Below, in pieces: positions 1 to 29,380 of a DNA stretch of 29,380 bases; the stretch's first letter is position 1, and each line of letters opens with the position of its first letter. The stretch lies in the IMG/VR virus record IMGVR_UViG_3300030380_004737, positions 1 to 29,380 of that record. One strand, given 5' to 3'. The position numbers were made by a program, and so were the translations under genes. The notes beneath the pieces are model-generated. The model was not told the origin of the DNA and did not search any database. It was given only the letters and a program-made list of their open reading frames with translations. Source of the stretch: a virus.

Positions 1-140
1 TCACCAACTGAAAGAAGATTCTTCTGGAATCAATACTTTGAACGAAGATATAAACCAGTCGAGAAAAAAATCAGGTTGATATTCTCTCGATATTTGGCCG
101 GAGCAAAAAAGCGATATCTTGAAAGAGCCGAAGAATATAT
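1..140. repeat. Terminal direct repeat, left copy (circular genome overlap)
   Basis: These 140 bases recur at 29241-29380 with two differences: G78 versus A29318 and A105 versus T29345. The offset is 29240, which gives a unique genome of about 29,240 bp. The repeat joins the portal 3' end (stop TGA at 77-79 here, TAA in the other copy) to the MuF gene, so the window is one full turn of a circle or circular permutation. The differences look like population variants rather than random error, because both are silent in the MuF frame and the first only exchanges one stop codon for another in the portal frame. Confidence 0.95.
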
Positions 141-795
141 TCAAGAGACACAAAGAAGAAGTATATCGAAACAGTTTGATATTAACATAGTCGATTGGTC
201 ATCTTTGAGAGGTCAAGATATCGAGGTCAGGAAAATCCGAGAGCTTGCAAAGTCTATCTATAGAGAACAGTATAACCAGATCGGCCAAGAAGAGATCAAC
301 AAGGTTATGCAAGAAGCCGATCTCGACTCAATACAATTCAAGTCCGGCGATGCTCTCGAAAGACATCTCCAGAAGATCAGCCGCGAGATAACAAAGACAA
401 CCATCGACAAGATCGAGAAGGCTGTCAAGAAGGGAGAAGAAGAAGGAGCATCAAAAGACGAGATCCTTGATTCGATTCGTGACTCTGTTGCATTTGATGA
501 ATCACGCGCGCAAACCATAGCGAGAACAGAATCAACAAAAGTGATCAACAGCGCAATCAATGAAGCCTATAATCAAGCCGGACAAAATGGAGTCAAGCTG
601 GAGAAAGTTTGGATAACGGAAAATGATGATGCTGTGAGAGAAACACATATAGAACTCGACGGTGTAACGATTCCAGTCAATGAAGACTTTGTGTCATCAT
701 CTGGAGCGACAACACAATCACCGGCTTCTTTTGGTGTAGCCGCTGAGGATATAAATTGTCGGTGTACAATGCAAGCTATGGTAGTTAAAGAATAA
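1..795 (+). CDS. MuF-like head morphogenesis protein (5' end continues across the circle junction)
   Basis: This is a minor head protein of the SPP1 gp7 / Mu gpF family, which sits with the portal inside the procapsid and is needed for head assembly or DNA ejection. The C-terminal half has the family signature: RAQTIARTE, then VWITENDDAVRETH, LDG, and a final INCRC. The nearest start-like codon is TTG at 76, but the frame is open and family-like upstream of it (FFWNQYFERRYKPVEKK at about 19-69), continues without ATG, GTG or TTG back to 29223, and that TTG is TTA in the other copy of the terminal repeat. The frame overlaps the portal 3' end in the -1 frame, so the protein is probably made by frameshifting from the portal at the A10 run (29221-29230). 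A separate, shorter protein from TTG76 (239 residues) is the alternative. Confidence 0.85.
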   Translation, partial: SPTERRFFWNQYFERRYKPVEKKIRLIFSRYLAGAKKRYLERAEEYIQETQRRSISKQFDINIVDWSSLRGQDIEVRKIRELAKSIYREQYNQIGQEEINKVMQEADLDSIQFKSGDALERHLQKISREITKTTIDKIEKAVKKGEEEGASKDEILDSIRDSVAFDESRAQTIARTESTKVINSAINEAYNQAGQNGVKLEKVWITENDDAVRETHIELDGVTIPVNEDFVSSSGATTQSPASFGVAAEDINCRCTMQAMVVKE

Positions 796-820
796 AAAAT
801 AATACTGAAAAAAATCAACT

Positions 821-849
821 TTGCAAAAGTAAAAAAAAACAGGTATACT
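821..849 (+). promoter_or_regulatory. sigma70-like promoter upstream of the prohead protease
   Basis: A -35 hexamer TTGCAA (821-826) and a -10 hexamer TATACT (844-849) are separated by 17 bases, in the AT-rich gap between the MuF and protease genes. It would boost capsid-gene expression inside the virion operon. This is a match by eye only. Confidence 0.55.
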
Positions 850-866
850 CTCAACGGGTGAATAAT

Positions 867-2357
867 ATGATAATCAAAAAACTATTTGTCGAACGAATCG
901 CTCCAGAAGAAGAGCCAGAAGACGCGCCTTTGATGGCTTCTTTTATTGCTTCCACTTCAGCCGAAGATCGTTATGGTGATGTCATAGCGCAATCATGGGA
1001 TTTGACGAACTATCGAAAAAATCCAATTATATTATTTAATCACGACGCTAACCAACTACCGATCGGAAAAGGCGAGGTCGATGTAGTAGATGGCAACTTG
1101 ATGATTGATATCACTTTTGATATGGACGATCCGAGAGCTGCCGAGATAGGCCGCAAAGTTAAAGCCGGTTTTCTCAATGCTGTGTCCGTTGGCTTTAATC
1201 CAATTGAGGCAGTTGAAAGATCAGAACTTCCAGATGGTCATTTTGCGAAAGGTGAGAAGGGGACATTCTTTAAGAGTGCCGAGCTTCTCGAAGTTTCAGT
1301 CGTGACGATTCCAGCAAATCAGGAAGCTGTATCATCCAAAGAATATCGAAACATTGAAAACGTCGAGTCGATGACTTTGTCGAAAGATCAAGCTATGGAA
1401 CTATACAAGTATATAGAACAACTTCGTGGGAGTGTTGAGGCACATGCGAGACAAGCCGATTTCATTGAAAGCCTTTTTTCAATGGATAAGAAATACTATG
1501 GTGATGATGAGGACTCGGAGTCAGAAGAAGAAGAGCCAAAGACCAAAGATGAAAACTATGGTTTGAAGTCAAACGCAAAAGAAGCAATGGAAGCACTTAA
1601 AGAGTCAACACAGAAAGCACTCATCAACAAAGCCGAACAGCATAATGAAGAATATGGAGACAATCCAGAGAAGAAACTAACGAATAGAAATTATTTAGCT
1701 GTTTCCTATCATCGAGGTTTAGCCGCATTTTTTGGAAATCCTTCTTCCGTTCGTCCCTCGGTTTCCAGTGCTGACCAATGGGCTATGGCTCGAGTTAATG
1801 GTCTTCTCTTTGCAATGAGGACCGGAAAGTTCAAAAGTAAACCGTACGATGTTGATCTACTACCGAAAGATCATCCACTATCAAACGCCGAAGAAGAGAA
1901 GCAAATCACAAAAGAGATATCTAACTTTCCGAAAGCCGGAGAAGATAAAAAGGTATCATTGCGAAACTCACAGTATCCGCTTTTCCCGCTTGATTATGCC
2001 GAGAAGATTAAACTCGAATATCCATCAATTTGGCGTAAAGGTGGAAACATCTTAGGAAATCAACAGTTTCGACTATTGAAAAAAATACAGGAAAACAACG
2101 GAGTGCCAGAAACAGACAACCAAGAAGAAGCGATCCGACTTCGTGAAGCTTGGGCGGCTCGACATCTTCAAGATTTCCGTGCAGCTGGCACCGTTGCACA
2201 AATAAAATGGCTTGTCATCGGTGAAAAAGGTCTTCAACATATGAAAGACACAATCAACGCCGAGATCGACAAACTTAAAAAGCTTGGCTCTTCGCCAAAA
2301 GATCAAGAGGCAAAATCTTTTGCTTTATTGTACGATCTATTAAAACAAACAGACTAA
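867..2357 (+). CDS. HK97-type prohead protease (S78) with long C-terminal extension
   Basis: This is the maturation protease that cleaves the capsid delta domain and scaffold. The N-terminal domain (about residues 1-160) carries the S78 catalytic set: His59 in LFNHD, Ser107 in NAVSVGF, and an acidic residue in LLEVSVVTIPAN (Glu142). An acidic linker with EESEEEE-type runs follows at about 210-230. Then comes a helical C-terminal domain to residue 496 containing RGLAAFFGNPSSVRPSVSSA and DQWAMARVN, a pattern I associate with internal phage structural proteins but cannot name securely. Typical S78 proteases are about 200 residues, so the rest may be a fused scaffold. I chose ATG867 because GGGTG (856-860) lies at Shine-Dalgarno distance. 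GTG858, three codons upstream, overlaps that site. Confidence 0.88.
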   Translation: MIIKKLFVERIAPEEEPEDAPLMASFIASTSAEDRYGDVIAQSWDLTNYRKNPIILFNHDANQLPIGKGEVDVVDGNLMIDITFDMDDPRAAEIGRKVKAGFLNAVSVGFNPIEAVERSELPDGHFAKGEKGTFFKSAELLEVSVVTIPANQEAVSSKEYRNIENVESMTLSKDQAMELYKYIEQLRGSVEAHARQADFIESLFSMDKKYYGDDEDSESEEEEPKTKDENYGLKSNAKEAMEALKESTQKALINKAEQHNEEYGDNPEKKLTNRNYLAVSYHRGLAAFFGNPSSVRPSVSSADQWAMARVNGLLFAMRTGKFKSKPYDVDLLPKDHPLSNAEEEKQITKEISNFPKAGEDKKVSLRNSQYPLFPLDYAEKIKLEYPSIWRKGGNILGNQQFRLLKKIQENNGVPETDNQEEAIRLREAWAARHLQDFRAAGTVAQIKWLVIGEKGLQHMKDTINAEIDKLKKLGSSPKDQEAKSFALLYDLLKQTD

Positions 2358-2373
2358 AAAGGGAGTTCTTATA

Positions 2374-3858
2374 ATGTCTGATTATAATGTAAATGAAAAC
2401 ATGGTCGCGGAAGCCAAAGGAATACTTGAAGGAATCCGAAGCCATCAAAAGAATGCAGAAGATAAACTCACTAACCTTGATCGCCAAGTTGAAGATCTGA
2501 AACTTGCACAGCGCAAACTTTCAGAAGCTTACACCAAAGCGGCTCCAGAATACACCGGTGAAGATAGCAAGCTTTCTCGCTATATCAAAAAAGATGGAAA
2601 TCTTCGAACCCGTGTTGAGCGTTCTCAAATCTCGATCAATGGTCAAGGTGTTATTGATGCTGAACTAAAAGGTCTTCTTGATGATAGCCCGATTTGCGAG
2701 TGGCAAGGTGATTTACAAAAGATCGTTCGTCAACGTAACTTTGCGCGAATGTTGATGGCAAATCCTCACACGCCGAAGATGGATGTCAAGCTTCACAAAC
2801 ATTTAGAACTTGCACCAAAATCAATTAAGCCACAAATAGAACGTGTTTATGCTGGTGGTGTTGGTTCCGGTGCTGAATGGACTCAATCACGATTTGTTGA
2901 AGAGCTAGCACAAGATTACAAAACACCTCGATCACTCCGTGCGCTTCTTGAAGAAGTACCGGTCGATCGTGGTTCTTTGTTGATTCCTCGATTGAGCAAA
3001 GGTGGACAACCATATGTTCAAACTACGATCAGCGATGATAATCCTTATGCAGCTGCAAACCAGTATAAAGCATCAACCGTAACAACAGCACAAAAGACGA
3101 TCAACATGCAAGGTATGACCGTTCGATATTTAATCGATCAAGCTGTTATGGAAGATTCCGCTTTGGCCTTGACTCAAATCTTGAGTCGTGATCTTGTTGA
3201 TACTATCGAAAGTGGTTTCGAGGATGCAATGTTGAACGGTCAAACCGCCGGCGGTTATGATACTGATTTCGCCAACTGGAATCCAAGAGGTCGTTGGTCT
3301 GTTGTTGGAAATGCAAACGATCATAGAAAGGCGTTTGATGGTTTTCGAAAGTTAGCATTTGGAAAGTCAACCAGAATCCAAGCCGGCGATCCTGCTGACA
3401 TGGCTTTCAGTGATATCGTTAGCGCGATTTCTGCGATGGGTGAATATGGCGCGAGTCAAGACAAAGTTCTTGTCGTGTCTCCGGAAGCGCTGATCAAACA
3501 CTTCTTAGATCTTAGCGAACTTGTGACCATCGATAAATTTGGCGATAAGGCAACTGTTCTCACTGGAACCCAACTTGGATCAATTATGGGAATGCCTATC
3601 TTGATGTCGAGATTTATGACCGCGGACCTTGATGCCAATGGTGTTTATCCAACCGGAGCAGCGCAAACAATGACCGGATTTGTAATCTTTAACCGATCAA
3701 GTTTCCATCAATATGTTCGTCGTGGTTTACAGGTTGAGACACAACGAGATATAACAACCGGCGCAATGTCTTTAGTTGCTTCTTTCCGCGGTGTTATGGC
3801 TTCCAGTGATTCAACAGCCGCGAAAAATTGCGCGTACGTTACCAACTTGAATGGTTAA
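2374..3858 (+). CDS. Major capsid protein, HK97 fold
   Basis: This is the shell protein, 494 residues, directly after the protease. The first 50-60 residues are a charged helix (RSHQKNAEDKLTNLDRQVED) resembling the HK97 delta/scaffold domain that the protease would remove. The body follows the HK97-fold layout: a segment starting around VGSGAEWTQSRFVEELAQ, an extended-loop region, then IPRLSKGGQPYVQTT, a core helix with LSRDLVDTIESGFEDAMLNG, and a C-terminal region with GMPILMSRFM and FVIFNRSSFHQYVRRGLQVE. GGGAG at 2361-2365 sits 8 bases before ATG2374. The gene shares the promoter ahead of the protease (821-849). Confidence 0.9.
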   Translation: MSDYNVNENMVAEAKGILEGIRSHQKNAEDKLTNLDRQVEDLKLAQRKLSEAYTKAAPEYTGEDSKLSRYIKKDGNLRTRVERSQISINGQGVIDAELKGLLDDSPICEWQGDLQKIVRQRNFARMLMANPHTPKMDVKLHKHLELAPKSIKPQIERVYAGGVGSGAEWTQSRFVEELAQDYKTPRSLRALLEEVPVDRGSLLIPRLSKGGQPYVQTTISDDNPYAAANQYKASTVTTAQKTINMQGMTVRYLIDQAVMEDSALALTQILSRDLVDTIESGFEDAMLNGQTAGGYDTDFANWNPRGRWSVVGNANDHRKAFDGFRKLAFGKSTRIQAGDPADMAFSDIVSAISAMGEYGASQDKVLVVSPEALIKHFLDLSELVTIDKFGDKATVLTGTQLGSIMGMPILMSRFMTADLDANGVYPTGAAQTMTGFVIFNRSSFHQYVRRGLQVETQRDITTGAMSLVASFRGVMASSDSTAAKNCAYVTNLNG

Positions 3859-3864
3859 TCAATC

Positions 3865-4482
3865 ATGTCCATTGTAAGTGTATCAACAATCAAAGAGTAT
3901 CTTCCGGAACTCGCCGGTTCAACTGGTGCGGATACTGATTTAACAGCATTGCGGGATCGAGTAGAAACCGCGGTCGCTCGTTATCTCGGTTATCCGGCTC
4001 CAGATGGATCGTTAAATCCTGTTCTCGATGTCTCGACCTATACGGTCTTTGTTGATGCACCTACAATGTATGATTCTTTTACTTTGCAATTACCGATAGC
4101 ACCGATCGCGACTATCACTTCCATACATGTTGATATTAATCGGAAGTACGAAAGTGATAGTCTGATCGATGCTTCGGTTTATTCTTTTAATGCTCAACTT
4201 GGAAGGATCTACATAGATCCGAATCAAGCCACTACACAATTCCAAACCGGCTATCGTACTAACAAAGTAATCATTACAGCTGGCTACACTTCTGTCACAT
4301 TACCAGATGATCTGGAACATGCAATTTGTGTTTGGTGTTCTCAACTACACCGAAACAAAGCCAACCAAGGAAAAGAACAAATCAGCCAAGCGAACTCCAC
4401 GGTTAGAATATCGGTTAAAACGATTCCGGACGAGGTCAAAGAACTATTGAACCCGATCAGACTTCCGCGAGTTGTGTTATGA
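3865..4482 (+). CDS. Head-tail connector, HK97 gp6-like adaptor
   Basis: This 205-residue protein starts six bases after the capsid gene. It opens with VSVSTIKEYLPEL and has early helices with AVARYLGYP, then a beta-rich middle (FTLQLPIAPIATITSI, YIDPNQ, KVIITAGYTSV) and a last helix at LPDDLEHAICVWCSQLHRNK. This layout is that of gp6/gp15-type adaptors, which form a ring below the portal. No strong Shine-Dalgarno site is visible, so translation may be coupled to the capsid gene. Its 3' end overlaps the next start (ATGA at 4479-4482). Confidence 0.72.
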   Translation: MSIVSVSTIKEYLPELAGSTGADTDLTALRDRVETAVARYLGYPAPDGSLNPVLDVSTYTVFVDAPTMYDSFTLQLPIAPIATITSIHVDINRKYESDSLIDASVYSFNAQLGRIYIDPNQATTQFQTGYRTNKVIITAGYTSVTLPDDLEHAICVWCSQLHRNKANQGKEQISQANSTVRISVKTIPDEVKELLNPIRLPRVVL

Positions 4483-4889
4483 GTCGAGTTTATAGATTTG
4501 ATCAGTTTGTCGATTTGATGAACAGAAAACATCTTAACACAAGAAAGACCTTTGAACGGTTAGCGGTGAGAGTAAGAAGACAACTTTCATATGAGGCAAA
4601 GAAGAACGCAACCACATATCCACGAAGAAGAACCGGCGAACTTTACAAGTCGATCAAGGCTACAGTCAAACCGACACAAGACGAGTTCTTGATTTCTCTC
4701 ACGGCTGGAAATGAATCCGCTTTCTATGCGCGATTTGTTGAACTTGGAACCAGCGGTAAAGGATCGATGGCTCCGAGATATTATCTTCGCCGAGCTTTTG
4801 AAAAGGTCAATTCCTTTGTGCCGAACGACTTGAGAAAGTATCTCGGTTTATATTTGCGAGATCCTGACTTCTACGGTCAACGAGAATAA
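4479..4889 (+). CDS. HK97 gp10-like head-tail joining / tail completion protein
   Basis: A 136-residue protein whose start overlaps the upstream stop by four bases. It has the gp10-family pattern: a basic N-terminal helix, RRTGELYKSIKA, a beta strand, and then SAFYARFVELGTSGKGSMAPRYYLRRAFE, equivalent to the family's YA.FVEFGT...APRPFL motif. Such proteins join the head connector to the tail and prevent DNA leakage. The position between adaptor and tail terminator fits. Confidence 0.78.
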   Translation: MSRVYRFDQFVDLMNRKHLNTRKTFERLAVRVRRQLSYEAKKNATTYPRRRTGELYKSIKATVKPTQDEFLISLTAGNESAFYARFVELGTSGKGSMAPRYYLRRAFEKVNSFVPNDLRKYLGLYLRDPDFYGQRE

Positions 4890-4890
4890 A

Positions 4891-5343
4891 ATGGCCGATT
4901 GTCGAATAGTCAAAATCCATAAGAAGATCCAAGAACTGATCGGTGTATCATATGCGGCCGGCTTTTCTGGTTTGAATCTTACAGGAAATGTAATTCGAGG
5001 AATGGTCGACGAACCACCGGTGATCCCGTTTGCGTGTGTAAGGTTCGAAGATGCGATCGAAGATTACGGTCCTACTATGGGCCGGTATCGCGGTGATGCT
5101 CTCTTCGAAATTTATTGTTTTGTCGGTGGTGCTTCATTCGAAGAACGCAGTGATGCGGCTTTGAATATCTCGAGCGATATGATCAGCAAACTGACAGCTA
5201 TTAGAAATCTATCTTTGCCTGATGATGTCGATGATATCAAGTGTGATTTCACAAGTATCGACGGAGACAAAGTCGGGCTAAATGGAATCGGAATCGGTTA
5301 TATCCGTGCAACTATTAAATTCCAATCCGATAACGGTGTATAA
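4891..5343 (+). CDS. Putative tail terminator / tail completion protein
   Basis: A 150-residue protein that begins one base after the upstream stop. It has an alpha/beta pattern with CRIVKIHKKIQELI, then PFACVRFEDAIEDYG, DALFEIYCFVG, a helix, and a last strand GYIRATIKFQSDNG. The length, layout and synteny (between the gp10-like protein and the tail-tube region) match tail terminators or neck proteins that cap the tail tube. The function comes mainly from position. Confidence 0.6.
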   Translation: MADCRIVKIHKKIQELIGVSYAAGFSGLNLTGNVIRGMVDEPPVIPFACVRFEDAIEDYGPTMGRYRGDALFEIYCFVGGASFEERSDAALNISSDMISKLTAIRNLSLPDDVDDIKCDFTSIDGDKVGLNGIGIGYIRATIKFQSDNGV

Positions 5344-5344
5344 T

Positions 5345-6112
5345 ATGACATGGTATGATTCAAATTTCAAAGATCGTTATCCTGTAGCTATTAATGTGAT
5401 CGGTGGATCTGAGACAGCCGGAACAGAAGACGTCGAGATCGTTGTTCCAAAAGACTTCGATCGCTTCTGGACTTCTATTCGGCCGGATGGATTTGATATC
5501 GTGATAGCTGATCCAGATGGAAACGCTGAAGCATTCAAGAGAAGTGTCTATAATTATGCTGACAGATCTTTGACTCTACAAGCCGATAATGTAAACTTTC
5601 AGAATCGAAATAGTGTCGCTCTTCTTTATATTTATTTTAACAATCCAGATCAATCTTCTGATCTTGCAGGTTCATTTGTCGCAAGTTCACCAAAGATCGG
5701 AACGATAGCTTTGAATAGACCTTCTTCTTTGTCAGTTGGAAATCTTGAGCAAGGTCAAGGAAATGACTCACCGGCCGCATCTTTTCAGAAAACAGAAGAC
5801 GAAGAGGTTTATATCTGGTTCCGTGTTGGCTCTTTGTTGACTCGCCGAATCAGTCAATACAATAATCATCTTGATTATGAACAGATAAGCTATATCAAAG
5901 TTCAGTCACTCGATGCAGCTGGATCAAATGATGCGAATCGTTACATAGAAGGCGAGACAAGATTTTTGCCTTCTTGGGTCGGTGTAAAAGTTAAAGCAGG
6001 ATCGGCCGGCGTTGATTATACTATAGCTGTTGAGATTGTAACAACTTCGAGCGGTCTAACTCAAACCTTGAGCGCGCGCGCACTTTTAAGAATACGAAAC
6101 CTACTACCTTAG
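5345..6112 (+). CDS. DUF2341-like virion protein in the neck/tail module
   Basis: A 255-residue protein starting at ATG5345, one base after the stop of the gene before. An in-frame ATG at 5282 lies inside the upstream gene and is unlikely. The first half resembles DUF2341-type beta-sandwich domains: MTWYDSNFKDRYPVAINV, VVPKDFDRFWTSIRPDGFDI, ADPDGN, then an ALLYIYFNNP strand. The second half (about 120-255) is rich in strands and ends in SARALLRIRNLLP. DUF2341 proteins resemble concanavalin-type jelly rolls. Here it may decorate the neck or tail tube. The similarity is by eye only. Confidence 0.5.
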   Translation: MTWYDSNFKDRYPVAINVIGGSETAGTEDVEIVVPKDFDRFWTSIRPDGFDIVIADPDGNAEAFKRSVYNYADRSLTLQADNVNFQNRNSVALLYIYFNNPDQSSDLAGSFVASSPKIGTIALNRPSSLSVGNLEQGQGNDSPAASFQKTEDEEVYIWFRVGSLLTRRISQYNNHLDYEQISYIKVQSLDAAGSNDANRYIEGETRFLPSWVGVKVKAGSAGVDYTIAVEIVTTSSGLTQTLSARALLRIRNLLP

Positions 6113-6122
6113 GATTAAAATC

Positions 6123-7082
6123 ATGGCTCAAATATTCGGAAGAAACTCTTTTATCAATGCAGGCGAAGAAGGTACATATGGAACCATTTGTGCAGCTTTC
6201 CAAAATAGCGCGCGTTTGTATTCTGTATCCTTGGCGAGAACTCAACAACGAGATCGAAAGTCTGATCTATCTACCAGCGATGGAGCCTTCTCACAAAATC
6301 ATTTTGATATTTTCGAAGAAGCCGGCGGTGCGATCGAGATTCCTTTAAGATATGATCATGCTGGCCTTTTCCTATATGCGGCTTGTGGACAAAAAACCAC
6401 GACTCCAGACGGTGCGCTTTTCATCCATGATTACAAATGCGGGACTACCGATCTACCTGCTATCTCGATCCAGTTGCAACGAGGATCAGGAAACAGAGAA
6501 ACCTTTCTTGGTTGTAAAGTACAGTCAATGGAAATAAGCGGTGCGGCCGGCGAAGAGATCAAAGCATCATTTGAGATCATTGCACAAACAGCAAATACTC
6601 GATCCGGTACAGCTTCACCAACATTCGGCGATGGAAAACAAGCTTTTCACTATGAAAGTTCAGCGATGCAAATCACACCTTCCGCCGGCGGTGCTACTGT
6701 TAACTATAAGCTGATCAACTTCACGCTAACTTTGAACAATAGCATCGAGCGAAAAAATGTTCTCGGTTCCAAGTTAACAGAAGAACCAGAGATCACCGAC
6801 TTCCGATCAATCGAACTATCAGCAGAATGCTATCAGGAAAATGATACTCTTTATGATTTACAGCTTTCCGGAACCCCTCATGATATCGTGATCGAGTTTG
6901 TTGAGACTGGAACAAATCATTATATCAAGTTGCTGATCCATAACGCAGTGATTACGGACTTCGACGATGCTATTGATACGGTTGGTCGGTTGACTCAAAG
7001 CTTCACCTTTTTGGGCTTTTCCGATTCATCAAATGAAGCTTTGGAAATCCAGATTCGAAATGATAGGAATGATTCTATTTAA
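6123..7082 (+). CDS. Major tail (tube) protein
   Basis: A 319-residue protein whose start FGRNSFINAGEEGTYGT is typical of phage tail-tube proteins. Beta strands follow, including GGAIEIPLRYDHAGLFLYAACG, ISIQLQRGSGN, and a long C-terminal domain with KLINFTLTLNNSIERKNVLG. AGGATT (6111-6116) precedes ATG6123 at Shine-Dalgarno distance. It lies just before the tail chaperone, apart from an inserted modification gene. With no sheath gene nearby, this suggests a flexible non-contractile tail. Confidence 0.72.
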   Translation: MAQIFGRNSFINAGEEGTYGTICAAFQNSARLYSVSLARTQQRDRKSDLSTSDGAFSQNHFDIFEEAGGAIEIPLRYDHAGLFLYAACGQKTTTPDGALFIHDYKCGTTDLPAISIQLQRGSGNRETFLGCKVQSMEISGAAGEEIKASFEIIAQTANTRSGTASPTFGDGKQAFHYESSAMQITPSAGGATVNYKLINFTLTLNNSIERKNVLGSKLTEEPEITDFRSIELSAECYQENDTLYDLQLSGTPHDIVIEFVETGTNHYIKLLIHNAVITDFDDAIDTVGRLTQSFTFLGFSDSSNEALEIQIRNDRNDSI

Positions 7083-7113
7083 TTTCTTTTAATAAAATAA
7101 AAATAAAAAATTG

Positions 7114-7124
7114 GGCTGACAATG
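7114..7124 (+). repeat. GGCTGACAATG start-context repeat (copy 1; copy 2 at 7572-7582)
   Basis: The 11-mer GGCTGACAATG contains the start codon of the Mom-like gene here and recurs at 7572-7582, where it contains the start codon of the tail chaperone. It thus brackets the Mom-like gene as a direct repeat. It also occurs at 22569-22579 at the methyltransferase start. GGCTGACATATG precedes the gene at 17869, and GGCTGAACAATG precedes the small terminase at 25450. The GG would be the Shine-Dalgarno core. Confidence 0.75.
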
Positions 7125-7577
7125 TATAAAAAAAAACCGATATCACAAAAAAAGGCTTTTGCCTTCATAAAAGAACATCATCGACATTTTAAGTCGATTC
7201 AAGGTGATGTTTTCCGAATTGGACTTTTGAAAGATGGAAGGCTGATAGGTGTTATTTCAGTTGGTCGACCGGTTAGTCGATACTTAGATGATGGCTATAC
7301 TTGCGAAGTTAGAAGACTTTGTATCAATGGTCAACACAAAAATGCATGTTCTATTTTGTATTCCTCAGCGGCTCGAGCGGCAAAAGCTTTAGGATATGAA
7401 AAAATAATCACATATATTCTTGAGAATGAAAGTGGCGTTTCTGTGAGAGCTGCTGGATGGGAAATTTCTCATAAATCAAGAGGTCAAAATTGGTCGAGAA
7501 CATCAAGGCCACGAGATCAAAAATCATTATTTCAAACTCTCAATAAAGTTTGTTATCATAAAATATTAAAAGGCTGA
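7122..7577 (+). CDS. Mom / XF1762-like GNAT DNA-modification protein
   Basis: A 151-residue protein with the pattern of the XF1762/Mom group: ISQKKAFAFIKEHHRHFKS, then FRIGLLKDGRLIGVISVGRPVSR, DDGYTCEVRRLCINGQHKNA, CSILYSSAARAAKALGYEKI, ITYILENESGVSVRAAGW. Mu Mom is a GNAT-fold enzyme that modifies adenine N6 in phage DNA and blocks host restriction. XF1762 proteins are small relatives found in many phages. It sits between tail tube and tail chaperone with no structural role there, bracketed by GGCTGACAATG repeats, so it looks like an inserted accessory gene (moron). Whether it makes the Mu-type modification is not known. Confidence 0.78.
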   Translation: MYKKKPISQKKAFAFIKEHHRHFKSIQGDVFRIGLLKDGRLIGVISVGRPVSRYLDDGYTCEVRRLCINGQHKNACSILYSSAARAAKALGYEKIITYILENESGVSVRAAGWEISHKSRGQNWSRTSRPRDQKSLFQTLNKVCYHKILKG

Positions 7578-7579
7578 CA

Positions 7580-8068
7580 ATGAAACATATAATCAATCAA
7601 ATAATTTCACAATCAAAATTTACAGTTTCCGCTTTTGCTGGAAAGCTACTTCTTGAAGGTCGGATTCTTTCACCGAGTGAAGCACACGCGGCCGGTCTAA
7701 CATCTGGATTGTTAGCGGCTGCGATGGCTGATCCAAAACAACTCCAAGCCATGAGTCAAATCAAAGATGATGAAACAGATCAGAACTTCGAAGAGATTCT
7801 CCAGCTTGCTAAAAGAATAAGACCGGAAAACATCGAAGCCATGGGAGAAGCACACGACAAGATTCTTTGTCGAGTTATTAAAAGAGCATCTTCCGACAAT
7901 GGCGAGACATGGCAGAATATCATTCTTGTTGAAGGAGTCGATCAACAAGATGCGGAAAAAAACCGGCTTTGGGTCGGCATGATTCCAGAAGATGACCGAA
8001 AGCAAATCCTCGATCATGCTTTACAAGGTCACAAGAAAGCCGTCGAAAGTATAAGGGGGTCACTTTGA
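7580..8068 (+). CDS. Tail assembly chaperone, short (unshifted) product
   Basis: A 162-residue protein between tail tube and tape measure, the position of lambda gpG. It starts at ATG7580, two bases after the previous stop. It has helical segments (FTVSAFAGKLLLEGRILSP, AAAMADPKQLQAM, NFEEILQLAKRIRPEN) and ends in ESIRGSL. The stop at 8066-8068 comes just after a G5 run, where ribosomes can shift to produce the long form. Short and long forms together coat the tape measure during tail assembly in this class of phage. Confidence 0.75.
   Translation: MKHIINQIISQSKFTVSAFAGKLLLEGRILSPSEAHAAGLTSGLLAAAMADPKQLQAMSQIKDDETDQNFEEILQLAKRIRPENIEAMGEAHDKILCRVIKRASSDNGETWQNIILVEGVDQQDAEKNRLWVGMIPEDDRKQILDHALQGHKKAVESIRGSL
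8055..8060 (+). promoter_or_regulatory. Programmed frameshift site in the tail chaperone (GGGGGT)
   Basis: The zero frame reads ATA AGG GGG TCA CTT TGA. The downstream frame is closed by TAA at 8052-8054 and opens at 8055, so the shift must occur between 8055 and 8065, and the G5 run is there. A -2 slip re-pairs a GGG tRNA from 8057-8059 to 8055-8057 and continues at GGT8058. A +1 slip would continue at CAC8061. Phage Mu uses a G5-containing site for a -2 shift in its own tail chaperone. Confidence 0.8.
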
Positions 8069-8288
8069 AAACGATCCTCAAATCTTCGATCTGTTTGATA
8101 TCTTGGCCGATAGTTATGGTGTCTTACCTTCTGATCTTTTGGGCCTCTCTTTTCAAGAGATCATGTTCAATATCAGGTGTTTGAAAAGCCGATCCTATCG
8201 TATGAATAAATTGATGAAGCAAAGTAACAGAAAAAAAGCTATGTTATTTCCGACTGTCAACATTTCTGATTTGCTGAGAAGTTTATAA
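8058..8288 (+). CDS. Tail assembly chaperone, frameshift-encoded C-terminal part (gpT-like)
   Basis: The 76-codon downstream frame reads GHFENDPQIFDLFDILADSY and then GVLPSDLLGLSFQEI. The DLF..LA..YG..PS.LL.LS..E pattern is typical of the second part of phage tail chaperones. The first codons before TTG8103 have no ATG or GTG, so independent translation is unlikely. Fused by a -2 slip at 8055-8059 to the first 160 residues, it gives a protein of about 236 residues. It ends one base before the tape measure start. Confidence 0.75.
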   Translation, partial: GHFENDPQIFDLFDILADSYGVLPSDLLGLSFQEIMFNIRCLKSRSYRMNKLMKQSNRKKAMLFPTVNISDLLRSL

Positions 8289-8289
8289 A

Positions 8290-10752
8290 ATGGCCGAAAA
8301 CATAATCAAATATATACTCGACATCGAAACGAAAGGAGCCGAAAGAGGACTCAAAGAGGTCGCCGGCGATTCTAAGAAAGCGGCTTTGACACTTGATAAG
8401 CTGGAGAAGGAAAGCAAAGAAGCATCTTCTGGACTTACGATGACCGGTAAGGCTTCGAAGAAATCAGCTATCTCATTGAAAAGCTTTACAAATGCGGCCA
8501 AGTTTGGAAAAGATGCTTTGTTATCTTTGCCGTCGATTCTTCAGAATGTCGGCGAATCAATGTTTAACTTTACGCGTGATGCCGTCGATGCAATTAACCG
8601 GCTTAATGATTTATCAACAGCTTCGAATCTCAGCGCGTCAACTATTCAAGCGGTGAGTCTTGCTTTTGAGGCATCCGGACAAAGCGCAAGTCAAGCGGAC
8701 ACATTCGTAAAGAAGTTTCCGCAACGACTCGCGGACATAAGAAAAGAAGGATCTGATAGCAATCGAATCTTAAAACAAATGGGCATTGAGATCGGAAATG
8801 CGGCGGACGGCTATCGCTCCAGTGATGCCGTTTTCAAAGATATTATCACCACACTTCAGAACATGGAAGACGCCGAACTAAGAACGGCCGCGGCTCAAAG
8901 GATATTCAAGCGGGACGTCGGAAATCTTTTGGTAGCACTTGGTAACACAGGACCGATCGAGAACTTCATCAAGTTTACTGAAAAGTTTGGAGTCGACACT
9001 AAAAAGAGCGCTGAAGATGCGGCCGAGTTCCAACAAAAGCTCGCGGCTCTCGGTTTGGCTTTTGCCTTTGCGCGTGATCGTATTGTTGAAAGCTTTGGAG
9101 GTTATAAGTCATTTAATAAGTTACTAAGTGTTACAATTGGTGCTGTTGTTTTCGCGGCTGAAATGATCAGGCTTTTTAGTAATGAATTTATAACATTAGG
9201 AAACATAATCACTAAAATTTTAAAATTTCAGTTTAAACCTTTTCTAGATGTTTTGAACGGTTTACAGCTTTTGAAAGACGTTGGTTTTGTGGATAATTTA
9301 GCAAATGATATACAAAGGCTTTCAGGAGCAAAAGCCGGAACTGGATTTTTACAAAACTTTGAAGGAAGGCTCAATTCAGCAAAAGCAGCGGCGGCCGAAG
9401 CAAGAGAAGCAATTGCAGGTTTTAATAAAACAACAGAAAAAACCGGTAAAAGTGGCAAAACGGCGAAAACAGCTTTGGAACAATTGAAAAAGCTATTCTC
9501 AGATCTTGATAAAGAAGCCGGAAAAGATGCAGCTGGCGCAAAAAAGACCGGTAAAAGTGCGGCCGAGAAAGCCGCCGAAAGATTAATCAAGGCTCAAGAG
9601 AAGGCAAAAGAAAAGCTCGCGGACTTGATGAGAACTCTTGAGATGGGAGACATTACTCTCGAAGGTGCTCTCAAAAAAACCGGCGGATTGATTCGGCTCT
9701 TTGAAAAACTCAAGATGCCTATCGATCCGATTCTAAACTTCAAAGCCGAACTTGAATCTCAAATCTTCCAGAACACACAAGCCGAGTTCGCCAAGTTAGC
9801 CGATGAACTGAATAATATTGATCTATCAGGATTGAAACAAGCTTTTAGAATTGCGGCTATCGAATTCGGAGTCAATATAACAGAAGCCATATCTGGATCT
9901 TTTCAAGCCGTGCAAACCTTAATAACACAAATAGCGGGACCACTCGCCGGAGCGATTACTTCAGCTTTCGGATCAATATCAGCAATCGGCCAACAACTTA
10001 AAGAGGTTGGACAAAAAGCGGTCGATGTTGAAAAGGAAAGAAGAGTAACACAAGCTAAAGAACGGATTGAAGCACAACGAGGAAGATCTTTGACCTCGGC
10101 GGAAATGAAACAGCTTGAAGAGACCGCCGGATTTCTCACAGCAAAAGAACAGGAAAAGATTATTCGAGATGCACAATTAAAAGATGCACGGATGAGAGTT
10201 CAGAACTTTGTCGAAGGATTCGCGGTCGCGCTGGAAGTTTTACCGGCTATCCTTATTAATGTTTTACCACGTGCGATCGGGCTTGGAATCGTTGGACTTC
10301 TCAAAGCTATTTTTGATTTGCCTTCAAATATTGGAAAACAGTTTGCTATAGCAATAGAAAGACTTTTGAAAACGTCACGAAATCAAATACTTGATGTTGT
10401 TGGTGGTATTCTCGATACTGGAGCCGAGATCGTAACACTTGGATTCATGGACACAAGAACATATAACAAAAGATCCGGCGGCTATATTCCATCCGCTCGA
10501 TCTGGCATGATGTTTACCGGCGCGCAAAAAAGCGGTCTTGCTTTGTTACATGAGAATGAATTCGTCGTTCCGGCTTCCGGACAAAAGCCGCAAACAGTCG
10601 AGCGGACCATGAAACAGAACACCGGCGGGATCACGGTCAATGTATCCGGAATGGTTGTCGAGTCGAACGCAGTTGATCAGATAGTACGCGAAATTGAGAG
10701 AAGGTTTTCAACTTTTGGATCTTCACAATCAACTTTATTCGGTGGAAGTTAA
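8290..10752 (+). CDS. Tape measure protein
   Basis: This 820-residue protein is the longest in the genome. It sets tail length and probably helps DNA cross the cell envelope. It begins AENIIKYILDIETKGAERGLKEV and then has long Ala/Lys/Glu-rich coiled-coil stretches, for example about residues 360-460. Two strongly hydrophobic regions occur at about 275-310 (IGAVVFAAEMIRLF) and 640-678 (VALEVLPAILINVLPRAIGL), as is usual in tape measures. The C-terminus has GGYIPSARSGMMFTG and LLHENEFVVPASG, a common tape-measure tail motif. By the usual scaling of about 0.15 nm per residue, the tail would be near 120 nm. Confidence 0.9.
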   Translation: MAENIIKYILDIETKGAERGLKEVAGDSKKAALTLDKLEKESKEASSGLTMTGKASKKSAISLKSFTNAAKFGKDALLSLPSILQNVGESMFNFTRDAVDAINRLNDLSTASNLSASTIQAVSLAFEASGQSASQADTFVKKFPQRLADIRKEGSDSNRILKQMGIEIGNAADGYRSSDAVFKDIITTLQNMEDAELRTAAAQRIFKRDVGNLLVALGNTGPIENFIKFTEKFGVDTKKSAEDAAEFQQKLAALGLAFAFARDRIVESFGGYKSFNKLLSVTIGAVVFAAEMIRLFSNEFITLGNIITKILKFQFKPFLDVLNGLQLLKDVGFVDNLANDIQRLSGAKAGTGFLQNFEGRLNSAKAAAAEAREAIAGFNKTTEKTGKSGKTAKTALEQLKKLFSDLDKEAGKDAAGAKKTGKSAAEKAAERLIKAQEKAKEKLADLMRTLEMGDITLEGALKKTGGLIRLFEKLKMPIDPILNFKAELESQIFQNTQAEFAKLADELNNIDLSGLKQAFRIAAIEFGVNITEAISGSFQAVQTLITQIAGPLAGAITSAFGSISAIGQQLKEVGQKAVDVEKERRVTQAKERIEAQRGRSLTSAEMKQLEETAGFLTAKEQEKIIRDAQLKDARMRVQNFVEGFAVALEVLPAILINVLPRAIGLGIVGLLKAIFDLPSNIGKQFAIAIERLLKTSRNQILDVVGGILDTGAEIVTLGFMDTRTYNKRSGGYIPSARSGMMFTGAQKSGLALLHENEFVVPASGQKPQTVERTMKQNTGGITVNVSGMVVESNAVDQIVREIERRFSTFGSSQSTLFGGS

Positions 10753-10754
10753 AC

Positions 10755-11618
10755 ATGGGAAATGCAAAGTTCTATTTTTATCCAGAACCGAACGGTGGTC
10801 GGTTAGTTGAGATTGATCTCGGTGAAAGACTCGGCGAGCTTTTTTTTGATTTTGAAGTTCAACAGGAAACAGCTACATCAATGGCCGGCGGGATGTATCG
10901 AGCCGTAACGATGAGCAGGCAAGTAATTACGATTCAACGCGATCGGTTAAAGCTGTCTGAAGACATCGCAAACAAGATGCGCGCGATGGAGAATCATTTA
11001 AACCGCGGTTTCTCGGTCGCCTTCTGTAGTGATGCTGATAAGAGTTATTGCTTTCCTGTTTCAAACTTTCCCTATACAGGAGATACAAGTTTTCAAGTCT
11101 TAGGAGATCCATTTCGAAACATGACCGGCTCGAAACTTCCGACCGCGAATGATTACATCGCATTTGATACGCCAAATTTAGCCGCTACATATGAAGTCGG
11201 AAAATATACAAGTGCGACCGGTGCTTTCACTTCGGTCAACGGTGGCACGATGAACATATCAGAAGGTCTTTCTTTCACTTACACAAAACCGGCTTTTGTT
11301 CGATATTATAGATTTTGGCCATGTTTAAGACTTGCTTCAAATGTTGGACAATCGATCATCACTAACGAAAACGGGATCTTGTTTTCGTTGGCTCTTCAAC
11401 TGGTTGTCGATACTTCGACTTTGTTCTCTTTTCATCCGATGATGTCAGGTGATGATTCGACGGTGAACTTCGATCTCATTCCATCCGGTGAAACAGTACC
11501 GCGAGAAGTTGCTTTTGATCAGGGTACATCTTTGAACACGCCGGATCGAGTAGCGCGTCAAATCGATTCTGGACTTGAGCCTTTTCCAGCAAACCATAGT
11601 TTTCCGCATCGAGAATAA
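10755..11618 (+). CDS. Tail protein after the tape measure (distal-tail position)
   Basis: A 287-residue protein with GGAAG about six bases before its ATG, starting two bases after the tape measure stop. It begins MGNAKFYFYPEPNGGRLVEI, has MAGGMYRAVTMSRQVITIQR in the first third, and is beta-rich afterwards. The position directly after the tape measure is that of distal tail or baseplate-hub proteins. I recognise no definite family, so the role is from synteny only. Confidence 0.55.
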   Translation: MGNAKFYFYPEPNGGRLVEIDLGERLGELFFDFEVQQETATSMAGGMYRAVTMSRQVITIQRDRLKLSEDIANKMRAMENHLNRGFSVAFCSDADKSYCFPVSNFPYTGDTSFQVLGDPFRNMTGSKLPTANDYIAFDTPNLAATYEVGKYTSATGAFTSVNGGTMNISEGLSFTYTKPAFVRYYRFWPCLRLASNVGQSIITNENGILFSLALQLVVDTSTLFSFHPMMSGDDSTVNFDLIPSGETVPREVAFDQGTSLNTPDRVARQIDSGLEPFPANHSFPHRE

Positions 11619-11620
11619 TC

Positions 11621-13231
11621 ATGTCATGGTCTCATGGTTTCAAACAAGCTTTAACACATCGATCGATAGTACCTTCTTATCGTTTGGCGATTCGTTCTTT
11701 CACGGCTGGAAGTATTATCTTCAACATAAGATCTACAGGACGATCAATAGCAATAGATCGAGAGGGTCCTACTATCAACGGTCAAAGAATCATTCCTTTG
11801 CGATGGTCGATCACTTTCGGCGGTTTTACGGTTCCGATTGTTGGTGATATGTCCGGCTTGTTTCCAGCGGTGAGAAAGGGATCTTTTGCCGAGTTGTTTT
11901 GTGAGCTGAACGGACACGAAGAGAGGATCGCATGCGGGCAACTTCGATCTATTAATAAAAGATACAATCGATTTATCTTGGAGTTTGTCGATCTGATTTC
12001 AGCTTTACAAACAAGATATGAGACAACACCGGCCGCCGGTACTCCAGAAGAGCCCGATCCATTTTCATTGTTTTACTCAGCTGGCATTGAAACGACATTG
12101 TCTTCGAACTGGACAAATCACGGAGCCGGTTTTCCTACGCAATTAAATCTAAATGATATTCGAGGATTTCACAAAGAAAATGCAACATATGGAGTCGTAA
12201 GATGCCAACCGTCGAGTGGTAATGAGTTTATTCTTAAATGGGATAGTAAAACAACCACTTCCGGAAATGCGGGCTTTCTTACTCTTTCACATACTTATCA
12301 ATTTAGTTCTACGATATATCCAACTGTCTATAGTCCTGTAAACTTAACAACGAGTGACAAGGTTTTCACGGCTCAATATTTACAAGGTTGGCCGGCTGAT
12401 ATTTTCGGCAAAATGTTGATGGGAACAACCGGAACCGGATCAGGCTTGTTGACATATCCGCCGGCGATGAATAGCGGGATCGGATTGTCTTCTTCTTTCT
12501 ATGATCAACAAGATGCGAACACTTGGAAAAGTTACTTGAAAGGAGCGGCTCCAAATTTATCAGCTTATGATATTGGCTATGTTGTTAACTCACCGATGAC
12601 CGGCGGCTTTCGGAACTTGATCGAAGTATTCGCCAAAGTCGGACATTGGCCTGTTTGGAGACAGAACGCGATCAGCTATCGATCTTGTTTACTGCTCAAC
12701 TCGTCAAATATTACGGTCGCAGCGAAAATCTATGATACTGATATCTTTGAACTTCGTACACATGAGCTTTATAGTAACGATCAACAGAACACCTTTTTCC
12801 GATCATCGATCATCTATCAGAACAAAGCCGGTTTGACTTCTTCTATCACTTACACAACCGGATCAACAAAAGCCGCTTCTCTCCCTGTTCAATCTGACAA
12901 TGAAAGAAACGTCACCGGCTTATATGGTTATTCACCTTGGACCGCAACAGCGGATCGATCCAGTTTGGCAAATGGAGACATCCAAAGATTAAAAGAATGG
13001 GATTTGTTTAACTATGAAAAGCTTGTTCTCGTTGTAAAGTTGAAATATGCGACTCTTTGTTGTGGTGATGTTGTTGCAATTCATAGCGGGATCTTTTATG
13101 GAGTAAACCAAGGAGCCAACGATCGAACATATAGCGGGACTCGTTTTATGGTGACCGGTGTAGACTATTCGATTTCTTCGGCTTCTTGTGTTCTTACCTT
13201 GGCCGCTCCATATAGACAAAGTGCTTTATGA
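11621..13231 (+). CDS. Putative tail-tip / baseplate hub protein
   Basis: A 536-residue, strand-rich protein starting two bases after the stop of the previous tail gene. It begins MSWSHGFKQALTHRSIVPSY. The first 130 residues (RWSITFGGFTVPIVGDMSGL, CGQLRSINKRYNRFILEFVD) look like a compact beta domain. The middle is rich in Gly, Ser, Thr and Asn, and the last part (DRTYSGTRFMVTGVDYSISS) is again beta. There are no enzyme motifs. Its stop overlaps the endolysin start (ATGA at 13228-13231), so the two are translationally coupled. The role is inferred from position. Confidence 0.5.
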   Translation: MSWSHGFKQALTHRSIVPSYRLAIRSFTAGSIIFNIRSTGRSIAIDREGPTINGQRIIPLRWSITFGGFTVPIVGDMSGLFPAVRKGSFAELFCELNGHEERIACGQLRSINKRYNRFILEFVDLISALQTRYETTPAAGTPEEPDPFSLFYSAGIETTLSSNWTNHGAGFPTQLNLNDIRGFHKENATYGVVRCQPSSGNEFILKWDSKTTTSGNAGFLTLSHTYQFSSTIYPTVYSPVNLTTSDKVFTAQYLQGWPADIFGKMLMGTTGTGSGLLTYPPAMNSGIGLSSSFYDQQDANTWKSYLKGAAPNLSAYDIGYVVNSPMTGGFRNLIEVFAKVGHWPVWRQNAISYRSCLLLNSSNITVAAKIYDTDIFELRTHELYSNDQQNTFFRSSIIYQNKAGLTSSITYTTGSTKAASLPVQSDNERNVTGLYGYSPWTATADRSSLANGDIQRLKEWDLFNYEKLVLVVKLKYATLCCGDVVAIHSGIFYGVNQGANDRTYSGTRFMVTGVDYSISSASCVLTLAAPYRQSAL

Positions 13232-14136
13232 CCTTAGAAGAAAAAATCTCCTATAATAAACATTCTGCTTTGGACTTTGGTTGGTCGCCGGAATGGTTCG
13301 GACTCCATATAGAACAGTTTGATCAAAGACTTATCGAGATCATTGAAGAGTTCCAATATGAGCATGATCTCGAAGTCGATGGTCTTCTTGGAGAATCGAC
13401 ATTTCGCCGGTTGTATACATATATCAGTCAAGACAAAGTTGATTTTGAAAATAAAAATAAAACAAAAGAACAGGCAAAGATAATTTTTCGTGGCAAAGAA
13501 TATCCAATCATGTGGTCAAAGGTTGTCTTGTGGAATGAAGAAGGCGGTCTAAGTTGTAAGAGCAGAAAATCGAAAGGTAGATCGCCAAGTTACTTTGTGA
13601 ATCACTGGGATGTTTGTCTTTCTTCTTCTTCGATGGCTCGAGTCTTAAAAGCTCGATCTTTGGGTGTTCACTTTTCCATTGATAACGACGGAACTATTTT
13701 CCAGTTATGCGACATGGAAGATATAGCTTTTCACGCCGGCGGCCATAACAGAAAATCGATCGGCTTGGAAATCTCGAACGCTTATAGTTTAAAATATCAG
13801 GATTGGTATATCAAAAAAGGCTTTGGAAAAAGACCGATTTTGAGCAATGACTATGTTCACGGTAAAAGGCTGAAGTCACATCTCGGTTTTTATGACCATC
13901 AACTCGATGCGGCTTCCGCTCTTTGGGCGGCTGTCAGTTTGGCGACCGGTATTCCTTTACAAGTGCCAAGAACTCTCGATGCTGTTGATCATGTTGCGGC
14001 CTCTGGATCTTTCAAAGGATTTTGTGGTCACTATCATTTAACCAAACGAAAGATCGATCCGGCCGGTACCGATTTCCATCTATTACAAGACAAAGCATCA
14101 TTGATCAAACTTGCAATGTCTATAACAGGAGAATAA
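13228..14136 (+). CDS. Endolysin: peptidoglycan-binding domain plus N-acetylmuramoyl-L-alanine amidase (Ami_2)
   Basis: A 302-residue cell-wall hydrolase. Residues about 30-65 (QFDQRLIEIIEEFQYEHDLE, then VDGLLGESTFRRLY) are a PG_binding_1-type domain. Residues about 120-285 are an amidase_2 (PGRP-like) domain: NHWD at 125-128 supplies one zinc His, GVHFSIDNDGTIFQLCD follows, AFHAGGHNRKSIGLEISN gives the typical core, and GHYHLTKRKIDPAG at 267-280 supplies the last zinc ligand and a KIDPG-like end. There is no signal peptide, so release needs a holin. It lies at the end of the tail genes with overlapping start. Confidence 0.88.
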   Translation: MTLEEKISYNKHSALDFGWSPEWFGLHIEQFDQRLIEIIEEFQYEHDLEVDGLLGESTFRRLYTYISQDKVDFENKNKTKEQAKIIFRGKEYPIMWSKVVLWNEEGGLSCKSRKSKGRSPSYFVNHWDVCLSSSSMARVLKARSLGVHFSIDNDGTIFQLCDMEDIAFHAGGHNRKSIGLEISNAYSLKYQDWYIKKGFGKRPILSNDYVHGKRLKSHLGFYDHQLDAASALWAAVSLATGIPLQVPRTLDAVDHVAASGSFKGFCGHYHLTKRKIDPAGTDFHLLQDKASLIKLAMSITGE

Positions 14137-14331
14137 ATGACATATTGGAAAATCATAATGATTGTAATTAAACAAATGAAATTATTGATGAATGATATCA
14201 AAAGAGAAAGCGGATCAAAAGATCCCGACTCACCTAATAAATTAACTAGTGATGAGATTGCTTTCATAGTCACCGATAATTTACTGGAACTTACGCCGAA
14301 GATAATTAAACTCATTGAGCCAAAAGAATAA
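14137..14331 (+). CDS. Small protein following the endolysin, unknown
   Basis: This 64-residue protein starts directly after the endolysin stop, with GGAGA just upstream. The N-terminus MTYWKIIMIVIKQMKLLMND is amphipathic or hydrophobic for about 20 residues but too basic for a convincing transmembrane helix. The rest is charged (KRESGSKDPDSPNK) and ends with a helix LLELTPKIIKLIEPKE. Its place suggests a lysis accessory role, but I cannot assign a family. A terminator follows 25 bases later. Confidence 0.6.
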   Translation: MTYWKIIMIVIKQMKLLMNDIKRESGSKDPDSPNKLTSDEIAFIVTDNLLELTPKIIKLIEPKE

Positions 14332-14355
14332 AAGGTCATGTATTTAGTTCTTTGA

Positions 14356-14390
14356 TCGTCGGTTGTAACAAAGGCCGATGAATTTTTTTT
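14356..14390 (+). terminator. Rho-independent terminator ending the virion/lysis operon
   Basis: The stem TCGTCGG (14356-14362) pairs with CCGATGA (14375-14381), with one G-U pair and a 12-base loop, and eight T follow (14383-14390). It lies just after the last gene of the virion module, at the start of the gene-free stretch 14332-14825. Confidence 0.75.
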
Positions 14391-14422
14391 GGCCCGAGTC
14401 CTGGATTTTCTCAAAAAAAAAA

Positions 14423-14535
14423 ATTGGTTGAACCAATATGTAAGATCGAAACCTCAGCGTTCTTTGTGTACAGAGCTGCAGCTCTCGCAAAGAAAACGGC
14501 TGAGATTTGAAGGTTAGATAATTGGTTTAACCAAT
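14423..14535. repeat. 113-bp palindromic element, copy A (inverted partner at 20467-20579)
   Basis: The element is bounded by ATTGGTTGAACCAAT (14423-14437) and ATTGGTTTAACCAAT (14521-14535), each itself a 15-bp palindrome, and is centred on the perfect palindrome AGAGCTGCAGCTCT (14472-14485). The two 57-base arms match each other with a few gaps, so the whole can form one long hairpin or cruciform. The reverse complement matches 20469-20577 at about 105 of 109 positions. No T run follows the hairpin, so it is not an ordinary terminator. Candidate roles are a recombination site, a replication or packaging signal, or a MITE-like insertion. Confidence 0.9.
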
Positions 14536-14618
14536 GTAAAATAGCAAGCTGCATATGTTGGTTAATGCCAAATTGCCGATGTTTTCATTTTGATTTATTT
14601 TTTTTTGGATCAAATAGC

Positions 14619-14635
14619 TATCATTTTTGTGATAA
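14619..14635. promoter_or_regulatory. Operator-like palindrome TATCAT-N4-GTGATAA, site 1
   Basis: The 17-base site TATCATTTTTGTGATAA has inverted half-sites TATCA and TGATA, and differs at only two spacer positions from 27954-27970, which overlaps the portal promoter. Here it lies about 90 bases upstream of the early promoter, in the gene-free stretch. It probably binds a dimeric regulator, perhaps the ribbon-helix-helix-like protein at 22020. Confidence 0.5.
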
Positions 14636-14723
14636 AACGATCACTTTTCTGAGAAAACAAGCCGTAAATTACTTCAAAAGTGCGAAAAATACCCCTATTC
14701 CACCATAAAAGTATTATTTATGT

Positions 14724-14752
14724 TGCTAAAATAATATTTTCCGGCTATATTA
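14724..14752 (+). promoter_or_regulatory. sigma70-like promoter of the small-gene (early) operon
   Basis: The -35 TTGCTA (14724-14729) and -10 TATATT (14747-14752) have exactly 17 bases between them. Transcription would begin near 14759, giving a leader of about 67 bases before ATG14826. It is the only good promoter I see between the terminator at 14356 and this gene block. Confidence 0.6.
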
Positions 14753-14765
14753 TATACAGATCCGG

Positions 14766-14778
14766 CGCTTACAAAGCG
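14766..14778 (+). other. Short hairpin near the predicted 5' end of the early transcript
   Basis: CGCTT (14766-14770) and AAGCG (14774-14778) form a five-pair stem with an ACA loop, starting only a few bases after the predicted transcription start. Such 5' hairpins can protect mRNA from decay. The role is inferred. Confidence 0.4.
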
Positions 14779-14825
14779 AACGGCTCAACGCCCGAGATCC
14801 CTCTAACACTCAAAGGAAAAATCAA

Positions 14826-14987
14826 ATGGATGAAAAAATTGAATACATTGTGACTCTACCAAACGGTGAAACTCACTTTTGTTCTTCTTTATGGGAAGCC
14901 GAAGTTCTTAGAAGAAAACTTTCAAAAAAACTCGGTATTTATCAATATCACATTGCAATTTATCAAGAGAAAACAATTATCAATTAA
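14826..14987 (+). CDS. 53-residue protein, first gene of the early block
   Basis: The product MDEKIEYIVTLPNGETHFCS continues with SLWEAEVLRRKLSKKLGIYQ and ends in EKTIIN. The pattern of strand, NG turn, strand, helix and strand suggests a small alpha/beta protein. AAAGGAAAA lies at Shine-Dalgarno distance within the shared start leader (14805-14825). No family is recognised. Its place just after the early promoter suggests early expression. Confidence 0.65.
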   Translation: MDEKIEYIVTLPNGETHFCSSLWEAEVLRRKLSKKLGIYQYHIAIYQEKTIIN

Positions 14988-14993
14988 GATCAT

Positions 14994-15040
14994 GCCTGAG
15001 TAAGCTTTTCAACTGCTCAACACTCAACACTAAAAGGAAA
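14994..15040 (+). repeat. 47-bp start-associated leader repeat, copy 1
   Basis: This 47-base sequence runs from GCCTGAGTAAGC to CACTAAAAGGAAA and is identical at 15479-15525 and 16736-16782. It ends in the Shine-Dalgarno AAAGGAAA, 6 bases before ATG15047. No -10 box is visible inside it. Confidence 0.95.
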
Positions 15041-15046
15041 TTAAAA

Positions 15047-15460
15047 ATGATTATTATGAGTAAATACGGAAGAGTAACCCGCACACCTTACGCCGAAAAT
15101 TTTGCACATCTTACTAAAGAAGAAATTTTTCAAAAGTTACTAACTATTATCAAAGTCTCACAAGATTATGATGTTGAGACTACTCAAAAAATGTCTTGGG
15201 AAATGCCAATTAGTATCCCAGTATGGAAAGAATTTAAGGTTGTTGGTATTGCTATGAAAACAGGCAGAAAGATTTTGGTTTTGGTTGATGGCGAAAAGGT
15301 AATTGTTGAGTGGGGTTCATATAATGCCCATAAATATTGCGACAATATGATCACGCACCTATCAGAAAGAACCGGTCAATACATGAAAAAAATTATGACT
15401 CGCGCCGAAGCCAAAGAAAAACACCCAGAATTAGAGTGGCATTTAATTAAATATTGGTAA
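15047..15460 (+). CDS. Unknown early protein (137 residues)
   Basis: The protein starts MIIMSKYGRVTRTPYAENFA and has a helix (LTKEEIFQKLLTIIKVSQDY), a beta-rich middle (EFKVVGIAMKTGRKILVLVD, GEKVIVEWGSYN) and a C-terminal helix. A second in-frame ATG lies at 15056, but the repeat-encoded Shine-Dalgarno fits ATG15047. I recognise no catalytic motif or family. It is the first of three genes carrying the identical 47-bp leader. Confidence 0.65.
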   Translation: MIIMSKYGRVTRTPYAENFAHLTKEEIFQKLLTIIKVSQDYDVETTQKMSWEMPISIPVWKEFKVVGIAMKTGRKILVLVDGEKVIVEWGSYNAHKYCDNMITHLSERTGQYMKKIMTRAEAKEKHPELEWHLIKYW

Positions 15461-15478
15461 CAGGTGACAACACTTTAA

Positions 15479-15525
15479 GCCTGAGTAAGCTTTTCAACTG
15501 CTCAACACTCAACACTAAAAGGAAA
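15479..15525 (+). repeat. 47-bp start-associated leader repeat, copy 2
   Basis: Identical to 14994-15040 and 16736-16782. It fills most of the gap between the stop at 15460 and ATG15533 and supplies the ribosome binding site for the zinc-ribbon gene. Confidence 0.95.
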
Positions 15526-15532
15526 AAATCAA

Positions 15533-15955
15533 ATGTACGAAATCAAATGTCTCGAATGCAACGAAATAAACGAAGTGTCTCATCTTGATTGGTCATCAAT
15601 CATTTGTCAACATTGTAAAGAAGAGACCTTCAATCCACATTACAATCAGCCAAGTCTATATGCAGCTCTCGCCGGAATCGATCGAACCATACGCGATCAC
15701 GGTTCAAATCATTATCATACACCTTCGATCAGTCTTACAACCGGCGAGAAGATCAGCATGGCCGAATGGCGCGAGTCTCTTCTTTTCATTCATACACTAA
15801 TTCAAAGGTATACAATCCACATGCAAAGAGACGAGTTCGAAGCCGCTGAATCTTTAGAAGAATACATCGCGCATCAATGTATTCTCTACTTCATTGATAT
15901 CGATAAAAGTATACATGAACACTACGAGATCACAGTCGAAGTAATGACAAGCTAA
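15533..15955 (+). CDS. Zinc-ribbon protein of unknown function (140 residues)
   Basis: The N-terminus MYEIKCLECNEINEVSHLDW followed by CQHCKEE gives a CxxC...CxxC zinc ribbon in the first 30 residues. A mostly helical domain follows (SLYAALAGIDRTIRDHGSNH, then a helical stretch with FIHTLIQRYTIHMQRDEFEA) with many His residues. Zinc ribbons in small phage proteins often bind nucleic acid or host polymerase, but nothing specific can be claimed here. The gene uses the 47-bp leader. Confidence 0.65.
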   Translation: MYEIKCLECNEINEVSHLDWSSIICQHCKEETFNPHYNQPSLYAALAGIDRTIRDHGSNHYHTPSISLTTGEKISMAEWRESLLFIHTLIQRYTIHMQRDEFEAAESLEEYIAHQCILYFIDIDKSIHEHYEITVEVMTS

Positions 15956-15969
15956 TCGAAGCTTGTGTC

Positions 15970-15988
15970 TTCACCTGATATCGGTGAA
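15970..15988 (+). other. Hairpin in the leader of the next small gene
   Basis: TTCACC (15970-15975) and GGTGAA (15983-15988) form a perfect six-pair stem with a TGATATC loop, in the 78-base gap before ATG16034. No T run follows, so it is more likely a leader or processing structure than a terminator. Confidence 0.4.
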
Positions 15989-16033
15989 CTGATGAGATCA
16001 AGATAGATCGAAACACTCAAAGGAAAAATCAAA

Positions 16034-16240
16034 ATGGAATATTTATTCAAAAAATACAAAATCAAAAATAAAACCCTTGTAAAAAACGCACTTATGGGAA
16101 GTGATTATGGAGTATTGATCTTTCTTGTCGATCATGCTGAAGTTAGCTTTGAAGGTGCTGTTCATCTTTTGCTTACTCTCAAGCCGGAAATCCTTCAGCA
16201 AAATCTCAAAGCCTTTTTTTATGGAGAAGAAAATGTCTAA
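16034..16240 (+). CDS. Unknown early protein (68 residues)
   Basis: The product MEYLFKKYKIKNKTLVKNAL has a basic start, then a hydrophobic stretch (GVLIFLVDHAEVSFEGAVHL) and a C-terminal helix. Its start lies behind a 22-base leader (16012-16033) that is the same as the one before ATG14826 and includes AAAGGAAAA. The 3' end overlaps the next gene by eight bases. No family is recognised. Confidence 0.6.
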   Translation: MEYLFKKYKIKNKTLVKNALMGSDYGVLIFLVDHAEVSFEGAVHLLLTLKPEILQQNLKAFFYGEENV

Positions 16241-16727
16241 AAGAGAAAGAGTCACTAACCTTGCCAAGGTTCAACAGTACAAAAGATCATGTTATGTTCC
16301 TTGGCTTTCTGGTGTCGCTGGAATGTCAGAAGAGAAGGCTCTTCAAAAGCTTGAGCGTTATGTCGATGCTGTTGTTCGTCTTTATCGTTGCCCAATTTCT
16401 GATCGAATCAGGAAAGAAGGTATCACACAAGAACTAACCGACAAACTGATCGCGCGCGATGGAAAAGCGGTATTCACTAAAGATCTCGATCTATACCAAA
16501 ATAACAGATTCAAGAACATGTGTTATTGGTATCAGTTGCCAACATTAAACGAGTTGAGCGGATGTCCCGCTCATTATTTGGGTGTTTGTAAGCAGATCGG
16601 CCGCTTGACTGTTAATCGAATAGATCAGTGTTTGATCGATCATGGTTTTGAAGGTCTTGTTTGGGATGAAAAATGTCTTCCTTCTACATGGTACAAAGTA
16701 GATCTAACAACCAAAAAAAGAATCTAA
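16233..16727 (+). CDS. Unknown early protein (164 residues), cysteine-containing
   Basis: I chose ATG16233 (MSKRERVTNLAKVQQYKRSC) because GGAG at 16223-16226 is six bases upstream. An in-frame ATG at 16221 would add MEKK, and a start at 16125 would lie deep in the previous gene. The protein is helical early (EEKALQKLERYVDAVVRLYR) and has scattered Cys (CPISDR, CYWYQLP, CPAHYLGVC, EKCLP). There is no recognisable catalytic motif. The end DEKCLPSTWYKVDLTTKKRI is basic. Confidence 0.6.
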   Translation: MSKRERVTNLAKVQQYKRSCYVPWLSGVAGMSEEKALQKLERYVDAVVRLYRCPISDRIRKEGITQELTDKLIARDGKAVFTKDLDLYQNNRFKNMCYWYQLPTLNELSGCPAHYLGVCKQIGRLTVNRIDQCLIDHGFEGLVWDEKCLPSTWYKVDLTTKKRI

Positions 16728-16735
16728 AACCTACA

Positions 16736-16782
16736 GCCTGAGTAAGCTTTTCAACTGCTCAACACTCAACACTAAAAGGAAA
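16736..16782 (+). repeat. 47-bp start-associated leader repeat, copy 3
   Basis: Identical to 14994-15040 and 15479-15525, and it begins nine bases after the stop at 16727. It supplies the ribosome binding site of the HNH gene (ATG16788). Confidence 0.95.
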
Positions 16783-16787
16783 ATCAA

Positions 16788-17156
16788 ATGTCAAAGAACG
16801 GAAGCAAATGGATCGCCGTCGAGAGACGTTGGCAAATATATTCGAGAGATAATCTCGCATGTGTATATTGCTGGTCTTGTGAAGACCTTACTCTCGACCA
16901 TGTCGATCCGACTCGCCGAAAAACTTGGAACGGTCGAGATATTGAAGATCATTCAAATGATAACTTGGTCACATGTTGTCGAAGTTGCAACAGCAAAAAA
17001 CACACAAAGAGTCTTGATCAGTTTGCACCTCCGGCGATTGTTGCAAAGGTTCGGCTTCAGCTGGCTCTCGATATTCCAGATCATATAACCGCTATGAAAC
17101 AAAAAACAGCCTATCAGACGATCGGCCAACTTCCACTTTTTCAAGAGGTAGCATAA
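16788..17156 (+). CDS. HNH endonuclease-like protein
   Basis: A 122-residue protein with an HNH core: RRWQIYSRDNLACVYC, then LTLDHVDP with the first His-Asp pair, NDNLVTCCRSCNSKKHTKSL with the Asn, His-side and zinc Cys residues. The two CxxC pairs (CVYC and CRSC) would hold a structural zinc. HNH proteins cut or nick DNA and serve phages as homing, packaging or repair nucleases. It is far from the terminase genes here, so a packaging role is less obvious. Its stop overlaps the next start (TAATG at 17154-17158). Confidence 0.82.
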   Translation: MSKNGSKWIAVERRWQIYSRDNLACVYCWSCEDLTLDHVDPTRRKTWNGRDIEDHSNDNLVTCCRSCNSKKHTKSLDQFAPPAIVAKVRLQLALDIPDHITAMKQKTAYQTIGQLPLFQEVA

Positions 17157-17437
17157 TGAAACACGCCCAACTATTTAAGACATCAGCATATTATATAAGC
17201 AAATTCGATCTCATTGTTGAAGATGTCCGCATGAGCGGATCGGTCCTCAATATCTACGTAACCAGATCAAGCTTCTATCAGGCTTGGACTGATATAAAAC
17301 CAGTCTTTGAGACATCAACGATCAGGACTAACTATCAAGGAATAAAGATACAATCATTCAAGCGAGACTATAAGAATCAACTATCATCAAACATTTGTGT
17401 TTGGTGTACAACACTAACCGAGGAAAAAATCAAATGA
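17156..17437 (+). CDS. Unknown protein (93 residues)
   Basis: The product begins MKHAQLFKTSAYYISKFDLI and has an alternating pattern (VEDVRMSGSVLNIYVTRSSF, YQGIKIQSFKRDYKNQ) suggesting a small beta-rich fold, with a Cys pair CVWC near the end. It overlaps the HNH gene by one base and the zinc-ribbon gene by four (ATGA at 17434-17437). The ribosome binding leader of the next gene is embedded in its last codons. No family is recognised. Confidence 0.6.
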   Translation: MKHAQLFKTSAYYISKFDLIVEDVRMSGSVLNIYVTRSSFYQAWTDIKPVFETSTIRTNYQGIKIQSFKRDYKNQLSSNICVWCTTLTEEKIK

Positions 17438-17688
17438 AATGTACAAAATGCGGATATAAAAACAAGACTCTTAGAAAGTCTCTAACCTGTAAATATTGCG
17501 GATCCGATTTGATACCGGCCGGCGATGACAAGAACTTCAAGACCTATTCTTTCAAAGATGATCCGGTCATCATGGCCGAGCTTGACAGGATAGGTTCAAT
17601 TCTTAGCGAGTCACGAAAAGGAAAGGTGACCAGATCCAAATTGATCCGGTTAGCAGTTCGGCAGCTCTCTAAGGAGTTGCAATCATGA
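17434..17688 (+). CDS. Zinc-ribbon protein with ribbon-helix-helix-like C-terminus
   Basis: An 84-residue protein from ATG17434, with AGGAAAA at 17421 as Shine-Dalgarno. A start further upstream in this frame would lie inside the preceding gene. MKCTKCGYKN and CKYCGSD form a CxxC...CxxC zinc ribbon. The C-terminal ADD-type helical part KGKVTRSKLIRLAVRQLSKE resembles ribbon-helix-helix or Arc-type DNA-binding ends. This combination suggests a small DNA-binding regulator. It overlaps the upstream gene and the 23-residue peptide downstream by four bases each, so these genes are translationally coupled. Confidence 0.65.
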   Translation: MKCTKCGYKNKTLRKSLTCKYCGSDLIPAGDDKNFKTYSFKDDPVIMAELDRIGSILSESRKGKVTRSKLIRLAVRQLSKELQS

Positions 17689-17756
17689 GCGACGAAAACT
17701 TTGTTGATATTCTTGTGATGTCACTTGTGATCTTTGGAATCGTATTTTTCATTTGA
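17685..17756 (+). CDS. 23-residue single-pass membrane peptide
   Basis: The product has an acidic start MSDENFVD and a hydrophobic helix ILVMSLVIFGIVFFI that runs to its end. A strong Shine-Dalgarno AAGGAG (17671-17676) lies eight bases before ATG17685, and the start overlaps the previous stop (ATGA). Good translation signals and a clean membrane segment argue that it is real. It could act as a small membrane effector or a pinholin-like or antiholin-like peptide, but no function is demonstrated. The last codons overlap a promoter -35 box. Confidence 0.55.
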   Translation: MSDENFVDILVMSLVIFGIVFFI

Positions 17757-17781
17757 CCATAGATCACGAAAAAGCTATAAC
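17753..17781 (+). promoter_or_regulatory. sigma70-like promoter ahead of the fibre unit
   Basis: TTGACC (17753-17758) and TATAAC (17776-17781) are spaced by 17 bases, the best promoter match I see in the window. Transcription would begin near 17788, only about 30 bases before a terminator hairpin. Confidence 0.6.
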
Positions 17782-17819
17782 TCTATAACATGGATCTTGA
17801 TTATCCTTGTTGAGTGTTT

Positions 17820-17858
17820 AGCGGTCCGTAATGGGCCGCTTTTTTTTTCTTTTTTTTT
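17820..17858 (+). terminator. Strong terminator-like hairpin between promoter and tail-fibre genes
   Basis: AGCGGTCC (17820-17827) pairs with GGGCCGCT (17833-17840) around a GTAAT loop, with one G-U pair, and an almost unbroken T tract of 18 bases follows to 17858. The first fibre gene starts at 17869, which leaves no room for a promoter in between. It can end the early transcript and attenuate the fibre transcript. Confidence 0.85.
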
Positions 17859-17868
17859 GGGCTGACAT

Positions 17869-18267
17869 ATGAGAATATTATCAAAGACAATTACAAGCTC
17901 GGTGATCGGTGTATCATCGACAATGGATGTCAACAAGAAGATCGACGTCGATCTTGACTTTAACTTTCGATCGGTGTTCAATGGAATACTTCGCGGACTT
18001 TGGATCAGGGTATCAAGTGCGGCCTCATCACCGACCGCTATGACAATTCGACTCGCTGAAGATACATCAGGAGACAAGATCATAATTCCAGATACTGATT
18101 CTGCGATCGCGTTCGGTTTGACAACTACTTCCAGTGGTGCGGCTGTCTATTCGATCGATATGCGATATGTATCAAGTGAAGCCGAGAAGCTTTATCTTTT
18201 TTTGAATACTGATACAGGAACAGTGAATATCGATTCTGTTACTTTGACTTATGAGGTGACATCATGA
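17869..18267 (+). CDS. Putative tail-fibre-associated beta-sandwich protein
   Basis: A 132-residue protein that starts 11 bases after the terminator T tract in the context GGGCTGACATATG. It is strand-rich: MRILSKTITSSVIGVSSTMD, FNGILRGLWIRVSSAAS, MTIRLAEDTSGDKIIIPD, AVYSIDMRYVSSEAEKLYLF, and a last strand VNIDSVTLTYEVTS. The pattern resembles a jelly-roll or carbohydrate-binding-like domain. It overlaps the next gene by four bases, and the three genes to 20368 form a fibre unit. The role is inferred from the neighbours. Confidence 0.5.
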   Translation: MRILSKTITSSVIGVSSTMDVNKKIDVDLDFNFRSVFNGILRGLWIRVSSAASSPTAMTIRLAEDTSGDKIIIPDTDSAIAFGLTTTSSGAAVYSIDMRYVSSEAEKLYLFLNTDTGTVNIDSVTLTYEVTS

Positions 18268-18521
18268 TATCGAATGTCTTTACAAGAAACGGTGGTTCGA
18301 ATGGTCGATCTTTTGATATGATAGATCTCAGCGATCAAATTGATAGTTCTCGAAGGATTTTCTCACTTAAAGCTTTTCGCCGTGGTAGTATACTTGTGTT
18401 CTTCAATGGACTCGCACAAAGAAATGGCGTTGAAATTATAGAACTATCTCGATCAACCTTTCAGACATCTTTCGTCCCTTCCACGGGATCCACTCTTCTT
18501 GTATTCTATCAACCTTTATAG
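18264..18521 (+). CDS. Small fibre-unit protein resembling the C-terminal domain of the long fibre
   Basis: An 85-residue protein: MISNVFTRNGGSNGRSFDMI, then FSLKAFRRGSILVFFNGLAQ, GVEIIELSRSTFQT, and STGSTLLVFYQPL. The VFFNGLAQ segment and the hydrophobic end parallel VFRNGLRCKK and DSIIVDYLT in the last 75 residues of the neighbouring fibre, so both probably share a small beta-sandwich. It overlaps the upstream gene (ATGA at 18264-18267) and ends 11 bases before the fibre. It may be a fibre-tip or assembly protein. Confidence 0.5.
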   Translation: MISNVFTRNGGSNGRSFDMIDLSDQIDSSRRIFSLKAFRRGSILVFFNGLAQRNGVEIIELSRSTFQTSFVPSTGSTLLVFYQPL

Positions 18522-18532
18522 GAGTTCCACAA

Positions 18533-20368
18533 ATGGCCATTCAAATCATAGCCGATCAGATAAAAAACGGTGAAGTCACAAATGACAAGCTCGCCGGATC
18601 AATCCAACCCGCAAAGCTCGATCTTTCTCAAGTTTTCGGTTTTACCGCAATACCAACAATTAACGCTACACCGACAGCAGCAAATCAAGTCGTTAGCAAA
18701 TCTTATGTCGATAACAAACTACAAGGTCTTTCTTGGCATGACAGTGTGAGAGTTTTATCTACTTCTAATATAGACATTTCAGACGCGCCGGCGACCATCG
18801 ACGGAATCAGCATGGCCGCGGATGATAGAGTTCTTTTGACTGGTCAAAGTACTGGATCAGAAAATGGGATCTATGTTTGGAGTTCAGCCGGTGGAGCCAT
18901 GGCCCGAGCCGCGGATGCGGACACCTTTGCCGAGTTGCAATCAGCCGCAGTGTTCATACGAGAGGGTACGTCGGCCGATAAAGGTTATCTTCAAGCGGCC
19001 GAACTTTCGAGTTTTGCTTCTCAAAGCTGGATCTTGTTTTCATCCACAAACGGCGGTCGACAAGCCGGCGACGGTTTGGATCTTGCAAGTAATACTCTAA
19101 ATGTCCTTTTTGATAATTCATCGATCAAACTTGATGGAAGCGGAAGACTGAAAGTAAAGGACAATGGTATAACAAATGACATGTTGCAAGGTTCGGTGGA
19201 AAACAGTAAACTTTCAAACAGTAGCATCACCGTGAACGCTGGATCAGGATTAAGTGGAGGAGGAAACACCCAACTAGGAGCCAGTGTAACAGTCGCAGCC
19301 GCGGCCGCGGATTCTTCGATCGACGTTGGAGCCGGTGGAATCTCTGTGGCAAATGCAGGAGTCACCGCGGCCAAACTTGCAGCAAATGCCGTCCAAACTG
19401 GAAACATTGTCGATGCAAATGTCACCTTGGTAAAAGTTGAAAATGTTGCAGCTGGCAAAGTGATCATGGGAAATGCCTCGAACAGACCAACCGCGACCGC
19501 TATTTCTGGAGATATCGCGATTTCAAACGCTGGAGCCGTTACGATTCAAGCCGGTGCAGTCGAGAACTCAATGTTAAGTGGATCTATTGAAAATGCAAAG
19601 CTTCAGAATTCGGCGGTGACTCTTTCCGGCGGTGATGGAGTTTCGATTCCATCCGGCGCGATTGCTCTCGGTGGTTCAAAAACTGTTAACTTACAACTTG
19701 ATGGATCAAGTCTCAGCAAGTCCGGATCAGGTTTGAAGATTGCCGACGCTGGAGTCGGATCGGCTCAACTACAAGACGACAGTTGCTCAACCGCAAAAAT
19801 ACCAGACTCGGCCGTAACAAATGACAAGCTCGCTTCGTCTTCTGTGTCCGTGGTAAGCGGTGATGGACTCCAAGGAGGAGGATCTTTGAGTCTCGGCGGA
19901 ACCTTGACACTCGCGATCGATCTCGATGGCTCGTCTCTTGCGCTCGATTCTACAAATGGTCTTTCAGTTGCGGCCGGCGGTATTCAAACCAGCATGTTGG
20001 CGGCCAACTGCGTTAACGCTGCAGCCATACAAAACAACGCAGTCGGAAGCTCGGAAATCGCCGATGATGCGGTCGGATCTACTGAACTCGCTTCAGGTGC
20101 AGTTTTAATCGAGAAGGTAGGCTTCCGAGCTTACACCGAATCATTCAGTGGAACCACGAACACCAAATATGATCTTGGTCGTGCTGTCAATGCTAACTTC
20201 TTTGATCGAGTGCAAGTATTCCGAAACGGTCTTCGTTGTAAGAAGGTTGCTTCACCTTCTGACAGTTCAGAATATAGTGTTGCCAACGATGGAACCTCTT
20301 CAGTGTGTGCTGTCACTTTCGGAGCCGCTCCAAATGGTGATTCTATTATCGTTGATTATCTGACATAG
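18533..20368 (+). CDS. Tail fibre / receptor-binding protein with VTNDKLA-type repeats
   Basis: A 611-residue protein with AGGAG at Shine-Dalgarno distance. The start IADQIKNGEVTNDKLAGSIQ is followed by a globular stretch around residues 60-180 (VSKSYVDNKLQGLSWHDSVR is typical of phage fibre N-terminal parts). Then come many fibrous repeats: ITNDMLQGSVENSKL, GITAGV-type steps, AVENSMLSGSIENAKL, AVTNDKLASSS, AVGSSEIADDAVGSTELASG. A C-terminal domain of about 75 residues contains NFFDRVQVFRNGLRCKK. Such fibres are trimeric and bind host receptors with the C-terminal tip. Terminators follow at 20374-20452. Confidence 0.85.
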   Translation: MAIQIIADQIKNGEVTNDKLAGSIQPAKLDLSQVFGFTAIPTINATPTAANQVVSKSYVDNKLQGLSWHDSVRVLSTSNIDISDAPATIDGISMAADDRVLLTGQSTGSENGIYVWSSAGGAMARAADADTFAELQSAAVFIREGTSADKGYLQAAELSSFASQSWILFSSTNGGRQAGDGLDLASNTLNVLFDNSSIKLDGSGRLKVKDNGITNDMLQGSVENSKLSNSSITVNAGSGLSGGGNTQLGASVTVAAAAADSSIDVGAGGISVANAGVTAAKLAANAVQTGNIVDANVTLVKVENVAAGKVIMGNASNRPTATAISGDIAISNAGAVTIQAGAVENSMLSGSIENAKLQNSAVTLSGGDGVSIPSGAIALGGSKTVNLQLDGSSLSKSGSGLKIADAGVGSAQLQDDSCSTAKIPDSAVTNDKLASSSVSVVSGDGLQGGGSLSLGGTLTLAIDLDGSSLALDSTNGLSVAAGGIQTSMLAANCVNAAAIQNNAVGSSEIADDAVGSTELASGAVLIEKVGFRAYTESFSGTTNTKYDLGRAVNANFFDRVQVFRNGLRCKKVASPSDSSEYSVANDGTSSVCAVTFGAAPNGDSIIVDYLT

Positions 20369-20373
20369 AGAAC

Positions 20374-20412
20374 GGTCGCGAACAACTAAAAAGTTGTTTC
20401 TCCTTTGCGACC
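20374..20412 (+). other. Nested hairpin directly after the fibre stop
   Basis: The outer stem GGTCGC/GCGACC (20374-20379 with 20407-20412) encloses an inner stem AACAACT/AGTTGTT (20381-20387 with 20392-20398). It precedes a true terminator by three bases and may stabilise the 3' end or take part in termination. Confidence 0.55.
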
Positions 20413-20414
20413 AG

Positions 20415-20452
20415 CCGCCGATCTGGAGTCAGCCCCATGATCGGCGGTTTTT
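20415..20452 (+). terminator. Rho-independent terminator after the tail-fibre gene
   Basis: CCGCCGATC (20415-20423) pairs perfectly with GATCGGCGG (20439-20447), loop 15 bases, followed by TTTTTC. It closes the fibre unit. Confidence 0.85.
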
Positions 20453-20466
20453 CTTTCCTCCTTCTA

Positions 20467-20579
20467 AGTGGTTGAACCAATTATCTAACCTTCAAATCTC
20501 TGCCGTTTTCTTTGCGAGAGCTGCAGCTCTATACACAAAGATCGCTGAGGTTTCGATCTTACATATTGGTTCAACCACT
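20467..20579. repeat. 113-bp palindromic element, copy B (inverted partner of 14423-14535)
   Basis: Its ends AGTGGTTGAACCAAT (20467-20481) and ATTGGTTCAACCACT (20565-20579) are exact inverted repeats of each other, and the centre is AGAGCTGCAGCTCT (20517-20530). The sequence is the reverse complement of copy A with about four internal differences over 109 bases. Where the outer base of one arm differs from copy A (T to G), the opposite arm changes to match (A to C), which preserves pairing. It lies in the gene-free stretch 20369-20861, between the fibre terminators and the next promoter region. Confidence 0.9.
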
Positions 20580-20651
20580 AAAACCGATCCAAAAATCGAT
20601 TCTAAGATCATCCGGATATATTGACCTATCAATCGAATATAGATCCAAGAT

Positions 20652-20699
20652 TTGACAAGAAACATTTGATTTTTGACCGCAAAACGTGTTACATAACAT
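20652..20699 (+). promoter_or_regulatory. Promoter-like region with three -35-like hexamers
   Basis: TTGACA (20652-20657), TTGATT (20666-20671) and TTGACC (20673-20678) are followed by TTACAT (20689-20694, 17 bases from TTGATT) and TAACAT (20694-20699, 15 bases from TTGACC). No single pair is ideal. Transcription from here would leave a leader of about 160 AT-rich bases before ATG20862. Apart from this, the hairpins, the palindromic element and the leader, I see nothing else in 20369-20861. Confidence 0.4.
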
Positions 20700-20827
20700 C
20701 GTAGTGTTAGTAATTGTTCCTATGTCTGGATTATTTTAATTTTATTCATAGAAACACAAAAATAGTAAATTTTTATCAAAAAAATAAAACTAAAAACAAA
20801 AAAAAACTACTAACCTCCGCCAAAAGG

Positions 20828-20861
20828 CAAACACTCAACACTCAAAAAAAGGATAATCAAT
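20828..20861 (+). promoter_or_regulatory. Start-associated leader (variant) before the 20862 gene
   Basis: AACACTCAACACTC is followed by a run of A, AGGATAATCAAT and ATG20862. It is a variant of the leader found at seven starts in the genome, here outside the early block. Confidence 0.55.
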
Positions 20862-21578
20862 ATGAGTTTGATTCTTACTCTTGAAGAGAGATACAACATG
20901 TCTCCTCTTGAATCTCGGTTCGTCGATCTTTATAACTCGCACGCATGGCAAACCAGCCAAGATAGAAAGCCGCTCGCGGTTTTCGCCAACATCCCCAACC
21001 CTTCTCGGGTTGATATTTATTTTGAATTGGAGAAGATCGATGAATGGTTACGATCAAAGCAATCGTCGAAACGCTGGAAAGTTAACGAGTGGATCGACTT
21101 CTTGACCAGCTGGCTTGGAAGAGTAAAGCGGCCGAAGCTACAAACCAAGGATCGAGACATAAAGAACATGCCGTACTATATGGTGATGTATGACAAGATA
21201 ATCGAGAGGTCCGCGAATCGGATGGACTTCCCCGAAGAGGTCCGAGAAAAGTACTGGCGCATGTGGTCTTGGTTGACTGAAGGAATTGAGCCAACAAGAA
21301 AGGACCGCTCGAGAGCCGGTAAAGCTATGAAGGAATGGATCGAAAAGATCGCGCTCAACTATGACAAAGAACAAAAGAAAATCTACTATAAAAAGCTGAA
21401 CAAGCTTGTCGAGAGAGGTGATTTCGACAATAACGATATGCTTGACTTCCTCGGCTGTCATTCGGCCGGTGTACTCAATGAAGTACTGGACCTACTATAT
21501 GGTCCAGAACTTGACCGGCCCGATCTGGACAAAATGAGGGCCGATGTTACTTTGCGAATAGATAGGAGTATCTTATGA
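20862..21578 (+). CDS. Unknown 238-residue protein, possibly replication-associated
   Basis: The protein has a segment FELEKIDEWLRSKQSSKRWK, then VNEWIDFLTSWLGRVKRPK. This is like the C-terminal end (EWL..NPKK..KNW..FL.NWLSR) of some phage replication-initiation and DnaD-like proteins. The second half is helical and charged (PEEVREKYWRMWSWLTEGIE, RAGKAMKEWIEKIALNYDKE). It is first in a three-gene unit and is the only replication candidate I can point to. The similarity is weak and judged by eye. It uses the AACACT-type leader with AGGAT as Shine-Dalgarno. Confidence 0.55.
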   Translation: MSLILTLEERYNMSPLESRFVDLYNSHAWQTSQDRKPLAVFANIPNPSRVDIYFELEKIDEWLRSKQSSKRWKVNEWIDFLTSWLGRVKRPKLQTKDRDIKNMPYYMVMYDKIIERSANRMDFPEEVREKYWRMWSWLTEGIEPTRKDRSRAGKAMKEWIEKIALNYDKEQKKIYYKKLNKLVERGDFDNNDMLDFLGCHSAGVLNEVLDLLYGPELDRPDLDKMRADVTLRIDRSIL

Positions 21579-21784
21579 TTATAAGACTATCAAATGATGA
21601 ATGGATAAACTTGAATAATGTCGAGTTGATCACTTTAACACATAGTGAGATATATTATCCAAAAGGGGAGCGTGATAAAATGAGGACACTAAATTTTTAT
21701 TTGACTTCTGAACTGATTCATAGGTATCATGACACTTTTGAAAATATAAAGCTGCTACTCAAAAAATACAACTTGGATTTATAA
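21575..21784 (+). CDS. Unknown protein (69 residues)
   Basis: The product MIIRLSNDEWINLNNVELIT has a strand-rich start, then TLNFYLTSELIHRYHDTFEN and a C-terminal helix. Its start overlaps the stop before (ATGA at 21575-21578) and its stop overlaps the next start. The beta-beta-helix pattern is consistent with a small DNA-binding or protein-binding domain. I do not recognise a family. Confidence 0.6.
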   Translation: MIIRLSNDEWINLNNVELITLTHSEIYYPKGERDKMRTLNFYLTSELIHRYHDTFENIKLLLKKYNLDL

Positions 21785-21963
21785 TGTTGTACATGATCGA
21801 AGACCTCCAAAATAATACAAAGAAGATAGTCGATATCAATGTTTTCGATTATCAGGAGGTCTTTGATCTTTCAGTTGTTGAGATACAAGTTCTCCAAATG
21901 TCGATTCGCTTTGGTGGAAAACCTGTATCAACTGGACATTTCAACGCGTATAAATATCAATAG
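21784..21963 (+). CDS. Unknown protein (59 residues), last gene of its unit
   Basis: The product MLYMIEDLQNNTKKIVDINV continues with FDYQEVFDLSVVEIQVLQMS and ends IRFGGKPVSTGHFNAYKYQ. ATG21784 overlaps the preceding stop by one base (TAATG), so it is translationally coupled. A terminator follows at 21984. No family is recognised. Confidence 0.6.
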   Translation: MLYMIEDLQNNTKKIVDINVFDYQEVFDLSVVEIQVLQMSIRFGGKPVSTGHFNAYKYQ

Positions 21964-21970
21964 AAAATCA

Positions 21971-21979
21971 TGTTATAAT
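21971..21979 (+). promoter_or_regulatory. Extended -10 promoter TGTTATAAT
   Basis: A consensus TATAAT (21974-21979) is preceded by TGT, the extended -10 pattern, while no -35 box is visible. Transcription would begin near 21986, inside the terminator stem that follows, so the hairpin could stop upstream transcripts but not form fully in the new one. Confidence 0.45.
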
Positions 21980-21983
21980 AACG

Positions 21984-22006
21984 CCGGCCTTTGAGCCGGT
22001 TTTTTT
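21984..22006 (+). terminator. Terminator between the 20862 and 22020 units
   Basis: CCGGC (21984-21988), loop CTTTGA, GCCGG (21995-21999), then seven T. The stem is five G-C-rich pairs plus a possible G-U pair. ATG22020 is only 13 bases beyond the T run. Confidence 0.75.
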
Positions 22007-22019
22007 ACTTTGGTGTTTT

Positions 22020-22217
22020 ATGGATAAAGAAGTCAAAAAGGCATATTATGAATATGCGAACAAACGAATCAGGAAAGCCGGAAAGATGACATCATTTGTT
22101 CCGCTTCTGCAGCTGAACGGTGAGATACTTCTCGCGGTAAAAGAGCGCGCACAAAAAGAGAAAACCGATCATAATGATTGGATTATCAAAGCAATCATAA
22201 AGGCACTCAATGAATAA
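22020..22217 (+). CDS. Ribbon-helix-helix-like small DNA-binding protein (65 residues)
   Basis: After a basic N-terminus (MDKEVKKAYYEYANKRIRK), residues about 28-65 read LLQLNGEILLAVKERAQKEK and TDHNDWIIKAIIKALNE. This matches the strand-helix-helix layout of Arc/CopG-type regulators, which dimerise to contact DNA with the beta strand. It is first after a terminator and an extended -10 promoter, as a regulator might be. It is a candidate for binding the TATCAT-N4-GTGATAA sites, though no sequence evidence links them. It overlaps the next gene by eight bases. Confidence 0.6.
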   Translation: MDKEVKKAYYEYANKRIRKAGKMTSFVPLLQLNGEILLAVKERAQKEKTDHNDWIIKAIIKALNE

Positions 22218-22602
22218 GATCGATCATCATTGCGGCTATTGGAGAAAGAAGCTAACCTTGATCAATAGACTGTATTTGTCGATCGGTTCTTCCACGGCTC
22301 ATAATGTTATTGTTTGCCAAGCTGAAAACAATCATGGTTTGATACTTACGATTTGCGATCGGCGGTTCTTTGTGTTGACCAAAAGAAGGATCGATCTTGA
22401 TTCACCTTTCGAAGATGTCAAGAAGATGACCGTCCGGAATGGATTATATCAAGGTGATTTGTTCAGAAGAAAGAACGAGATCGAACAAAAAGATCTTACT
22501 ATGTGCCGAAAATATTTCGAACTGATATACTATGTCAACGGACATATTGTTTCAACATTCTTCTATCGGGCTGACAATGACTTTAAAATATGTACAACTT
22601 AA
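22210..22602 (+). CDS. Unknown protein (130 residues)
   Basis: The product starts MNKIDHHCGYWRKKLTLINR and is strand-rich (NRLYLSIGSSTAHNVIVCQ, LILTICDRRFFVLTKRRIDL), with an end YFELIYYVNGHIVSTFFYRA. No transmembrane helix or catalytic motif is seen. The start overlaps the 22020 gene, and its last 26 bases overlap the methyltransferase start. No family is recognised. Confidence 0.6.
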   Translation: MNKIDHHCGYWRKKLTLINRLYLSIGSSTAHNVIVCQAENNHGLILTICDRRFFVLTKRRIDLDSPFEDVKKMTVRNGLYQGDLFRRKNEIEQKDLTMCRKYFELIYYVNGHIVSTFFYRADNDFKICTT

Positions 22603-24313
22603 AGACCTTACTCCTTGGAGTGGAAACCCTCGACAAAATGATCACGTTGTTGATCGTGTCGTTTCATCTATAAAGAAGTTCGGTTTCGCGGCTCCTATCG
22701 TCGCTAACAAAGACGGGACAATCATCGCCGGACATACAAGATACAAAGCCGCTCAACATATGAAGCTTGAAAAAGTTCCGGTTCATTTTTTGGATCTCTC
22801 TGCAGAAGAAGCGGAAAAGCTTGCACTTGCTGACAATAAATTAAACGAGTTAGCAGACTGGAACGATCGCGAGCTTTACGAAATCCTAAAAGACATCGAG
22901 ACAGAAGAAGCCTATGATCTCGGATGGAATCAAAAAGAACTGATAGAACTCTTCGATCAGTTTACACCGATCATCGATGGTCCAGAAGAAGAAGATGTTC
23001 AGAGAGCTGCAGAAGACGAGATAACAGAACACGATAATATTCCTGATGATGTAAAGCCAACAACGAAAGCCGGCGATGTTGTCGATCTTGGAAATCATCT
23101 TCTATGTTGTGCTGATAATCTGGAAATTATGCGACGGCTTCCATCAAACTCGATTGATTGTATTGTCACCGATCCCCCTTACGGTATAGATTTTATGAGC
23201 ACTACAACAGGCTGGGATAAAAATGTTCCCGCTGGAGAATGGGCCAAAGAATGTCTTCGTGTGTTAAAGTCCGGCGGTCACTTGATAAGCTTTGCGGCTA
23301 CACGTACATTCCATAAACTTGTAACGAATTTGGAGAATGCTGGCTTTGAGGTGAGAGACACAATCAATTGGTTGTACTTCTCCGGCTTTCCGAAAAGTCA
23401 CGATGTATCAAAGGCGATAGATAAGCACTTTGGGGTTGAAAGGGAAGTGATAGGGAAGAGAAAACAAGGAAGTCAAGACGGATCTATTTCTGGAAAAGGA
23501 ACAGGTTTAACCATGATGGGAGGAAAAGGAAGAGGTGAAAAATACAAAGAAGAAGGTGAATTTAGTATAACAAAACCAGCAACCAAAGAAGCACAACAAG
23601 CGGAAGGAATAGGGACCGCATTAAAGCCGGCTTTTGAACCTGCTACACTTTGTAGAAAACCATTGAGTGAAAAAACGGTCGCGCTGAACTGGTTAAAATA
23701 TAAAACCGGCGGGATCAACATTGATGATTGTCGCTTTGGTTATGGTGATCCTTGTTGGGTTGGTCCGAATGAAGAAGCATTAAAAACAAAGCATACTGCA
23801 CCTTTTCACTTTCAGAATAAAGCACAATTAACAGAAAAAGAATATTTTACATCGGGTCATAATCTCGGAAGATGGCCCGCTAACATTTATCAATGTCCGA
23901 AAGCATCAAGATCAGAAAGAGAAGAAGGTCTCGATGATATGAAAACAATATCAGGTCATGAAGCCGTTAACCGCAAAGAAGGATCGGCCGGTCTAAACAA
24001 TCCGCGGGCCGGTGCTGGAAGAACCGCTTCCGAAGTCGCGAACATTCATCCGACCGTGAAGCCGGTTAAGTTGATGCGCTGGCTTGTTCGTTTGGTGACT
24101 CCAAAGAATGGAATTGTGTTGGAGCCTTTTTGTGGTAGTGGTACAACGATGATCGCGGCCGAGCTTGAAGACCGCTTTTGTCTCGCCATAGAACGAGAGC
24201 CGAAATATTGTGATATCATTAAAGCGCGCGCTGAACATGCGATCCACTCTTCAAGCCATGAAAGACATAATCAAGAGTTTGAAGAACTGAAAAAAATCTT
24301 TTCCAAAAAATAA
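22577..24313 (+). CDS. ParB-like domain fused to a DNA adenine (N6) or N4-cytosine methyltransferase
   Basis: A 578-residue protein. Residues 1-100 form a ParB/Srx-like nuclease-fold domain (YVQLKDLTPWSGNPRQNDHV; IIAGHTRYKAAQHM at 49-62). The methyltransferase follows: DPPYGIDF at 199-206 is motif IV, and FCGSGTT at 518-524 is motif I, with HPTVKPVKLMRWLVRL just before. Motif IV before motif I is the beta-class order. A variable region of about 230-470 lies in between, including a Gly-rich segment. I chose ATG22577 in GGGCTGACAATG because the ParB domain starts there. ATG22532 in frame lies inside the previous gene. The target is unknown. It could protect phage DNA or alter host expression. 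Confidence 0.9.
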   Translation: MTLKYVQLKDLTPWSGNPRQNDHVVDRVVSSIKKFGFAAPIVANKDGTIIAGHTRYKAAQHMKLEKVPVHFLDLSAEEAEKLALADNKLNELADWNDRELYEILKDIETEEAYDLGWNQKELIELFDQFTPIIDGPEEEDVQRAAEDEITEHDNIPDDVKPTTKAGDVVDLGNHLLCCADNLEIMRRLPSNSIDCIVTDPPYGIDFMSTTTGWDKNVPAGEWAKECLRVLKSGGHLISFAATRTFHKLVTNLENAGFEVRDTINWLYFSGFPKSHDVSKAIDKHFGVEREVIGKRKQGSQDGSISGKGTGLTMMGGKGRGEKYKEEGEFSITKPATKEAQQAEGIGTALKPAFEPATLCRKPLSEKTVALNWLKYKTGGINIDDCRFGYGDPCWVGPNEEALKTKHTAPFHFQNKAQLTEKEYFTSGHNLGRWPANIYQCPKASRSEREEGLDDMKTISGHEAVNRKEGSAGLNNPRAGAGRTASEVANIHPTVKPVKLMRWLVRLVTPKNGIVLEPFCGSGTTMIAAELEDRFCLAIEREPKYCDIIKARAEHAIHSSSHERHNQEFEELKKIFSKK

Positions 24314-24315
24314 AA

Positions 24316-25446
24316 ATGAAAATGAAAAAAATATCTTCATCTCACATCGTCAATAAATATCCGCATCTTATCAGAAAATGGGCCATCGATGAGAATCTAT
24401 CAATGCAGGAATGTAGCGACAAGATCATAAAACACACCGGCCAAGAATGCACGCATTATATTATGAGGACCGTATTCGATAAACTCATGATCTCCAAAGA
24501 CCGAAAAGAGAAGCGAGAAGAGATCAAGCGCGCCAAAGATATGATCATCGAAGAAGAAGAACCACTCGAAGAAGAAGAATATCAAATACCTATTGAAGAT
24601 CTGATACAACAAAGGATCGATGCTACACAACGAAAGATCAGGAAGTTCGGAAAGACCCACTTTCGAACCGTAAAACTTCCAGCCGAGCCAATAGGGATTG
24701 TCATCTTTGGAGATCCACATGTCGATTCTGAAGCGTGCGACTGGTATCTTTTACATCATCACGTCAAGCTATGCCAACAAACAGAAGGAGTACTCGCGGT
24801 TTCAGTCGGTGATCAGTTGGATTCGTGGATCGGTCGACTCGGAAAAGAATATTCGAAAGCTTCGATCCTTGCTTCGGACGGTTGGCGTTTGACTGAATGG
24901 CTTTTCAAGTCTTTGCAATGGTTGTGTATCATCGGCGGAAATCATGATCTTTGGAATGATGCGAACGGATTCTCTCCGATTAAATATGTAACCGAACATT
25001 GTGGTGTTCGTTTCTATGCACCGGATGAACTCAAGATAAATATCGAATGGCAAAAGCGGCCGGACCTCGAAGATATCAATCTCTATTTTCGTCACTTCTT
25101 CAAAGGAAATTCCTTTTACCATAGTACGCACGCTGCAAATAAGGAATCAATATGGGATGGAAAAGCAAACCTTCTTGCGGCTGGACACATTCATAATTGG
25201 GGTTACTTGATGACCGAGATGAGACATGGTAGGATCTCACATGCGATATCGGTCAAAGGTTACAAAAGTGTTGATGGTTATGCCAAGTCAAAAGGCTTTA
25301 ACATACAAGAACATGGATCAGCTTGTTTTGCTGTTATTGATCCTTTTGCTGATGAGCCGGCGCGTATCAAAATCTTTTGGGATGTCGAAGATGGATGTAA
25401 CTATCTTTCGTATATAAGAAACAAACGGTCCGAAAAAGAAGGCTGA
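24316..25446 (+). CDS. Calcineurin-like metallophosphoesterase
   Basis: A 376-residue protein. Residues 1-120 are charged and helical with acidic runs (IIEEEEPLEEEEYQ). The catalytic domain has the full metal-binding set: GDPHVD (132-137), GDQLDSW (165-171), GGNHD (207-211), an HH/His region near RHFFKGNSFYHSTH, and GHIH (290-293). This group includes phage and host DNA-metabolism phosphodiesterases, and genes of this type often sit beside phage terminases. The substrate cannot be inferred. ATG24322 is an alternative start. Confidence 0.82.
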   Translation: MKMKKISSSHIVNKYPHLIRKWAIDENLSMQECSDKIIKHTGQECTHYIMRTVFDKLMISKDRKEKREEIKRAKDMIIEEEEPLEEEEYQIPIEDLIQQRIDATQRKIRKFGKTHFRTVKLPAEPIGIVIFGDPHVDSEACDWYLLHHHVKLCQQTEGVLAVSVGDQLDSWIGRLGKEYSKASILASDGWRLTEWLFKSLQWLCIIGGNHDLWNDANGFSPIKYVTEHCGVRFYAPDELKINIEWQKRPDLEDINLYFRHFFKGNSFYHSTHAANKESIWDGKANLLAAGHIHNWGYLMTEMRHGRISHAISVKGYKSVDGYAKSKGFNIQEHGSACFAVIDPFADEPARIKIFWDVEDGCNYLSYIRNKRSEKEG

Positions 25447-25449
25447 ACA

Positions 25450-25890
25450 ATGAAAAAACAAACAAGTGGAAGACCCACCAAACTCACAGAAGAAACAGTC
25501 GCCAAGCTTTGCGAGTCCGCACGGCTCGGAATGAAAGTCGATCATATGTGTCAGCGCGCCGGAATATCAACGCGCGCATATTATTCATGGAAAGCAAAAG
25601 CCAAACGAAAAGAACAACCATATTATCAATTTATGCAGCGAGTAGAAAAAGCTCTCGGGGATGGAATCGCTCACAATTTAGCGATCATTCTTAAAAGTGC
25701 CAAAGATGGAAACTGGACTTCTTCGGCTTGGCTTCTGGAAAGGTGCTTTGGTTACAATAAAGTTATTGATCCCGTTGATGAAGATATAGCGATCGAGGTT
25801 GATGAGATATCAACAAAAGAACTCCTTGAAGCGGTTGCAAAATCAAACGAAGAACTAAAAAAGTTCTTTATGCCAGATATCAAAGAATGA
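25450..25890 (+). CDS. terS: Terminase small subunit (HTH)
   Basis: A 146-residue protein. The beginning GRPTKLTEETVAKLCESARL, then DHMCQRAGISTRAYYSWKAK is a helix-turn-helix DNA-binding domain typical of small terminases, which recognise the packaging site and activate the large subunit. The rest is helical for oligomerisation and ends acidic (EELKKFFMPDIKE). Its stop overlaps the large terminase start (ATGA at 25887-25890). It starts three bases after the phosphoesterase stop in GGCTGAACAATG. Confidence 0.8.
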   Translation: MKKQTSGRPTKLTEETVAKLCESARLGMKVDHMCQRAGISTRAYYSWKAKAKRKEQPYYQFMQRVEKALGDGIAHNLAIILKSAKDGNWTSSAWLLERCFGYNKVIDPVDEDIAIEVDEISTKELLEAVAKSNEELKKFFMPDIKE

Positions 25891-27356
25891 ATCTTCTTGA
25901 TATACTTGAGACAAGAAAACAACTTCATTGGATTCAAAATAACTATCCGCTTTCTATTTCTCGTCTTTGGGTTCCTCATTGTGTTCGCTGGGATGGACTC
26001 GGCGAAAAGTCAGATCGTCCGGTTGGTTGTATGCAACCGATGAAACAGATCGGCCGCGGTTATTATGAATGTTCCACGTGCAACATCAAAGAAGAAAGAA
26101 CAAGTCAACGAGAAGCGATCGCAAATCTTGGAAAAATTTCTACAGGTCTCTTTGGGGGCAACAGAAGCGGGAAGACTCAAGCCGGTTCGATGTTGTGTGT
26201 AGCGGTTGCGGCCGGTCGCGGTGAGTGGTGGGTTCGTGAATGGTTGCGACTCAATGATCTTCCAGATTCGGTTGTTCCAAATGCAAACCCTTCAACCGTG
26301 ATCGCGAGTGCTCTTTCTTATGGTGATGCTATTGCGTACATCCGGCCAAAGTTAAAACAATATCTTCCAGCTGGCACGAAGTACACAAGATGGAATGCGC
26401 AAGATCGAGGAATGGCTACTCTTCCGAACGGCGGAAAGATCTATTCGATGAGTGCTGATAGTGGTCGCGAAAAATATCAAGGCCAATCATGCGAGCTTGT
26501 ATGGTTGGATGAAGAACATCCATACGAGATCTTTGAAGAAGCGCAAATGAGAACAATCGACTCCGGAATCTCGAACGGTGTTATCCTGACAATGACACCA
26601 CTAAAAGGTTTTACTTGGCCGGCGAATCTATTCCTCCAAGATCCGAAAGAAGGCTTCGTCGCTGCTAAGATATCAGGTCTCGACAATCCATATATCTCAT
26701 CAAAGAAGATGATGTCGACAATAGCACACATGAGTGACGAATCGAAAAGGTCACGTCTATTCGGTGACTTCACAAATCAAGCCGGTCTCGTTTATCCAGA
26801 GTTTGATCGAAATGTGCATGTTATCGATTCAATGGATATATCAGACCGTGATCGATTTGACGTCTTTGTGTCTATCGATTTTGGAGTTGTCAACCCGTTC
26901 GCGGCTTTGCTGATCGGTACAGATGGCGAACGCTATTTTGTACTTGACGAATTCTTCATGAAAGAGAAGACAACGATCCAAAATGGCCATGCAATACAAG
27001 CCAAGTTTCATCGATACAAGCCTTTTAACTTCGTGATTTGCGATCCGGAATCAAAAGATGCGCGATTGATCTTGAATCGACAATGTAATCTCTCAAATGT
27101 TCCGGCTCCAAAATCTGGAAAGTATGGACTGATAGAATCAATTAACCTTGTTAAATCAAGTCTAACAATTCAAGCGGATGGAAAACCGCTTCTTTTCGTC
27201 GCTGAAAAATGTAAAAACTTATTGATGGAATTCAGAAAATATAGATGGGCCAAAACCACAAACGGAACCGACCGACCGAAAAAGTCAGACGATCATGGAA
27301 TGGACGCTTTGCGATATTTCTGCTCTTGGTATCACCGATACAAATCGCATTTTTAA
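25887..27356 (+). CDS. terL: Terminase large subunit (ATPase and nuclease)
   Basis: A 489-residue packaging motor. Walker A is GGNRSGKT (90-97), Walker B is LVWLDEE (204-210), and the coupling motif is LTMTP (234-238). The nuclease domain has IDFG (Asp331), CDPE (Asp386) and DDHGMD (468-473) for the metal ligands. An unusual N-terminal part has C32, C48, C62 and C65 (CSTC), resembling a zinc-binding insert before Walker A. The length is otherwise typical. It overlaps the small subunit by four bases. Confidence 0.93.
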   Translation: MNLLDILETRKQLHWIQNNYPLSISRLWVPHCVRWDGLGEKSDRPVGCMQPMKQIGRGYYECSTCNIKEERTSQREAIANLGKISTGLFGGNRSGKTQAGSMLCVAVAAGRGEWWVREWLRLNDLPDSVVPNANPSTVIASALSYGDAIAYIRPKLKQYLPAGTKYTRWNAQDRGMATLPNGGKIYSMSADSGREKYQGQSCELVWLDEEHPYEIFEEAQMRTIDSGISNGVILTMTPLKGFTWPANLFLQDPKEGFVAAKISGLDNPYISSKKMMSTIAHMSDESKRSRLFGDFTNQAGLVYPEFDRNVHVIDSMDISDRDRFDVFVSIDFGVVNPFAALLIGTDGERYFVLDEFFMKEKTTIQNGHAIQAKFHRYKPFNFVICDPESKDARLILNRQCNLSNVPAPKSGKYGLIESINLVKSSLTIQADGKPLLFVAEKCKNLLMEFRKYRWAKTTNGTDRPKKSDDHGMDALRYFCSWYHRYKSHF

Positions 27357-27385
27357 TGATATATATAAGATCGAGGATATACATC

Positions 27386-27727
27386 ATGGAAGAATCAATT
27401 TTCAAATACTTGTTAGATTATGGATCTCTAGGCATAACCGCTGGTCTTTTATTTTGGCTTTACTTACAGAACACAAAACAAATCGAGAAGATATCAAAGC
27501 AAGCGCGCGAGGATAGCCAGCTCTTAAGAGATCGATATGATGTTGTGATCGAGAAGTACGATAAAGAGAGAGTTCTATTCTTTGAAGAGCGGAACAAAAT
27601 ACATTCTCAAATCGTCCAACAAATCGACCGACTCGAGAAGACCGTGGAGAAACAAGATCTTATGATTAACGCAATCAAAGATAAACTTGATGCGCTTTTA
27701 CTTATCAGACAAAAGAAGGTACAATGA
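27386..27727 (+). CDS. Holin-like membrane protein (BhlA/UviB-like layout)
   Basis: A 113-residue protein from ATG27386 with GAGG at 27373-27376. An earlier in-frame start at 27245 would overlap the terminase. One N-terminal membrane helix (GSLGITAGLLFWLYLQN) is followed by a long charged coiled coil (QIEKISKQAREDSQLLRDRY; RLEKTVEKQDLMINAIKDKL). This matches BhlA/UviB-type bacteriocin holins and some phage holins, which would release the endolysin. The endolysin gene is far away on the circle, so other membrane roles are possible. It overlaps a 19-residue peptide gene (ATGA). Confidence 0.6.
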   Translation: MEESIFKYLLDYGSLGITAGLLFWLYLQNTKQIEKISKQAREDSQLLRDRYDVVIEKYDKERVLFFEERNKIHSQIVQQIDRLEKTVEKQDLMINAIKDKLDALLLIRQKKVQ

Positions 27728-27783
27728 AAGATACATGTGACTATTGCGGTTGCGATCCCTGTGATTGTGAAGACCAAAAATAA
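27724..27783 (+). CDS. 19-residue cysteine-rich peptide
   Basis: The product MKDTCDYCGCDPCDCEDQK holds five cysteines in 11 residues and is acidic. ATG27724 overlaps the holin-like gene stop by four bases (ATGA), so translation can be coupled. The Cys spacing C-x2-C-x-C-x2-C-x-C suggests metal binding. It may be a chance reading, but the composition and overlap favour a real gene. No family is recognised. Confidence 0.5.
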   Translation: MKDTCDYCGCDPCDCEDQK

Positions 27784-27827
27784 AAATAAAATTTGAAAAT
27801 AAAATAAAATAAAACTATATCAATCAG

Positions 27828-27844
27828 GCCGGAATGAGTTCGGC
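27828..27844 (+). other. Hairpin after the packaging operon
   Basis: GCCGGA (27828-27833), loop ATGAG, TTCGGC (27839-27844) form a six-pair stem with one G-U pair. It lies in an AT-rich gap between 27783 and 27985. It may be part of a double terminator. Confidence 0.4.
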
Positions 27845-27886
27845 ATTTCTAACATTTATATGATTAACGTCGTTAGATGAAGAAAA

Positions 27887-27923
27887 GAGAAGGTTTGCCG
27901 GCTTTGTCCGGCTTTCTCTTTTT
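27887..27923 (+). terminator. Terminator upstream of the portal promoter
   Basis: GCCGG/CCGGC (27897-27901 with 27908-27912) forms the core, and GAGAA/TTCTC (27887-27891 with 27914-27918) pairs outside it across a bulge. T-rich bases follow. It separates the packaging unit from the portal unit. Confidence 0.75.
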
Positions 27924-27926
27924 GTG

Positions 27927-27954
27927 TTGAATACAAGATCACCTTTTTTATGTT
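27927..27954 (+). promoter_or_regulatory. sigma70-like promoter for the portal/virion operon
   Basis: TTGAAT (27927-27932) and TATGTT (27949-27954) are 16 bases apart. TTATCA (27953-27958) is an alternative -10 at 20 bases. It lies directly after the terminator and upstream of ATG27985. Confidence 0.45.
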
Positions 27955-27970
27955 ATCATCATTGTGATAA
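27954..27970. promoter_or_regulatory. Operator-like palindrome TATCAT-N4-GTGATAA, site 2
   Basis: TATCATCATTGTGATAA differs from the 14619-14635 site at two spacer bases. Here it overlaps the portal promoter -10 and likely start site, the position expected of a repressor or activator operator. Confidence 0.5.
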
Positions 27971-27984
27971 ATGGAGATCTCAAC

Positions 27985-29319
27985 ATGTCTATATTTGATT
28001 CCTTCTTTGGATTGTTTCGAACTCGATCGGCGGCCAAGCTTGAAAGTAAGCCAACAAAAGAAAATCATGGTTCTTCGTGGAACTCACCGAATGGAGTTCG
28101 AAATCCTTTTAATGCTCTTACAGCTTTGGAAGCATACGGAAATCACGGGTATCTATATGCGGCTATCACTCGATCTTGTGAGGACCTTGCGGCTCTTCCT
28201 CTTAAAGTTATAAAGGGAAAAGGAAAAGATGCGGTCGAGATCACTGATCATCCACTCACCGCACTACTCGATCAGCCTTCTATTTCTGTTGATGGTTATT
28301 TATTTCGAAATCAGATCATACTCGATCTTATCTTATCCGGTTCTTGTTATTGTCTCATGTTGGGAGTCAACGAGAAGAAGCCGGACTCGGTTGTTCGATT
28401 ACATCCGGATGAAGTTCGAATCGTGACAAATGAATTAGGGATCGTTGGATATGAACATACATCAAACGGTCAATCAGTATTGTATCCACCGGAGAGAATA
28501 CTAACCGCGAGGAATGCAAGTTATGAGAAAGGACCAAAATCGCTCTTTGGAACTGGAGCGATCGAGAGTTTACGCCGAGAACTCAACGCCGATCTAAATA
28601 CGCAAAATCTAACAAGCCAAGCCAGCGCACAAGGTCATCCGGATATTTTGATCTCACCGAAAGACGGAGACATTTGGCCGGCCGAAACCAGAAGACAAAT
28701 ATCCGATAACTATTCGAAGCTCGCAAAGTCCGGTGGTGTCATGGTCCTATCAGGTGAAGCAGATGTAACACCTCTCAACGTCTCGCCGAAAGATATGGAG
28801 TTCGAGACAGTCAGAACAATGACCATGCAAATCATCAGTGCGGTGATCGGAACTCCGCCAAGTGTTCTTGGTTTGCCTTCTGCTAACTATGCAACTTCGA
28901 GATCTCAAAGTATCAACTATTGGGAACTGCAGAAGAAGCGCGCCAAGCGAATCGAGATCATGCTTACAAAGTTAGCGCGATTGTTCGATCTTGATCTTTC
29001 TGTTCAACATGACTTTTCAAGCGTTGAACCGCTGCAGAGTGTAAGAGATGCACAACTTGCACGAATACAACTTCATATCATGAACGGGATGCGCGCCGAA
29101 GATGCTTATGCGTTTGAAGGTTTACATGATGCACCGATCGGAAAGATGGCCAGCAAAGAAGAGCCTTCTCTTTTAGATGAAAAATCACAGAAGACCGTTC
29201 TTAGACTCTTTGAGAATACTAAAAAAAAAACTTTGATAACTCACCAACTGAAAGAAGATTCTTCTGGAATCAATACTTTGAACGAAGATATAAACCAGTC
29301 GAGAAAAAAATCAGGTTAA
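27985..29319 (+). CDS. Portal protein, HK97 type
   Basis: A 444-residue protein forming the dodecameric DNA entry ring. It has features of the HK97-type portal: SFFGLFRTRS, HGYLYAAITRSCEDLAALPL, DHPLTALLDQPS, then a region with LILSGSCYCLMLG, VRLHPDEVRIV, and MTMQIISAVIGTPPSVLGLP with QSINYWELQKKRAKRIE. I chose ATG27985, which has GGAG (27973-27976) at the right distance. GTG27964 in frame falls inside the operator. At the A10 run (29221-29230) ribosomes may shift -1 into the MuF frame. The unshifted end reads KTLITHQLKEDSSG and stops at 29317-29319. Confidence 0.9.
   Translation: MSIFDSFFGLFRTRSAAKLESKPTKENHGSSWNSPNGVRNPFNALTALEAYGNHGYLYAAITRSCEDLAALPLKVIKGKGKDAVEITDHPLTALLDQPSISVDGYLFRNQIILDLILSGSCYCLMLGVNEKKPDSVVRLHPDEVRIVTNELGIVGYEHTSNGQSVLYPPERILTARNASYEKGPKSLFGTGAIESLRRELNADLNTQNLTSQASAQGHPDILISPKDGDIWPAETRRQISDNYSKLAKSGGVMVLSGEADVTPLNVSPKDMEFETVRTMTMQIISAVIGTPPSVLGLPSANYATSRSQSINYWELQKKRAKRIEIMLTKLARLFDLDLSVQHDFSSVEPLQSVRDAQLARIQLHIMNGMRAEDAYAFEGLHDAPIGKMASKEEPSLLDEKSQKTVLRLFENTKKKTLITHQLKEDSSGINTLNEDINQSRKKSG
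29221..29231 (+). promoter_or_regulatory. A10 slippery run: candidate -1 frameshift site between portal and MuF
   Basis: The portal frame reads ACT AAA AAA AAA ACT TTG. A -1 shift over the A run gives AAA AAA AAC TTT GAT AAC and enters the MuF frame, which is closed by TAA at 29220-29222 just before the run and has no start codon between 29223 and the TTG equivalent to position 76. Long A runs support ribosomal or transcriptional slippage. A homopolymer length error in the assembly would look the same. Confidence 0.55.
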
Positions 29320-29380
29320 TATTCTCTCGATATTTGGCCGGAGCTAAAAAGCGATATCTTGAAAGAGCCGAAGAATATAT
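29223..29380 (+). CDS. MuF reading frame, 5' part (continues at position 141 of the other copy)
   Basis: From 29223 the frame reads KKNFDNSPTERRFFWNQYFE and continues RRYKPVEKKIRLIFSRYLAG, the basic and aromatic helix that begins MuF domains. It overlaps the portal gene by about 97 bases. TTA at 29316-29318 replaces the TTG start candidate of the other copy, so this copy has no start codon here at all. Through a -1 shift, portal and MuF would be joined in a protein of about 680 residues. Confidence 0.55.
29241..29380. repeat. Terminal direct repeat, right copy
   Basis: Same 140 bases as 1-140, with A instead of G at 29318 and T instead of A at 29345. It shows the window closes on itself. Confidence 0.95.

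Follow-up and report, generated by a model that had tools for sequence, protein, structure and literature searches.

The junction between the portal and MuF genes of the phage recorded as IMGVR_UViG_3300030380_004737 raises the question of how a MuF protein can be made from a reading frame that opens inside the upstream gene and has no start codon there. The window analysed here is the whole of that virus record (G000; 29,380 nucleotides of one strand), which represents a circular genome of ~29,240 bp. The portal and MuF domains both score above the profile cut-off and occur in that order, and both halves match PHROG 2662, the portal-MuF fusion family. Fusions of the PHROG 2662 type are encoded in one continuous frame, whereas no such frame exists in the window or in the related contigs L003, L008 and L009, where MuF lies in the −1 frame. 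The features of the locus are collected in Table 1.

Table 1. Features of the portal-MuF junction, in window coordinates.
Feature	Position	Strand	Remarks
Portal ORF	27985..29319	+	Zero frame; ATG with GGAG upstream; Phage_portal, PF04860
A10 slip site (proposed)	29221..29230	+	Zero-frame codons AAA AAA AAA A; near the end of the portal ORF
MuF frame, 5′ part	29223..29380	+	−1 frame; 5′ of any start codon; continues at position 1
MuF frame, remainder	1..795	+	Phage_Mu_F, PF04233; 264 codons in the window
TTGA	76..79	+	TTG (76–78) is the only start-like codon and overlaps the portal stop TGA (77–79)
Dual-frame overlap	29231..29319	+	Portal tail and MuF read from the same bases
Second slippery run, A7 (heptamer A AAA AAA)	29304..29310 = 64–70	+	Direct sequence reading
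Terminal overlap, right-hand copy	29241..29380	+	140 bp; left copy 1–140

The portal frame crosses the run as ACT AAA AAA AAA ACT TTG and ends at TAA (29317–29319), or at TGA in the left copy of the terminal overlap, so that an unslipped portal carries an unrelated tail of 29 residues after KKK (TLITHQLKEDSSGINTLNEDINQSRKKSG, which includes EDSSGINTLNEDINQSR). The last stop in the MuF frame is TAA at 29220–29222 and the frame therefore opens within the A10 run, after which it stays open across the terminal overlap to position 795, as read from the window and as seen in the three contigs that cross the join. Between the run and TTG-76 lie 28 codons with no ATG, GTG or TTG. On the run, the opening of the MuF frame and the missing start codon the preliminary description had read the locus correctly. 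Its central proposal, that a −1 slip at the A10 run joins the two frames, stands as far as the fusion is concerned: a portal-MuF product joined in −1 at A10 is supported by comparative evidence, namely fused homologues, a conserved run, purifying selection on MuF-frame codons that lack a start and the absence of a usable start in several split relatives. The mechanism has been refined, as an A added by RNA polymerase would give the same protein.

A homopolymer error is an obvious concern, since such errors are common in sequencing and assembly, fused relatives are known and the real gene might simply occupy one frame. The A10 run and both frames are, however, unchanged in four contigs from separate assemblies with up to 7% divergence in the portal gene, the other three being L003 (100% nucleotide identity in the portal) and L008 and L009 (93–94%), each with a single copy of the overlap. 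Because these three contigs cross the join with A10 and both frames, the run is neither an assembly error nor a contig-end artefact; with A10 also present in a second lineage, represented by three contigs that come from two IMG samples, we regard an error as scarcely credible. A pattern search tolerant of run length recovered only L003, L008 and L009, with no length variant. As a separate observation, the two copies of the terminal overlap in the window differ at two sites (78 G/A and 105 A/T), which suggests a mixture of strain variants at the ends of the contig.

Taken alone, the window is weak evidence for slippage, because an A10 run somewhere in its coding sequence is unremarkable by synonymous shuffling (P 0.28), and the genomes of the window, L008 and L009 contain further coding runs of A9 or longer near gene starts. 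Variation within the lineage bears on the MuF frame, though only modestly by itself. The window differs from L008 at 122 of 2064 sites and from L009 at 107. In the overlap 3′ of the run L008 is unchanged; L009 has two changes there, and at both MuF keeps its residue (R/R, Y/Y) and the portal tail does not (N/K, I/T). These two variable sites compare with a mean of 7.6 in segments of the same size, 4% of which match, and the chance that two random changes would both be MuF-silent is about 0.06 in a window-level substitution test, which is weak by itself. Further downstream each pair shows about 30 silent against 5–6 missense changes, and by these substitution counts MuF there is under purifying selection.

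Relatives with 64–68% portal identity are single-frame portal-MuF fusions, and portal and MuF share one frame in L004, L005, L006 and L007. Both L004 and L005 align with the window across the join, including the MuF residues encoded 5′ of TTG-76 (ERRFFWNQYFERRYKPVEKKIR in the window and YRRRYWDDYYQKRYIPAHKKMR in L004, 10 of 22 identical by eye), which bears out their earlier reading as family-like. In addition, the TTGA of the left overlap copy is TTAA in the right-hand copy, as had been described, so that TTG becomes TTA, silent in MuF, and the portal stop TGA becomes TAA. These residues and this substitution weigh against MuF being a separate protein produced by re-initiation at TTG-76. Coupling through overlapping stop and start codons is common, and it remains possible in the window lineage because the portal stop overlaps the TTG in the left copy, L003, L008 and L009; the overlap of L127 even contains an ATG. 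Yet TTG-76 has no well-spaced Shine-Dalgarno sequence, the other listed genes start with ATG, the upstream residues align with fused relatives and stay MuF-silent, and an equivalent start is missing in L109, L035 and L102, so that we consider re-initiation improbable.

In a structural model of the relative L108 (mean pLDDT 69, 15 sequences), KKK falls at residues about 409–411, where a low-confidence linker (378–407) joins the helix leading into MuF, and from this position the short product would keep the whole portal domain. Four fused members (L033, L111, L117 and L122) have a second A9 or A10 run within the portal-MuF linker. Separately, the prohead protease of the window (858–2357) carries two additional domains at its C-terminus, about 45% identical to those that in L027-type relatives are inserted between portal and MuF, which by sequence similarity is domain shuffling between head genes.

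The broader comparison covered a clade of uncultured phages of about 28–31 kb gathered by wider scans. An A9–A11 run lies between portal and MuF in 25 of the 27 non-redundant members with both domains (the exceptions being L004 and L005), where synonymous shuffles predict 11.6. No run of A9 or longer was found within the portal or MuF domains of these 27 members, and the flanking ORFs (150 aa or more, 75 kb together) had none either. Five whole genomes of relatives (G003–G006 and G008, without G007; 29.6–30.6 kb, 37–48% GC) have sense-strand coding runs of A9 or longer solely at this junction; G004 and G006 have no second run of that length on either strand. Alignment of related phages answers two checks proposed in the preliminary description: fused single-frame homologues exist, and the run is conserved. 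The arrangement it did not recognise from other phages is likewise real, but it is not peculiar to the window phage: the run is clade-wide and occurs even in single-frame members.

MuF is split from portal in the window, L008, L009, L109, L026, L035, L102/L126, L127 and L128. In all of these MuF is in −1, the run falls inside the overlap and one added A is needed; the other members carry the run in frame. The portal tree requires four changes of the split label, three of them forced by well-supported branches; the split state thus appears to have changed at least three to four times, each time with MuF in −1 and the run inside the overlap. Clade members are related and their counts are not independent trials, and for this reason the argument rests on the tree, the separate lineages and a codon test within lineages. 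On these grounds chance does not explain why the run recurs at one and the same junction throughout the clade. The junction shows one of the marks of slippage genes of the dnaX/tssM type, a conserved run of at least nine A separating two coding parts. Fused members have long linkers with many Lys residues, in which some runs are to be expected. Stops in the alternative frames of these members come no sooner than by chance, so that rapid out-of-frame termination was rejected as a selected trait. In a group of 12 fused members the three codons of the run are all AAA at 69–92% nucleotide identity, against 6 of 33 for the remaining Lys columns that these members share.

A second split lineage (lineage B: L026, L035 and L102) also has A10 in the overlap and MuF in −1, the run being shifted in phase by one base from that of the window. 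Its three AAA codons are invariant at 76–78% nucleotide identity; of the 18 further Lys columns that these contigs share, just 3 consist entirely of AAA. From the portal stop to the first shared ATG there are 30–39 MuF-frame codons with pN/pS of 0.14–0.22; L102 has no ATG, GTG or TTG in this stretch, and the only such codon is a GTG in L026 and a TTG in L035, which the other contigs do not share. The low pN/pS argues that these codons are translated, most simply through the run. Purifying selection on start-less MuF-frame codons is a direct observation, as are the run, the two frames and their conservation. In the split member L109 no start occurs for 90 codons beyond its A9. Lineage B also has a conserved domain (FSVPKGVKEELEKGLQWH...) between portal and MuF (L026:3207–3460 and its equivalents in L035 and L102), with no Pfam match across this inter-domain region. 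Two further split loci were set aside: L050 (5072–5180), which belongs to a different group and has a T9 run in a −1 portal/MuF overlap, but where slippage is uncertain because an ATG is available, and L042, split in +1 without a run and left out of the counts.

The same comparisons bear on phase variation, in which run length would shift at DNA replication and genomes would switch between fused and split without any slippage during expression. Lengths of 9, 10 and 11 are indeed represented, and a set of close relatives (L127, L128 and L130) includes both states. Against this, no length variant was seen among contigs of the window lineage, and the split state is stable across 6–7% nucleotide divergence in that lineage (A) and 22–24% in lineage B, with purifying selection on the MuF frame. 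This stability and selection indicate that the split state is not a transient off state, and we think phase variation very unlikely.

We therefore return to slippage, and consider it highly probable that A10 is a functional slip site giving both portal alone and a portal-MuF fusion, in the absence of RNA, ribosome-profiling or protein data. Most transcripts and ribosomes would stay in register and yield portal with its short unrelated tail; in a minority, RNA polymerase slippage would add one A to the mRNA (A10 to A11) or, alternatively, the ribosome would shift −1 on A AAA AAA, either event giving the same portal-KKK-NFDNSPTER-MuF product. Portal rings would then be mixed, some subunits bearing MuF, which would fix the MuF copy number and place MuF inside the head. 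For the window phage, full-length MuF would depend on such a slip. In frame-joined relatives the run would work in reverse, with the fusion as the main product and portal alone as the lesser one. The mixed ring is inferred, and so is the slip, together with its type and its rate.

Which machinery slips is harder to decide. Ribosomal −1 frameshifting alone, without RNA polymerase slippage, is a possibility that we hold only tentatively. The zero frame of the window contains an in-register A AAA AAA heptamer, zero-frame AAA AAA AAA is found in every A10 case, heptamers of the A A AAA AAR type are among the shift-prone motifs of E. coli (PMC4066793), and −1 frameshifting is common in phages. Seven A would nevertheless be enough for the ribosome, yet 9–11 nt are retained; there is also no clear Shine-Dalgarno sequence upstream, and no 3′ stem-loop was found, with no fold beating shuffles in the window, L009, L026, L035 or L102 in a test that did not extend to pseudoknots. 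A stimulatory 3′ structure usually accompanies programmed −1 frameshifting but is not required for it. Absence of downstream structure is what simple slippage on an A run would lead one to expect. Given this absence, the excess length of the runs and the dnaX and tssM precedents, transcriptional slippage is at least as likely as ribosomal slippage and is modestly favoured, by judgement and not by any measurement; ribosomal slippage may add to it. We prefer A10 to the A7 run as the main site because conserved MuF residues lie upstream of A7. In E. coli, coding sequences hardly ever contain AAA AAA AAA (PMC5009743). For the clade as a whole we lean, without great confidence, towards a single A9–A11 transcriptional slip site that sets how many portal subunits are bare relative to those that carry MuF, the default product having flipped several times while the run was kept.

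Each component has precedents. Portal-MuF fusions were already known in phages, as the preliminary description stated: PHROG 2662, Geobacillus phage GBK2, Bacillus phage Silence and Microbacterium clusters EA3/EA5/EA8/EB (PMC7302621) encode portal then MuF in a single frame as one polypeptide, like the proposed product, although in GBK2 and Silence, unlike the clade, the join has no run of A8 or longer. The closest parallel is phage Emery (KC595516, PMC4168068), annotated with a predicted −1 join at an A run between gp4, a 520-aa upstream ORF, and gp5, an SPP1 gp7/MuF-like ORF; Emery is, however, an unrelated myophage with A6 instead of A9–A11, portal matches of the upstream ORF are weak, and its authors termed the join head morphogenesis with the products unverified (PMC4168068). 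Outside phage heads, the A9 of Thermus thermophilus dnaX, with about 50% slippage, and the A10 of two-ORF dnaX genes give two products in a set ratio, and as in our clade the run is in frame in some genomes and out of frame in others, but dnaX encodes a DNA polymerase subunit (PMC1088944, PMC3711429). The A11 of Citrobacter rodentium tssM lies just 5′ of a stop, an extra A restores full length, and both lengths and their ratio are required, in this case for a bacterial secretion gene (PMC4256274). Papers on a Wolbachia GTA frameshift and on Silenusvirus were discarded as precedents, as they concern a hydrolase and a lysin, respectively. Portal-MuF fusions, slippage on A runs and one predicted A6 shift (Emery) are thus known separately, and in the literature, subscription papers excluded, we found no description of portal/MuF slippage at long A runs across a clade; such use appears to be undescribed.

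Searches for a host or prophage with the alignment of the window gave no match, and a broader alignment found only distant portals in two Patescibacteria MAGs (L106 and L107), too remote for a host to be assigned. No cultured relative was found above about 30% identity. Elsewhere in the window, an ORF at 7580–8068 with no PHROG match ends AGG GGG TCA CTT TGA and is accompanied by a second ORF (GGHFENDPQIFDLF...) in the +1/−2 frame with no early ATG; the region 7580–8288 is likely a tail assembly chaperone pair, its G run suggesting a G/GT-type shift.

On a practical level, gene callers are liable to split or truncate MuF in such phages. MuF-type proteins are present in few copies on a portal of 12 subunits, and in SPP1 the MuF-type protein gp7, encoded separately from the gp6 portal, is kept to few copies in the procapsid by portal binding, with stoichiometry set by binding and no recoding (PMC6316719). 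By inference, a ratio set by slippage would limit the copies of a fused MuF in a comparable way, and the slip site would be a simple answer to how a fusion avoids twelve. In this clade a conserved homopolymer may thus keep its role while the default frame flips.
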